Below, piece by piece: positions 1 through 64,000 of a DNA stretch of 64,000 bases; positions within the stretch are counted from its first letter, which is position 1; every line of letters starts with the position of its first letter. Under the pieces are notes generated by a model. The model saw nothing but the letters and a program-made list of their open reading frames with translations. It was not told the DNA's origin and did not search any database. The stretch is from Mediterranea massiliensis (GTDB lineage Bacteria; Bacteroidota; Bacteroidia; Bacteroidales; Bacteroidaceae). The stretch is taken from contig SUXZ01000004.1 of the NCBI GenBank assembly GCA_015060685.1, positions 118,640 to 182,639 on the forward strand, given 5' to 3'. Position numbers and translations under genes: made by a program.

Positions 1-1338
1 AGCACGATGGTTGTCGCTATAGTTGAAGGCGTATTGCGTCAGCAATCCCTTGTTGCTTACTTCTACGAGGTAGGATGATACGCCGGTAGTGTCTTGCGGT
101 ACAAATACATCCGGCATGATGCCGCCTCCGCCATAAACAACGCGTCCTAATCCGGTGTAGTATTGCAAATCCTTGTTCAGCTTGATGCTGTCTTCCGAGA
201 AGAACTCACCCTTTTCGTAACGCTCAATCCAGTCCATGGTGTAGTGCTCGTCCTTGCCGTTCTCGTAAGGGCGTTGGATGCATCTGCCCGATGGTGTGTG
301 GTAGCGGGCAATGGTCAGGCGGATGGCCGAACCGTCGCTGAATTCGATGGGTTCCTGAACCAATCCCTTGCCAAACGAACGGCGGCCTACAATGGTGCCA
401 CGATCGTTGTCCTGGATAGCTCCTGCAAAGATTTCGCTGGCCGATGCACTGTTCTCGTTTACCAATACAATAAGTGGCATTTGTTGGAAACTGCCGGTTC
501 CGTCGGCATACTCGCGCATGCGTGGATAGCAACGTCCTTCGGTATATACTATCAGTTGGTTGGCAGGAAGAAATTCGTTCACCATGCGGATGGCCGATTC
601 CATGTAGCCGCCGGTATTGTCGCGAAGGTCGATAATCACTCCCTTGCAGTTGTAGTGTGCCAGTTCGGCCAAGGCACTGATCATCTCTTGATAAGTGGTG
701 CGACTAAACTTGCTGATTTGTATGTAGCCAAAGTCGTTGTCCAACATGTAGGATGCATTGATGGAGTGTTGCGGAATGTCGCCACGGACAATAACAAAAT
801 CAAGCAAATTCTTTTCGGTTGCACGCTTAATTCCCACTTTTACTTCGGTTCCTTTAGGTCCTTTCAAGGCACGCATGGCCTTTTCGCTGGTCAACTCTTT
901 GCCTACATACAGGCTGTCGTCAACCATTACGATACGGTCGCCGGCCATCAGGCCAACCTTTTCGGATGGGCCGCCGGGCACTACGCTGTTTACATGAATC
1001 GTATCCGACTGAATGGAAAACTGAATACCAACGCCACTGAAGCTGGCTTCCAACTCGGAGTTTACCTCTTCCAAATCTTTGGCGGGGATATATATGGAGT
1101 GGGGGTCGAGTTCCGAAAGTATTTGTGGCATAGCCTTTTCTACAACATCGAATACATCCACAGAATCCACATATTTGTCTTCGATTACTTGAAGTAACGC
1201 GCTCACCTTGTTATTGACGGGAGTAGTGTTGGATCTGATGCCTCGATGTTGTTTGCCATAAAAGGCACCGATGGCTATACCTGCTGCCACACAAGCGGCA
1301 AAAATCAGCGGGATAAAACGCGATTGTTTGTTAGTCAT
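1..1338 (-). CDS. S41 family C-terminal processing peptidase (3' end runs off the window)
   Basis: Minus-strand translation from the ATG at 1338 reads MTNKQSRFIPLIFAACVAAG...GVGIQFSIQSDTIHVNSVVPGGPSEKVGLMAGDRI (PDZ)...VLVNENSASASEIFAGAIQDNDRGTIVGRRSFGKGLVQ (S41 Ser/Lys motifs). Absent from the ORF track because it has no stop inside the window. Confidence 0.9.
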   Translation of the reverse strand, partial: MTNKQSRFIPLIFAACVAAGIAIGAFYGKQHRGIRSNTTPVNNKVSALLQVIEDKYVDSVDVFDVVEKAMPQILSELDPHSIYIPAKDLEEVNSELEASFSGVGIQFSIQSDTIHVNSVVPGGPSEKVGLMAGDRIVMVDDSLYVGKELTSEKAMRALKGPKGTEVKVGIKRATEKNLLDFVIVRGDIPQHSINASYMLDNDFGYIQISKFSRTTYQEMISALAELAHYNCKGVIIDLRDNTGGYMESAIRMVNEFLPANQLIVYTEGRCYPRMREYADGTGSFQQMPLIVLVNENSASASEIFAGAIQDNDRGTIVGRRSFGKGLVQEPIEFSDGSAIRLTIARYHTPSGRCIQRPYENGKDEHYTMDWIERYEKGEFFSEDSIKLNKDLQYYTGLGRVVYGGGGIMPDVFVPQDTTGVSSYLVEVSNKGLLTQYAFNYSDNHRA

Positions 1339-1354
1339 ATTATCTAGTCTTTTA

Positions 1355-1801
1355 TTATTTACATGCATCCAAAGGCAAATAGATTACCTCGATATTGGCT
1401 CGTTTCAGCAACTCAATACCATCTTCCAAACGATACTTCTCGGAATATACCACCCGTTTGATGCCGGCTTGAATAATCAGTTTGGCACATTCGATGCAAG
1501 GCGATGCGGTGACATACATGGTTGCGCCTTCGCTGCTGTTGCTCGAACGTGCTATCTTGGTAATGGCGTTGGCTTCGGCATGCAGCACGTAAGGCTTGGT
1601 GTGGTTGGTTTCGTCTTCGCAGATGTTTTCGAATCCCGAAGGTGTGCCGTTGTAACCGTCGGAGATAATCATCTTGTCTTTCACGATAAGTGCTCCCACT
1701 TGTCTGCGTTGGCAGTAGGAGTTCTCTGCCCAGATGTTTGCCATGCGTATGTAACGCTTGTCAAGTGCCGCTTGTTTGCTATTGTTGGCTGAATTGTCCA
1801 T
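1355..1801 (-). CDS. dCMP deaminase / cytidine-deoxycytidylate deaminase family
   Basis: HAEANAI and SPCIECAKLI zinc-binding deaminase motifs. Confidence 0.9.
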   Translation of the reverse strand: MDNSANNSKQAALDKRYIRMANIWAENSYCQRRQVGALIVKDKMIISDGYNGTPSGFENICEDETNHTKPYVLHAEANAITKIARSSNSSEGATMYVTASPCIECAKLIIQAGIKRVVYSEKYRLEDGIELLKRANIEVIYLPLDACK

Positions 1802-1817
1802 ATATATAAATAGTGTT

Positions 1818-2324
1818 TTATCGTTTTGGGGTAAATCCCATGTATTTCACGGTTTGTCCGTCGCTGAAGTAGATGAACAGGTTGTTGGCATCGCCTTCGT
1901 AGCGGATAACGTTTTGCAGGCCATTGATAAATGCCTTTGCCAAGACGTCGGTTTCGTTACCGCTCAGGTTGGTGTCCATACTTAATTTATGGCTTTCGCC
2001 ATTGGCCTGCCACTTTCCGTTAAAGGTGGTTGTAACGCCTTTGCCGCTGAACGTGCCGCCTACAGTATTGTTTATCTCTCCACCGGTAAAGCTGATGGTG
2101 AAGTTGTCGCCGGACTTCAGCAAGGCCATACTCTTCTGGAATGCGGCACCTTCGGCATCGGCACCCCAATAGTTGATTTGGAGGTGTGAGCCTTCGGCCG
2201 AAATCTTGCTGAGTTTCCACAACTTACCGGTGAAAATCTCTGTAACATCGTCTTCGTTGTTGCAACCGCAAAGCAGTGGCAATGCGGTCAGCAACAACAT
2301 ATATATATAATGTTTAATTCTCAT
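1818..2324 (-). CDS. DUF4847-like putative lipoprotein
   Basis: Lipobox-like LLCGCNN at the N-terminus; lies between deaminase and M3 peptidase. Confidence 0.6.
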   Translation of the reverse strand: MRIKHYIYMLLLTALPLLCGCNNEDDVTEIFTGKLWKLSKISAEGSHLQINYWGADAEGAAFQKSMALLKSGDNFTISFTGGEINNTVGGTFSGKGVTTTFNGKWQANGESHKLSMDTNLSGNETDVLAKAFINGLQNVIRYEGDANNLFIYFSDGQTVKYMGFTPKR

Positions 2325-2326
2325 TA

Positions 2327-4450
2327 TTATTTTGTTTTAATTCCGTTGCGGATGAGCAGTGCGTCGATGGTAGGCTCTTGTCCGCGGAAGCGTTTGTACA
2401 GTGTCATCGGATGCTCTGTACCACCTTTTGAAAGGATGTTCTCGCGGAATGATGAGGCTACCTCCTGGTTGAAGATACCTTTCTCCTTGAAGAGAGAGAA
2501 AGCATCAGCATCGAGCACTTCGGCCCATTTGTAGCTGTAATAGCCGGCAGAATAACCTCCTGAGAAGATGTGAGAGAATTGTACGCTCATGCAGGCGTCG
2601 TCAACAGTTGGCAATACTTGTGCCTTTTGCCATGCAGTGTGTTCGTACTCCTTCACGTCGCCTTCGAAAGCCTCGGTGCGAGTGTACCAAGCCATGTCGA
2701 GCAAACCGAAACTTACTTGGCGCAAGCAAGCATAGGCAGCATTGAAGTTAGACGAGTCGATGATGCGTTGTACCAATTCATCAGGAATCAATTCGCCGGT
2801 TTCGTAGTGGTTGGCAAAGGTGTGGAGGAACTCTTTCTCGGTAGAGAAATTTTCCATCAATTGCGAAGGAAGTTCCACAAAGTCGCGATAAACGGCTGTA
2901 CCGCTCAGGCTTTCGTAGTTGGTGTTGGCAAACATGCCGTGAAGGGCGTGACCGAATTCGTGCATAAAGGTTTCCACTTCGTCGAATGTAAGCAATGCGG
3001 GCTTGTCTTGCGTAGGCTTGGTGAAGTTCATCACGATGGTTACGTGCGGACGGCTGTTTTCGCCTGTCTTTTGGTCAATCCATTGGTCTTTGAAGCTGGT
3101 CATCCATGCGCCCGAACGCTTGCCGGCACGTGGGTGGAAGTCGGTATAGAAAACAGCCAGGAACTTGCCGTCCTTGTCGAACACTTCGTAGGCAGTTACA
3201 TCCTTATGATAGACAGGAATATCCTTGTTTTCCTTGAAGGTGATGCCATACAACTTGGTTGCCAATCCGAATACGCCCATCTTCACGTTGCTTAGTTCGA
3301 AGTAGGGGCGAAGCATCTCATCGTTTATCTGATACTTTTCGTTCTTCAGCTTGTTTGAGTAGTAGCTCCAGTCCCAAGGCATCAGTTCGAAGTTGCTACC
3401 GGCCTCTTTGCGTGCAAGGGCTTGCACTTCGGCAAACTCCTTCTTGGCTGTAGGAGTGTAGGCATCCAACAGTTGGTTCAGCAGGTTGTAAACGGCCTCA
3501 CTGTTTTGTGCCATGCGGTCTTCGAGCATATAAGATGCATAATCCTTGTATCCAAGTAATTGAGCCACTTCCATGCGAGTGTTGGCAAGTTCCTTCACAA
3601 CATCCAGGTTGTTGTATTCGTTGTCGTGAGTGCATTGGGTGTTGTATGCCATGTAGATTTCCTTGCGCAAGTCGCGGTTGTCGGCATAAGTCATTACGGG
3701 GATGTAACTGGGTGCGTGCAGTGTGAATGCCCAACCCTCTACGTTCTTCTCCTTGGCAGTCTCCTTGGCTGCTGTGATGGCGCTTTCGGGCAATCCGCTC
3801 AACAAGGTGCTGTCGGTAATTACTTTCAGGTAGGCGTTGGTCTCCTTCAGGCAGTTTTCGCTAAACTTCAAGGTCAAAAGACTGAGCTTTTGGCTCAGTT
3901 CGCGGTACTTCTCCTTTTGTTCGCCTTGCAGGTTGGCACCGCCACGGGCAAATCCGTTATAGATGTCTTGCAGCAATTGCAGTTGCTCGCCGGTAAGATT
4001 GGCACTTTCGCGTTGGTCATATACGGCCTTGATGCGTGCAAACAGTGCTTCGTTCAGTGAGATGCTGTTGCTGTGTTCGCTAAGGAGTGGCATCATCTTC
4101 ATGGCCAGCTCTTGCATCTCGTCGTTCGTTTCGGCACTGCGCAATACGCTGAACACGCGCGATGCCTTGCTGAGCAATTGGCCCGACTTTTCGTATGGCT
4201 CGATGGTATTGGCGAAGGTCGGTGCTTCGGGGTTGTTCACGATGGCATCGATTTCGGCCTTATGTTGTTTCATACCTTCGATGAAAGCCGGCTCGTAGTG
4301 CTCAATCTTGATATCGTCGAAGGGTACAGTACCATGAAGGGTAGTGTAATCTTCGAAAAATGGGTTTGTCTTCTCTGTATTGTTCATGTTGCACGATGTA
4401 ATTAATGTTATTACACAAAATGCGGATAAAATTGTTTTTAAACGATTCAT
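2327..4450 (-). CDS. dcp: M3 family metallopeptidase (peptidyl-dipeptidase Dcp-like)
   Basis: HEFGHALHGMFA zinc site; 707 aa. Confidence 0.9.
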   Translation of the reverse strand: MNRLKTILSAFCVITLITSCNMNNTEKTNPFFEDYTTLHGTVPFDDIKIEHYEPAFIEGMKQHKAEIDAIVNNPEAPTFANTIEPYEKSGQLLSKASRVFSVLRSAETNDEMQELAMKMMPLLSEHSNSISLNEALFARIKAVYDQRESANLTGEQLQLLQDIYNGFARGGANLQGEQKEKYRELSQKLSLLTLKFSENCLKETNAYLKVITDSTLLSGLPESAITAAKETAKEKNVEGWAFTLHAPSYIPVMTYADNRDLRKEIYMAYNTQCTHDNEYNNLDVVKELANTRMEVAQLLGYKDYASYMLEDRMAQNSEAVYNLLNQLLDAYTPTAKKEFAEVQALARKEAGSNFELMPWDWSYYSNKLKNEKYQINDEMLRPYFELSNVKMGVFGLATKLYGITFKENKDIPVYHKDVTAYEVFDKDGKFLAVFYTDFHPRAGKRSGAWMTSFKDQWIDQKTGENSRPHVTIVMNFTKPTQDKPALLTFDEVETFMHEFGHALHGMFANTNYESLSGTAVYRDFVELPSQLMENFSTEKEFLHTFANHYETGELIPDELVQRIIDSSNFNAAYACLRQVSFGLLDMAWYTRTEAFEGDVKEYEHTAWQKAQVLPTVDDACMSVQFSHIFSGGYSAGYYSYKWAEVLDADAFSLFKEKGIFNQEVASSFRENILSKGGTEHPMTLYKRFRGQEPTIDALLIRNGIKTK

Positions 4451-4545
4451 AGTTTATAGTTTATTTGTAATTTTCTGCAAAGGTGCAAAAAAAATAGGCG
4501 ACTTCCATAGAAGCCGCCCATTTTTTATCATTTTCTAACTGAATA

Positions 4546-5562
<1,017 letters not shown>

Positions 5563-5699
5563 TTAACTTTTTAAGGGTTATATAACTCGTTTTAAATCTC
5601 TTTTCTTGCAAAATCTGCATTTATTTTCCAAAATGCGCTGCAAAAGTAAGAAAATGTTTTTATATTCGCACTCAAATTAATAATTAAATAACTTTAATA

Positions 5700-6161
5700 A
5701 TGGGAAAAAGTACATTTTTACAGGATTTTAAAGCGTTTGCCATGAAGGGAAACGTGGTTGACATGGCTGTCGGTGTTGTTATTGGTGGCGCATTCGGAAA
5801 GATTGTAACCTCGGTTGTGAACGACATCATTATGCCTCCTATCGGCTTGTTGGTAGGCGGTGTGGATTTCAAACAGTTGAAGTGGGTGATGCAAGAGGCT
5901 GTGCCCGAACAAGTGAACGAGGCAGGAGAAGTGATTGCTCCTGCTGTGGCAGAAGTGTCAATGATGTATGGCAACTTCTTGCAACAGACATTCGATTTCC
6001 TCATCATTGCCTTCTCAATCTTCCTCTTCGTCGGCCTAATTAAGAAGATGAGTGAAAAGAAGGAGGTAGAAGAGCCTGCTGCACCGGCACCTCCTCCGGC
6101 ACCCAGCAAGGAAGAAGTGTTGCTCACTGAAATCCGTGACCTGTTGAAGGAAAAGAAATGA
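5700..6161 (+). CDS. mscL: Large-conductance mechanosensitive channel MscL
   Basis: [37 protein letters not shown]. Confidence 0.97.
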
Positions 6162-6177
6162 GTAGAATAGAAAACGT

Positions 6178-6214
6178 CCCATAACCCATAAAACCGGTTA
6201 TGGGATTTTTTTTT
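6178..6214 (+). terminator. Intrinsic terminator of mscL
   Basis: CCCATAACC / GGTTATGGG stem followed by a T-rich run. Confidence 0.85.
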
Positions 6215-6269
6215 AGTACCTATAGTTATTTTTTGTTCTATATGCGATTATTTTTTTCTGCATTTTTTC

Positions 6270-6277
6270 TACTTTTG
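6270..6277 (+). promoter_or_regulatory. Candidate Bacteroidota -7 element for guaA
   Basis: TACTTTTG matches TAnnTTTG, 36 bp before the ATG. Confidence 0.5.
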
Positions 6278-6312
6278 CGCTCGATTTGCAAAACTCTTAT
6301 ACTTAGAATCGT

Positions 6313-7620
6313 ATGAAACAAGACATGATTGTTATTTTGGATTTGGGAAGTCACGAAAATACCGTGCTTGCCAGAGCAATCCGTGCGTTGGGTGTATATA
6401 GCGAAATCTATCCCCACGACATTACAGCCGCCGAGTTGAAGGCATTGCCTAATGTAAAAGGTATCATTATCAACGGTGGCCCGAACAATGTAATCGATGG
6501 CGTAGCTATCGATGTTCTCCCTGAAATCTACCAAGCCGGTTATCCCGTGATGGCGGCTGGTCATGATAAGGCATTGTGCGAAGTGAAGCTATCGCAATTT
6601 ACCGACGATGTGGAGGCTATTAAAGGGGCAGTCAAGTCGTTTGTATTCGATACGTGTAAGGCTGAAGCCAACTGGAACATGAAGAATTTCGTGGCCGACC
6701 AGATAGAACTTGTTCGTCGTCAAGTAGGCGACAAGAAAGTCTTGTTAGCCCTTTCGGGTGGTGTAGATAGCTCGGTAGTGGCTGCTCTCTTGCTGAAAGC
6801 CATTGGCGAGAACTTGGTTTGCGTGCATGTAAACCATGGCTTAATGCGTAAGGGCGAATCGGAAAACGTAATTGAAGTGTTCCGTAACCAACTTTCAGCC
6901 AACTTGATATATGTAGATGCTACTGATCGTTTCTTGAATAAGCTCGAAAATGTAGCCGATCCGGAACAAAAGCGTAAGATTATCGGTGGCGAGTTTATCC
7001 GTGTGTTCGAAGAAGAGGCACGCAAGCTCGATGGTATCGACTTCCTTGGTCAAGGCACTATCTATCCCGATATCGTAGAAAGTGGAACAAAAACTGCCAA
7101 GATGGTCAAGAGCCACCACAACGTAGGCGGTCTTCCCGAAGATCTTCAATTTGAATTGGTAGAGCCATTGAAACAACTCTTCAAGGACGAAGTTCGTGCT
7201 TGTGGTGTTGAACTTGGTTTGCCATACGAAATGGTATATCGTCAACCGTTCCCAGGCCCAGGTTTGGGTGTACGTTGTTTGGGTGCTATCACTCGCGATC
7301 GTTTGGAAGCCGTTCGCGAATCTGATGCTATCCTTCGCGAAGAGTTTGCCAAGGCTGGTCTTGACAAGAAGGTATGGCAATACTTCACCATCGTGCCCGA
7401 CTTCAAGTCGGTTGGTGTTCGCAACAACGCCCGTTCGTACGATTGGCCGGTTATTATTCGTGCGGTGAACACTGTCGATGCTATGACTGCTACTATCGAA
7501 CAAGTGGATTGGGCCATCTTGATGAAGATTACCGACCGTATCCTTGCCGAAGTTCCTACCGTGAACCGTGTATGCTACGACATGTCGCCCAAGCCATCGG
7601 CAACCATTGAGTGGGAATAA
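6313..7620 (+). CDS. guaA: GMP synthase with truncated/degenerate GATase domain
   Basis: ATP-PPase SGGVDSSVVAALL and C-terminal PGPGLGVR / VNRVCYDMSPKPSATIEWE; N-terminal GATase-like region lacks the catalytic Cys motif. Confidence 0.85.
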   Translation: MKQDMIVILDLGSHENTVLARAIRALGVYSEIYPHDITAAELKALPNVKGIIINGGPNNVIDGVAIDVLPEIYQAGYPVMAAGHDKALCEVKLSQFTDDVEAIKGAVKSFVFDTCKAEANWNMKNFVADQIELVRRQVGDKKVLLALSGGVDSSVVAALLLKAIGENLVCVHVNHGLMRKGESENVIEVFRNQLSANLIYVDATDRFLNKLENVADPEQKRKIIGGEFIRVFEEEARKLDGIDFLGQGTIYPDIVESGTKTAKMVKSHHNVGGLPEDLQFELVEPLKQLFKDEVRACGVELGLPYEMVYRQPFPGPGLGVRCLGAITRDRLEAVRESDAILREEFAKAGLDKKVWQYFTIVPDFKSVGVRNNARSYDWPVIIRAVNTVDAMTATIEQVDWAILMKITDRILAEVPTVNRVCYDMSPKPSATIEWE

Positions 7621-7644
7621 TTTCTCCTTATTATATATAGAATC

Positions 7645-7672
7645 GCCCCGACTATTTGGCCGGGGCTTTTTT
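7645..7672 (+). terminator. Intrinsic terminator of guaA
   Basis: GCCCCG / CGGGGC stem then T6. Confidence 0.85.
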
Positions 7673-7832
7673 GTTACCTATTTCCTTCGTCTGACCAACA
7701 AATACTTCAGCCGTAAACATCAAATACTTCAGACGTAAAGAACAAATAGGTCAGAAACGAAAAATGTATTTCAAAAAACGAAAAGTTTTGATAGCTGTTT
7801 TGCCGCAATAGATATGGGCTTATAGAATTTTC

Positions 7833-7862
7833 CTCGTGAGGGAGATATATGGCCCTCACGAG
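7833..7862. repeat. Palindromic dispersed repeat, copy 1
   Basis: CTCGTGAGGG-agatatatgg-CCCTCACGAG; near-identical element at 50568-50597. Confidence 0.8.
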
Positions 7863-7924
7863 AAAAAAATAATTGTTTCGTGAGGATAAAATGAAAAATA
7901 AGCGAATTTTAGTAAAATAATTGG

Positions 7925-7957
7925 ATAAAAAGAGGGATGTCACCAATGTGACATCCC
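7925..7957 (-). terminator. Intrinsic terminator of the Crp/Fnr gene
   Basis: GGGATGTCAC-caat-GTGACATCCC perfect stem, T-rich on the minus strand. Confidence 0.8.
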
Positions 7958-7984
7958 TTTCTTTTAAATATAATAAGGTGCGGA

Positions 7985-8686
7985 TTATCCGATTTTGCTG
8001 ATTTTCTTCAAGCGGTCTTCCTCTATAATTTTTATTTTGCGGCCATCGATGGCGATGAGCTTCTCGGTGGCAAATTGCGAGAGGGTGCGGATGGCGTTGC
8101 TGGTAGTCATGTTCGAGAGGTTGGCAAGGTCTTCGCGCGATAGGTAGATGCTCAATGTAGAGCCATCTTCCTCGATACCATAACTCTCTTTCAAGAAGAG
8201 AAGTGATTCGGCCAAGCGACCACGGATGTGTTTTTGTGTGAGGTTGACGGTACGGGTATCAGATAGACCAAGGTCGTTGGACAGTTGCTTGATGAAGAAC
8301 ATGGCCAAGTCGTTGTTCTGACGGATAAGATGGGTGATGACCGTCATTGGGATTAAGCAGATAACCGATGGCTCGAAAGCGGCAGCAGCCGTTACATAAG
8401 CTTGCTCCGAGAAGTAGGCGCGATAGCCAAAGTATTCAACCGGTTTCATCATGCGGATGATTTGGCTACGGCCACCGACACCTTCCTTATAGATTTTTAC
8501 CTTACCGGTAAGCAGACACATCAAATGGGTAGGAGTCTCGCCCTCGAAGTGCACCACCTCGTTCTTCTTGAAGTTCTGGATGGTGAAATGGTCGGACAGA
8601 TACTCCCGCTGTTCCTTCGTCAGTGGTTCCCACATGTCGGCTATCAATTCGGGTATATTGATGTCTGAAAAGTCGGTTTTGCTCAT
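7985..8686 (-). CDS. Crp/Fnr family transcriptional regulator
   Basis: cNMP-binding-like N-terminus; HTH region LSREDLANLSNMTTSNAIRTLSQF. Confidence 0.88.
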   Translation of the reverse strand: MSKTDFSDINIPELIADMWEPLTKEQREYLSDHFTIQNFKKNEVVHFEGETPTHLMCLLTGKVKIYKEGVGGRSQIIRMMKPVEYFGYRAYFSEQAYVTAAAAFEPSVICLIPMTVITHLIRQNNDLAMFFIKQLSNDLGLSDTRTVNLTQKHIRGRLAESLLFLKESYGIEEDGSTLSIYLSREDLANLSNMTTSNAIRTLSQFATEKLIAIDGRKIKIIEEDRLKKISKIG

Positions 8687-8798
8687 CGTTTATAGTTTAA
8701 AAACTATGTTATAGAGCACAAAAGTAGGAATAATATTTTGAATAAAAACAACTTTTGTACAAAAATATATATTTTTTAAGAATCTGATAGCGTATTGG

Positions 8799-10988
8799 TT
8801 ACTTGGTAAACATCAGTTCGCGATATTTTGGCAAAGGCCACATTTCGTCGTCAATTTCCATTTCCAGGTGGTCGATATGCTCTCGGATGCTTTCCAGATA
8901 GGGACGTACGGTTTCTTCGTAGGCGTATGCTCTATCCTTTACATTCTCCATGTGGTTGGCTACCCGACGGGCTTCGGTCATGGCAGCTACTTGCATCTTG
9001 ATGGCTGTTACGCGTCGGGAAATGTCGCGCACCAAATCTTTGCGGTCGGCACTCATGGCTTCGTACTCCTCGGCAGGGAAGATTTCCTTCAGTCCGCGCA
9101 GATTCTCCAATAAACGGTTCTGGTAGCTGACGGCTGTCGGCACAATGTGGTTCAGTGCCAAATCGCCCAAAACGCGACTCTCGATTTGGACCTTCATGGT
9201 GTACTTCTCCAGTTCCACTTCCAGACGGCAAGCCAATTCTGTTTCGTTGAAAATGCGTTCGCCAATGAGTACGGCACGCGATTGGTTGTCCACATAGTGA
9301 GTCAAGGCTTCGGGCACATGGCTGATGTTGCTCAATCCGCGGCGGGCAGCCTCTTGTTTCCACTCTTCCGAGTAACCATCGCCCTCGAAGCGGATGGGTT
9401 CCGATTCGATGATGGCTTGGCGTAAGGCACGGAACAGTGCTTCGTCCTTGCTCAATCCCTCTTCCATCAGTTTGTCTATACTGGCCTTGAACTCATTCAA
9501 TTGGTTGGCCATGGCAGCATTGATGGCAATCATGGAAGCGGCACAGTTGGCCGATGAACCTGCTGCACGGAACTCGAAACGGTTGCCGGTAAAGGCAAAC
9601 GGACTGGTGCGGTTGCGGTCGGTATTGTCGAGCAGGATTTCGGGAATACGACCGATGCCCAGTTTCAGGGTTGTCTTGCTTTCAATACCTGCTTGCTTGC
9701 TGTCGGCATGGCTGGCAAATTCGTCGAGGATGCCCGACAATTGCTTGCCCAGGAAGATAGAGAAAATTGAAGGGGGAGCTTCGTTTGCACCCAGACGGTG
9801 GCTATTGCCGGCACTGGCAATGGAAGCACGGAGCAGGTTCTGGTTTTTGTAAACCATCATCAGTACGTTCACCAGGAAGGTAAGGAACAGCAGGTTACTT
9901 TTGGGGTTCTTGCCCGGTGAGAAGAGGTTTACGCCCGTGTCGGTGCAAAGCGACCAGTTGTTGTGCTTGCCCGATCCGTTCACACCATTGTATGGCTTTT
10001 CGTGCAGCAGCACCACAAAGTTGTGCTTGCGTGCAATGCGTTTCATCAAGTCCATCACCAATTGGTTGTGGTCGTTGGCCAAATTCACATTTTCGAAAAT
10101 GGGTGCCAACTCAAATTGGTTGGGGGCTGCTTCGTTGTGGCGTGTCTTGGCAGGGATACCCAATTTATGACACTCTATTTCCAGCTCCTTCATAAAGGCG
10201 GTTACGCGTGGAGGAATAGAACCAAAGTAATGGTCTTCAAGTTGTTGGTCTTTGGCAGAAGAGTGTCCCATCAAGGTACGTCCTGTCAAACAGAGGTCGG
10301 GACGTGCATTGTATAATGCCAAATCCACCAAGAAGTATTCTTGTTCCCACCCTAAGTTGGCATAGACACGGTTGACGCTCTTGTCGAACAGTTGGCAGAC
10401 TTCGGTAGCTGCCTTATCTACTGCGGCAAGGGCTTTCAGAAGTGGAGTCTTATAGTCGAGTGCTTCGCCTGTGTACGAAATGAAGATGGTGGGGATACAC
10501 AAAGTGCTATCTACTACAAAGGCTGGTGAAGAGACATCCCAAGCAGTATAGCCACGTGCTTCGAACGTGTTGCGGATACCTCCGTTGGGGAAGCTCGATG
10601 CATCCGGTTCTTGCTGGATGAGCAGCTTGCCCGAAAAGCGTTCAATGACTTCGGCATCTTCGCCAAACTCAATGAAACCATCGTGTTTCTCGGCTGTGCC
10701 GTCGGTCAGCGGTTGGAACCAGTGTGTATAGTGTGTCACGTTAAGCGACTTTGCCCAACTCTTCATGCCGTTGGCAATCAGGTCGGCCATTTCGCGGCTG
10801 ATGGGAGTACCTTTCTCAATGGCGTTTGTCACCGCCTTGTATGCTTCGCGCGGAAGATACTCTTGCATCTTCTTGCGGTCGAAGACATGGCTTCCGTAGT
10901 AATCCGATAATTTGTTCGAGGGAATATTCACTTCCAATGGGCGGCGGTTGGCCAATTCCTGTAGGGCAAAGAATCTCATTTTTGACAT
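8799..10988 (-). CDS. glnN: Type III glutamine synthetase
   Basis: 729 aa from MSKMRFFALQELANRRPLEVN; NGSGKHNNWSLCTD and FRAAGSSANCA. The track start at 11258 is probably too long. Confidence 0.9.
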   Translation of the reverse strand: MSKMRFFALQELANRRPLEVNIPSNKLSDYYGSHVFDRKKMQEYLPREAYKAVTNAIEKGTPISREMADLIANGMKSWAKSLNVTHYTHWFQPLTDGTAEKHDGFIEFGEDAEVIERFSGKLLIQQEPDASSFPNGGIRNTFEARGYTAWDVSSPAFVVDSTLCIPTIFISYTGEALDYKTPLLKALAAVDKAATEVCQLFDKSVNRVYANLGWEQEYFLVDLALYNARPDLCLTGRTLMGHSSAKDQQLEDHYFGSIPPRVTAFMKELEIECHKLGIPAKTRHNEAAPNQFELAPIFENVNLANDHNQLVMDLMKRIARKHNFVVLLHEKPYNGVNGSGKHNNWSLCTDTGVNLFSPGKNPKSNLLFLTFLVNVLMMVYKNQNLLRASIASAGNSHRLGANEAPPSIFSIFLGKQLSGILDEFASHADSKQAGIESKTTLKLGIGRIPEILLDNTDRNRTSPFAFTGNRFEFRAAGSSANCAASMIAINAAMANQLNEFKASIDKLMEEGLSKDEALFRALRQAIIESEPIRFEGDGYSEEWKQEAARRGLSNISHVPEALTHYVDNQSRAVLIGERIFNETELACRLEVELEKYTMKVQIESRVLGDLALNHIVPTAVSYQNRLLENLRGLKEIFPAEEYEAMSADRKDLVRDISRRVTAIKMQVAAMTEARRVANHMENVKDRAYAYEETVRPYLESIREHIDHLEMEIDDEMWPLPKYRELMFTK

Positions 10989-11073
10989 AATTGTCTCTCT
11001 TTTGTTTATTTTGGCTGCAAAAGTATTCTTTTTTTGTTGAATTTGCAGTAAACTGCGTCCTTTTTCTGCATTC

Positions 11074-13365
11074 ATGGTGAAAAATATTGGAGCAACCGTC
11101 ATTTTTCTCGTTAGTTTGTTACTATATTTGCCAATGATTTTAAGAAATTTGCGTTTGAAGAGGTTGTTATGCATATGGGTGGGGCTATTCAGCTTGCTTT
11201 TTGCACAGTTGAAGGCCGATGAAAGGATAGCCGATATTGTATCTGAGCCACAAACCAAAGCGCAGTTTGTTGATTCGCTGATGAAACAGGTCGCTTTTTA
11301 TGCGCCATTCTATCGCGAGATTGTTAAGTCCTATCAAGCCAAACTCTACATGAAAGGGTTGGTGAAGATTCCCAAGAAGAACCAGCTTATCCGTTTCTTG
11401 CCCACTATGTTTCGCATGAAGAAGGGGGTAAATGAGTATTTGACCGAAACGATGGGCGAGTTGCATTACACCACGCCCGACATTTACGACTACAAAATCA
11501 ATGCGCAAACCGGTACGGCATCCCACTTCTGGGAGATGGATGGCCGCTTGTACGAATACTTTCAAATTAATGTCTATCAACCTACACTTCTGAAAGATAA
11601 ACTGATATCTCCTTTGGCTCCCAATGCAAACGACTATTATCGATTTACCCTCGACTCGGTGATGCGAAGTGGCTCGTACAACTTGTATAAGATTCGCTTC
11701 ATGCCGCGCAACCGCAGTTACCAATTGGTTGGCGGATTCATGGTGATACACGACGATGTGTGGTCGGTGCGCGAACTCTGTTTCTTCGGTCGTTCGGAGA
11801 TGATTCAATTCCATAACCACATCCGCATGGGTAAGATGGGTGGGATGGAGGAGTATATCCCGGTTTCGTATGAACTGCAAGCCGATTTCGACTACTTGGG
11901 CAATCGTATAGAAGGAAACTATCAGGTGGCGCTTCAATACGAAAGTGTAAATGTGCAGTTTCCGCATGTCAAAAAGGTTGCAACCCTAAAGGATAAGTAT
12001 GACTTGACCAATTCGTATTTGTTGCGGAACGATACCAGCCGGATTGAACACGATTATCATTCCTTTGATTCGTTGCGTTTACTACCGCTGACCAACCATG
12101 AAACGGTTTTGTATAAAGAACATTACGATCGGTTGGATAGTACACAGACGTTGTCTAAGGAGAACAAACAAAGGCAGTTCTGGAGCAGTGTGGGTGATTT
12201 GCTTATTTCGCGCAATACCTATGATTTGGGCGATGAGGCTAACATCCGTATATCACCGCTTATCAATCCTTTCTTGGTGAGCTATAGTGGTTCGCGCGGA
12301 TGGTCATACCGACAGGAGTTGCGCTATACACGTACTTTCTCGGGCGACCGATTGTTGCGAGTAACTCCGCGTATCGGTTATAACTTTACCGAAAAGGTGT
12401 TCTATTGGCGGATAAATACCGACCTCTATTATTGGCCTAAGAAGAATGCTTCGCTACATTTGAACGTAGGAAAGGGTAACAGAATCTATAGCAGTGATGT
12501 ACTTGACGACCTGAAAGCATTGCCCGATAGCATTTTCGATTTCAGCCTGATTCACTTGGACTACTTTAACGACTTGTACATGGACTTGCAACACCGTTGG
12601 GAGATTGTGAATGGCTTGACGTTGGGTATCGGTGTCTCCATGCACAAACGCTCGGAGGTGAACCGCTCGCGTTTGGTGCCTATTAACGGCTCGCAGGGAT
12701 TGGTGGATGTCGATCCTGAGTTGTTAAGCCGTTTCCGCCATTCTTACGGCAGTTTCGCACCCAGAATCAGTCTGTCGTGGACTCCTGGCCAATATTATTA
12801 CATGCATGGTAACCGTAAAGTGAATCTCCATTCGCAATACCCTACCGTCTCTATTGATATGGAGCGGGGAATTAAAGGCGTTTTCGGCAGTACAGGACAA
12901 TACGAACGCATTGAAGCCGATCTTCAACATACCATATCGTTAGGTGGCTTGCGCACCATTTACTATCGTCTGGGTGGCGGAATCTTTACCAATCAAGAAG
13001 AGATGTATTTTGTGGATTTTGTCAATCTGAAACGTTCGAACCTTCCGATTGGGTGGAACGATGAAATTGGTGGCGTGTTCCAATTGCTCGACGGGCGTTG
13101 GTATAACTCTTCCAGAAGGTATGTGAGGGGGCATCTTACCTACGAATCTCCTTTTATCTTCTTGCCCCACAAACGATTGACACAACATGTGCTGAACGAA
13201 CGCCTTTACCTGAATCTGTTGTCGATGCCTCACTTGAATCCTTATTTGGAATTTGGATATGGCGTAGGAACACATATCTTCGATTTCGGACTCTTTGCCA
13301 GTTTTGCCAACGGAAAGTATCAGGAGGTTGGGTGTAAATTTACGTTCGAGTTGTTCAATCGGTAG
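11074..13365 (+). CDS. DUF5686-like outer-membrane protein
   Basis: Long beta-strand-rich protein with aromatic C-terminus; start codon uncertain. Confidence 0.6.
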   Translation: MVKNIGATVIFLVSLLLYLPMILRNLRLKRLLCIWVGLFSLLFAQLKADERIADIVSEPQTKAQFVDSLMKQVAFYAPFYREIVKSYQAKLYMKGLVKIPKKNQLIRFLPTMFRMKKGVNEYLTETMGELHYTTPDIYDYKINAQTGTASHFWEMDGRLYEYFQINVYQPTLLKDKLISPLAPNANDYYRFTLDSVMRSGSYNLYKIRFMPRNRSYQLVGGFMVIHDDVWSVRELCFFGRSEMIQFHNHIRMGKMGGMEEYIPVSYELQADFDYLGNRIEGNYQVALQYESVNVQFPHVKKVATLKDKYDLTNSYLLRNDTSRIEHDYHSFDSLRLLPLTNHETVLYKEHYDRLDSTQTLSKENKQRQFWSSVGDLLISRNTYDLGDEANIRISPLINPFLVSYSGSRGWSYRQELRYTRTFSGDRLLRVTPRIGYNFTEKVFYWRINTDLYYWPKKNASLHLNVGKGNRIYSSDVLDDLKALPDSIFDFSLIHLDYFNDLYMDLQHRWEIVNGLTLGIGVSMHKRSEVNRSRLVPINGSQGLVDVDPELLSRFRHSYGSFAPRISLSWTPGQYYYMHGNRKVNLHSQYPTVSIDMERGIKGVFGSTGQYERIEADLQHTISLGGLRTIYYRLGGGIFTNQEEMYFVDFVNLKRSNLPIGWNDEIGGVFQLLDGRWYNSSRRYVRGHLTYESPFIFLPHKRLTQHVLNERLYLNLLSMPHLNPYLEFGYGVGTHIFDFGLFASFANGKYQEVGCKFTFELFNR

Positions 13366-13449
13366 TCTCTTTAATCAGTCAATTTCTTATTATAAGGTGT
13401 AATTTGGTGGTAAAAACGGTCGGATTTAAGTGAAAAAAGTCTTGAACGT

Positions 13450-13480
13450 TTTGTGTTTCAAGAAATTCATCCTATCTTTG
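13450..13480 (+). promoter_or_regulatory. Candidate rpsA promoter (-33 TTTG, 19-bp spacer, -7 TATCTTTG)
   Basis: Matches the Bacteroidota promoter pattern. Confidence 0.6.
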
Positions 13481-13546
13481 CGCCCGAATTTTATTGAGTC
13501 AACATAAAGTCTCACTTAATTAATTATTTAACAACTTATTTTATTA

Positions 13547-15346
13547 ATGGAAAACTTAAAAAATGTAGCTCCCCTCGAAGATTTCAATTGGGAAGCTTAT
13601 GAAAACGGCGAATCGTTGTCAAACGTAAGCCACGAAGACATGGAAAAGGCGTATGACAATACGCTTAACAAAGTTAACGACCGCGAGGTTGTTGACGGTA
13701 CCGTAATCGCAATGAACAAGCGTGAAGTAGTTGTGAACATCGGTTACAAATCAGATGGTATCATCCCTATGGGTGAATTCCGTTACAATCCTGAACTGAA
13801 AGTAGGTGACACTGTAGAAGTGTATATCGAAAATCAGGAAGACAAGAAAGGACAATTGGTATTGTCACACCGCAAGGCTCGCGCTACTCGTTCATGGGAT
13901 CGCGTAAATGCTGCTTTGGAACAAGAAGAAATCATCAAGGGTTACATCAAGTGCCGCACTAAGGGTGGTATGATTGTTGATGTATTCGGTATTGAAGCAT
14001 TCTTGCCTGGTTCACAAATCGATGTTAAGCCTATCCGCGACTACGATGTATTCGTTGGTAAGACTATGGAATTCAAAGTGGTTAAGATTAACCAAGAATT
14101 CAAGAACGTAGTAGTTTCTCACAAGGCTCTTATCGAAGCTGAACTTGAACAACAAAAGAAGGAAATTATCGGTAAACTCGAGAAAGGTCAAGTTCTCGAA
14201 GGTACTGTTAAGAATATCACCTCTTACGGTGTATTCATCGACTTGGGTGGCGTAGATGGTTTGATTCATATTACAGACCTCTCTTGGGGCCGCGTTAGCG
14301 ATCCTAAGGAAGTGGTTGAGTTGGATCAAAAGCTCAACGTTGTTATCCTTGACTTCGATGATGAAAAGAAGCGTATCGCTCTTGGCTTGAAGCAACTTAC
14401 TCCTCATCCATGGGATGCTCTCAATGCAGACTTGAAGGTAGGTGACCACGTAACTGGTAAGGTTGTTGTGATGGCCGACTATGGTGCATTCATTGAAATT
14501 GCTCCTGGTGTAGAAGGTTTGATTCACGTTTCTGAAATGTCTTGGAGCCAACACCTCCGTTCAGCTCAAGACTTCATGAAGGTGGGCGACGAAGTAGAAG
14601 CTGTAGTTTTGACTCTCGACCGCGACGAACGCAAGATGTCACTTGGTATCAAGCAACTTAAGGCTGATCCATGGGAAACTATCGAAGAGAAGTATCCTAT
14701 CGGTAGCAAGCACACTGCAAAGGTACGCAACTTCACTAACTTCGGTGTTTTCGTAGAAATCGAAGAAGGTGTTGATGGCTTGATTCACATCTCAGACCTT
14801 TCTTGGACAAAGAAAATCAAGCACCCATCAGAATTTACTCAAATCGGTGCAGATATCGAAGTTCAAGTATTGGAAATCGACAAGGAAAACCGTCGTTTGA
14901 GCCTTGGTCACAAGCAACTCGAAGAAAATCCATGGGATGTATTCGAAACAGTATTTACTGTAGGTTCAGTACACGAAGGTACTATCATCGAAATGTTGGA
15001 TAAGGGTGCAGTAGTTGCTCTTCCTTATGGTGTTGAAGGTTTCGCTACTCCTAAGCACTTGGTAAAGGAAGATGGCAAGCAAGCTCAACTTGAAGAAAAG
15101 ATTGACTTCAAGGTAATCGAATTCAATAAGGACGCTAAGCGCATCATCCTTTCTCACAGCCGTATCTTCGAAGATGCTGCTAAGGCAGAAGAACGTGCAG
15201 AAAAGAAGGCTGCAAAGAAGGCTACCGCTAAGGCAAAAGAAGAAACTCCGGTTATCCAAAACCAAGCTGCTTCTACTACTTTGGGCGATATCGATGCTTT
15301 GGCCGCTTTGAAAGAACAACTCGAAGCAAGTGCAAAGAAGAAATAA
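13547..15346 (+). CDS. rpsA: 30S ribosomal protein S1
   Basis: Repeated S1 domains (GVFIDLGGVDGLIHITDLSW, GAFIEIAPGVEGLIHVSEMSW, GVFVEIEEGVDGLIHISDLSW). Confidence 0.96.
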   Translation: MENLKNVAPLEDFNWEAYENGESLSNVSHEDMEKAYDNTLNKVNDREVVDGTVIAMNKREVVVNIGYKSDGIIPMGEFRYNPELKVGDTVEVYIENQEDKKGQLVLSHRKARATRSWDRVNAALEQEEIIKGYIKCRTKGGMIVDVFGIEAFLPGSQIDVKPIRDYDVFVGKTMEFKVVKINQEFKNVVVSHKALIEAELEQQKKEIIGKLEKGQVLEGTVKNITSYGVFIDLGGVDGLIHITDLSWGRVSDPKEVVELDQKLNVVILDFDDEKKRIALGLKQLTPHPWDALNADLKVGDHVTGKVVVMADYGAFIEIAPGVEGLIHVSEMSWSQHLRSAQDFMKVGDEVEAVVLTLDRDERKMSLGIKQLKADPWETIEEKYPIGSKHTAKVRNFTNFGVFVEIEEGVDGLIHISDLSWTKKIKHPSEFTQIGADIEVQVLEIDKENRRLSLGHKQLEENPWDVFETVFTVGSVHEGTIIEMLDKGAVVALPYGVEGFATPKHLVKEDGKQAQLEEKIDFKVIEFNKDAKRIILSHSRIFEDAAKAEERAEKKAAKKATAKAKEETPVIQNQAASTTLGDIDALAALKEQLEASAKKK

Positions 15347-15370
15347 TTCTATCTAAGCAACTATATTAAT

Positions 15371-15404
15371 AAGGTGCGTCATTTCATGGCGCACCTTTTT
15401 TATT
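15371..15404 (+). terminator. Intrinsic terminator of rpsA
   Basis: AAGGTGCG / CGCACCTT stem followed by T-run. Confidence 0.8.
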
Positions 15405-16329
15405 ATTTCAAACTTTCAAACATCTTGTTGATGCATTTCCGTTTCTGTTCCATGTTGGGGTGGACGTATAAGTTCAACGTAGTGCTGATGTTGGCATGAC
15501 CAAGGATAACGCTAACTGTTTTGTAGTCGCATTGACTTTCAATGCACCGGGTAGCGAAACTATGCCTGAGGCCATGAAATTTTAAATTCGGTATGTTGAG
15601 TTGTTTGAGGAGTTTTTTGTAGTAATTCCTATAAGTACGCGGCTCTGTAGGTTTGGCTTTGTTGGTCAAAACATAGTACTCCTTATTTATTTTTGTCACA
15701 TTGGTGCGTATGACTTTTAGCAATTCGCAATCTATTGGGATTTCTCGGAAGGAATTATTTGTCTTTGGGGTGCCAATCACCAATTTTGTATATCGCTTGT
15801 CATCTTCAATAATATAGATGCGTTCAATGGTTCGGGCCACACTGATAGTTTCGGCTTCGATGTTGAAGTCTTTCCATTTTAATGCACAGATTTCGCCGAT
15901 TCTCATGCCAGTACTGAGACTAATGTAAACACCTAAGTTCCTAAAAGAAAAATTCTCTAAAACGTATTGCATGATTCTGCGTTGATTATCAACGCTTAAT
16001 ACTTCTATGTAGTCCATATGTTGTTCCGTAGGAAACTTTACGGAGAAATCTATATTGGGTAAATAGTGGTGCTTTGCTCCATATTTAAGGATCATCTTCA
16101 GTACGATGAGAATGAATTTTACTGATTTTTTGCTAAGTCCATCATTGATTTTTTCAAGAACAAAATTTTGTACATCCGATTCATTTAAACTTTTTCTGTC
16201 ACCGAATCTCGGTAAAATGTGTTTCTCTATGGTAAGCGCATAAACCGCAAAAGATGATTGTTTAACATACAACCGTTTTTCTTCTTTCCAAAGAGTGGCA
16301 ATTTCTCTGATTGTTTTAGTATTATCCAT
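15403..16329 (-). CDS. Tyrosine recombinase / phage-type integrase
   Basis: TGMRIGEICALKW, HGLRHSFATR, LGHANISTTLNLYVH catalytic motifs. Confidence 0.92.
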   Translation of the reverse strand: MDNTKTIREIATLWKEEKRLYVKQSSFAVYALTIEKHILPRFGDRKSLNESDVQNFVLEKINDGLSKKSVKFILIVLKMILKYGAKHHYLPNIDFSVKFPTEQHMDYIEVLSVDNQRRIMQYVLENFSFRNLGVYISLSTGMRIGEICALKWKDFNIEAETISVARTIERIYIIEDDKRYTKLVIGTPKTNNSFREIPIDCELLKVIRTNVTKINKEYYVLTNKAKPTEPRTYRNYYKKLLKQLNIPNLKFHGLRHSFATRCIESQCDYKTVSVILGHANISTTLNLYVHPNMEQKRKCINKMFESLK

Positions 16330-16369
16330 ATATTTATTATTTGTTAAGGGGGTTAGTGAACTGCTAAAT

Positions 16370-16406
16370 AAATAAAAAAGGCTGAATCCGACAAATGGAT
16401 TCAGCC
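16370..16406 (-). terminator. Intrinsic terminator of the 16466-17245 gene
   Basis: GGCTGAATCC-gacaaat-GGATTCAGCC with a minus-strand T-run. Confidence 0.75.
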
Positions 16407-16465
16407 CTAATTGATTTACAGAAAAATCAGTACTATTGCATATATATAAGAATTATTTGCAATAG

Positions 16466-17245
16466 TTATTCGTATAGTTTAGCTTTCTTGTCAATGTGAT
16501 AGCGCATTTTGATTTCAGTAGGGATGTATCTGAAATTGTTTTGCCGCAAGACTTCCAACACATCGGCATCGGGATGATAGCTCATGTATAGATTTACTTT
16601 TTGGACGTTGCTCATCAGGAATTTCTTGTTCCAAATATCCATAATCGAGCACAAAGGCAGACGTACATATTTATCGCGTCGGCGAAGTCCGTGGCGATGT
16701 AAGTGATAAACCATCCCTTCAATCGTCTCCTCGCGAGGAGATAGTAGTGAGATAGCTTCCGGCTCGTTCAGGCGATTCATCCAAATAATCCGGTTTTCTT
16801 TGGTAGGTTCTATACCCTCATGCCGGCATAAGGCATCGAGTACGGCGTTGCGTACGTTCAGTTGGCTCCAATACTCCTCTCCGTTTACAACGGCCGCCTT
16901 GATAGTGCAGCACAAAGCATACTCCTTGTTATCCGACAGGCAAATATCCATGCCGCCTAATCCCTTGCGGTGCATATAAAGTTTCCCGAAACGATTGCTT
17001 TGCAATGCCCAAAATTCATCGTAGGTGTGTGAATCGAGTTGACAATGCATGTTGCTGTCAATGTACTTAAATCTTCCTTTTGGATTGACATAAAATATTT
17101 CCACCTCTTTAGGAAAAACCTCTACGACGCCGTTGATGGAAAGTTTGTATGCCTTTAAGATAATCTCGTTGATTTGTTGCATTTCCTGGATAGGTAATTG
17201 ATTGGCTTGCAACAGAGCCGTTACCCTTGTCTTTAGTTTGTCCAT
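16466..17245 (-). CDS. Hypothetical protein, 259 aa
   Basis: Complete ORF upstream of the integrase, ending in its own terminator. Confidence 0.65.
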   Translation of the reverse strand: MDKLKTRVTALLQANQLPIQEMQQINEIILKAYKLSINGVVEVFPKEVEIFYVNPKGRFKYIDSNMHCQLDSHTYDEFWALQSNRFGKLYMHRKGLGGMDICLSDNKEYALCCTIKAAVVNGEEYWSQLNVRNAVLDALCRHEGIEPTKENRIIWMNRLNEPEAISLLSPREETIEGMVYHLHRHGLRRRDKYVRLPLCSIMDIWNKKFLMSNVQKVNLYMSYHPDADVLEVLRQNNFRYIPTEIKMRYHIDKKAKLYE

Positions 17246-17325
17246 AATCTTACTTTTATCAATTTGTTTGCTTACAAAGATAAAAAATAAATTGACATAG
17301 ACAATCGGGCTATATATGCATAAAA

Positions 17326-17369
17326 AACAACTGCGCGGAATATAAACGGTTGATATTCCGGCAGTTGTT
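17326..17369 (-). terminator. Likely terminator of mscS
   Basis: AACAACTGC..GGAATAT / ATATTCC..GCAGTTGTT long stem with minus-strand T-run. Confidence 0.7.
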
Positions 17370-17395
17370 AAAAGTTAAAAAATCAAAAAACTGAT

Positions 17396-18259
17396 TTATT
17401 TTGCTTGATGAACAGTAAGTTGTGGGAATGGGAAATTGATGCCTTCCTTATTGAATGTTGCATAAACCGCTTTATTCATAGAGAAGAATACATCCCAATA
17501 GTTTTCGCTTTTTACCCACACGCGTACAACCACGTTCACGCTGCTATCGGCCAATGCGATGAGATTTACAAAAGGTGCAGGTGTATCCAAAATACGTTCA
17601 TCTGCAGCAATCAGCTTGTTTATCACATTCTCTACCTTTTCGTAGTCTTCGCCATATTCAACAGTAAATGTCCAATCCACTCGGCGAGTAGCCTCGCGGC
17701 TGTAGTTGATGACGGTGCCGCTACTCAAACTACCGTTAGGAACATATATCACTTTGTTGTCGGGCGAAGTAAGGATGGTATGGAAGATTTGAATCTCTTT
17801 AACTGTACCCGAAACACCTTGGCATTCAATGAAATCTCCCACTTTGAATGGACGTAACAAAAGGATGATTAATCCACCAGCAAAGTTTTGCAGATTACCT
17901 GAAAGTGCCATACCGATGGCTACACCGGCCGATGCCAATAAGGCGGCAAACGAAGTTGTGTCAACACCTAATTTACTGATGATAGCCACAATCAACAAGA
18001 TAGTGAGCATGATGTTGACGAAACTCTTTACGAATGTTTGTACGCCGGCATCCACATGTCTGCGTGCCAATAGTTTGGCAACCAGTTTGTTGACGATTGA
18101 AATCAGTAGTCGTCCGATGAGGAATATTATGATGGCTGAAATGATTTGTTTGCCGGTGCTGATTCCCCAATTTGTCAGTTGCTGAATAAGGTTTTGGACT
18201 TTGTCCAATGCGGCGGCCGTACCTTCCGATGCCGCAGCTGCTTGTAAAAGTGTTAGCAT
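17396..18259 (-). CDS. Small-conductance mechanosensitive channel MscS family
   Basis: ALLASAGVAIGMALSGNLQNFAGGLIILLLRPFKVGDFIE. Confidence 0.93.
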   Translation of the reverse strand: MLTLLQAAAASEGTAAALDKVQNLIQQLTNWGISTGKQIISAIIIFLIGRLLISIVNKLVAKLLARRHVDAGVQTFVKSFVNIMLTILLIVAIISKLGVDTTSFAALLASAGVAIGMALSGNLQNFAGGLIILLLRPFKVGDFIECQGVSGTVKEIQIFHTILTSPDNKVIYVPNGSLSSGTVINYSREATRRVDWTFTVEYGEDYEKVENVINKLIAADERILDTPAPFVNLIALADSSVNVVVRVWVKSENYWDVFFSMNKAVYATFNKEGINFPFPQLTVHQAK

Positions 18260-18322
18260 AATGATTGGTCTTTAGTTAAGTTTTTGCAAAGGTATGGAAA
18301 ATAATCATCTGCGATGTCAATC

Positions 18323-18360
18323 TGCAAGAAATACAGCAAGTTTTTTTCGTATTTCTTGCA
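18323..18360. repeat. 12-bp perfect inverted repeat between divergent mscS and thiamine promoters
   Basis: TGCAAGAAATAC-14 nt-GTATTTCTTGCA. Confidence 0.75.
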
Positions 18361-18386
18361 TGTTTTATAAGAATAGTATACTTTTG
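18355..18386 (+). promoter_or_regulatory. Candidate promoter of the thiamine operon
   Basis: CTTG, 20-bp spacer, TACTTTTG. Confidence 0.55.
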
Positions 18387-18398
18387 CCTCCGATTTCA

Positions 18399-18474
18399 AC
18401 TAAGGGGTGCCCTAATATGACGGGCTGAGATCATACCCATTGACCTGATCCGGGTAGTGCCGGCGTAGGGAAGA
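18399..18474 (+). ncRNA. TPP riboswitch (THI element)
   Basis: AACTAAGGGGTGCC...GGGCTGAGATCATACCC...GACCTGATCCGGGTAGTGCCGGCGTAGGGAAG; followed by thiamine transport/salvage genes. Confidence 0.96.
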
Positions 18475-18524
18475 GAGAAGAAAAGTTGCCCCTTTTCTTT
18501 ATTAATCTAATAGTTTGAATTGCA

Positions 18525-20738
18525 ATGAAAAGAAATGCAATGACAACCTGCTGGCTATTGGCGGCAGGAATGAGTGTTTGTGCGCAAACACCAACAGACA
18601 GCTTGCAGATACAGATGCTGCAAGAAGTAGAAATTATGGCTACTCGAGCCACAACAGCCACTCCTGTGGCCTACACCAATGTGACGAGTGAGCAACTCGA
18701 AAAACAAAATCACGGACAAGACTTGCCCTATCTGCTCAGCATGACACCCAGTGCCATCACTACCAGCGATGCCGGTGCAGGTATTGGCTACACAACTTTG
18801 CGTGTGCGCGGTACCGATGCTACACGCATCAACGTGACGGCCAATGGCATCCCGATGAACGATGCCGAAAGTCATAACGTGTTTTGGGTAAACATGCCCG
18901 ACTTGGCATCAAGTCTGAAGGACGTACAACTGCAAAGAGGTGTAGGTACTTCGACAAATGGTGCCGGCGCTTTCGGTGCAAGCATGAATATGCAAACCGG
19001 ACGACACACCGTCGAGCCTTATGCTTCTATAACCGCTTCGGCCGGTTCGTTTGGAACAATGAAGCAAACGTTGAAGTTGGGGACAGGGTTGTTGAACGAT
19101 CATTGGGCGGTAGATGCCCGCTTGAGCAACATCAGCACAGATGGATACATCGACCGGGCTTCGGTTAATCTGAATAGCTACTACCTGCAGACGGGCTACT
19201 ATACCGGCAATACCAGCCTGCGCCTGATACTGATTGGTGGACAAGAAGAGACATATCATGCTTGGAATTACGCCAGTAAAGAGGAGATGGCCGAGTATGG
19301 CCGTCGATATAACTCGTGCGGATACATGTTTACTGATGAAAATGGTGTTGACCACTATTACGACGACCAAACCGACAATTATGTGCAAAAGCACGCATGG
19401 TTGTTGCTGAACCATAATTTCGACAACAATTGGAACATGAACGTAGGGTTGCACTACACCAAAGGCGATGGCTATTACCAAGAATATAAAACCGACCGTT
19501 GGCTGCCCGAGTATGGATTGGAGGGAGATGATACCGATTTGGTGCGTAAGAAGGCGATGGATAACGATTTCTACGGCGGCATCTTCTCGCTGACCTATCG
19601 CAACGCACGTATCAATGCAACGTTGGGTGGCGGATGGAACCGATACGAAGGCGACCACTTTGGACGCATCCTTTGGATAAAGAATTATGTGGGCGACTTG
19701 AATCCCGACCAAGACTACTATCGCAACACCGGTACGAAGCAAGATGGAAACCTCTATCTGAAGGCTATCTACAACTTGGGCAGGGGTGTCAGTGCATATG
19801 CAGATATGCAATACCGCCACATCTCCTATCAGATTAAAGGCGAAAACGATAAGTATGATTGGACAAAGCAACCTGCTGGCATGCAACAATTGGCAGTGGA
19901 CGAAACATTCGATTTCTTGAATCCCAAAATAGGTTTGAATTGGCAAATCAATGCTGCTCATCGTGCTTATGCCTCGTTGGGCGTAGCACACAAAGAACCC
20001 ACCCGCAACAACTACACTGATGGAAAATTCCGTATACATCCGAAGGCCGAGCGTTTGACTGATTACGAATTAGGCTATGCCTTTGCCAATAAGCATTGGA
20101 ACGTGGGTGTAAACCTCTACTATATGGATTATAAAGATCAGTTGGTGCTGACCGGCGAATTGAACGAGATAGGCGAGCCGTTGGCCGCAAACATGCCCGA
20201 AAGCTATCGCATGGGTGTTGAGTTGATGGCCGCATGGCAAGTAACGCCTCAATTTGGTTGGAATGCAAATGCCTCGTTAAGTCGCAACCGCATTAAAGAC
20301 TTCACCGAAACGTTGTACGAAAACGAAGACCCTTCAGGCGATGTTTGGCAAACCAATTTAGGCGATACACACATTGCCTTCTCGCCCGATGTGATACTGA
20401 ACAACCAATTCGTTTATAACTATAAAGGTTGGGAGGCATCCTTGCACTCGCAATACGTAGGCAAGCAATACATGAGCAATTTGGATTGCGATGCCCATAT
20501 CCTCGATGCCTATTTCGTCAGCAATTTAAGTGTAAGCTACTCGTTTGCATTGCCCAAGATAAAGCAAGTCACCATCGGCTGCACGGTTTACAACCTCTTC
20601 AACGAAGAGTACGAAAACAATGGCTATGCCGGTAGCGGTTTCTATTATGATGGCGACCAAAAAGTGCGTTACGACTATGCCGGCTATGCCGCTCAGGCAG
20701 GCACCAACTTCTTGGCGCATCTCTCCTTAACCTTTTAA
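18525..20738 (+). CDS. TonB-dependent receptor, predicted thiamine uptake
   Basis: Plug motif VRGTDATRINVTANGIPMNDAESH, aromatic C-terminus, TPP riboswitch control. Confidence 0.9.
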   Translation: MKRNAMTTCWLLAAGMSVCAQTPTDSLQIQMLQEVEIMATRATTATPVAYTNVTSEQLEKQNHGQDLPYLLSMTPSAITTSDAGAGIGYTTLRVRGTDATRINVTANGIPMNDAESHNVFWVNMPDLASSLKDVQLQRGVGTSTNGAGAFGASMNMQTGRHTVEPYASITASAGSFGTMKQTLKLGTGLLNDHWAVDARLSNISTDGYIDRASVNLNSYYLQTGYYTGNTSLRLILIGGQEETYHAWNYASKEEMAEYGRRYNSCGYMFTDENGVDHYYDDQTDNYVQKHAWLLLNHNFDNNWNMNVGLHYTKGDGYYQEYKTDRWLPEYGLEGDDTDLVRKKAMDNDFYGGIFSLTYRNARINATLGGGWNRYEGDHFGRILWIKNYVGDLNPDQDYYRNTGTKQDGNLYLKAIYNLGRGVSAYADMQYRHISYQIKGENDKYDWTKQPAGMQQLAVDETFDFLNPKIGLNWQINAAHRAYASLGVAHKEPTRNNYTDGKFRIHPKAERLTDYELGYAFANKHWNVGVNLYYMDYKDQLVLTGELNEIGEPLAANMPESYRMGVELMAAWQVTPQFGWNANASLSRNRIKDFTETLYENEDPSGDVWQTNLGDTHIAFSPDVILNNQFVYNYKGWEASLHSQYVGKQYMSNLDCDAHILDAYFVSNLSVSYSFALPKIKQVTIGCTVYNLFNEEYENNGYAGSGFYYDGDQKVRYDYAGYAAQAGTNFLAHLSLTF

Positions 20739-20753
20739 TCCCCGGAAAGCAAT

Positions 20754-21311
20754 ATGTTGGAAATAGTAGGAACAATAGTAGGACTAATCTACCTGTGGCT
20801 TGAATATCGTGCAAGCATCTACCTTTGGATAGCCGGAATCATCATGCCGGCCATCTACCTGTTTGTCTATTATCAAGCCGGTTTGTATGCCGATTTCGGC
20901 ATCAATGTCTATTACCTGTTGGCGGCTGTCTATGGATGGATGGCGTGGCGCATGGGTAAGGGCAAGCAAGCAACCGAGTTGCTCATTACCAGCATGCCCC
21001 GTGGCTATTGGTTGGGATTGTTTCTGGTATTTCTATTGGTTTTTGGCGGGATAAGCTGGGTGTTGGTGAACTACACCGATAGCACCGTGCCGCTTACCGA
21101 CTCCTTCACCACCGCATTGAGTGTCATCGGCATGTGGATGTTGGCTCGCAAGTATCTGCAACAATGGTGGGTGTGGGTAGTGGTCGATGTGATTAGCGCC
21201 ATGCTTTATGTCTATAAAGAGTTGTATTTTACCTCCATTTTATATGCCTTGTACGCAATAATTGCTATCTTTGGCTTTTTGAAATGGAAGAAAATGATGG
21301 TTGCTGATTAG
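20754..21311 (+). CDS. pnuT: PnuC/PnuT family transporter, predicted thiamine
   Basis: PnuC-type multipass protein in the TPP operon. Confidence 0.85.
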   Translation: MLEIVGTIVGLIYLWLEYRASIYLWIAGIIMPAIYLFVYYQAGLYADFGINVYYLLAAVYGWMAWRMGKGKQATELLITSMPRGYWLGLFLVFLLVFGGISWVLVNYTDSTVPLTDSFTTALSVIGMWMLARKYLQQWWVWVVVDVISAMLYVYKELYFTSILYALYAIIAIFGFLKWKKMMVAD

Positions 21312-21360
21312 CTATTAGTCTACTTGACTACTAACTACTTGACTACTAAATGTATAACTT

Positions 21361-21969
21361 ATGAACTACGATGCGATAATATTGGCAAATGGCGAGTATC
21401 CCACACACGCTACGCCATTGACGTTACTACACAATGCTACCTATTTGGCCTGTTGCGATGGGGCAGCCAATGCATGTGTAGCCCACGGATTGACTCCCGA
21501 TGTAATTGTGGGCGATGGTGATTCGCTCTCGGACGAGGTGAGAAATCGCTTTGCCGATAAATTGCATCGTATTAGCGAACAAGAAACCAACGATTTAACG
21601 AAGACCGTCACCTATCTGCGCTCCATTGGCAAGCACTACATTGCCATTGTGGGTGCAACAGGTCTTCGCGAAGACCATACGTTGGGAAACATCAGTTTGC
21701 TGATGGAGTATATGCGCATGGGTGTTAAAGTGGTTATGTACACCGACTATGGTATGTTTATGCCGTGTAGCGGCAAGACGGAAATGCCTTGTAGGGTGGG
21801 GCAGCAACTCTCCATCTTCAACTTTGGTGCCAAGCATTTCGTGAGCGATGGTTTGCGCTATCCCCTCTACGATTTCACCAATTGGTGGCAAGGCACGTTG
21901 AACGAGTGCATAAAAAAAGTAATCACCATCGATGCCGATGGTGATTACTTACTATTCTTAAATCACTAA
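21361..21969 (+). CDS. Thiamine diphosphokinase
   Basis: ACCDGAANAC, PDVIVGDGDSL, GATGLREDHTLGNI. Confidence 0.9.
   Translation: MNYDAIILANGEYPTHATPLTLLHNATYLACCDGAANACVAHGLTPDVIVGDGDSLSDEVRNRFADKLHRISEQETNDLTKTVTYLRSIGKHYIAIVGATGLREDHTLGNISLLMEYMRMGVKVVMYTDYGMFMPCSGKTEMPCRVGQQLSIFNFGAKHFVSDGLRYPLYDFTNWWQGTLNECIKKVITIDADGDYLLFLNH
21912..21950 (-). terminator. thrC intrinsic terminator inside the 3' end of the opposing thiamine diphosphokinase ORF
   Basis: AAGTAATCACCATC-gatgcc-GATGGTGATTACTT perfect 14-bp stem; minus-strand T-run. Confidence 0.8.
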
Positions 21970-21972
21970 ACG

Positions 21973-23274
21973 CTAAACACTAAGCAAATAGCTCTTGAAG
22001 TCGGCAAACTGCTTGCTCATCTCGATGCTTTGTTTTTCGCCTCGCATAAACGCTTGAAGCTTTTCGGGGATAGCAATCTCTTCGCCGATAATCTCTTCAA
22101 CGGTGTCTTTAAACTTAGCCGGATGCGCTGTTTCCAGGAAGATACCAGTTTCATCAGCTTGCAATCCTTCTTGCAACGCGCGATAACCGCATGCACCGTG
22201 AGGGTCGAGCAGGTATTTCTCTGTTTGCCAAACCGCTTTCATGGTTTCGGCTATCTGTTCGTTGGTGTATGTCGCACCGCTGATGTCTGCCTTGATAGCT
22301 TCGTGACTATGTTTGTACAAGTCGAGTACACGTGCAAAGTTGCTTGGGTCGCCCACATCCATGGCGTTGGCTATGGTGGCTATCGATGGGCGTGGCGAGT
22401 AAACGCCCGTCTGCAAGTATTGATAGAAGATATCGTTGCGGTTGTTGGCGGCAATGAAACGCTTCACGGGCAATCCCATGTACTTGCCAAACAAGCCGGC
22501 GGTAATGTTTCCAAAGTTTCCGCTTGGCACACAAATCACCGCATTGTCGGCCTTGCCAGCCTTCTTCAGTTGAGCATAGGCATAGAAATAGTAGAATGCT
22601 TGCGGCAAGAAACGAGCCACGTTGATAGAGTTTGCACTTGTCAGTTGCAAGTGTTCGTTCAGCTCCTTGTCCATGAACGCCGCCTTTACCAATGCCTGAC
22701 AATCGTCGAAGGTACCATCTACTTCGATGGCGGTAATATTTTGTCCAAGTGTAGTGAATTGCTTTTCTTGGATTTCGCTCACCTTACCCTTTGGATAAAG
22801 CACATACACATGGATGCCCTCTACGCCCAGGAATCCGTTGGCTACGGCGCTACCGGTATCGCCCGAAGTAGCTACCAACACATTCACCTCCTTCTTTCCC
22901 TCCTTGCGGATGAAGTAACCCAGTAGGCGCGCCATGAATCGTCCGCCTACATCCTTGAATGCCAATGTGGGGCCATGAAACAGTTCGAGCGAATAAATCT
23001 GTTCGTTCACCTTTACCAGCGGCACATCGAAACTCAGCGTGTCGTACACAATCTCCTTCAATACGCCAGCCGGTACATCCTCGCCAAAGAAAGCGTCGGC
23101 CACTTGGTAGGCTATCTCTTGGAAACTGAGGTTCTCGATGTTATCGTAAAACTCCTTGGGAAGCGGTTTGATGGTGTGTGGCATAAACAATCCCTTGTCC
23201 GATGCCAATCCCTTTACAACGGCCTCTTCGAGCGTTGCATCGGGTGCTTGTTTGTTTGTACTATAGTATTTCAT
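21973..23274 (-). CDS. thrC: Threonine synthase
   Basis: MKYYSTNKQAPDATLEEAV; HGPTLAFKDVGGRFMARLL PLP-lysine region. Confidence 0.95.
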   Translation of the reverse strand: MKYYSTNKQAPDATLEEAVVKGLASDKGLFMPHTIKPLPKEFYDNIENLSFQEIAYQVADAFFGEDVPAGVLKEIVYDTLSFDVPLVKVNEQIYSLELFHGPTLAFKDVGGRFMARLLGYFIRKEGKKEVNVLVATSGDTGSAVANGFLGVEGIHVYVLYPKGKVSEIQEKQFTTLGQNITAIEVDGTFDDCQALVKAAFMDKELNEHLQLTSANSINVARFLPQAFYYFYAYAQLKKAGKADNAVICVPSGNFGNITAGLFGKYMGLPVKRFIAANNRNDIFYQYLQTGVYSPRPSIATIANAMDVGDPSNFARVLDLYKHSHEAIKADISGATYTNEQIAETMKAVWQTEKYLLDPHGACGYRALQEGLQADETGIFLETAHPAKFKDTVEEIIGEEIAIPEKLQAFMRGEKQSIEMSKQFADFKSYLLSV

Positions 23275-23279
23275 TGTTA

Positions 23280-24491
23280 TTATTGTTGCATAAATAAGTT
23301 CATAAATTCATCCTCTTTCAGTAGGCCGCACGCCCCCTCCTTGGCCGCCATTTCGTCGAAAGTCTGTACGCCGTCGGCTTCGATGCCCGGATACCAGATG
23401 AAGAAAGGCACCGGCTCTGCGGTGTGTGTGCGGTGCTTGCACGGGGTAGGATGGTCGGGCAAGACGGCTATAGCCACCGGTTCATCCCATTGCTTCACCG
23501 CTTCGTAGATAGGCCCTACGGCACGTTTGTCCAGGTTTTCGATGGTTTGCATCTTCAGTGCGATGTTGCCTTCGTGTCCGGCTTCGTCGCTTGCCTCGAT
23601 ATGCAGATAGACAAAATCTTCGGTTTTCAGTGCTTCGAGAGCAGCCTTTACCTTGTTTTCGTAGTTGGTGTTATACAATCCGGTAGCCCCTTCCACCTCC
23701 AGACGTTTCAATCCGGCATAGTAACCAATGCCGCGGATAAGGTCGACGGCCGAGATAACCGAGCCGTTTTGCAGTTGCGGATACTTCTCCTTCAGCAGCT
23801 CCATCTTGGGGCGGTATCCGCCTCCCCAAGGCCAGATGCTGTTAGCCGCATCCTTGCCTTCTGCACGTCGTTTCTCGTTCATGGGATGTGTCGAGAGCAA
23901 CGCCTGCGACTTTAGGATAAGCTCATTGATAAGGTCGGCCGTCTCTTGTGCTTCGGGCACTTGTGCCTTTACCATCAACGGACGGAACGGTTGTCCCGGC
24001 ACATCGTGGGGCGGTGTACAATCAATGCGCTTGTCGCCTCCCTTGATAACCAACAAGTGGCGGTATTGCACCCCCGTATGGAAGCGCACGCGCTCGTTAC
24101 CAAGATGCTCTTGTAGGTATTGTACCAGTTGGTCGGCATCTTCGGTAGTGATGTGTCCCGACGAGTGGTTCTTGATGTTTTCACCTTCAATGCAAATCAG
24201 GTTGCATCGCAAGGCCAGTTCGCCCGGTTGCAGGTCGATGCCGATGCTTGCGGCTTCCAGCGGGCCGCGTCCTTCGTACACGGTAGGCAAGTCGTATCCC
24301 AACACCGACATGTTGGCCACCTCGCTACCCGGATGAAATCCCGGTGCCACGGTAATCAGTTGTCCGTTTCGTCCCTCTTTGGCCAGTTTGTCCATATAGG
24401 GCGTATTGGCGGCTTGTAGCAATGTCTTTCCGCCAAGCTCCTCTACCGGCCAGTCGGCCATACCGTCACCTAATATAATAATGTGTTTCAT
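23280..24491 (-). CDS. Cofactor-independent phosphoglycerate mutase / archaeal ApgM-like; candidate homoserine kinase
   Basis: MKHIIILGDGMADWPVEELGGKTLLQAANTP; located between thrA and thrC. Confidence 0.88.
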   Translation of the reverse strand: MKHIIILGDGMADWPVEELGGKTLLQAANTPYMDKLAKEGRNGQLITVAPGFHPGSEVANMSVLGYDLPTVYEGRGPLEAASIGIDLQPGELALRCNLICIEGENIKNHSSGHITTEDADQLVQYLQEHLGNERVRFHTGVQYRHLLVIKGGDKRIDCTPPHDVPGQPFRPLMVKAQVPEAQETADLINELILKSQALLSTHPMNEKRRAEGKDAANSIWPWGGGYRPKMELLKEKYPQLQNGSVISAVDLIRGIGYYAGLKRLEVEGATGLYNTNYENKVKAALEALKTEDFVYLHIEASDEAGHEGNIALKMQTIENLDKRAVGPIYEAVKQWDEPVAIAVLPDHPTPCKHRTHTAEPVPFFIWYPGIEADGVQTFDEMAAKEGACGLLKEDEFMNLFMQQ

Positions 24492-24504
24492 TACAGGTTG
24501 CTAA

Positions 24505-26938
24505 TTACACATTCGCAATACTCATAATATCAGCAAAGACACCGGCGGCGGTAACGTCGGCACCGGCACCATATCCTTGAATCATCATAGGATATTTGTT
24601 GTAGCGCTCGGTGGTGAGTAGGATAATGTTGTTGCTTCCCTCCAAGTTGTAGAAAGGATGCGATGCATCTACCTCTTGCAAGCCAACCGATGCCTTGCCA
24701 TTGTCCAGCTTCGCCACGAATCGCCAATGCTTGTTCTCGTTTTCCAACACTTGTCGGCGGGCTTCGAAGTCGCTATCCAGTTGGCCGATGTTCTTCCAGA
24801 AGTCGTCCAGCGAACCTTGGAAGTAGCTGTCGGGGACAAACAAGTTCTTCTCTACGTCGTCTTGTTCCAGTTGATAGCCAGCTTCGCGTGCCAGGATAAC
24901 CAGCTTGCGGATAACATCCTTGCCGCTCAAGTCGATGCGTGGGTCGGGTTCCGAGTAACCCTCTTCCTTCGCCATTCTGATGGTTTCGCTGAAGGGAACC
25001 TCTGCGCTTATGATGTTGAAGATAAAATTCAGTGTACCGCTAAGCACGGCTTCAATTTTCAGAATCTTATCTCCACTATGAATCATGTCGTTGATGGTGT
25101 TGATGATAGGCAATCCTGCGCCTACGTTAGTCTCGAAGAGGAATTTTACACCACGTTTGCGTGCTGTTTGCTTCAGTTCGCGATAGTTTTCGTAGGCCGA
25201 GCTGGCGGCAATCTTATTGGCGGCCACTACCGATACGTTGTGCTTCAGCAACTCTTTGTATAGCGCTGCTACGTCGGCACTTGCGGTACAATCCACGAAC
25301 ACCGAGTTGAAGATGTTCATGCGCACCACCTCTTCCAGTAACGATGCGGGTGTGCAGGCAATGCCCTCTTCGTCCATCAGCTGCTTGTATTGACTTAGGT
25401 TGATGCCTTCGCGGTTGAAGATGGCTTTGCGGCTATTGGCAATGCCCACCACGTTTATTCTCAACCCGTTTTCGTTCAGCAATTTTTGTCGTTGGCTATG
25501 AATTTGCTCTATCAGACTACCGCCAACGGTTCCGATGCCGCACAAGAAGATATTCAGCACTTGATAGTCAGAGAGGAAAAAAGAATCGTGAATCACGTTC
25601 AGCGACTTGCGTAGCGAGCGGCTATCAACAACGAACGAGATGTTGGTTTCCGACGCACCTTGTGCGCAGGCAATCACGTTGATACCGTTGCGTCCCAGTG
25701 TGCCGAACAGCTTACCGGCAATACCCGGTGTATGCTTCATGTTTTCGCCCACGATGGCGATGGTAGCCAAGTCCTTTTCGGCGGCCATTGGCGAAATCTC
25801 GCCCAGGTCAATCTCCTTGGCAAACTCCTTGTTCAGCACCTCTACGGCCAGGTCGGCATCGTCGTTGCGCACACCGATTGAGGTTGAGTTTTCCGATGAG
25901 GCTTGCGACACCAGGAAGACGCTGATGCCGCTTTCCGCCAATGCGCGGAAGATGCGCTTGTTCACACCGATTACGCCCACCATACCAAGACCTTGCACGG
26001 TAATCAAGCAGGTGTCGTTAATGCTCGAGATACCCTTAATGGCCTTGCTTTCGGGGTTGTCCACTTGTTGCTTGATGATAGTGCCCGGTGCTTCTGGGCG
26101 GAAAGTATTCTTAATGCGGATAGGGATATTCTTGTGACAAACGGGATAGATAGTTGGCGGATACACCACCTTTGCACCGAAGTTGCAAAGCTCGGTAGCC
26201 TCTACATAGCTCAGTTGGTCGATGACGTAGGCCGACGAAATCACGCGCGGATCGGCCGTCATAAAACCATCCACATCGGTCCAAATCTCCAACTCGGCAG
26301 CACCCAATTCGGCCGCAATGATAGCCGCGGTGTAGTCCGAACCGCCACGTCCCAAGTTGGTAATCTCGCCAGTGTTGATGTCCGTTGCAATGAATCCCGG
26401 CACCACTACGCGCTCGGCACATCCTTCGAACGCTTTGTGTAGCAATTCCGAAGTGGCATCTTGCACCAGCACATGCTTGTGGTGTTTCTTTTCAGTTTTG
26501 ATAAACGAGCGTGCATCCATCCATTGTGCATCCACGAGTGTTGCCAGGATAATGCTCGACAAACGTTCGCCATAGCTCACGATTGTATCGCTTGTTTTTG
26601 TCGAAAGGTCTTTTATCAGATAGATACCTTTGAAGATATTTTTCAGTTCGTCCAGCAGTTGGTTCACCGCCGCCATCAAGTTGGCTTGCTTTTCGCTGTC
26701 CAGGCCAATGCCGTTCACCATCTCCACGTGTCTGCGCACCATTTCGTTGTAGGCATCCACGTACGCGGCGTTTCCGCTTGCGGCCATTTTCGACGTTGCA
26801 ATCAGCGAGTCGGTAATTCCTCCCAAGGCCGATACCACAACGATAACCGGCTCTTGAGCTGCTTCAATGATATTTTTTACGCTTAAAATGCTGTCTGCGG
26901 AACCTACGGATGTTCCGCCGAATTTCATTACTTTCATT
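24505..26938 (-). CDS. thrA: Bifunctional aspartokinase / homoserine dehydrogenase
   Basis: MKVMKFGGTSVGSADSI aspartokinase start, ACT region, C-terminal homoserine dehydrogenase. Confidence 0.95.
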
Positions 26939-26971
26939 ATAGTGAGTTTTTTAACGTACAAATGTAGTGAA

Positions 26972-26996
26972 AAGAGTTCTACTTAGCAAAACTCTT
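26972..26996 (-). terminator. Candidate attenuator hairpin in the thrA leader
   Basis: AAGAGTT / AACTCTT 7-bp stem with a short T-rich tail on the minus strand. Confidence 0.4.
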
Positions 26997-27064
26997 GTAG
27001 GATAATCTAAAAAATAATACTGATTGAGAAGTTGGTGTAACACGTAGAAACACAAAAAATAGCC

Positions 27065-27127
27065 CTAACCCCTAAGGGTTGTGGTGGTTTGGGTGCATGT
27101 GACAGTATAATGAGAATACTTCTTCAT
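27065..27127 (-). CDS. thrL: Threonine operon leader peptide MKKYSHYTVTCTQTTTTLRG
   Basis: 20 codons ending in TAG, 7 Thr (four consecutive), between a candidate promoter and thrA; not in the ORF track because of length. Confidence 0.8.
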   Translation of the reverse strand: MKKYSHYTVTCTQTTTTLRG

Positions 27128-27164
27128 GGGTTATTGTTTCTACTGATTCTTTTGAAATGTGGCG

Positions 27165-27172
27165 CAAAAGTA
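27165..27172 (-). promoter_or_regulatory. Candidate -7 element of the thr operon
   Basis: TACTTTTG on the minus strand, about 38 bp before the leader ATG. Confidence 0.55.
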
Positions 27173-27348
27173 GCAATTATAACTGACATTCTAATACTTT
27201 TTCCTACTTTTTTGCGTTAAAACGATAAAAAATGTTTTTTCGCCGGGGAAATGTTGACGGAAGGATGACGAAAGATTTCTGTCTTTTTGTCGCGTATCTT
27301 GGCTATAATTGCTAACTTTGCCCCCGTAAAAGGATAACAAAATAGGCT

Positions 27349-28386
27349 ATGAGACCAAATAATACTTCCGTTTTGTTAATTTATACCGGTGGCACCATCG
27401 GCATGTTCGAAAATCCCGAAACCGGTGCGTTGGAGAATTTCGACTTCGAGCAATTGCAGAAGCAAGTGCCCGAATTGCAGAAGTTCCCTATCAGTATAGA
27501 CAGCTATCAGTTCAATCCGCCCATCGACTCGTCGGACATGAACCCCGACGCTTGGCGCAAGATTGTGAAGGTGGTGAGCGACAATTACGACCGCTACACA
27601 GGCTTCGTTGTGCTGCACGGCACCGACACCATGGCCTACACCGCCTCGGCGCTTAGCTTCATGCTCGAAGACCTGGGCAAGCCCGTTATCCTTACCGGCT
27701 CGCAGTTGCCCATCGGCGTGTTGCGCACCGACGGCAAGGAAAACCTCATCACCAGCATCGAGATAGCCGCCGCTTGCCATCCCGATGGCAGCCCCATGGT
27801 GCCCGAAGTGTGCGTATTGTTCGAAAATCACTTGATGCGCGGCAACCGCACCACCAAGCTCAATGCCGAAAATTTCAACGCCTTCCGTTCGTACAACTAC
27901 CCCCACTTGGCCGAGATAGGCATCCACATTAAGTACGACTTTATGCAGATACATCGCGAAAAAACACCCTTGCGTCTGCATCCCCACTACCTGCTCGACA
28001 CCAATGTGGCCATCCTAAAGCTCTTCCCCGGCATACAGGAGAACGTAGTCGATGCCATCCTTTCCATCCCCGGTTTGAAAGCCGTTGTGTTGGAGACCTA
28101 CGGCTCGGGCAATGCCCCCCTTAGCGAATGGTTCCTAAGTCGCCTTCGTCGCGCCACCCAAGAGGGAATGGTTATCGTCAACGTCACCCAGTGCAGTGCC
28201 GGCAGCGTGGAGATGGAACGCTACGAAACGGGCTACTACCTGCAACAAGTGGGCGTGGTAAGCGGTTACGACACCACCACCGAGTCGGCCGTCACCAAAC
28301 TGATGTTCCTGCTTGGTCATAACTATGCCCCCGAAGAGGTTCGCCGCCTGATGCAGAAACCCATTGCGGGCGAAATTACGCTTTGA
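27349..28386 (+). CDS. ansA: Type I L-asparaginase
   Basis: LIYTGGTIGMFENPETGAL and VLHGTDTMAYTASALSFML. Confidence 0.95.
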   Translation: MRPNNTSVLLIYTGGTIGMFENPETGALENFDFEQLQKQVPELQKFPISIDSYQFNPPIDSSDMNPDAWRKIVKVVSDNYDRYTGFVVLHGTDTMAYTASALSFMLEDLGKPVILTGSQLPIGVLRTDGKENLITSIEIAAACHPDGSPMVPEVCVLFENHLMRGNRTTKLNAENFNAFRSYNYPHLAEIGIHIKYDFMQIHREKTPLRLHPHYLLDTNVAILKLFPGIQENVVDAILSIPGLKAVVLETYGSGNAPLSEWFLSRLRRATQEGMVIVNVTQCSAGSVEMERYETGYYLQQVGVVSGYDTTTESAVTKLMFLLGHNYAPEEVRRLMQKPIAGEITL

Positions 28387-28396
28387 TGCGTTGCAA

Positions 28397-28426
28397 AAAA
28401 AACTGACCAACTGACCAACTGACCGC
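28397..28426 (+). repeat. 30-bp repeat at the left boundary of accessory region A
   Basis: AAAAAACTGACCAACTGACCAACTGACCGC; inverted 29/30 match at 37405-37434. Confidence 0.8.
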
Positions 28427-28441
28427 GTTTTTCGTGCGTCG

Positions 28442-28843
28442 TTAATCACTAATCACTATTTCTGCCTCGCCGTTCATCTTCGCCATCAGTGCCTCCAATG
28501 TCCGTTTCGAGTCCGTCAGCATCCCTCGCCGTGTGTTGTGTCCCACAAGGATGCACCCTTGCGTGTCGCGCGGATAGTTGCCGGCATGTATGCGCACCCC
28601 TTCGAAACCAGGCACCCCCACCAGTAGCGGAAGCGTGCGTCCAAATCGTGGCGAGTGCGTCAGCACCACCCGATAGCGCCCTGTAGGGATAGCCGTCTGT
28701 CCCGGCACTTTTCGTTGTGGTTCGTTGGGCGAGTAGCCGCGGTCGGTAGGCTCCAACGTATCACAAAAAGCAACACCATCCACACTCAGCGTGCCGATGG
28801 TGTAATACTTACCCTTAAATCTGCGTTTCAGTAAAAGTTCCAC
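28442..28843 (-). CDS. DUF5675-like protein
   Basis: MELLLKRRFKGKYYTIGTLSVDGVAFCDTLEPTDRG...GRYRVVLTHSPRFGR...IHAGNYPRDTQGCILVG. Confidence 0.75.
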   Translation of the reverse strand: MELLLKRRFKGKYYTIGTLSVDGVAFCDTLEPTDRGYSPNEPQRKVPGQTAIPTGRYRVVLTHSPRFGRTLPLLVGVPGFEGVRIHAGNYPRDTQGCILVGHNTRRGMLTDSKRTLEALMAKMNGEAEIVISD

Positions 28844-28877
28844 TTTTAAATTAAAAATTAAAAGTTAAAAATTTGTT

Positions 28878-28902
28878 GTAGGGACGCAATACATTGCGTC
28901 CG
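28878..28902. repeat. REP-like palindrome, variant copy
   Basis: GTAGGGACGCAATacATTGCGTCC. Confidence 0.65.
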
Positions 28903-28920
28903 AAGTAGTCAAGTAATATT

Positions 28921-28952
28921 GTAGGGACGTAGCGTGCTGCGTCCGCGTAAAC
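28921..28952 (+). repeat. REP-like palindrome copy
   Basis: GTAGGGACGTAGCGTGCTGCGTCCGCGTAAAC. Confidence 0.75.
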
Positions 28953-28957
28953 CGCCA

Positions 28958-29068
28958 CTACAACATCTGGCATGCCGTTGCACCCAATGCACCCGCAATG
29001 GCCGATGCCACCGCAATGATAATCTTTAGCACCAATTCCCAAGTGCCCTTCTTCTTTTCGTCTGTCAT
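28958..29068 (-). CDS. Smalltalk-type small membrane protein, 36 aa
   Basis: MTDEKKKGTWELVLKIIIAVASAIAGALGATACQML: charged N-terminus plus one hydrophobic helix, between DUF5675 and HU-like genes. Confidence 0.75.
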   Translation of the reverse strand: MTDEKKKGTWELVLKIIIAVASAIAGALGATACQML

Positions 29069-29103
29069 AATAATTAAAAATTTAAAGTTAAAAATTAATT
29101 CAT

Positions 29104-29136
29104 GTAGGGACGTAGCGTGCTGCGTCCGCCGTAAAC
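29104..29136 (+). repeat. REP-like palindrome copy
   Basis: GTAGGGACGTAGCGTGCTGCGTCCGCCGTAAAC. Confidence 0.75.
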
Positions 29137-29351
29137 ATCCACGCAAACACGCCGCCATGGCTAAAGGGCCTTGGCGTAGGTGCGTCGGTGAGGGCTTTGC
29201 CAGAAGCGGGAAAGGAGGTTTTGTCTGAGCACGTAGTGCGAGTTTTAGCTCCGTCCGCTAATGGCTTTGCCCGAATAGCACCGAAGACACCAGCCCTTGA
29301 TTTTTCTTTTGTCACTTTTCTTTGTATCAAGACAAAGGAAAAGTGAATAAA

Positions 29352-29855
29352 TTATCCGAGAGGATCAAGAACGTCATCGCCGTTGCCGGAATCGCCGCCG
29401 GTATCCGGATCGGTCGGTTCACCCTCGGCACCGGGAGCCGTGGCCACACCATCCATGCGTCCGAAGTTGTAGCCGTTGGACAATGCGCGGGTAGATACCG
29501 TGCCATCGATGTTCTTCTTTGCCGAAGGGCGGAAGATAATCTTCAAACGCGCACCGTTGGCGGTCACATCCTCAGCCTTTTCCACACCGTTGCCGCTGTT
29601 GTTCAAGGTGGGCGCAAACGAGCCGAGGCCATCGAGGAACACCGAGTTGCCGTTCGCCAAGTAGCGTTGGATAACGCCCGGAAGGTTCTTCACCACGTTG
29701 TAGGTATCACCAGGCGAGAGCGAACTCAACTCGGCCAAGTCGTTGGCAATCTGTTCCAACTTCACACTGCCGGTGAGTACAATCATGGGATGATACAACT
29801 TCTTTCCCTCTTTGTTTGCAAATACTGCTTGTCGTGCTTTGTAAATTACTGCCAT
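29352..29855 (-). CDS. HU-like DNA-binding protein (Bacteroidota-specific type)
   Basis: HU/IHF-like GNSVFLDGLGSFAPTL and acidic Gly/Asp-rich tail. Confidence 0.75.
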   Translation of the reverse strand: MAVIYKARQAVFANKEGKKLYHPMIVLTGSVKLEQIANDLAELSSLSPGDTYNVVKNLPGVIQRYLANGNSVFLDGLGSFAPTLNNSGNGVEKAEDVTANGARLKIIFRPSAKKNIDGTVSTRALSNGYNFGRMDGVATAPGAEGEPTDPDTGGDSGNGDDVLDPLG

Positions 29856-29950
29856 AGTTCGGTTAAATTAAAAATTAAAAATTAAAAATTAAAAGTTAAA
29901 TAAAGTAGTCAAGTAGTTAGTAGTCAAGTAGTCAAGTAGGATAGTGTGGC

Positions 29951-30125
29951 CATCACTAATCACTAATCGCTAACCGCTAATCACTAACCGTCATCACTAA
30001 CCGCTAACCGCTAATCACTAATCACTAACCGCTAATCACTAATCACTAACCGCTAATCACTAATCACTAACCGCTAACCGCTAATCACTAATCACTAACC
30101 GCTAACCGCTAACCGCTAACCGCTA
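29951..30125. repeat. Degenerate tandem array of CACTAATC / GCTAACC words
   Basis: Direct reading: (taatcactaatcactaaccgc)n-like sequence over ~175 bp. Confidence 0.9.
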
Positions 30126-30335
30126 ACTACACTGCAAATATACAACATCGGGTAGGGGGTTGTCAAGTAAATCGGCGGATAGATTTTTTATTAACATTTG
30201 CCCTGCTCCAAATGTTAAAAGAATCCTTTCTGCCTGCCGAACGCACACCGCGCGCGCACGGAATCTTTTTCGCGGAGCTGCGCTGTGCTTTCGGTGGATG
30301 GGTGGTTTCCTTGTCGTCTTCCGAGCACAAAAAGT

Positions 30336-30527
30336 TCACAGTTATCTCAGTTCACAGTTTATTTTTCGCGCTATGCACCTCCAATAAGCAGCGAAAAACT
30401 ACTTGTAAAGATATTTCATTATATATAATATATTATATATATTATTATATAATCATTCGGGTTCATCTTTTCTTCGGGATTGAAAGGGGGTATGCAAAAA
30501 AATAACTGTGAACTGAGATAACTGTGA
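30336..30527. repeat. 24-bp perfect inverted repeat flanking a 144-bp AT-rich segment
   Basis: TCACAGTTATCTCAGTTCACAGTT (30336-30359) versus its reverse complement (30504-30527). Confidence 0.85.
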
Positions 30528-30660
30528 CATTTTACCCCGAAATTGTACGATATTGCCAAGTCTTTGTACGATTCTGCATGGTCTGTTTGCGAAATAAAGT
30601 GGTATATTGCCGCGCACGCGAGGAAATAAATAAGGCGAATAAAAATTTACGGGAATCTGC

Positions 30661-30690
30661 TTGCGGTTCAAAATATTATCCCTATATTTG
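30661..30690 (+). promoter_or_regulatory. Candidate promoter of the fimbrillin-like locus
   Basis: TTG, 19-bp spacer, TATATTTG. Confidence 0.55.
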
Positions 30691-30712
30691 CAAGCACAAC
30701 AATTTATTAACC

Positions 30713-30802
30713 ATGGGAATAGCAAAGAAATTAACACAAATTAACAAAATGGGGGGGGGTAAAAATTCCCACCTCACCGGCGTGTTGCGTTGCTATTCAT
30801 AA
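30713..30802 (+). CDS. Small leader ORF MGIAKKLTQINKMGGGKNSHLTGVLRCYS containing a G9 tract
   Basis: ATG to TAA between candidate promoter and terminator; G9 at 30751-30759. Confidence 0.4.
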   Translation: MGIAKKLTQINKMGGGKNSHLTGVLRCYS

Positions 30803-30830
30803 CCCCATAATCCCCCTTACAAGCATTTCT

Positions 30831-30877
30831 GGGCGGTTTGCTGCATCTTTTCCCCGATGCAGTAGGCCGCCCTTTTT
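30831..30877 (+). terminator. Strong intrinsic terminator in the leader region
   Basis: GGGCGG...CTGCATC-loop-GATGCAG..CCGCCC followed by T5. Confidence 0.85.
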
Positions 30878-30952
30878 GTGTTGATTTGCAAACGATGGGA
30901 CTCCATAAACCGGAACATTTTTAATAGATAAACTAATATAAACAACTAAAAA

Positions 30953-31093
30953 ATGAATGAAAAAATGAAAGAAACAGTGTTTCAAGACTACGAAGCTCCA
31001 CAGGTGGAGATAGTAGAAGTAGAGGTGGAACAAGGCTTCCAAGCCAGTGGCGACCCACGCGATTATGGATATGGCGACCATTTTAGTAACTAA
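30953..31093 (+). CDS. Small acidic protein, 46 aa: MNEKMKETVFQDYEAPQVEIVEVEVEQGFQASGDPRDYGYGDHFSN
   Basis: Complete ORF ending 3 nt before the fimbrillin-like ORF; resembles the small YEAP-VE type proteins seen next to Bacteroidota fimbrillin-like genes. Confidence 0.7.
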   Translation: MNEKMKETVFQDYEAPQVEIVEVEVEQGFQASGDPRDYGYGDHFSN

Positions 31094-31096
31094 ACA

Positions 31097-32644
31097 ATGA
31101 CAGCTATGAAACGATTTTTTATCTACACATTGATTTGCTCGTTGACAGCTCTAATGGGTTGCGACAAGAACGACGAGGTAATGAACAACCTTGCAACAAC
31201 AAACGGCAAGAAAGTGACCGTAACCGCCAATATTCAAGGCGATGCAGCTACACGTGTGACACTGACGCAAAACGATGCCGACCCCACTAAACCTTTCGTA
31301 AAAGTGGATTGGAATGCAAGCGGCGAAACATTCAACGCTTATGCGAAAGGAGGAACAACACCTATCGTCTTTACACAAACTGCCGACACAGAAGACAGCA
31401 AGAACCTGTTCGAAGGCACGCTGAACGGAACAGCTCCGTACACCCTTTACTATGGCGACAAGGAATATAACCTCTCTGCACAAGACGGCACGCTGAACGA
31501 GGCGTATGTATTGATGCAAGCTACGGCTACCGACTTTAGCACCACCATCGACTTTGAACACAAAACAGCTATTCTGAAGCCTACATTCATCAAGGTGGAC
31601 GATGCAGTGCTTGCCAACAACACCATTACCAAAATCGTAATGGAGGGCATTAAGAACCCGACAGCAACAACTGAATCAGGAAGCATCACTGTAACGCCAT
31701 CGGCTTTAGGGGATATTTACATCTTCCTACCGGCATTCGAAAGCTATACAGCTGACCATACCTTTACCTTCATTGTTACCGCTGGTGGTCAGGACTACAA
31801 AGCTACACTTACCATCCCTAATGGGAAAAGCATCGAAGCCGGTAAGTTCTATACCGCTGCCATTACTATTGCAGCGATTCCTTACCTCACTTTCACGGCT
31901 CAGGGAGAGCAGACGTTTAAGATGAAAATTAATGGGGAAAATTATACTTTACCCAATACTTTGCAATACTCCGTAGGCGGTAGCGCTTGGACACAACTCA
32001 CTGCAGGTGAATCAATCATTTTTGGTGGAGCAAACGGCAACTTACGCTTACGTGGAAAGAGCAGCACAGGTACGGCTAAAGATGATATGGATTTTAGTTA
32101 TATAGAATTTGGAAATAGCACTCCCGTAGCTTGTACAGGCGATATTCGTACCTTGGTGGATTGGAAAGACTATGAAAATGCCGTCACAAGCAGTGCACGC
32201 TTCATTGGCTTATTCTTCGGATGTAGTGATTTGACTACAGCCCCCGCTCTTCCGTCTACTACCTTGGCGGAAGATTGCTATGTTGGCATGTTCCGAGGTT
32301 GCACCTCGCTAACTACTGCCCCCGCCCTTCCGGCTACTACTTTGAAGAATAATTGCTATGCTCTTATGTTCTATGGTTGCACCTCGCTAGCTACTGCCCC
32401 CACCCTTCCGGCTACTACCTTGGCAAATAATTGCTATGCTAGTATGTTCTATGGTTGCACCTCACTAAATAGTATCACCATGCTGGCTACGGACATCAGT
32501 GCTAGCGATTGTTTGCAGAGATGGGTACAAAATGTGGCTGCAACGGGTACATTTACCAAAGCCGCAGCAATGACATCGCTACCTACCGGTAAAAACGGCA
32601 TCCCCGAAGGATGGACGGTACAAGATTATTCCGTAACTCCATAA
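31097..32644 (+). CDS. Fimbrillin-like surface lipoprotein with C-terminal Cys-containing 26-aa repeats
   Basis: Lipobox-like LTALMGCDK; fimbrillin-like N-terminal part; repeats MF(R/Y)GCTSLTTAPALPATTL..NCYA. Confidence 0.75.
   Translation: MTAMKRFFIYTLICSLTALMGCDKNDEVMNNLATTNGKKVTVTANIQGDAATRVTLTQNDADPTKPFVKVDWNASGETFNAYAKGGTTPIVFTQTADTEDSKNLFEGTLNGTAPYTLYYGDKEYNLSAQDGTLNEAYVLMQATATDFSTTIDFEHKTAILKPTFIKVDDAVLANNTITKIVMEGIKNPTATTESGSITVTPSALGDIYIFLPAFESYTADHTFTFIVTAGGQDYKATLTIPNGKSIEAGKFYTAAITIAAIPYLTFTAQGEQTFKMKINGENYTLPNTLQYSVGGSAWTQLTAGESIIFGGANGNLRLRGKSSTGTAKDDMDFSYIEFGNSTPVACTGDIRTLVDWKDYENAVTSSARFIGLFFGCSDLTTAPALPSTTLAEDCYVGMFRGCTSLTTAPALPATTLKNNCYALMFYGCTSLATAPTLPATTLANNCYASMFYGCTSLNSITMLATDISASDCLQRWVQNVAATGTFTKAAAMTSLPTGKNGIPEGWTVQDYSVTP
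32210..32443 (+). repeat. Three 78-bp (26-codon) tandem units plus a partial fourth
   Basis: Unit starts at 32210, 32288, 32366; partial from 32444. Confidence 0.9.
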
Positions 32645-32663
32645 TAAAATCATATTTCCCCAT

Positions 32664-32695
32664 AAAAAGCTACTTCCATTGGAGGTAGCTTTTTT
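32664..32695 (+). terminator. Intrinsic terminator of the fimbrillin-like gene
   Basis: AAAAGCTACttCC-att-GGagGTAGCTTTT followed by T-run. Confidence 0.8.
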
Positions 32696-32828
32696 GTTGC
32701 AAAGATACATCTACGAATAAGGTTTAGGGGTGTTGAAAATTTGTTGAAAACTTCTGCCTATTTTATATTGCGCGAGCGAAATTTTCCATTTATATTTGCA
32801 CGGAATAAAAAGAGTTTAGTCAATAAAA

Positions 32829-34109
32829 ATGAGTCTCACTACAGCACATATCGTTGGCCTTCGCTACTACTTACAAGAGCCCCTCTTGACATCCTTGTTG
32901 AGCTGCACGGATGCATCGCAATTGCCTTGGCAGAACAAGCCGGTCTATCTAATGACCGACAAGGAATGCGAGCAGGACGATAGCGCTGTTTTGGCGTGCG
33001 ACGAAGTCGGCTTGCCGCTTGGTCACATCAGTCACATAGAGGCTCCGCACGTTGCTCAGCAATTGGGGAACGACATCACCTCTATCATCGAAGGTAATAT
33101 AATTGGCGTAGATGCTACGCGCCGTTCGCTCATCATAAAGCTGAAAAATGAGGTTGCCAAGTTGCAGCAGCCGCACACCGCCATTACGATACAAATTGAT
33201 GGAGTGGCGAAGATGAACATAAAATGGCCTAAGAAGCTAGCCGACGCCAATCGAGCGCTGACCATAGCTAGCGGCATGACCGAGAAGTATGCCGATTGGA
33301 ACGATACCTGTCAGCGTGTGTTCGACAACTTGATGCAGACAACCCTTTGCGACTTATCGAGCGAAACGTATCGTAAGCGAGTAGCACTGGCCGAGGCGTG
33401 TAAAAACAAAGCCGATGAGCGGTGGAAGCAAATGGGCGATAGGCTATTTGCGCTTATCGATCACATGGGTGGTGACGAGTTGATGCAGCGTTGGCTGGCG
33501 TGCGAATTGCCGCAATTATTGGCCGACGCAAAGGTGCAAAACGCCGTAAACAACTATGCCGAATATACCACACAGCAGTGTTACGATGCGTTGTTGAAAT
33601 TTCCCTGCGAGTTGGGGCGTATATGGTTGTCGGGCAATAAGATGCTCTTTGCCAAGCGTCTATATTACACCAAGATATCCTTCGAATCGATGTTGCAACT
33701 GCTTGTGCTCATTGCTATGAATAGCGAACACACCTCAATCGCTACGTCAAATCAAACCGTAAGCCGTTCGGGCAGCATAAGCAAAGAACAGCGCATTGCA
33801 CAAGCCATCCTCGAGGTGCAACCGCTCATCAAGCAGAAAGGACATTGGCTTGCCATCTACCGCATCTTGGCGGACGAAGGCCTTGTGAACAACTACTCCG
33901 AATTGGCAAACTATGTGCACTCCACATTAGGCATCGACGCCAGTCTGCTGTCCAAACCCATCAATGCTGATACCATTGGCAAAGCAGCCATCAGCAAGGG
34001 GCTACCGCAAGATAAATCGTTTGCCTATTGGGAAACCAATCAAAAGCGCAACAACATTGCTACGCTCTATGGCATAGCCAGCGAGTTTAAGGCGTTGGCT
34101 GGGCTGTAA
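32829..34109 (+). CDS. HIRAN-like domain protein of unknown function
   Basis: VYLMTDKECEQDDSAVLACDEVGLPLGHISHIEAPHVAQQL resembles a HIRAN core; the rest unassigned. Confidence 0.5.
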   Translation: MSLTTAHIVGLRYYLQEPLLTSLLSCTDASQLPWQNKPVYLMTDKECEQDDSAVLACDEVGLPLGHISHIEAPHVAQQLGNDITSIIEGNIIGVDATRRSLIIKLKNEVAKLQQPHTAITIQIDGVAKMNIKWPKKLADANRALTIASGMTEKYADWNDTCQRVFDNLMQTTLCDLSSETYRKRVALAEACKNKADERWKQMGDRLFALIDHMGGDELMQRWLACELPQLLADAKVQNAVNNYAEYTTQQCYDALLKFPCELGRIWLSGNKMLFAKRLYYTKISFESMLQLLVLIAMNSEHTSIATSNQTVSRSGSISKEQRIAQAILEVQPLIKQKGHWLAIYRILADEGLVNNYSELANYVHSTLGIDASLLSKPINADTIGKAAISKGLPQDKSFAYWETNQKRNNIATLYGIASEFKALAGL

Positions 34110-34113
34110 AATT

Positions 34114-34157
34114 CCGATTTTATTCGGATAATCCTCCGATTTTATTCCGATAATCCT
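34114..34157 (+). repeat. Two tandem 22-bp repeats (21/22 identical)
   Basis: CCGATTTTATTCGGATAATCCT then CCGATTTTATTCCGATAATCCT. Confidence 0.85.
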
Positions 34158-34182
34158 ATTTTTTTCCGCTCTATTCCGATTG

Positions 34183-34214
34183 CTTGCCTAACGCAGTTGG
34201 CAGCACTACTTTTG
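34183..34214 (+). promoter_or_regulatory. Candidate promoter of the 34285-37352 gene cluster
   Basis: CTTG, 20-bp spacer, TACTTTTG. Confidence 0.55.
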
Positions 34215-34284
34215 TCTCACAATCGAACGAAAACGTATCGGTTGTGAAGTAATTCTATTATTAAATTTTTAAAACAAAAAGAAA

Positions 34285-34557
34285 ATGAAGAAAATTTTAA
34301 AAGTAGTGAGTCAAGGCGAGGCCTTCGACGTGCAAAAGAAAGATGGCGGTACTATCAAGAAATGTACCTTGGTATTGCAAGAGGTGGGTGGACAATATGA
34401 GAACACCTTTGTGGTGAATCTGCTTGGCAACCTTGCCGGCTGCAAGTTCTACAAGGACGAGCTGGTGTATGCAGTGCTCTATTTCACTGTGCATGAGTAT
34501 AACGGGAATATGTATCAGGAGATTTCGGCTCGCGACGTAATCAAAATTAATAAGTAG
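34285..34557 (+). CDS. Small protein, possibly OB-fold/SSB-like
   Basis: 90 aa; GTIKKCTLVLQEVGGQYENTFVVNLLGNLA pattern, length and neighbourhood. Confidence 0.45.
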   Translation: MKKILKVVSQGEAFDVQKKDGGTIKKCTLVLQEVGGQYENTFVVNLLGNLAGCKFYKDELVYAVLYFTVHEYNGNMYQEISARDVIKINK

Positions 34558-34695
34558 TCAAGTAGTGAGTAGTCAAGTAGTTAAGTAGAAATGTCTGCAA
34601 ACAAACAAATTTAAATCTGAGGTTTGAGTGAGGGTTAGTTCGAACGTAAACGGTGGCCGCCATTTCCCTAACTTCCTCATTAAAATTCAGAGAAA

Positions 34696-35085
34696 ATGAA
34701 AGATATTCTTTTCAACAAAATCGAGATGGATACACAAACAGTGTATCAGATGAATGGGGACATCAACATTTTCCCCATGGGTTACGAACAACACAAAGCG
34801 CCCATCATGGAGAAGCGGCTATGCTACAAGGGTAGTGTACACCTTGACGAGGACGGCAAGGCACATGTGAAGCGGTATAATATCGGCTCGCAAGGCACGC
34901 GATACATCACCCTATGCGAAACAGAGCATTGTATCGTGAAACGGGCACGCAAGACGGGGCTGATTGTGGAGTCGTGGCACTTTAACCCAACAATGTCGCT
35001 AAGCGACATTCAAGAGGTGAAAGAGCGCGAACGCCCACGCATAGAGGCGTACTACAAGAGCAGAAAGGAGGTTACACAATGGTAG
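34696..35085 (+). CDS. Hypothetical protein, 129 aa
   Basis: Complete ORF overlapping the next gene by 7 nt. Confidence 0.6.
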   Translation: MKDILFNKIEMDTQTVYQMNGDINIFPMGYEQHKAPIMEKRLCYKGSVHLDEDGKAHVKRYNIGSQGTRYITLCETEHCIVKRARKTGLIVESWHFNPTMSLSDIQEVKERERPRIEAYYKSRKEVTQW

Positions 35086-37352
35086 GCTATCTGAACAACA
35101 ACTTCGACAAGCAGTGGAAATTGTGCCCGATGGAGAAGTTTTATGAGATTGCAAGCAGCGAATCGGTGGCGAAAGCCATCGCCGCTGTGCGCGGCGGCAA
35201 CAAGAATGCCAAGCGCAGCTTGCCGGCTTTTCTCTTTGCCGGACGGCTGGACGAGGCACGATACAAGGAGTACTTGGCGCAATGCCAGGCAAATGGCACC
35301 AAACCGAAGGGTAGCCGATGCGAGGAGTTTCTGCTGCCTACGGGCTTCTTTATGATGGATTTCGACCGCACCGAAGGGGATGCTTACGCACTGTACATGA
35401 AGTTTATGCAGACGATGCGCGAAAGGGGCATTGAGACAAAGGGCTTCTTGGCGTTGGCGCACCGCACACCCGGTGGACACGGCTTGCGGTTGGTGCTTTG
35501 CCGACGTGCCGGCAGCACGATTGAGGCCGATCAGCGATGGATTGCCGGGATGATGCAGGAAGAGATTGATGAGGTGTGCAAGGATTTGTCGCGGTTGAGT
35601 TATGCGGTGACAACAGCGGATATTTTCTATTGTGATAATGAGTTGTTGTTTAGCGAGGAGATGTGGACAGATAGCGATAAGGGTTTAGTGATTAGTGAGG
35701 AAACCGCTAATCACTCATCACTAACCGCTAAACACTCAAATACATTTCCAACGACTTACAAAGGCGTGGCGTATTCCGAAATCCTTGCGGCCATCGCCGA
35801 AGAATTGGGTGGCGAACCGGAAGAGGGTGAGCGCAACGCGAAGGTGCTACGCATGGCAAGCTCGCTTCGACACATCTGCGACAACAACGCCGAGTGGCTG
35901 ATGGAAATCATCCCCACCTACGGATTGCCCGAAGAGGAGTGGAAGAAGACTATTCAGAATGCGTGCAAGGATGGGTTGAAGTATGGAACGACGAAAGTTT
36001 TGCAAGCAGCGCTTTCGAAGTTAAGAGTTATGAGTTCTGAGTTAAGAGTTGGAGATTACACAGCACTCAGCACTCAAAACTCAGAACTCAGCAGCACTCC
36101 TCCCAAGATGCCTTCGAAGCTTCCGCCATTGATTGAGCTGCTCACCTCGCGCACCCCCGATATTTACAAACCTGCCGTGGCGCATGCGGTGTTTCCAGCG
36201 CTGGGCGTACACCTACACAACACAACATTCAGATATATTGATAACGTGCGCCACGAGGCGACGTTGATGAACGTGCTAATGGCACCAACAGGCGCGGGAA
36301 AGAATTGCATTACGGAGCCAATAAATCGCATCATGGCGGACATCCGCGTGCGCGACGAAGAGAACTTGGCACGCGAAAAGGCGTGGAAGGATGAGGTGAA
36401 CCGTAAGGGGGCAAACAAGGATAAGCAGAAGCGCCCCGAAGGGCTTGTGATTCAAGAGATTGATGCGGACATGACTAACCCGGCATTCGTGATGCGCATG
36501 GCGGAGGCAAACGGCCACTTCCTCTACACGCGACTGAACGAGATTGACCAATTCAACGCGCTGAAGGGTAACGGCAAGGGGGGGCAGCACTTCCAAATTA
36601 TGTGCCTGGCATTCGACCCCAACAACCGCTACGGACAAACGCGCGTGGGCACGCAATCGGTGACGGAGAAGGTGACCATCCGATTCAACTGGAATGCATC
36701 GACCACCGTCGACAAGGGGGTGCGCTACTTCAACGGCGTGCTGACGGATGGGCCGATAAGTCGCATAAACTTCTGCACCATACCCGAACGCGAGATTGGC
36801 GCAGAGATGCCCATCTATGGCACGTACGACGAGGCGTTCGACGAGCAATTGGCACCCTACATCGAACGGTTGGTGGCGGCCAACGGATTGGTGGATTGCC
36901 CCGAAGCCTACGCCCTGGCCAAACGGTTGAGGGACGAGAGTGCGGAGGTGGCGATAAAATCGCAAGACCGCACCTACGAAAACCTTTCGTTCAGAGCCAA
37001 CGTAATTGCCTACCTGAAGGCGTGCGTGCTACACGTGGCACATGGCGGTTGGGACGAGTCGTTCGACGAGTTTATCCGATGGAGCAAGGAGTATGACCTT
37101 TGGTGCAAGATGCACTTCTTTGGCGCAGAGATTGAGGCGGAAGAGGAACGTGGACGTGCCAAGCGTTCGAACAGCAGAGGGCCGCAAAACAACTTGGATT
37201 TTCTTGCGGTAGAATTCGGCATTGAACAAGTTAGGGAGTTGTATGCTCGTCTGAGAAAAGAGCCTCGTTTAGTTAAAGAGAGTATCCGAAATTGGGTGCG
37301 ACGAGGATATATCATCGAGGTGGGTAATAATCGCTACCGCAAAGTGAAATAA
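35079..37352 (+). CDS. VirE N-terminal-like / DUF3987-like protein (primase-helicase-like)
   Basis: N-terminal part with FFMMDFDRTEGDAYALYMKF; C-terminal part with NVLMAPTGAGKNCITEPINRIMADI. Confidence 0.75.
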   Translation: MVGYLNNNFDKQWKLCPMEKFYEIASSESVAKAIAAVRGGNKNAKRSLPAFLFAGRLDEARYKEYLAQCQANGTKPKGSRCEEFLLPTGFFMMDFDRTEGDAYALYMKFMQTMRERGIETKGFLALAHRTPGGHGLRLVLCRRAGSTIEADQRWIAGMMQEEIDEVCKDLSRLSYAVTTADIFYCDNELLFSEEMWTDSDKGLVISEETANHSSLTAKHSNTFPTTYKGVAYSEILAAIAEELGGEPEEGERNAKVLRMASSLRHICDNNAEWLMEIIPTYGLPEEEWKKTIQNACKDGLKYGTTKVLQAALSKLRVMSSELRVGDYTALSTQNSELSSTPPKMPSKLPPLIELLTSRTPDIYKPAVAHAVFPALGVHLHNTTFRYIDNVRHEATLMNVLMAPTGAGKNCITEPINRIMADIRVRDEENLAREKAWKDEVNRKGANKDKQKRPEGLVIQEIDADMTNPAFVMRMAEANGHFLYTRLNEIDQFNALKGNGKGGQHFQIMCLAFDPNNRYGQTRVGTQSVTEKVTIRFNWNASTTVDKGVRYFNGVLTDGPISRINFCTIPEREIGAEMPIYGTYDEAFDEQLAPYIERLVAANGLVDCPEAYALAKRLRDESAEVAIKSQDRTYENLSFRANVIAYLKACVLHVAHGGWDESFDEFIRWSKEYDLWCKMHFFGAEIEAEEERGRAKRSNSRGPQNNLDFLAVEFGIEQVRELYARLRKEPRLVKESIRNWVRRGYIIEVGNNRYRKVK
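35682..35737. repeat. GTTTAGTGATTAGTGAG / CACTAACCGCTAAAC word repeat in frame inside a CDS
   Basis: Same word family as 29951-30125; encodes part of GLVISEETANHSSLTAKHS. Confidence 0.75.
36019..36098. repeat. GAGTTCTGAGTT...AACTCAGAACTC word repeat in frame inside the same CDS
   Basis: 12-bp perfect inverted arms at 36032-36043 and 36078-36089. Confidence 0.8.
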
Positions 37353-37360
37353 TCGTTAGA

Positions 37361-37394
37361 AGGGTGCATCGTTTCTGTTTTGATGCACCCTTTT
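37361..37394 (+). terminator. Intrinsic terminator of the VirE/DUF3987-like gene
   Basis: GGGTGCATC / GATGCACCC then T4. Confidence 0.8.
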
Positions 37395-37404
37395 AGTATA
37401 AAAT

Positions 37405-37434
37405 GCGGTCAGTTGGTCAATTGGTCAGTTTTTT
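37405..37434 (-). repeat. 30-bp repeat at the right boundary of accessory region A
   Basis: Reverse complement AAAAAACTGACCAATTGACCAACTGACCGC matches 28397-28426 at 29/30. Confidence 0.8.
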
Positions 37435-37503
37435 TCGGCATACCTCTATAGATTGAAAAATTATCCTTATCTTTGTCTGATTATTAACCTTTGACGAATA
37501 AGG

Positions 37504-38871
37504 ATGGCAAAAGAAAAAACACTATATGTATGCTCCAATTGCGGACAGGAGTCGCCCAAGTGGGTGGGGAAGTGTCCGGCTTGCGGACAATGGAATACGT
37601 ATCAAGAGCAGGTGGTGCGCAAGGAACCGCTATCGGTGCGACCGGTGCATGCCGTGGAGGTGGGCAAAGCGAAGCCAATGCCGCTACACGAGGTGGAGGC
37701 AGGCGACGAACCGCGCATCGACCTGAACGATGCTGAGTTCAACCGCGTATTGGGTGGCGGACTGGTGCCGGGCTCGCTGGTGCTGATAGGGGGCGAACCG
37801 GGCATAGGCAAATCTACACTGGTGCTGCAAACGGTGCTGCGCATGACGGGTAAACAGGTGCTATACGTCAGCGGCGAGGAGAGTGCCCGACAACTGAAAC
37901 TGCGTGCCGACAGATTATCTACTTCGCCAAGCAACTGCCTGATTGTGTGCGAAACGCTGCTCGAACAAATCTTTGTGCACATTAAGAATACGCAACCCGA
38001 CTTGGTGATTATCGACTCCATTCAGACGATTATGTCCGAACTGGTGGATTCATCGCCCGGAAGCATTACGCAGGTGCGCGAGTGCTCGGCGGCTATCCTG
38101 CGCTTTGCCAAGGAGAACCATACGCCGGTCATCCTGATTGGTCACATCAACAAGGAGGGCAGCATTGCCGGCCCGAAGGTGCTGGAGCACATTGTGGACA
38201 CGGTGCTGCAATTTGAGGGCGACCAACACTACATGTACCGCATCTTGCGTAGCATCAAGAACCGCTTTGGTAGTACCGCCGAACTGGGCATCTACGAGAT
38301 GCGACAGGATGGCTTGCGACAGGTGAGCAACCCGTCGGAGCTGCTGCTGACACAAGACCACGACGGCATGAGCGGCATAGCCATTGCATCGGCCATCGAG
38401 GGGGTGCGCCCCTTCCTGATAGAGACACAGGCGCTGGTCAGCTCGGCGGTGTATGGCAACCCGCAACGCTCGGCAACGGGCTTCGACACGCGACGCATGA
38501 ACATGCTGCTGGCGGTATTGGAGAAGCGCGTAGGCTTTAAGCTGGCGCAGAAAGATGTCTTCCTGAACATTGCCGGCGGCTTGCGCGTGAATGACCCCGC
38601 CATCGACCTGGCGGTGATTAGCGCCATCCTCTCGAGCAACATGGATGTGGCCATCGATGCCGATGTGTGCATGGCGGGCGAGGTGGGCCTATCGGGCGAG
38701 ATACGACCGGTGAACCGCATCGAACAACGCATTGGCGAGGCCGAGAAACTGGGATTCAAACGCTTCCTGCTACCCAAGTACAACATGCAGGGACTGGACA
38801 CCCGGAAATGGAACATCGAACTAGTGCCGGTGAGAAAAGTGGAAGAAGCCTTCCGCGCCTTGTTTGGATAA
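37504..38871 (+). CDS. radA: DNA repair protein RadA
   Basis: CSNCGQESPKWVGKCPACGQWNT zinc finger, GGEPGIGKSTL Walker A, KNRFG motif. Confidence 0.97.
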   Translation: MAKEKTLYVCSNCGQESPKWVGKCPACGQWNTYQEQVVRKEPLSVRPVHAVEVGKAKPMPLHEVEAGDEPRIDLNDAEFNRVLGGGLVPGSLVLIGGEPGIGKSTLVLQTVLRMTGKQVLYVSGEESARQLKLRADRLSTSPSNCLIVCETLLEQIFVHIKNTQPDLVIIDSIQTIMSELVDSSPGSITQVRECSAAILRFAKENHTPVILIGHINKEGSIAGPKVLEHIVDTVLQFEGDQHYMYRILRSIKNRFGSTAELGIYEMRQDGLRQVSNPSELLLTQDHDGMSGIAIASAIEGVRPFLIETQALVSSAVYGNPQRSATGFDTRRMNMLLAVLEKRVGFKLAQKDVFLNIAGGLRVNDPAIDLAVISAILSSNMDVAIDADVCMAGEVGLSGEIRPVNRIEQRIGEAEKLGFKRFLLPKYNMQGLDTRKWNIELVPVRKVEEAFRALFG

Positions 38872-38950
38872 TGAATAAAATATCATATATTTGCAACGTT
38901 TTTATTAACCAACTCACTAACTCACTAAATAACTAACACTCTTTATAATA

Positions 38951-40420
38951 ATGTTGCGTAAGATTAGACTGACATTGGCCATCCTCTTCTTTGGCCTGAT
39001 TACCCTGCTCTTCCTGGACTTTACAGGAACGATACATGCATGGTTCGGATGGATGGCGAAGATTCAATTCTTGCCGGCGGTGCTGGCACTGAATGTTGCC
39101 GTGATTGTATTCTTAGTGGCTCTGACGCTGATTTTCGGCCGCGTGTATTGCTCGGTCATCTGCCCGTTAGGGGTGTTGCAAGACCTCTTCGGATGGATGG
39201 GAAAGAAGCAGAAAAAGAACCGCTACAGTTATTCACCCGCCAAGAACTGGTTGCGCTACGGCGTGCTTGTTTTGTTCGTCGCTGCATTGGTGGCCGGTGT
39301 AGGCTCGTTTGTAGCGTTGTTGGCACCCTATAGCTCGTTCGGACGCATTGCAAGCAACCTGCTGGCACCTCTCTACGGATGGGGAAACAACCTCTTGGCC
39401 TACTTTGCCGAGCGCATGGATAGCTATGCTTTCTACGAAGCCGAGGTGTGGATAGCCAGTCTGCCTACCTTCATCATTGCGGCGGTTACCTTGGTGGTGC
39501 TCATCGTATTGGCATGGCGCGGCGGACGAACCTATTGCAACACCATCTGTCCTGTAGGCACCGTCTTGGGAGTGCTTTCGCGCTTCTCGTGGTTGGCACC
39601 GGTCATCGATACCGAGAAGTGCAACGCCTGCGGATTGTGTGCGCGTAATTGCAAGGCATCGTGCATCGACAGCAAGAATCATCAGATAGACTACAGCCGT
39701 TGTGTGGCTTGTATGGATTGTATAGAGAAGTGCAACAAGGGGGCTATCAGCTATCGTCCGCGCAAGAAGCAAGCCAAGGCTGCACCGGTAGTAGATGAGA
39801 GTCGCCGTAGTGCGCTGACTGCTACCGCTATCTTGGCATCGACTTCGTTGCTGAAGGCGCAAGAGAAGAAACGCGACGGCGGATTGGCCGTTATCGAAGA
39901 TAAGGTGGTACCTGTACGCGGAACACGCCTCGTGCCTCCGGGTGCGTTGAGCATCAAGAACTTCGAACAGCATTGCACGGCTTGTCAGCTTTGCGTATCG
40001 GTATGTCCAAACGACGTGTTGCGTCCATCTACCGGCTTGCTCACACTGATGCAACCCGAGATGGGATACGAAAACGGCTATTGTCGCCCAGAGTGTACAA
40101 AGTGTGGCGATGTGTGTCCGGCCGGAGCTATCAAACCGATTACACGCGAAGAGAAATCGAGCCGACAAATCGGTCATGCCGTGTGGATTAAGAAGAACTG
40201 TATCATGCACGAGGATAAGGTGGATTGCGGCAAGTGTAAGGATGCTTGTCCTACAGGCGCTATACAGATTGTGGTGAACGAATCGTGTCCCAACAAGTGC
40301 AAGAACGTGGTGGTGAACACCGAGCGTTGCATCGGTTGCGGTGCGTGCGAACACCTCTGCCCTGTACGTCCGCTTTCGGCCATCTATGTGGAAGGACACG
40401 AAGTGCATCGGGAGATTTGA
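38951..40420 (+). CDS. Membrane-bound polyferredoxin-type 4Fe-4S protein (NapH-like)
   Basis: N-terminal TM segments, several CxxCxxCxxxC motifs. Confidence 0.85.
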   Translation: MLRKIRLTLAILFFGLITLLFLDFTGTIHAWFGWMAKIQFLPAVLALNVAVIVFLVALTLIFGRVYCSVICPLGVLQDLFGWMGKKQKKNRYSYSPAKNWLRYGVLVLFVAALVAGVGSFVALLAPYSSFGRIASNLLAPLYGWGNNLLAYFAERMDSYAFYEAEVWIASLPTFIIAAVTLVVLIVLAWRGGRTYCNTICPVGTVLGVLSRFSWLAPVIDTEKCNACGLCARNCKASCIDSKNHQIDYSRCVACMDCIEKCNKGAISYRPRKKQAKAAPVVDESRRSALTATAILASTSLLKAQEKKRDGGLAVIEDKVVPVRGTRLVPPGALSIKNFEQHCTACQLCVSVCPNDVLRPSTGLLTLMQPEMGYENGYCRPECTKCGDVCPAGAIKPITREEKSSRQIGHAVWIKKNCIMHEDKVDCGKCKDACPTGAIQIVVNESCPNKCKNVVVNTERCIGCGACEHLCPVRPLSAIYVEGHEVHREI

Positions 40421-40566
40421 TAGTGATTAGCGATTAGTGATTAGTGATGAACGATAAGTGATTAGTGATTAGGGAGACCCCACTATTCTACTTGACTACT
40501 CACTACTTGACTACTTGACTACTCACTACTTGACTACTTTTAATATAAATCAGAAATCTTAATTTT

Positions 40567-41910
40567 ATGAGCAAAGATATAAATCGCCGCGACTTTTTGA
40601 AACTGGCAGGTGTAGCTGCTTCGGCAAGCCTATTGGCGGCATGCGGCAAGAAAACGGGAAACAATACCAGTGGCGGTGAGGCCATGGCAACCGGTGAGAT
40701 GACCTATCACAAGCCGTTGCAACTGGGAGATGATAAAATATCGTTGTTGGGCTACGGATGTATGCGCTGGCCCATGATGAAGAACCCTGAAGGAAGAGGG
40801 GAGATTGTAGATCAGGAACAGGTGAACCGCCTGGTGGATTATGCCATGGAGCATGGCGTAAACATGTACGATACATCGCCTGCCTATTGCCAGGGACAAT
40901 CGGAAGCGGCTACGGGAGAGGCGCTGAAGAAGTATCCACGCGAATCATATTACCTATCTACTAAGTTGTCAAACTTCAGCAACTACTCGCGCGAGGCATC
41001 TATCGCCATGTACAAGCAATCGCTGAAGGATTTGCAAACCGAATACTTGGATATCTATCTGTTGCACTCGGTGGGCAACATGCGCCAATTCCAACAACGC
41101 TTTGTGGATAACGGCATGATAGACTACCTGAAGGAGGAACGTGCTGCCGGACGCATCCGCCGATTGGGATTCTCTTTCCACGGCTCGGCAAAGGCTTTCG
41201 ACGAGCTGATGGCCATGCACGACGAGGTGCATTGGGATGTTATCCTTATCCAGATGAACTACCTGGATTGGAAGCAGAGCGGCGTGGATTATGTCTATAC
41301 CGAGATGGAGAAGCGCGGCATACCGGCACTGATTATGGAGCCGTTGCTGGGCGGACGATTGAGCAAACTGCCCGACCATATCGTAGCACGCTTGAAGCAA
41401 CAAGAACCCGAACGTAGCGTAGCGTCGTGGGCATTCCGTTTCAATGGTTCGTATCCCGGCGTGTTGAGCGTGCTGAGCGGTATGCAATACATGGAGCATC
41501 TGCAAGACAACATCGCAACCTTCTCGCCCATGGTGCCGCTGACCGACGAAGAGAAGGAGTTCCTCTTCGAAACAGCTCGTCTCATCAGTCAGTACCCCAC
41601 CATTCCGTGCAACGATTGTAAGTATTGTATGCCGTGTCCCTACGGATTGGATATCCCCGCCATCCTGCTTCACTACAACAAGTGCGTAAACGAAGGTAAC
41701 ATTGCCGAAAGCACGCAAGACGAAGACTACCGCAAGGCGCGTCGTGCTTTCTTGGTGAGCTACGACCGTGCAGTGCCCAAGGTGCGCCAAGCAGATCGTT
41801 GCATCGATTGCAAGGAGTGCAATCAGCACTGTCCGCAACGCATCAACATTCCGCGCGAGTTGAAGCGCATCAGCAAATACATTGAAAGTTTGAAGCAGGA
41901 AACTTTATGA
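40567..41910 (+). CDS. Aldo/keto reductase with Tat-like signal and C-terminal 4Fe-4S motifs
   Basis: NRRDFLKLAGVAASASLLAAC N-terminus; CNDCKYCMPCPYGLDIP and CIDCKECNQHCPQ. Confidence 0.9.
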   Translation: MSKDINRRDFLKLAGVAASASLLAACGKKTGNNTSGGEAMATGEMTYHKPLQLGDDKISLLGYGCMRWPMMKNPEGRGEIVDQEQVNRLVDYAMEHGVNMYDTSPAYCQGQSEAATGEALKKYPRESYYLSTKLSNFSNYSREASIAMYKQSLKDLQTEYLDIYLLHSVGNMRQFQQRFVDNGMIDYLKEERAAGRIRRLGFSFHGSAKAFDELMAMHDEVHWDVILIQMNYLDWKQSGVDYVYTEMEKRGIPALIMEPLLGGRLSKLPDHIVARLKQQEPERSVASWAFRFNGSYPGVLSVLSGMQYMEHLQDNIATFSPMVPLTDEEKEFLFETARLISQYPTIPCNDCKYCMPCPYGLDIPAILLHYNKCVNEGNIAESTQDEDYRKARRAFLVSYDRAVPKVRQADRCIDCKECNQHCPQRINIPRELKRISKYIESLKQETL

Positions 41911-43472
41911 TACACGAATACCAGCTACGGGTAATACCTGAAATAGCAGGAAGCGAACAACAACTGAAGGCCTTTATCGTTGCGGATAAGGGCCTTCGGG
42001 CTAACGATATAACGGCGGTGCGCATACTGAAACGGAGTATCGATGCGCGCCAACGCACGATATTCGTTAACTTGACCGTTCGCGTCTATGTGAACGAGAT
42101 GCCCGAAAAGCTTGAGTATGTTCCTACTATATATAATAATGTGGAAGGTTGCCCGCAAGTGGTGGTAGTGGGTGCAGGCCCCGGTGGCTTGTTTGCTGCA
42201 CTACGCCTGATAGAATTAGGCCTTCGTCCCGTGGTGATTGAGCGCGGAAAGGATGTGCGCGAACGCAAAAAAGACCTGGCACGCATCGGCCGCGAGCAGC
42301 GTGTGGATAGCGAGTCGAACTATAGTTTTGGCGAAGGTGGTGCCGGTGCTTATAGCGACGGAAAACTCTATACACGCAGCAAGAAACGAGGCAATACAGA
42401 AAAAATTCTAAATGTGTTTTGTCAACACGGTGCATCGACATCCATCCTGGTGGATGCGCATCCGCACATCGGCACGGACAAGTTGCCGCGTGTCATCGAG
42501 AACATGCGCAACACCATCTTGTCGTGCGGAGGCGAAGTGCACTTCCAAACACGTATGGATGCGCTGATTGTAGCGGACGACAAGGTGTGTGGCATTGAAA
42601 CAAATACGGGCGAAACGTTTATGGGCCCCGTCATTTTGGCTACCGGACACTCGGCACGCGACGTATATCGGCAACTATCCGCACAGGGCATCGAGATGGA
42701 GGCTAAAGGCATTGCCGTGGGCGTGCGCTTGGAGCATCCGTCGCATTTGATTGACCAGATACAATACCACCGCAAAGAGGGTAGAGGCTTGTTTCTGCCG
42801 GCGGCCGAGTATAGCATGGTGACACAGGTGGACGGACGAGGCGTGTATAGCTTCTGCATGTGTCCGGGTGGCTTTGTAGTGCCTGCGGCAAGTGGCCCCG
42901 AGCAGTTGGTGGTGAACGGCATGAGCCCAAGCAATCGCGGCTCGCGATGGAGCAATAGCGGCATGGTGGTGGAGTTGCGTCCCGAGGATATGCCGGCGCT
43001 TGGTGTGCAGGACGACGATGTGTTGCGCGTGATGCACTTCCAGGAAGAACTTGAACGGATGTGCTGGCAACAAGGCAACCGCAAGCAAACCGCACCGGCT
43101 CAACGCATGGCCGACTTCTGCAACAAGAAACTCAGTTTCGACCTCCCCGAAAGCTCGTATGCACCGGGATTGGTTTCCTCTCCGCTACACTTCTGGCTTC
43201 CGCCTTTCATAGCGGACAGATTGGCCAAGGGTTTCCGCCATTTCGGTAAGCAAAGCCGCGGATTTCTGACCAACGAGGCAACGATGATTGCCGTGGAAAC
43301 ACGCACCTCGTCGCCGGTGCGCATCTTGCGCGACAGGGAGTTGTTGCAACACGTACGCTTGCAAGGATTGTTTCCTTGCGGTGAGGGTGCAGGCTATGCC
43401 GGTGGCATTGTTTCGGCCGGTGTAGATGGTGAGCGTTGCGCCGAGGCAGTGGCAAACTATTTAGCGGTTTGA
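41907..43472 (+). CDS. FAD-dependent oxidoreductase
   Basis: VVVVGAGPGGLFAALRLIELGLRPVVIERG Rossmann motif; overlaps the upstream gene by 4 nt. Confidence 0.88.
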   Translation: MIHEYQLRVIPEIAGSEQQLKAFIVADKGLRANDITAVRILKRSIDARQRTIFVNLTVRVYVNEMPEKLEYVPTIYNNVEGCPQVVVVGAGPGGLFAALRLIELGLRPVVIERGKDVRERKKDLARIGREQRVDSESNYSFGEGGAGAYSDGKLYTRSKKRGNTEKILNVFCQHGASTSILVDAHPHIGTDKLPRVIENMRNTILSCGGEVHFQTRMDALIVADDKVCGIETNTGETFMGPVILATGHSARDVYRQLSAQGIEMEAKGIAVGVRLEHPSHLIDQIQYHRKEGRGLFLPAAEYSMVTQVDGRGVYSFCMCPGGFVVPAASGPEQLVVNGMSPSNRGSRWSNSGMVVELRPEDMPALGVQDDDVLRVMHFQEELERMCWQQGNRKQTAPAQRMADFCNKKLSFDLPESSYAPGLVSSPLHFWLPPFIADRLAKGFRHFGKQSRGFLTNEATMIAVETRTSSPVRILRDRELLQHVRLQGLFPCGEGAGYAGGIVSAGVDGERCAEAVANYLAV

Positions 43473-43483
43473 ATTGTTTTTTT

Positions 43484-43516
43484 GTAGGGACGCAGCGTGC
43501 TGCGTCCGCGTAAACA
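43484..43516 (+). repeat. REP-like palindrome copy
   Basis: GTAGGGACGCAGCGTGCTGCGTCCGCGTAAAC. Confidence 0.75.
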
Positions 43517-43533
43517 TAAATAATATTATCTAA

Positions 43534-44457
43534 ATGAAGATAGCGAATAATTTACTCGAATTGGTGGGTAATACTCCCCTGATGCAAGTATCAGCATTCA
43601 GCAAGCAAATGGAACTTGCTACGCCGTTGTGGGTGAAGATAGAAGCATTCAACCCCAGCGGTAGCGTAAAGGCGCGTGCCGCATTGGCCATGGTAGAGGA
43701 TGCCGAGCAAGCCGGTTTGTTAAAGCCGGGTGCTACCATCATTGAACCAACAAGTGGCAATACAGGCATCGGATTGGCTATGGTGGCCACCGTAAAGGGG
43801 TATCACCTGATGCTGACCATGCCCGAAACAATGTCGATAGAACGACGAAAGTTGCTTGCTGCTTATGGTGCCGAATTGGTGCTTACACCGGGTAGCGAAG
43901 GCATGGCGGGTGCTATCGCCAAGGCCGAAGAGTTGCATCGCATGATACCGGGTTCGTACATCCCCGGACAATTCGATAATCCCGCCAATCCGGCTATTCA
44001 CGAACGTACTACGGCGCGCGAGATATGGGCGGATACCGACGGACGCATCACCGCTTTTGTGGCGGGTGTAGGCACGGGTGGTACGCTATGTGGTACAGGG
44101 CGTTGCTTGAAACAACTTAATCCCGCCATTCGTGTGGTAGGTGTTGAACCGGCTTCATCGCCCGTATTGCAAGGTGGCGTTGCCGGGCCGCATGGCTTGC
44201 AAGGTATTGGCGCAAACTTTGTGCCGGCCAACTACGACGCGGAGGTGGTGGACGAAGTGATGGGCGTGAGCGATGAAGAGGCTTTTGAAGCGGCACGAAC
44301 ATTGGCGCGTACCGAAGGCTTGTTGGTGGGCATTTCGTCGGGCGCGGCATTGGCGGCGGCTGTACGCTTATCGCGTAGCATGACAGATGCTACGGGTATT
44401 GTGGTATTGCTACCGGATAGTGGAGAACGTTACCTCAGTACAGGTTTGTTTGACTAA
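43534..44457 (+). CDS. cysK: Cysteine synthase
   Basis: LVGNTPLMQVSAF, NPSGSVKARAAL, PTSGNTGIGLAMVA. Confidence 0.93.
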   Translation: MKIANNLLELVGNTPLMQVSAFSKQMELATPLWVKIEAFNPSGSVKARAALAMVEDAEQAGLLKPGATIIEPTSGNTGIGLAMVATVKGYHLMLTMPETMSIERRKLLAAYGAELVLTPGSEGMAGAIAKAEELHRMIPGSYIPGQFDNPANPAIHERTTAREIWADTDGRITAFVAGVGTGGTLCGTGRCLKQLNPAIRVVGVEPASSPVLQGGVAGPHGLQGIGANFVPANYDAEVVDEVMGVSDEEAFEAARTLARTEGLLVGISSGAALAAAVRLSRSMTDATGIVVLLPDSGERYLSTGLFD

Positions 44458-44459
44458 TC

Positions 44460-45038
44460 ATGAACAAAGAGATTGCTATCATAGAACCCAATACATTGGC
44501 TGGTTTAGGCTTGCGGCATTTGTTGCAACAGATGATGCCGGCTATTACGATTCGTCATTTTGGCTCGATGCAACAACTTACAGATGATACGCCCGATATG
44601 TATGGACACTATTTTGTATCGTCTGCTGTCTATTTCGAGCATGCTTCCTTCTTTCTTCAACGCATGTCGCGCACCATTGTGCTTACTTCAGGCGGTGCAG
44701 TGCCCGGTCTTTCGGATGTCAATACGTTGAATGTGAATCAAAGCGAACAGGCATTGACGCGCGACATTTTGCGTTTGCATAGTCGCGGACATGGACATGA
44801 CCATAATCATCGCCCAACAATGGCTGTCGAACACGATTTATCTCCCCGCGAAATAGAAGTATTAGTGCTGCTAACGCGCGGATACATCAATAAAGAGATA
44901 GCCGATAGGCTGAACATCTCGCTTACCACCGTCATTACACACCGAAAGAACATTACCGAGAAGTTGGGAATCAAGTCGCTTTCCGGCCTCACCATTTATG
45001 CCGTGATGCGTGGATATGTGGAACCGCATGAGTTATAA
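44460..45038 (+). CDS. LuxR-type HTH regulator with His-rich linker
   Basis: LSPREIEVLVLLTRGYINKEIADRLNISLTTVITHRKNITEKLGIKS; linker RGHGHDHNH. Confidence 0.88.
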   Translation: MNKEIAIIEPNTLAGLGLRHLLQQMMPAITIRHFGSMQQLTDDTPDMYGHYFVSSAVYFEHASFFLQRMSRTIVLTSGGAVPGLSDVNTLNVNQSEQALTRDILRLHSRGHGHDHNHRPTMAVEHDLSPREIEVLVLLTRGYINKEIADRLNISLTTVITHRKNITEKLGIKSLSGLTIYAVMRGYVEPHEL

Positions 45039-45133
45039 AATAATAATGTGTAGCCATAATTCTCAATTCTCAATTCTTAATTATTAATTAAAAAATACCT
45101 ACCTTTGTTGCCCAAATTATAAAGATTGACAAC

Positions 45134-46051
45134 ATGCCCTTAAAACTGCCCGATAAACTACCGGCCATCGAGTTGCTGAAAGAAGAAAATATCTTTGTTA
45201 TGGACAATTCGCGCGCATCGAAGCAAGACATCCGCCCGTTGCGCATTGCTGTTCTTAACTTGATGCCTCTGAAGATTACAACCGAGACAGACCTCGTTCG
45301 TTTGCTCAGTAATACGCCTTTGCAGGTGGAAATCTCGTTGATGAAGATTAAGAGTCATACATCGAAGAATACGCCTGTCGAACACATGCAGGCTTTCTAT
45401 ACCGATTTCGAAGAGATGCGCCACATGAAGTACGATGGTATGATTATCACCGGTGCACCCGTTGAACACATGGAGTTCGAAGAGGTGGGATATTGGGACG
45501 AAATCAAGCAGATTTTCGATTGGGCGCGTACACACGTCACCTCTACGCTTTACATTTGCTGGGCAGCTCAAGCAGGGTTGTATCATCATTATGGGGTACC
45601 CAAGTATCCGTTGGAGAAGAAGATGTTTGGCATCTTCCCACACCAACCATTATTGCCGCTTCATCCTATTTTCCGTGGTTTCGACAATACATTCAATGTG
45701 CCGCATAGCCGCCACACGGAGGTGCGTGCAGCGGATATTTTGAAGCATAAGGAATTGACAATCCTTTCTCATTCGGAGGAAGCCGGTGTGCACATGGTGA
45801 TGGCACGTGGTGGACGCGAATTCTTCGTAACCGGTCATTCGGAATACTCGCCGTTAACGTTGGATACAGAATATCGTCGCGATTTAAGCAAGGGATTGCC
45901 CATTGATATGCCGCGCAATTACTATCGCAACGACGACCCCGAACAGGGCGTTATCGTCAGTTGGCGTGCACATGCCAACTTATTGTTCAGCAATTGGTTG
46001 AACTACTTTGTATATCAAGAAACACCTTATAATATCGAAGAAATTAGATAG
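45134..46051 (+). CDS. metA: Homoserine O-succinyl/acetyltransferase
   Basis: MPLKLPDKLPAIELLKEENIFVM, LYICWAAQAGLYHHYG. Confidence 0.95.
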   Translation: MPLKLPDKLPAIELLKEENIFVMDNSRASKQDIRPLRIAVLNLMPLKITTETDLVRLLSNTPLQVEISLMKIKSHTSKNTPVEHMQAFYTDFEEMRHMKYDGMIITGAPVEHMEFEEVGYWDEIKQIFDWARTHVTSTLYICWAAQAGLYHHYGVPKYPLEKKMFGIFPHQPLLPLHPIFRGFDNTFNVPHSRHTEVRAADILKHKELTILSHSEEAGVHMVMARGGREFFVTGHSEYSPLTLDTEYRRDLSKGLPIDMPRNYYRNDDPEQGVIVSWRAHANLLFSNWLNYFVYQETPYNIEEIR

Positions 46052-46072
46052 TTACGCTTTAACTTTTAATTT

Positions 46073-47908
46073 TTGAAGCAAGTACGAAACATAGAACTAT
46101 TGGCACCGGCTAAAAACTTGGCATGTGCTATGGCCGCCATCGACCATGGTGCAGACGCAGTGTATATCGGTGCCCCGCGTTTTGGTGCCCGTGTAGCGGC
46201 CGGCAATAGCTTGGAGGATATTGAAACCATCGTAAACTATGCACATATCTACAACGTGCGCGTTTATGTTACAATCAATACGTTGCTCACCGATGCGCAA
46301 CTCAAAGAAGCAGAGGCGTTGATTTGGCAACTATATCGCATAGGTGTGGATGCTATCATTGTGCAAGATTTGGGCATCACGCAACTTAACCTACCGCCTA
46401 TACCGCTTCATGCAAGTACGCAGATGGATAACCGCACGCCGCAAAAGGTAAGTTTCCTGGCGCAAGCCGGTTTTTCGCAAGTTGTTTTGGCGCGCGAGTT
46501 ATCGTTGGACGATATTAGAGCGATACATCAAGCGTCGCCACAAACGCTGCTCGAGGTGTTTGTACATGGGGCGTTGTGCGTCAGCTATAGCGGACAATGT
46601 TACATCAGTCAGGCTTGTTTCGGACGTAGTGCTAATCGCGGTGAGTGTGCGCAATTCTGTCGTTTGGCGTTCAATATGGTGGATGCCGACGGCAAGCTTA
46701 TCGCTAAGAACAAGCACTTGCTTTCGTTGAAAGATTTGAATCAGTTGGACAATCTTGAACAACTGCTCGATGCCGGTGCATCGTCGTTCAAGATAGAGGG
46801 CCGATTGAAGGATGCAGAGTATGTAAAGAACGTAACGGCTTCTTATCGCCAGAAACTCGATGCTATCTTCCGTCGTCGTCCGGAGTATCGTCGTTCTTCA
46901 TCAGGAAAATCGACTTATACCTTTACTCCTCAAGTGGATAAGAGCTTTAATCGCGGTTTTACCCACTTCTTTATCAATGGTCGCCAACAAGGCATTGAAG
47001 CGTTTGATACACCAAAATCATTGGGCGAGTTTGTCGGCACGTTGAAGGATCAACGCGGTGGATGCTTAACCGTAGCCGGAGTAAAATCCTTTCATAACGG
47101 TGATGGTTTGTGCTTTGTCGATGAGTATGGTCGTTTGCAAGGTTTTCGCATCAATCGGGTAGAGGGAAATAAACTCTTTCCTGCCGGACAAATACCGCGC
47201 ATCCCACTTCGTACACCTATCTATCGCAATTACGATCAAGAGTTCGAACGCTTGTTGGCTCGTCCGTCGGCCGAACGACGCATACACATCGCTTGGCGTT
47301 TGTCGCAAATGTCGTGGGGTTTTGCGCTTACGGCTACCGACGAAGATGATAATACAGTTATGCTTACTTTCCCTGCAGAGAAGCAGCTTGCTCGTACACC
47401 GCAGAAGCCAAATCTGTGCGCATTGTTATGCAAATTGGGAAATACACCATTCGAAGCAAAGCCGGAAGAGGTGGAAATAGCTTACGACGAAGAGTGGTTC
47501 CTACCCGCATCGCTTGTTGCAGAATGGCGTCGTCAAGTAGTAGAAAAGCTATTGGCGCTTCGCCGTATAAACTATCGTCAACCGTTGCAACGCATCACGC
47601 CAACAACACATATTTTTGTGTCGCAACAACTTACCTATCTTGGCAATGTGATGAATGCGCAATCGCAAGCATTTTATGCGCAGCATGGTGTAGCGGAAAT
47701 AGCTCCTGCTTATGAACAACAACCACCGGAATCCGTTCCGCTCATGTTTTGTCGCCATTGCTTGCGCTATTCAATGGGGTGGTGTCCGCAACAACATGCC
47801 GCACGTTCACCGTATCGTGAACCTTATTATTTAGTAAGTACCGATGGCAATCGCTTCCGCCTTCAATTCGATTGCAAGCATTGCCAGATGTTGGTGTTTA
47901 AGGAGTGA
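46073..47908 (+). CDS. U32 family peptidase
   Basis: ELLAPAKNLACAMAAIDHGADAVYIGAPRFGAR; VHGALCVSYSGQCYISQACFGRSANRGECAQFCR; start probably TTG. Confidence 0.92.
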   Translation: MKQVRNIELLAPAKNLACAMAAIDHGADAVYIGAPRFGARVAAGNSLEDIETIVNYAHIYNVRVYVTINTLLTDAQLKEAEALIWQLYRIGVDAIIVQDLGITQLNLPPIPLHASTQMDNRTPQKVSFLAQAGFSQVVLARELSLDDIRAIHQASPQTLLEVFVHGALCVSYSGQCYISQACFGRSANRGECAQFCRLAFNMVDADGKLIAKNKHLLSLKDLNQLDNLEQLLDAGASSFKIEGRLKDAEYVKNVTASYRQKLDAIFRRRPEYRRSSSGKSTYTFTPQVDKSFNRGFTHFFINGRQQGIEAFDTPKSLGEFVGTLKDQRGGCLTVAGVKSFHNGDGLCFVDEYGRLQGFRINRVEGNKLFPAGQIPRIPLRTPIYRNYDQEFERLLARPSAERRIHIAWRLSQMSWGFALTATDEDDNTVMLTFPAEKQLARTPQKPNLCALLCKLGNTPFEAKPEEVEIAYDEEWFLPASLVAEWRRQVVEKLLALRRINYRQPLQRITPTTHIFVSQQLTYLGNVMNAQSQAFYAQHGVAEIAPAYEQQPPESVPLMFCRHCLRYSMGWCPQQHAARSPYREPYYLVSTDGNRFRLQFDCKHCQMLVFKE

Positions 47909-47999
47909 TTAGTGTAGATAGTGATTAGCTGTTAGCGATTAGTGATTAGCGAACTATCGGCCTTTATCTCCCTTTATCTCCAAACTCAGCACTCAGCAC

Positions 48000-50420
48000 T
48001 CAAAACTCTATCCGTATTTCCACACCACCATGTACAGGACGGCCAAGTTGCTTCAAGCCATTGTTCATGCTGGTGAAGTAGAAGGTAGCATATTCTTTGT
48101 CAAGCGCGTTGCGCACCCAGAAACTTACTTCACAATCTTTATGTTGTAGGCTTACGCGGCTATTCAATGTACCGTAGAAAGATTGGCTCACACTATTTGC
48201 TTCGTCCCAATAGATGCGTCCGGCACCGGCATAGTTGGCACTAAACACAATGCGGTCAATCATTCTCTTCGGCAATTCGATGGCGTATTGTGCGCCAAGG
48301 TTCAATGTGTGTTTCGGAACGAATGGAACATAGTTGCCGGTGTAGTCGATGGCCATCTCGCTACTATCCACTTTATTTCCCAATTCCCAATAGCGGAAGG
48401 TGGCGTAGGTGTAGCCATAGGCCGCATTTACTTGTAGCGCTTTGCTCAATGCTACATTAGCTGCTACTTCCATACCCATGCTACGACTTTTGCCGGCATT
48501 GATTGTTTCGCGTCCCAATCCGCTAAGTAGCATGCGTGATATCTGTTGATTTTCTGTCTCCATTAAGAAAAGGGCACCATCAAGTTGCAAGCGGCCATTC
48601 CATAGGTTAAGGTGAGTACCTACTTCATAGTTCCATGTCACTTCCGGTTTGAATTCGATAGCATGCTTTTCGTCGGGGTTGGCACTTGCATCAGGGAAGA
48701 AATTGCCTACCATGCTGGCGTATGAATCGGGTACTTTATCAAGCATTGTCTCTTTCGTTAAGCGCATCATGTCGTTGCGTAAGCTCGATTGCAACAAGTC
48801 GCTGAACAATTGAATGTTATAACCTCCCGAGCGGTATCCTTTGCTTATGCTTGCGTAGAGGTTGCCACGTTCGTTGGATAGGTTGTATTGCAACGCTATT
48901 TTGGGTAATAACTGCAAGTAGTCTTTGCTCAATGCACCGTCGTAGCGGCTTTCTACTTCAAGTTTAGTCGGCGGCATCATCTCAATCTCGCGAACTACTT
49001 GTCCGTTCATAATCATTTCTCCTTTGATGCCTACGTTATAGTCGAGGGCTGTGCCGGTGTTGTAGTCAATCTTCATCTTCTCGTAGTCGAGTCGCAAGCC
49101 GGCGGTAAGTGAAAGGCCATCTACGCCAAACAAATCGTTGAAGGTGCTTTGGTGGAAAAGGGCTGCATTAGCCATCGGCGTGTCGAATGCTCCATCGATA
49201 GGCATCTCTTTGCTATCTAAGTTCAGCGAAGGAAGGATGTGCATCGCCATAGGTCCCATGGCTACCTCAATCTTCTCTGGCATAAAACTTGCAATGTTCT
49301 TTCCCAACATGGTTATTCCATCTTTGCGGAAGTTTACGGGTGCGCTGGTGTGTAAATCTTGGTAGAAACCGAATATGCCGGTTGTCCATTGCCAACGACG
49401 ACCAGGTTTCGACTTCAATACAATCTCCTCGCTGATGGTATGAATGCGTTGGCATTGCTCAAGCGTGAAGATATCGGCCGGCGTAAAATCTTGATCCATG
49501 AACATCTTGTCGTTCAAGTGTTGATAGCCGGTCACTGCGCTGAAGATAAATGCATTTGCTTGGTGCTCAATGTTCAGTCCTACGTTTAGCAATTGGCGGC
49601 GATAAGTGCTTTCGCGGTTATAGGCCGGTTGTGCCACCTCGTCCTTCTCCTTATTATATATACCGTATGGATAACCACCTTGGTTGCTAAATTCGTAGTT
49701 GGTGCTTAGGTCAATCTTCCAATCTTCTGCGGCAAACCAAATGGCGCGAATGCGTCCTCCAGCTTGTTGGCTATGGTCAATCTTGTCATTCGCTAAAGCA
49801 GCATTTTTAAAGAAGCCGCCTTCGTAGTCGTAGAAGCCGCCTACCGAGAATGCAAACGATGGACTGATGCGATGATAATGAGTTAACGAGGCGCGATATT
49901 GGTTGTGACTACCGGCGCCCAAGCGGAGGTCGGTGCCTTGATAGCTGAAAGGCGATTTGGTGTGTACCTTGATGAGGCCGCCCATTGTGTTACGTCCGTA
50001 AAGTGTGCTTTGAGGGCCGCGCAACACGTCGATGCGCTCAACATCAGCGTAGTTGAAGTCGAAAGCCGACTTGTCTATAAAAGGAACATTATCCACATAC
50101 AACCCCACCGCCGGTGTGTTGATGCGCGAACCAATGCCACGAATATACACGGCCGAAGTCAGGCGTGACCCATAATCGGGGATGAAAATGTTCGGTACAA
50201 CACTACTCAATCCCTTAATATCCTCTACATGATTATCCTTCAGTTGGGTGTGCGACAATAGCGTTACGCCTGTAGGCAATTCACGCATTTTTTGCGTTTC
50301 TTTCGGATTACCGATGATTGTAATCTCTTCAACATCAATAACTTTTAATGTGTCAATCTCTTCGGCTTGTGCGTAGCTCATAAAGCATACACCAAGTAGC
50401 AATGCAAATACTTTCTTCAT
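48000..50420 (-). CDS. TonB-dependent receptor
   Basis: Plug and TonB-box features, signal peptide MKKVFALLLGVCFMSYAQA, aromatic C-terminus. Confidence 0.9.
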   Translation of the reverse strand: MKKVFALLLGVCFMSYAQAEEIDTLKVIDVEEITIIGNPKETQKMRELPTGVTLLSHTQLKDNHVEDIKGLSSVVPNIFIPDYGSRLTSAVYIRGIGSRINTPAVGLYVDNVPFIDKSAFDFNYADVERIDVLRGPQSTLYGRNTMGGLIKVHTKSPFSYQGTDLRLGAGSHNQYRASLTHYHRISPSFAFSVGGFYDYEGGFFKNAALANDKIDHSQQAGGRIRAIWFAAEDWKIDLSTNYEFSNQGGYPYGIYNKEKDEVAQPAYNRESTYRRQLLNVGLNIEHQANAFIFSAVTGYQHLNDKMFMDQDFTPADIFTLEQCQRIHTISEEIVLKSKPGRRWQWTTGIFGFYQDLHTSAPVNFRKDGITMLGKNIASFMPEKIEVAMGPMAMHILPSLNLDSKEMPIDGAFDTPMANAALFHQSTFNDLFGVDGLSLTAGLRLDYEKMKIDYNTGTALDYNVGIKGEMIMNGQVVREIEMMPPTKLEVESRYDGALSKDYLQLLPKIALQYNLSNERGNLYASISKGYRSGGYNIQLFSDLLQSSLRNDMMRLTKETMLDKVPDSYASMVGNFFPDASANPDEKHAIEFKPEVTWNYEVGTHLNLWNGRLQLDGALFLMETENQQISRMLLSGLGRETINAGKSRSMGMEVAANVALSKALQVNAAYGYTYATFRYWELGNKVDSSEMAIDYTGNYVPFVPKHTLNLGAQYAIELPKRMIDRIVFSANYAGAGRIYWDEANSVSQSFYGTLNSRVSLQHKDCEVSFWVRNALDKEYATFYFTSMNNGLKQLGRPVHGGVEIRIEF

Positions 50421-50567
50421 ATTCTTAAAATTTCGGCTGCAAAGATACAATCACAATCTTCTTTAAACAATCCTAATAAATGAGGAATTTTGCAGAAAAA
50501 TTGCGTTGAATGGTTAAAAATCCAAACAACCCCTTTCGCTCTCCCAAAGAGCCTTTATATAATTTTC

Positions 50568-50597
50568 CTCGTGAGGGAGATATATAGCCCTCACGAG
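50568..50597. repeat. Palindromic dispersed repeat, copy 2
   Basis: CTCGTGAGGG-agatatatag-CCCTCACGAG, then a further TCTCACGAGG arm. Confidence 0.8.
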
Positions 50598-50780
50598 AAA
50601 AAATTTTTTCTCTCACGAGGAAAAAATATCTCCTTCGTCGAGCTTCTTTTGGATTTTTATCAAAAGCGGTAATTTTTCTTTATGCATAAATTGAAATTAA
50701 TTTAGGTATAAATTGCAAATGAATTTTTGTATAAATAAAAAATAATTTAGGCGATGCCTATATATTACAAATAGAATCCT

Positions 50781-51135
50781 TATTTTTGCAACGTTCCTTG
50801 TGCCGAAGCCCCCTAATGTGGGGTGGGTGAGTGGGAACAAGACATATTGAAAGGCGTTTACTACGCTTTGGTTTTGACTCTTGAAATCCTGAGAAAATTT
50901 CATTTTGTCATTCAAAACAAAGCAGCGGTGAATGTCCCTGGGTATGCTATATACATACCTTCTATGCCTTACGGCCATTGGTGTATCCATGCACCAATGG
51001 CAACTTTTGGTATAGTTGGTTGTTATACATATCGGTGTGGGGCTTCGGCGTTGTTCGTTTCAATGACAAGGGCAATTCTCAGGAGCCTCAAGAGTGGAGC
51101 GAGCGACAGTGCAGGGCTTCACACTTTTTTTATGT
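50781..51135 (+). ncRNA. Candidate structured non-coding RNA (promoter-like start, long-range stem, terminator-like end)
   Basis: TATTTTTG at 50781; 11-nt perfect pairing 50802-50812 with 51039-51049; 10-bp hairpin 50974-51001; T-run from 51125. Confidence 0.55.
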
Positions 51136-51203
51136 CTTTGTCCTAATACCATTATAACACTTGCGGTTGTGTAGCCTTGGCCGTATGTAAAAACAGCTGT
51201 ACT

Positions 51204-54200
51204 ATGAGTACGAAGTTTTTCAATAACGGACATGGCAATACGCTTTTCGATAAGTTGAAGGGCATTGCATCTGAGATGGCTACATTCGACCGTTTCTTGG
51301 CTGTAGTAGGTTTCTTTCGCTCATCAGGCTATTTCAAGTTGCGTAAAGAACTGGGCGATGTATCAGAAATTAAAATCTTAGTAGGTATAAACATCGACGA
51401 CATTTTCCGTAAGCATAATAAAGCTCTGTTGATGCTGGCTGATGAGGAAAAGGCAAAGGAAGTCTATCATAAAGACTTTAAAGAAGATATAGTAAATGCC
51501 CAATATGCTCCCGATGTAGAAGAAGGCATCTTGCAAATGTGCGAAGACTTGGCCTGTGAACGATTGCAAATGAGGATACATGCAAATAAGAATCTACATG
51601 CAAAGTTCTACCTCTGTTTGCCGCAAAACCATAGTGAACATAGCGATGGCTGGGTAATTATGGGCTCTTCCAATATCTCCGATTCCGGGTTGGGTATCAA
51701 GCAACCGCCACAATACGAACTCAATGTGGCAATGAAAGACTATGACGATGTGAAGTACTGCTCCGATGAGTTCTGGACTTTGTGGAACGAGGCTATACTT
51801 CTTTCTGTCGATGATATTGAAAGCTATAAACAGAAAACATACTTAGGTTATCAGCCTACACCATACGAGCTATATATAAAGGTGTTGATTGACACTTTTG
51901 GCGACCAGGTAGAAGATGATTTTTCCATTCAGTTACCCGATGGCGTAAAGGACTTGAAGTATCAGAAAGATGCCGTTATCCAAGGCTATCAGATGCTGAT
52001 GCAGCACAATGGTTTGTTCCTTGCCGATGTAGTAGGTTTGGGAAAAACGATGATTGCTACCATGATAGCCAAACGCTTTGTGGAAGCAAACGGTAGGAAT
52101 ACAAATATTCTTGTTGTCTATCCACCGGCACTTGAAGACAACTGGAAGAATACTTTTAAGCTATTCAGTATTTATAAGAAGGCGCAATTCATTACCAACG
52201 GAAGCCTTTCCAAAGTACTTGATGGTAAAGACAACTATAAGGACAAGGAAGAATTCGACTTGATCATCGTAGATGAAGCGCATGGATTCCGTAGCGATAG
52301 TTCCGGCAAGTACGATGAGTTGCAAAAGATATGCAAGTCGCCTTGTGCTAATATGGGATTGTTGAGAAGTTCGCAAAAGAAAGTGATGTTACTTTCGGCT
52401 ACTCCATTGAACAACCGTCCTGACGATTTGCAAAATCTGTTGCTGCTCTTCCAAAACAGTCAGAATTGTACCATAGATGGTGTACCCAATTTAAAGGGAT
52501 TCTTTGCTCCACTCATCTACGATTACCGAAAACTGATGCGCGAACGCGATCAACGCGATGTGACCGCTGATGTGGATAAAATCTACGAACAGATTCGTAA
52601 TAAAGTAATTGATAAGGTGACCGTTCGTCGTACCCGAAACAATATATTGAACGACTCTGATTATAGAGCCGACATTAAATCGCAAGGTATTATCTTCCCC
52701 AATATATTGCCACCTAACGAATTGGTTTATCAGATGGATGCCGATACAAGTTCCCGATTCTATGAAACCTTAAAACAACTCACCGATAGTAAATCGGAAG
52801 ATAATCCCAAAGGTAAAGGACTTGACTATGCCCGTTATCGTGCCGTAGAGTTCTTGAAACCCGAATATCGGACCAAGTACAAAAATGCAGTACACATTGG
52901 TCAAACATTAGCAGGTATCTATCGTGTACACATGGTGAAGCGATTGGAGAGTAGCTTCTATGCATTCAAACGTTCGCTTCAAACGTTGCTTCGCATTACC
53001 AACGACATGATAAAGATGTTCGAAGAGGACAGAGTAATTATTGCTCCCGACTTGAAGGTAAAAGACCTTCAAGCCAAAGACATGGAACTTGATCAAATTA
53101 TAGAATATGCTGTAGATAAAGGCTATTTGGTAGAAGATATTCTTTATACGGCCGATGCTTTCGACCCGGATTTCATAGAGATGCTTCACCACGACCGAAA
53201 GATATTGGAACGGCTCAATGCCGATTGGGAAAAGGAACACGATGATCAGAAGTTCGACCTTTTCCGCAAGCACTTAGAGCAGAACTTCTTTAATAAAGAG
53301 GTTAATCCATCGGGTAAGTTAGTGCTCTTTTCCGAGAGTGTGGATACGCTTACCTATTTGTATGGTAGGCTAACCGAAGAGTTGGGGCGAAACGATGTCT
53401 TAATGGTTACTGCAGCCAACCGTAACCGCTTGGGCCAAACCATAAAAGAGAATTTCGATGCCAACTACCAGAGCGATTCAATGCGTTATAACATAATTAT
53501 CACTTCCGATGTCTTGGCCGAAGGCGTAAACCTTCATCGTTCCAATGTGATAGTCAATTACGATTCTCCTTGGAATGCCACCCGATTGATGCAACGCATC
53601 GGTCGTGTGAATCGTATCGGTTCGGTAGCACCCAATATCTACAACTATATGTTCTATCCTTCACAACAAGGCGATAAAGAGATACGCTTGTATAAGAATG
53701 CACTTGTAAAATTGCAAGGTTTTCATTCGGCGTTTGGTGAGGATGCACAGATATACTCCAGGGAGGAGATAGTAAAGGAATTCCAAATGTTCGACAATAA
53801 TGTGAAGGATAGCATCGATAAGAAGATTGCTCTGTTGCGCGAGGTGCGCGAACTATATAATAGCGACCGTAAACTATATCATAAAATCAAAGCATTACCT
53901 ATGAAGAGCCGGGTAATGCGTGATACAGGTAAGCATAGCGGTAAGTCTATTGTTTTTGTCTCTTCCAATGTAAAGACGGAATTCTATTTGGCATCTTCAG
54001 CCGGTGTGGAAGTGATTGATTTCCTTGAAGCGGTAAAGTTTCTGAAAGCAAAGCCCGAAGAACAGCCGGCACCGTTCGCAAATGAAGAGTTACACTATAA
54101 ACATGTAAATAGTGCATTGACACAATACACAACCGAGTATGTGGAAGCTGCCGATACATCTTCTATCAATCGTACAGACCTTGACAAGACTTCGCTTGAA

Positions 54201-54497
54201 GCCAATAAATTCTTGCGTACTATCAAGCAAATAACTACCGATAGTGAATTGAAATCACAATGCGACATCTTGACAGGATATATCAACGAAGGTATCTATG
54301 CACAATTACCTCGCTATTTGAAAACATTGTCGCGTAAGTATAAAAATGACAAGCAAAAAATAAAGCAAGACGAATATGTTTTGCAAAACAAGATAACGGA
54401 TTTGATGGGTGAGTATCATACAATGAACAAAGAGCAACGTCACGATTCTCAAGATATATCCAATCCTCAAATCATTATTTCAGAAACCTTTATCTAA
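51204..54497 (+). CDS. SNF2-type helicase with N-terminal phospholipase D-like domain
   Basis: PLD-like NLHAKFYL...IMGSSNIS; helicase ADVVGLGKTMIATMIAKR, IIVDEAHGFRS, LLSATPLNNRPDDL, LMQRIGRVNRIG. First ATG at 51204. Confidence 0.92.
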   Translation: MSTKFFNNGHGNTLFDKLKGIASEMATFDRFLAVVGFFRSSGYFKLRKELGDVSEIKILVGINIDDIFRKHNKALLMLADEEKAKEVYHKDFKEDIVNAQYAPDVEEGILQMCEDLACERLQMRIHANKNLHAKFYLCLPQNHSEHSDGWVIMGSSNISDSGLGIKQPPQYELNVAMKDYDDVKYCSDEFWTLWNEAILLSVDDIESYKQKTYLGYQPTPYELYIKVLIDTFGDQVEDDFSIQLPDGVKDLKYQKDAVIQGYQMLMQHNGLFLADVVGLGKTMIATMIAKRFVEANGRNTNILVVYPPALEDNWKNTFKLFSIYKKAQFITNGSLSKVLDGKDNYKDKEEFDLIIVDEAHGFRSDSSGKYDELQKICKSPCANMGLLRSSQKKVMLLSATPLNNRPDDLQNLLLLFQNSQNCTIDGVPNLKGFFAPLIYDYRKLMRERDQRDVTADVDKIYEQIRNKVIDKVTVRRTRNNILNDSDYRADIKSQGIIFPNILPPNELVYQMDADTSSRFYETLKQLTDSKSEDNPKGKGLDYARYRAVEFLKPEYRTKYKNAVHIGQTLAGIYRVHMVKRLESSFYAFKRSLQTLLRITNDMIKMFEEDRVIIAPDLKVKDLQAKDMELDQIIEYAVDKGYLVEDILYTADAFDPDFIEMLHHDRKILERLNADWEKEHDDQKFDLFRKHLEQNFFNKEVNPSGKLVLFSESVDTLTYLYGRLTEELGRNDVLMVTAANRNRLGQTIKENFDANYQSDSMRYNIIITSDVLAEGVNLHRSNVIVNYDSPWNATRLMQRIGRVNRIGSVAPNIYNYMFYPSQQGDKEIRLYKNALVKLQGFHSAFGEDAQIYSREEIVKEFQMFDNNVKDSIDKKIALLREVRELYNSDRKLYHKIKALPMKSRVMRDTGKHSGKSIVFVSSNVKTEFYLASSAGVEVIDFLEAVKFLKAKPEEQPAPFANEELHYKHVNSALTQYTTEYVEAADTSSINRTDLDKTSLEANKFLRTIKQITTDSELKSQCDILTGYINEGIYAQLPRYLKTLSRKYKNDKQKIKQDEYVLQNKITDLMGEYHTMNKEQRHDSQDISNPQIIISETFI

Positions 54498-54504
54498 TAT
54501 TACT

Positions 54505-57500
54505 ATGGCAACAATTTATACCCCTGATTCATTGAGAAATCTATTTCAATCATCATTCAACTTGGCGCAATGGTATTCATTCTTACAGCACTTCTTCAAT
54601 GCAACGGAGTTGAAAAGCACCCCAGAAAGAATTGTAGAAAATACCTCTGATGATGGCTATTACTTAGGAAACATTGATACCACCGATAGTTACCGTATCG
54701 GTTTGTTCCAATACAACATTATCAAAGGCTCTGTTGCCAACAAGCGCGTAGGGCTTCGCAATCTCGTAAGGTCATTTATCAACCCAACTTGGGGTGAATT
54801 TGATGCAGCATTGGTGGTATTTGACAGTGGCGACCATTGGCGTTTATCATTCATTTGTGATATAAAAGGCGAAGCAACATCGCCCAAACGATATACATAC
54901 GTTTTCGGTAGTGATGATTTGTTATACCGAACACCTATCGAGCGTTTCAATATATTGCAAAAGAAAGGTATTTCGTTCGAGAATCTGAAAACAGCTTTCT
55001 CTGTTGAGGCCCTTTCGGATGAATTCTTTGATAAGTATCGCGAACAATATGCCGACTTTATTCAGTATGTTACAGGCAAGCGTTTCGTGAAAGTAGGTAG
55101 CAAGTGGGAAGAGAAAGTGCTTGGTACGCCAAACACAGCGTTGATGCAAGCATTTGGCTATGATGAGAAAAAGATTCGTGACTATATCAAAAAGATGATG
55201 GGACGCATCACCTTCTTACACTTCTTGCAACGAAAAGGGTGGATGTGTGGTGATTTGAACTATATGCAAAACATGTTCAACCGTTCGGAATATCAACACG
55301 ATTACCTCGATTCAGTGCTTGAACCACTGTTCTTTGGCATCTTGAACACCAAACCTGCAGAACGCGAATATTGGTTTAATAAATACAATTGGGATTTGAG
55401 CTTGCTTGAAGAATGGAAAGATATACCATATCTAAATGGTGGTTTGTTCGAACGTGACGAAGAAGATGAGCCGGTTAGTGTATTCCCTGCCGACTACTTC
55501 AAACGCCTATTCCAGTTCTTTAGCGAATACAACTTCACTATTGATGAAAACGACCCTAACGATGCCGAAGTGGGTGTCGATCCTGAAATGCTTGGCAAAA
55601 TCTTCGAGAACTTATTGGAAGACAATAAGGATAAAGGAGCATTCTACACCCCGAAGGAGATTGTACGCTATATGTGTCAGGAATCTCTCATTACTTATCT
55701 CGAAACTAACACAAGTATTGCTAAAGAGAAGATACGTCAATTCGTACTTTCTCCCGAAGAAGGTGTTGTTGATATTCCGGAGAACAAGAAACCTAAACTA
55801 CTTACAGCACTTGAAGAGGTGAAGATTTGTGACCCAGCCATCGGCTCGGGAGCATTTCCAATGGGCTTACTAAACGAACTCTTGCATTGTCGTGAGGTAT
55901 TAAGTGGCGAACATTATAATCGTGCCGAAATTAAGAAGAGCATTATCCAAAACAATATCTATGGTGTGGATATTGAGAAAGGTGCAGTCGATATTGCCCG
56001 CCTCCGCTTCTGGCTTTCCATTGTTGTTGATGAGGAAACACCGTCGCCACTACCAAACCTCGACTATAAGATTATGCAAGGCAACTCGCTCATCGAAAGT
56101 TTTATGGGGGTGGATTTAAGCAAACTTACATCTGAAGAACGTAATATCACATTGACCTTGTTCGATGATGAAACAAACATCCTTCAAAAAAGAGTATCAC
56201 ATTTGCTTTCAATATACTATTCATGTGCCGACCACGACAAGAAGATTAAATTGCAGCAAGAGATTTCCGATACCATTAATAAGCAGTTGGAAGCACAAGC
56301 CTATAGTCCCAATATCATTAGCGAACTCAAAAAACTTAATCTTGCAGAAAACAACCAATTCTTCCTTTGGCACACCTGGTTTAGCGATGTCTTCAATCGA
56401 AAAGATGGCAAAAATGGCTTTGATATAGTGATTGGTAATCCGCCGTATATAGGAGAAAAGGGACATAAAGAGATATTCCAACCTGTAAAGTCTGATATCC
56501 ATCTTGGTCAATACTACTTAGGCAAAATGGATTATTTTTATTTCTTCTTCCATTTTGCATTCAATATGTTATCTCCATACGGTGTAGCAACATTTATTAC
56601 AACAAACTATTATCCAACAGCATTAGGAGCAAGAAAACTTCGAGCAGATATTAAAGATAGAATGAACATCAGAACTTTGTTTAATCTTGGTGAATTGCGT
56701 CTGTTTGAGAACGCTCCCGGACAGCATAATATGATTAGCTCTTTCTCTAAAGGGAAAAATGATTGTAAATGCCAAGTTATTGATGTTCACAAAAAAGGGG
56801 CATTAAATCCTCTAATGTTTACTTCAATAATTAGTCGCAAAGATGAAGATACTACCTATGCTGAAATTGCACAGGAGGATTTGTACGATGGTGAAGAAAA
56901 TTATATTCGTTTACAAAATAGTAGTAGTGATAATCCATTATCATCATTATTGAATAAAATTCAGTTAGGTAATAGCACATTAGGCAATATTGCAGAAGTT
57001 AATGCAGGTATTATGGGCGGCTGTGATAGTATTACCAACCACAATATGAAATATGCTGATGCTGACTATATCCAATATAATGATATACGTAAAGATGACG
57101 GAGTGTTCGTATTGGATTGTAGCTATATTAGAGATAGCAAAACTATTCAATTAGTTCGGAATTATCCATTCTATAAAGACTTTTATAAAAATTCAGATAT
57201 AAGCCGTTATTGCACTAATGAAGCAACCAACAAGAAGTTGATATTTTCGTCATCTGATACACCTTTGAGTGAACAAGAAATTATAAAATCTTGTCTATCG
57301 ATATATCAACCTATTTTGACAAGGATTCGAGAGATAAACAATGAAAAGACCGAGTATTGGCATCAATTAAGAAGGGGAACTGCGCACCCTCATATCTTTA
57401 CGTGTGCTAAAATCGTATGCCCGCAAAGAAGTAAAACCAACACATTTGGCTATAATGAATGTGATTGGTATGCGAGTGCAGATGTATATTATATTACAAA

Positions 57501-57819
57501 CCCGAATAAAGATTACCAAATAAAATACATATTAGGACTTCTTAACTCAAAATTGTACTATGTATGGTTATATCACAAAGGAAAGCGTAAGGGTGAAACA
57601 TTGGAGTTGTATCAAAAACCTCTGTCAGAAATCCCAATTAAAAAAGCTTCTCCTGATATTCAAATTTCAATAGTAGAAATAGTCGATGAGATTATTGCTC
57701 TTAAAAAGAGTAATCCAAATCACGATACATCTTCGTTAGAACGACAAATAGACACTATCGTTTATGATATTTATAAACTAACCGATGCCGAAATAAAAAT
57801 CATCGAACAAAGCATATAA
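54505..57819 (+). CDS. Eco57I-like adenine-specific DNA methyltransferase
   Basis: SAM motif ICDPAIGSGAFPMGLLNELL and catalytic VIGNPPYIGE; 1104 aa. Confidence 0.92.
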   Translation: MATIYTPDSLRNLFQSSFNLAQWYSFLQHFFNATELKSTPERIVENTSDDGYYLGNIDTTDSYRIGLFQYNIIKGSVANKRVGLRNLVRSFINPTWGEFDAALVVFDSGDHWRLSFICDIKGEATSPKRYTYVFGSDDLLYRTPIERFNILQKKGISFENLKTAFSVEALSDEFFDKYREQYADFIQYVTGKRFVKVGSKWEEKVLGTPNTALMQAFGYDEKKIRDYIKKMMGRITFLHFLQRKGWMCGDLNYMQNMFNRSEYQHDYLDSVLEPLFFGILNTKPAEREYWFNKYNWDLSLLEEWKDIPYLNGGLFERDEEDEPVSVFPADYFKRLFQFFSEYNFTIDENDPNDAEVGVDPEMLGKIFENLLEDNKDKGAFYTPKEIVRYMCQESLITYLETNTSIAKEKIRQFVLSPEEGVVDIPENKKPKLLTALEEVKICDPAIGSGAFPMGLLNELLHCREVLSGEHYNRAEIKKSIIQNNIYGVDIEKGAVDIARLRFWLSIVVDEETPSPLPNLDYKIMQGNSLIESFMGVDLSKLTSEERNITLTLFDDETNILQKRVSHLLSIYYSCADHDKKIKLQQEISDTINKQLEAQAYSPNIISELKKLNLAENNQFFLWHTWFSDVFNRKDGKNGFDIVIGNPPYIGEKGHKEIFQPVKSDIHLGQYYLGKMDYFYFFFHFAFNMLSPYGVATFITTNYYPTALGARKLRADIKDRMNIRTLFNLGELRLFENAPGQHNMISSFSKGKNDCKCQVIDVHKKGALNPLMFTSIISRKDEDTTYAEIAQEDLYDGEENYIRLQNSSSDNPLSSLLNKIQLGNSTLGNIAEVNAGIMGGCDSITNHNMKYADADYIQYNDIRKDDGVFVLDCSYIRDSKTIQLVRNYPFYKDFYKNSDISRYCTNEATNKKLIFSSSDTPLSEQEIIKSCLSIYQPILTRIREINNEKTEYWHQLRRGTAHPHIFTCAKIVCPQRSKTNTFGYNECDWYASADVYYITNPNKDYQIKYILGLLNSKLYYVWLYHKGKRKGETLELYQKPLSEIPIKKASPDIQISIVEIVDEIIALKKSNPNHDTSSLERQIDTIVYDIYKLTDAEIKIIEQSI

Positions 57820-57825
57820 ACACGA

Positions 57826-57851
57826 CAATAGCCTGCAATTGCAGGCTATTG
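57826..57851. terminator. 26-nt perfect palindrome between convergent operons, candidate bidirectional terminator
   Basis: CAATAGCCTGCAA|TTGCAGGCTATTG. Confidence 0.7.
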
Positions 57852-57888
57852 CTATGTCAAGCCATAAGATACTGTCAATAAAACTTTA

Positions 57889-58410
57889 TTAGGCTAATAA
57901 TTTCACTATAGATTCTTGGTCACTCTTATTACACTTATTCAATGGTTTATAACAATCATGAACATACTTATCTGATAATAAATCTATATTTCTTTTACTG
58001 GTGTAATACTTTGGAACATCAATTCCTTTCGGATATAGCTGAGGTAAGGTTACAAATTTAACAGAACGTGTATCACACGAACAAATTACCTTACATTTTG
58101 AAACGATAACTATAGCTGGTAAATGAGGGTCATCAAAATCCTTATTAGTTATTTCTTTTTCAATACGCTCTTGTTCTTTATCAACTCGTTCTTTTTCTAC
58201 ACAAATCGCCTTTCCCTTATTCTTTAATAGATTGATTATCTTGAGGTATTTACGAGCTTTACTTAATTCACCAATATATTTACTACCACCATAAATCAAT
58301 TTTCCCTTGCCAGAAATTATCCATTCTAGTACTGGAGCAAATTGAGGATGATTTTCAGATTTACACTCAAAAACAGATGCCAAACAATTTGTATCAACAA
58401 TTACACACAT
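57889..58410 (-). CDS. PIN-like domain protein
   Basis: MCVIVDTNCLASVFE N-terminal acidic motif; downstream acidic residues; 2 nt after the AAA ATPase stop. Confidence 0.7.
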   Translation of the reverse strand: MCVIVDTNCLASVFECKSENHPQFAPVLEWIISGKGKLIYGGSKYIGELSKARKYLKIINLLKNKGKAICVEKERVDKEQERIEKEITNKDFDDPHLPAIVIVSKCKVICSCDTRSVKFVTLPQLYPKGIDVPKYYTSKRNIDLLSDKYVHDCYKPLNKCNKSDQESIVKLLA

Positions 58411-58412
58411 AA

Positions 58413-59687
58413 TTAGATTTCTAGCATTTTTAATTCCTCGTCAATAAAAAAGTTTCCATAAGATTCTGGCATATCTATTGGATATTGTCCATTCTCTTTT
58501 ATTACTATTGGAGTTACTTGTGTTCCTTTATTATGCCGCTCAAAAAAGAGTATTTGTCCCGCCATCTTACTCTTTTCTTCTGATTGAGATAATTTATATC
58601 TAAATCTATTGATTGTGAAATCACTATGTGTTTCAATAATGAATTTATTTTTATTTTCAATGACAGAATTATATATTAGTTCTCCAAAGGCAGCTTGGGC
58701 TTTTGGATGCAAATGAACTTCAGGTTGCTGAATAGCAAACATATCCCCTTTTGATGTTACTATTTCTAGTATCAATGGCATAACTTGTGATACACCATAA
58801 CCTACATTAGTTATTCTTACAGGCAATGAATTATATAAAACATTAATAGCGTATGGTGCTCCTTTTGCTTTACTATATTCATCTATTTGAATATTATCAA
58901 ATAGCGAACTTTCTTTTCCAAATTTAATTAAAGCGTCAACAATGCTACTCTCTTTTCCTTTATTGCGAGAAGTCATGATTGTTCTTAAAACATTTGGAAT
59001 ATGATCACCTTCTGGAGAAAAAGCTTGCTTAAATGACTCATAAGTACGTTGTGCCTTTGCACGTATTGGTGCAAGCCATAATAACCTATTGAATATAGGT
59101 GTTATTATTATACCATTTGTTGGCTTGCCTTCAGAATCTCCTCTAATCTCCATTTCGATAATATTTCTAAGGATACCTAAGGGTGGCATTTTAGAAAATT
59201 GTGTAGTTGAGAGCCTCTTCTTTTGTCCGATAAAATTATCATACATTAGAACCCAATCAGGAAATTTTTCCCCATTATAATCTATGGTCTGATAATCAAC
59301 AGATGATGCATGCATAGTAACTAATACACTTTTATCACCTATCAATGTCATATACTCAGCTATATATGGAAGACTATTTCGTTTCTTGAATTTCATCCAA
59401 AAATATTTGGGAGCATTTTTGCTTTTCTTTTCTTTGAATTCAATTCCAATAACAAAATAAGTTTTATCTGACGAACATTGATTTACAATTTCATCAAAAT
59501 ATCCAAGTTCAACGCTCTCATTATTAAATTCAGGTGAAATCCAAAAACTTGGGGTGCTAAGAATGTTTAACAGATTCAATATAGCTGTCTTACCAGTACT
59601 ATTCTCACCAACTAAAAAGTTTACATCCAAAAATGGTATAAACGTTTTTACAAATCCTTTATAATTGTCTAAATAAAGAGTTTTCAT
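58413..59687 (-). CDS. AAA family ATPase (AAA_15/21, OLD-like)
   Basis: FLVGENSTGKTAILNLLNIL Walker A; FAIQQPEVHLHPKAQ; IETHSDFTINRFR. Confidence 0.88.
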   Translation of the reverse strand: MKTLYLDNYKGFVKTFIPFLDVNFLVGENSTGKTAILNLLNILSTPSFWISPEFNNESVELGYFDEIVNQCSSDKTYFVIGIEFKEKKSKNAPKYFWMKFKKRNSLPYIAEYMTLIGDKSVLVTMHASSVDYQTIDYNGEKFPDWVLMYDNFIGQKKRLSTTQFSKMPPLGILRNIIEMEIRGDSEGKPTNGIIITPIFNRLLWLAPIRAKAQRTYESFKQAFSPEGDHIPNVLRTIMTSRNKGKESSIVDALIKFGKESSLFDNIQIDEYSKAKGAPYAINVLYNSLPVRITNVGYGVSQVMPLILEIVTSKGDMFAIQQPEVHLHPKAQAAFGELIYNSVIENKNKFIIETHSDFTINRFRYKLSQSEEKSKMAGQILFFERHNKGTQVTPIVIKENGQYPIDMPESYGNFFIDEELKMLEI

Positions 59688-59722
59688 ATCACGATATTAT
59701 AGGTTATTTTATTTATTACTAG

Positions 59723-61882
59723 TTATTTTGACTCGATTGCATTGTTCTCATCCAACTTCTCCAATAGAATTCTATTTCTAAGTTGTGCTCGTTTGAGTAT
59801 GTCAGAATACTTGATAATTTCTGTGTATAAATCTCCTTTTTCTCTACCGAACTTTCCAGGAATATCATACGACGGCCTGAATATGAACTTCAAGTTTGGT
59901 GATTGTTTAAAAGAAGAATTTCTTTCTTCGATAAAGTCATACTCAATGTTTTCACCAATTATATATCCATAAAAAGAATGTATCTTAAAGTTTTCATTGG
60001 ATAAATTATTGATGACCATCGCATATTTATTGATTTGATCCAAATGTTCTGATACATCTACATCTGGAGCCTTGAACTCAATAATAATGCATTTACCTTC
60101 AGAGGGATATAATAAAACATCTGGCCTTCTATGACCTACATCTATTATTTTATCTCCTAACTGTCTTACCTTATATGACTTCTCTTCTTCTGTTAGTTCT
60201 TCTTTAATTAGTTTTACTCCATCTATCTCTATTTTGTCCAAAAATTTCTCAGAACACCCGTCAAAATACAAATATTGATCGTCCAACAACCATAAATCAC
60301 TATCTTTCGTGTCTGTACTATGTTGTTGAAATATTAGATTATGTAAAAGGTTTTCATCAACTCTTCCTCCTCGCTTTAGTTTCTCAAGTTCCTTATTCAT
60401 AATCATATCAAAGATTTTAAGAACCAATCGCCTACGTGCGATATGCTTTGTTATGTTAGTACGATTCTGTAATGGTACTAACTTAACAAAATCATTCACT
60501 TCTTGAGATAATCTTTCTTGATAATTAGGCTCGGTAGGCAATATTCCTTTTAATAGTTCGAACCTCTTCTTAATTTCCGCATCACGTTTAGCGGCAACTT
60601 CTGTATCTGCTTCGTATATAGTCCTAAGTATTTGTTCGTCTGTATCAGAGGTTTTTAGAGACTTCCTTACTTTTGTTATGGCATCTTCGTCCAAATGAAA
60701 CATGTTTTGCAGCTGTTCAAGATTCAAAATAGCTTGGTTTCTCTTTTCTTGAAATTCTCTATACAAACTTGCAATCTTTATGTTAGTTGATGATTTGATG
60801 CTTTCAACGAGTAAGCATTCTTCTGGGAATAAGTTACCCTCAGATTGTTTTTTGAATTCAGACTCCTTTACTAAATGGAGATTACCACGTAGATCATCAT
60901 CAACATCATTAAAATAGTCTCCTCTGAGAAGAAACATATATCTGTTGCCATTTATAACATCCGTTTTGGGCAAGCCATCAACCTTCTCTTCTTGTGCCAG
61001 AGCACCATTACTTACAAAATATATTGAATTCTTTTTCAATTTATTCTCTGGTTGCACGAATGCTAATAAAGTAAACTTTTCTGTCCTATCTATTTCTTGA
61101 ACCTTGTTTTTATCATCAAGTTTACTGTAATGAGCTTCTACTTCAACAGAGTGCTCAGGTATAGGAATATCCTGATTGGTTATTGTTAAAGACTCAGTTT
61201 CTTTATCATTCTCGAATCTAACTAATTTAATTTTCGGTAATAACTCCCGACTTTCACATAGGCGTGACAAAAAATGTGTTATTAACTCGGATTTCACATC
61301 GCTTAATAATAACGCATTGTAGAATTTGGCATCATTCTTATAGTCTAAGATTGTATGCAATTCAACTTTCGCATATGTATTGTCAATACTTGTTTCTTCA
61401 TCAAAATCTTTACGCAATATTGCATTTGCCTGTAAAAAAGTTTCTTTTTTTGATAAGGTCAAACATATCTTACGATAATTATTATCACCTACTTTATATA
61501 CACTCTCAAAAATAGTATCATCAAAATAATGAAGATATTGAATCCTTCCCGTTCCTTTGTTGTTTATAGATTTACTATTATCACGTAGATTCAGTAGTCT
61601 TGTGAAACTTTCTTCATTAAGTCCAATGCCATTGTCTGTTATTATTATTTTCTGAAGATTCTTTAAGTTGTTTTCTTTATCCTCTTCAAATATACCACCA
61701 TTATAATGGAACTCAATAACTATCGAACCTAAATTCAAATGTTCCGCTGTGTACTTCTCAAGTATTGATTCCCAAGAATTGGTAAAGGCTTCATATACGG
61801 GCTGCAACTTTACACCATTCTTGTGAATAGAACGAAGTTCATTGCGGTAGTAAATTCCTGTTGCTTTTAGAAGTTCAGCCAT
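59723..61882 (-). CDS. GHKL ATPase with C-terminal PD-(D/E)xK-like motif
   Basis: N-box EAFTNSWESI, ITDNGIGLNEESF, NNKGTGRIQYL; C-terminal RRPDVLLYPSEGKCIIIEFKAPD. Confidence 0.8.
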   Translation of the reverse strand: MAELLKATGIYYRNELRSIHKNGVKLQPVYEAFTNSWESILEKYTAEHLNLGSIVIEFHYNGGIFEEDKENNLKNLQKIIITDNGIGLNEESFTRLLNLRDNSKSINNKGTGRIQYLHYFDDTIFESVYKVGDNNYRKICLTLSKKETFLQANAILRKDFDEETSIDNTYAKVELHTILDYKNDAKFYNALLLSDVKSELITHFLSRLCESRELLPKIKLVRFENDKETESLTITNQDIPIPEHSVEVEAHYSKLDDKNKVQEIDRTEKFTLLAFVQPENKLKKNSIYFVSNGALAQEEKVDGLPKTDVINGNRYMFLLRGDYFNDVDDDLRGNLHLVKESEFKKQSEGNLFPEECLLVESIKSSTNIKIASLYREFQEKRNQAILNLEQLQNMFHLDEDAITKVRKSLKTSDTDEQILRTIYEADTEVAAKRDAEIKKRFELLKGILPTEPNYQERLSQEVNDFVKLVPLQNRTNITKHIARRRLVLKIFDMIMNKELEKLKRGGRVDENLLHNLIFQQHSTDTKDSDLWLLDDQYLYFDGCSEKFLDKIEIDGVKLIKEELTEEEKSYKVRQLGDKIIDVGHRRPDVLLYPSEGKCIIIEFKAPDVDVSEHLDQINKYAMVINNLSNENFKIHSFYGYIIGENIEYDFIEERNSSFKQSPNLKFIFRPSYDIPGKFGREKGDLYTEIIKYSDILKRAQLRNRILLEKLDENNAIESK

Positions 61883-61955
61883 ATGATTATATTTTTATAA
61901 ATGTTATTCATATATTTCCAGCAATTTGGTACCGAATTATCGGTGGGTTGACTTT

Positions 61956-62975
61956 TTACATAACCCTCACTCTTTCTTGCAACTCTCTCATTTTCCGCAT
62001 AAGAGCATCAAACTCTAAAGACTCACCATAAATGAAGAAACGCTTCATATCGGCATAATCATCTTGCCACGCCTCCATAGCCGATTCTGGTATCGTAAAA
62101 TTGATGGTTGATGGGGTGTGTAAATCATAGTTTACATACTTCAAAGCATAATAAGCCTTACGATGCTCAACAATGGCATTATAAAGATTTCGATTCGAAA
62201 AGGCTTCTTTTCCATACTCTGTATCCATCAATTTCTCCAAGTCATACAGATGTCGTGACATTCGTACGCTTCGAGGTTTTTCTTTTTGGAATTCTTCCGC
62301 CAAAAGAAATAGTTTTTCAAGGAATGTGCGAGTAGGAACTACTGTTCTAACAAGACTTTCTGCATCAGTATCTTCGCCATCAAAACTTTCACCTATAAGG
62401 GAACGAATTGGTCGTAATTCCGTAGGTTCATCCATTGAAAGACAGCTAATCTCAATCTTTACACGTGGAGGAATATAATTTATCGTGTCTTCAAGAATTG
62501 ACGGATAGTGTAATAGAATTACCGTAGGATCTTTGTCTGAGTCTATCGGTCGCCATTCTCCATCTCTATCTTGTGCTTGAGATACATTCTCTATACTGTA
62601 ACCAAAGACTCCCATTTCTTTCAAACGAGCATCTAATTGAGCAGAAAAGGTCTCATGAATATATGCTCGTGCCATTTTGCGTAATTTTTCACGCTGACTT
62701 TTACCGGTCTTCTCAATACCAAAGAATGAATGACTGATTGCCAAGTCAATATCTTCAGAAAAACGTTCTATGATGCCAAAACCTTTTGACAACGATGTTC
62801 CGCCTTTGAATATCAAAGAATCACGGCAATCTGTTTGGAATAATGCCTTTAATGTAACTGTTACCCACCAATCCTTTTCTATTGCTACCTGATTAATACC
62901 TGGATGCCCAGCCTCTGTGTGCTGCAACATAGCTAAACGGTCCACTATCTCATTGTTTAACCACAATTTTCCCAT
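61956..62975 (-). CDS. AbiEii/AbiGii-type nucleotidyltransferase toxin
   Basis: LIFKGGTSLSKGFGIIERFSEDIDLAI. Confidence 0.92.
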   Translation of the reverse strand: MGKLWLNNEIVDRLAMLQHTEAGHPGINQVAIEKDWWVTVTLKALFQTDCRDSLIFKGGTSLSKGFGIIERFSEDIDLAISHSFFGIEKTGKSQREKLRKMARAYIHETFSAQLDARLKEMGVFGYSIENVSQAQDRDGEWRPIDSDKDPTVILLHYPSILEDTINYIPPRVKIEISCLSMDEPTELRPIRSLIGESFDGEDTDAESLVRTVVPTRTFLEKLFLLAEEFQKEKPRSVRMSRHLYDLEKLMDTEYGKEAFSNRNLYNAIVEHRKAYYALKYVNYDLHTPSTINFTIPESAMEAWQDDYADMKRFFIYGESLEFDALMRKMRELQERVRVM

Positions 62976-62989
62976 AATCTATTTCTATT

Positions 62990-63598
62990 TTAAGCGGTTA
63001 GCATTGGTTTTATAATTCGCTTCATCCATGCAGGCATCATATCTACATCTTTAGCAAGTGTCTCCTTGTTAGTTTCTTTCGATAGCAATTGTTGGATTAT
63101 ATTTAGTTCTTCTTCTCCTACATTCTCTTTTTTAAGGGCTTTAAGAGCCTGAACAAGTAAAGAGATGAGACGAGTACCATAACAGAAATTCTTGGGTACA
63201 CCTCGCTTTAACACGACTTTTCTATTGGATAGGTTTACAGTTCTTTCGCTTCCTGTAGTTAAGTATGTGTAATTCATTGGCACTTGAGTTGATAATCCTA
63301 GTGCATTCAGAGCTGTCATGCCTGATGGCAATACCTTTGCGTTATCTCTAGTAGCAATTGCCTGTACTACCTTATCGACTGAGGGCAGTACAACACCGAA
63401 TTTGCTTCTTCTCGGTTTGGCATATATCCCATGTGCAATTTTAACAAGCATACCTTCTGTCGTTAACTCAGACAAAATGCTTCCCGCAAATTCTGTGTGG
63501 TATTCAGGGAAATCGGACCGAAACAGAATGCAATCTTCTGGCATCGCTTCTATGCGTTGCCTAAGAGTAATACCATCTATAGAATATTCATTAGTCAT
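62990..63598 (-). CDS. AbiEi-like / DUF6088 antitoxin
   Basis: Upstream partner of AbiEii; N-terminal wHTH-like region ILSELTTEGMLVKIAHGIYAKP. Confidence 0.82.
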   Translation of the reverse strand: MTNEYSIDGITLRQRIEAMPEDCILFRSDFPEYHTEFAGSILSELTTEGMLVKIAHGIYAKPRRSKFGVVLPSVDKVVQAIATRDNAKVLPSGMTALNALGLSTQVPMNYTYLTTGSERTVNLSNRKVVLKRGVPKNFCYGTRLISLLVQALKALKKENVGEEELNIIQQLLSKETNKETLAKDVDMMPAWMKRIIKPMLTA

Positions 63599-63630
63599 TC
63601 ACCTTTGAAATTTTGATGATTTTTCAAATG

Positions 63631-63638
63631 CAAAGATA
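63631..63638 (-). promoter_or_regulatory. Candidate -7 element of the AbiE/GHKL/AAA/PIN operon
   Basis: TATCTTTG on the minus strand, 32 bp before the DUF6088 ATG. Confidence 0.55.
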
Positions 63639-63867
63639 TAAAAAGTTTTTTGAGATAGGATAGGTTTTTCACAAATATATCTTCGTTGTCTCTCGAAGCT
63701 ATATCTGTGGCCCCGCGAAGCTACCTTCGTTAATACCTGTCCCTATATATAATATAATAAGGTATATACCGCATCACCACTTTATAATTCACAATTCAAA
63801 ATTCATAATTAGTAATCAGTCTTTTACAGAAAAATATGTTTTTCAGCATAAAAAAGTGTTTGTTTTG

Positions 63868-63899
63868 TTTGGTTGTTAATGATAAAGTGTGTACTTTTG
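63868..63899 (+). promoter_or_regulatory. Candidate promoter for a gene beyond the right edge
   Basis: TTTG, 20-bp spacer, TACTTTTG. Confidence 0.5.
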
Positions 63900-64000
63900 C
63901 ACCCGCTTTCGCAAGGGGAGTGCGCTGTTAAGGTATCGGATGGATAATTTTAGAAAATATTTCCGAAAACATTTGGATTGTATTTTAAAAAGTCCTTATC

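Follow-up and report, generated by a model that had tools for sequence, protein, structure and literature searches.

In the antisense pairs CopA/CopT and RNAI/RNAII, kissing loops are converted into a full duplex. A paralogous RNA family of Bacteroides, the FopS sRNAs, is described as having a single-stranded 5′ stretch and a single terminator hairpin; it targets susC mRNAs in trans and is represented in Rfam (PMC11697453). Here, we analyze a locus within a 64,000-nucleotide stretch of the Mediterranea massiliensis genome (contig SUXZ01000004.1; hereafter, the window), for which an earlier note, made from the letters alone, had proposed a structured RNA beside a defence island. The unusual locus turns out to be a single copy of a large RNA with an intricate fold. 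On comparative grounds, we think it reasonably probable that the RNA is a cis-acting attenuator leader, about 400 nt long, of the helicase–methylase operon that starts at 51204, and it probably regulates the genes it precedes.

Results

A structured leader RNA precedes a helicase–methylase operon

The promoter, the structured leader RNA, and the led genes at this locus all lie on the plus strand (Table 1). From the promoter to the U-tract (50789-51134, 346 nt), the MFE is −136.5 kcal/mol, corresponding to z = −7.5 relative to dinucleotide shuffles, with 0 of 100 shuffles as stable; the longer span 50789-51184 gives z = −6.0. This fold stability, together with massive compensatory changes across homologues, bears out the proposed structured RNA locus. 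The TAnnTTTG-type element claimed at 50781 is present (TATTTTTG, 50781-50788), as is the T7 run noted at the end of the locus (51125-51131). The element does not end at 51135, where the earlier note had placed its boundary, and extends from about 50789 to 51184.

Table 1. Coordinates of the leader RNA, its pairing strands, and the led genes in the window
Feature	Start	End	Strand	Remarks
Promoter −7 element TATTTTTG, TAnnTTTG type	50781	50788	+	Conserved in homologous copies
Whole structured leader RNA	50789	51184	+	5′ domain, variable domain, 3′ domain, U-tract, hairpin D
P0 5′ strand AAGACATA	50839	50846	+	Pairs with 51131-51138 (TATGTCTT), just beyond the U-tract
P2 5′ strand	50853	50862	+	Pairs with 50927-50936; z 11.9, 0/500 shuffles; double-sided changes in 5 pairs
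P3 5′ strand GCTTTG	50865	50870	+	Pairs with CAAAGC 50918-50923, then TTGAC/GTCAA 50874-50878:50910-50914; z 6.6, 8.3
V5, hypervariable strand of the P3 loop	50877	50911	+	Complementary to V3 in three blocks
P4 5′ strand GGTATGC	50941	50947	+	Pairs with ACATATC 51027-51033; z 6.5
Subtype-specific hairpin GCCATTGGTG..CACCAATGGC, variable domain	50974	51001	+	Close relatives only; absent or different elsewhere in the family
Strand B	51034	51042	+	Pairs with C 51118-51125, closing H beside the U-tract; z 6.6; 99.1% paired in close relatives
H 5′ strand	51050	51060	+	Pairs with 51097-51107; z 10.5; double-sided changes in 7 pairs; 99.5% paired
V3, loop of H	51063	51095	+	Partner of V5 by covariation, helix search, and close-relative alignment
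Strand B′	51094	51099	+	Local alternative partner of C (51117-51122); hairpin GTGGAGC..GCTTCAC
Strand C	51111	51125	+	Three mutually exclusive partners: B, B′, D
U-tract (T7)	51125	51131	+	Immediately 3′ of strand C; at least 6 T in 8 nt
Hairpin D	51162	51184	+	Loop AGCCTT 51173-51178 can pair with C (AGGGCT 51113-51118); lies about 20 nt upstream of the start codon
Led gene 1, PLD-SNF2 helicase (C3a139/DrmD-like)	51204	54497	+	Start codon 51204
Led gene 2, Eco57I/type IIG-PglX-like DNA methylase	54505	57819	+

The TAnnTTTG element occurs at a fixed upstream distance in 132 of 146 homologous copies, compared with 6% of control windows. At least six T within the 8 nt after strand C are found in 97.5% of 119 copies (10% in controls). 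A same-strand ORF starts at most 300 nt past the 3′ domain in 102 of 111 copies (median distance 67 nt, interquartile range 59–79), and on the opposite side only 14 of 114 have a divergent ORF at 110 nt or less. The position of the same-strand ORF, the paucity of divergent ORFs, and the U-tract after strand C identify the element as a 5′ leader, with a promoter ahead of it and a same-strand gene behind it, the arrangement of attenuator leaders. What had been described as a stand-alone locus is instead one member of a multicopy leader family, and its link to the defence island is closer than adjacency, the first defence gene having this RNA as its 5′ leader.

The best PADLOC match of led gene 1 is C3a139 (HKD+Snf2); it also matches DrmD. 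The rest of the defence island (58413-63598, minus strand) comprises an NsnB/AriA-like ATPase, a 719-aa protein with no PADLOC match, and an AbiEii/AbiEi pair. A strong inverted-repeat cluster (TTTTCCTCGTGAGGGAGATA / TATAGCCCTCACGAGAAAAA / TCTCTCACGAGGAAAA) occupies 50541-50660, where it separates the leader from the divergent TonB receptor gene, and yields sub-threshold miRNA-like Rfam matches; a sequence 80% identical to part of 50601-50682 occurs at L034 12253-12334, in the same genome. An invertible promoter was considered and set aside: no long inverted repeats surround the promoter in the window, and the arms at the Phocaeicola vulgatus upxY copy are short.

The locus is noncoding and matches no known RNA family

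A search with 4227 Rfam models gave no match above the gathering threshold at the window locus or at 20 loci with homologues, the only above-threshold matches in those scans being tRNAs and one TPP riboswitch, elsewhere. In a permissive Rfam scan of the locus, all matches were sub-threshold, the best of them falling on the neighboring inverted repeat (50572-50639), and a tRNA/tmRNA search at the locus returned none. These scans, in which no Rfam family was matched, agree with the initial impression that tmRNA, RNase P, SRP, and 6S RNA can be discounted. A TPP riboswitch above the Rfam threshold is present in the window at 18393-18489. An origin from phages or plasmids found no support, as none of 50,697 phage and 72,556 plasmid records gave a match at the sensitivity of blastn. 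We found no published description in the literature, although part of the family may sit unnamed in the supplementary tables of large surveys (e.g. PMC8040213).

The 107-aa ORF that overlaps the locus (50823-51146) had been judged secondary, and its frame is open over at least 100 aa in only 1 of 33 close relatives. Substitutions in these relatives are spread evenly over the codon positions (731/679/681). A coding gene is ruled out by the broken frame, the flat codon-position substitutions, and the lack of a Pfam match; by these sequence measures, the ORF is spurious and noncoding. When the same frame was examined as the conserved short coding ORF of a peptide-leader attenuator, it was found not to be conserved.

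The leader is a multicopy family of gut Bacteroidales

BLAST at the DNA level detected seven matches in this genome and matches in 23 of 101 genomes, i.e. this genome and 22 of 100 relatives. Thirty-four copies were aligned to construct a covariance model, R1, which covers the 3′ domain only and was given a short calibration. Using R1, we found 10 to 11 copies in this genome. The element was present in 139 of 200 genomes of the family (~70%), often in several copies and in up to 17 each, in 35 of 198 genomes drawn from the order, and, elsewhere in the phylum, in almost none (2 of 199 genomes, this one counted). An exact 29-mer of the conserved core matches P. vulgatus ATCC 8482, Paraprevotella clara, P. 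xylaniphila, Bacteroides acidifaciens, B. rodentium, and Parabacteroides distasonis; gut genera with the element include Phocaeicola, Paraprevotella, Bacteroides, and Prevotella. The 5′ domain was recovered in 146 of 151 distinct copies, and copies of the window type (at least 75% identity) occur in 36 of 400 family genomes (E ≤ 1e-20). Weak R1 matches on the opposite strand of true copies probably reflect a near-palindromic rod, not additional copies. One uncultured Bacteroides contig (locus L191) carries two leader copies, 3977-4089 and 6469-6578, on the same strand about 2.5 kb apart.

Covariation supports the conserved helices

We scanned 119 non-redundant copies (Neff about 103) for covariation, column by column and without prior bias, and ran a helix search with permuted partners. 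Since permutation leaves relatedness in place, strands were also tested against the partners of their three nearest relatives (median nearest identity 0.71). Since the variable domain aligns poorly across the family and made a single whole-length RNAalifold consensus unusable, alignment was done block by block. Covariation in the 119 copies supports P2, P3, H, the closing helix P0, and, above all, the pairing of V5 with V3. P2 is better with its own partner than with those of the nearest relatives (p = 2e-5). P0 is likewise better with its own (Wilcoxon p = 3.6e-7; swap z = −10.1), is 86.6% paired in close relatives, and is part of the MFE structure; the U-tract itself also pairs with GAAAG. 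In an independent alignment of the 31 closest relatives, 95.2% of the cells over 68 pairs are standard pairs, and 166 cells changed on both sides versus 53 expected (0 of 500 shuffles).

These conserved pairings differ from the helices that the earlier note had listed, which are not supported as the core structure. Its 11/11 complementary arms (GCCGAAGCCCC at 50802-50812 and GGGGCTTCGGC at 51039-51049) are present in the window but are not family-wide; its perfect hairpin GCCATTGGTG-tatccatg-CACCAATGGC (50974-51001) also exists but is kept only in close relatives. The GGTATG..CATACC hairpin (50941-50959) can be drawn as claimed, but the family partner of GGTATG is ACATATC, 80 nt downstream, rather than the local CATACC. 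As a candidate anti-terminator, the 11-bp arms (A:B) reach −26 kcal/mol in the window copy and z = −6.3 against random swaps. The column covariation test gives only z = 2.5, and pairing with the own partner is slightly worse than with those of the nearest relatives (p = 0.16). An A:B anti-terminator is consistent with the data but is not demonstrated. Two outcomes had been named as speaking against a structured RNA, namely a lack of compensatory substitutions combined with coding selection on the 107-aa ORF, or a hit to a known element; neither was observed.

Each copy maintains a private long-range pairing

The strongest signals of the column scan connect V5 with V3, single-pair z reaching 52. 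The helix search resolves three blocks, 50877-50885:51088-51095, 50888-50894:51076-51084, and 50907-50911 with about 51063-51067, at z of 30.6, 18.8, and 18.1, respectively. In 31 close relatives these blocks are 99%, 97%, and 80% paired, with up to 21 of 31 double changes per pair; one pair is CG in 10 relatives, UA in 10, GC in 6, and AU in 5, with no exception. Pairing with the own partner yields −36.6 kcal/mol, compared with −21.3 kcal/mol with nearest relatives (117 better, 0 worse; p = 3e-21). Within this genome, the pairing energies of V5 are −34 to −40 kcal/mol with the V3 of the same copy and −12 to −30 kcal/mol with the V3 of other copies. Each copy maintains its own V5:V3 complementarity while the sequence changes fast.

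V5:V3 is a long-range pairing of ~25 bp that links the 5′ domain (P2, P3) to the 3′ domain (H, B:C). Covariation is also seen for local hairpins within V5 and within V3 (GAAA/TTTC, z = 8.4; GGGC/GCCT, z = 7.1). From geometric considerations, the full 25-bp duplex and a closed P3 stem would be hard to accommodate together in space. This spatial conflict and the covarying local hairpins make it likely that at least two folds are selected: probably, a pair of hairpins that kiss over 7 bp, and a long rod.

Strand C has mutually exclusive partners

Conserved, mutually exclusive helices surround the stem that precedes the U-tract, as in attenuator leaders: H competes with B′:C, and C pairs with B, B′, or D. 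H (51050-51060:51097-51107) and B′:C (51094-51099:51117-51122) overlap in bases, and V5:V3 extends into B′; B′:C (z = 10.4; −10.2 kcal/mol alone) excludes H and the end of V5:V3. A simple terminator scan did not flag B′:C, whose loop is too long for the scan, and flagged 50974-51001 instead. When B:C and B′:C were compared with the strands of the three nearest relatives, the own partner was not better, so the support for both comes from column covariation. For C:D, swapping gives z = −10.1 compared with 0.3 for a coding control, and the own partner is favored over those of nearest relatives (p = 0.008); locus-specific changes include GATACCC/GGGTATC, GGTTCTC/GAGAGCC, and CGACCCAC/GTGGGTCG. Because P0 and C:D involve sequence beyond the U-tract, the read-through RNA itself appears to be under selection. 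D is made after the U-tract and therefore cannot affect termination there in cis.

In the attenuator model that we favor, C together with B′ (or with B under H) would constitute a terminator-like stem in a first fold; transcription would stop at the U-tract, leaving an RNA of roughly 350 nt. In a second fold, V5:V3 and H would keep B′ away, so that transcription would pass; P0 and C:D would arise in the longer transcript, with the gene downstream being expressed. V5 and V3 may first meet in a 7-bp kiss between hairpin loops before zipping up to the full duplex, and the privacy of the pairing would prevent pairing among the many copies in one cell. It is a tentative and rather doubtful proposal that many paralogous leaders share one scaffold in which a private, fast-evolving V5:V3 “lock and key” toggles between the kissing form and the full duplex. 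This would be a new type of genome-wide RNA control, in which the many surface and defence operons of a cell come under common yet insulated on/off control, with one subtype dedicated to restriction–modification and defence.

The leader has its own promoter and a U-tract after a stem, and C:D complementarity is common within groups; in this genome, many C strands pair well with the D of other copies. These features would also suit a family of trans-acting sRNAs, each copy releasing a ~350-nt RNA whose strand C pairs with D-type hairpins in its own and other mRNA leaders. We consider such a family unlikely, given that D belongs to the very same locus, where its position ahead of the start codon is fixed, that no conserved promoter was seen between the U-tract and D, that P0 joins the 5′ part to sequence past the U-tract, and that the privacy of V5:V3 points to cis action.

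Alternatively, the leader might always be read through, the U-tract acting as a strand of P0 and the competition of B, B′, and D for C gating the start region. The U-tract could be conserved solely through pairing with the A-rich P0 strand. Such a purely translational switch would account for the covariation of P0, for the location of D about 20 nt before the start codon, and for P0 and C:D being possible only in read-through RNA. It accounts less well for a U-tract after a G+C-rich stem in 97.5% of copies, which is more uniform than P0 alone requires, and for a start codon that D does not cover, and we regard it as distinctly unlikely. It and the trans-acting sRNA family are the chief alternatives to the attenuator model.

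Led genes differ between leader types

In a broad sample of 110 led genes, the matches listed include BspA-type leucine-rich repeat (10), BACON (5), DUF3575 (4), UpxY/NusG (4), and collagen-like (3) proteins and SNF2 helicases (3). By a simple heuristic, N-terminal signal-like sequences are commoner in led proteins (52 of 89) than in neighboring ORFs (123 of 388). The 27 proteins led by window-type copies (at least 75% identity) comprise 9 SNF2/PLD-type helicases, 8 matches to one type II methylase model, 4 MmeI-type methylase domains, 2 EcoRI-type methylases, and 2 acyltransferases; the helicase, type II methylase, and MmeI-type counts can overlap, and several of the loci are closely related to one another, so that these numbers describe an association rather than a rate. 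Among the matches listed for the broad sample, the traceable helicase and methylase matches are window-type members. Window-type leaders mostly precede restriction–modification or defence genes, and other types often precede surface proteins or upxY. The link to the defence island extends in this way to other genomes, where close relatives of the leader likewise lead such genes.

At L038 5763-6842 and L087 2579-2863, acyltransferase genes, not defence genes, lie behind window-type leaders, possibly through leader exchange between operon types. At capsule-type loci, the leader lies upstream of upxY in L080 / L178 (P. vulgatus ATCC 8482), L063, and L138.

The leader might also serve processive antitermination, like EAR or put, or the loading of a NusG paralogue such as UpxY, ahead of foreign or long operons. 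Its presence before upxY capsule loci in P. vulgatus and relatives (4 of the 110 led genes are UpxY/NusG), before long defence operons, and before other probably exchanged genes would fit this role. The first led gene, however, is mostly not a NusG paralogue, and EAR and put are much smaller than the ~400-nt leader; we hold this role to be highly improbable and retain the attenuator model.

Discussion

The element stands ahead of restriction–modification and defence operons, genes for surface proteins, and capsule regulators (upxY), on which phage resistance and interaction with the host depend. It is common in abundant gut genera yet without an Rfam family. If the attenuator model is true, the leader offers a testable handle on the switching of such genes in these bacteria, and the private V5:V3 pairing would exemplify how RNA elements are kept orthogonal inside one cell.

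Like FopS, the leader is a multicopy RNA family of the Bacteroidaceae linked to surface functions. Unlike FopS, it is large, heavily structured, and situated in cis; FopS-like RNAs are short, with an unstructured seed and an Rfam model, whereas this RNA is ~350–400 nt with a long-range fold and no Rfam match. Some copies lie directly upstream of upxY (L063, L080, and L138), as do UpxY/LoaP/RfaH-dependent capsule leaders, but, in this comparison of led genes, most are without a NusG paralogue. The leader resembles CopA/CopT and RNAI/RNAII in having a pair of hairpins whose loops are complementary, with a kissing core; here, both hairpins are within one RNA and the complementarity is re-coded in each copy.

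The trp-type attenuators, T-box, and TPP riboswitch leaders resemble the element in their 5′ leader position between promoter and gene, in mutually exclusive helices at the stem before the U-tract, and in a position just before the start codon. With respect to what characterizes riboswitches, the 5′ domain is kept in 146 of 151 copies and the led genes are unrelated to one another. The leader differs from these systems in belonging to no Rfam family, in its length of about 400 nt, in the private ~25-bp long-range loop–loop pairing, in its many unrelated led genes, in the partner hairpin D past the U-tract, and in that no leader peptide is seen. The leader appears to work like known attenuator leaders, and its fold and private pairing appear to be new.
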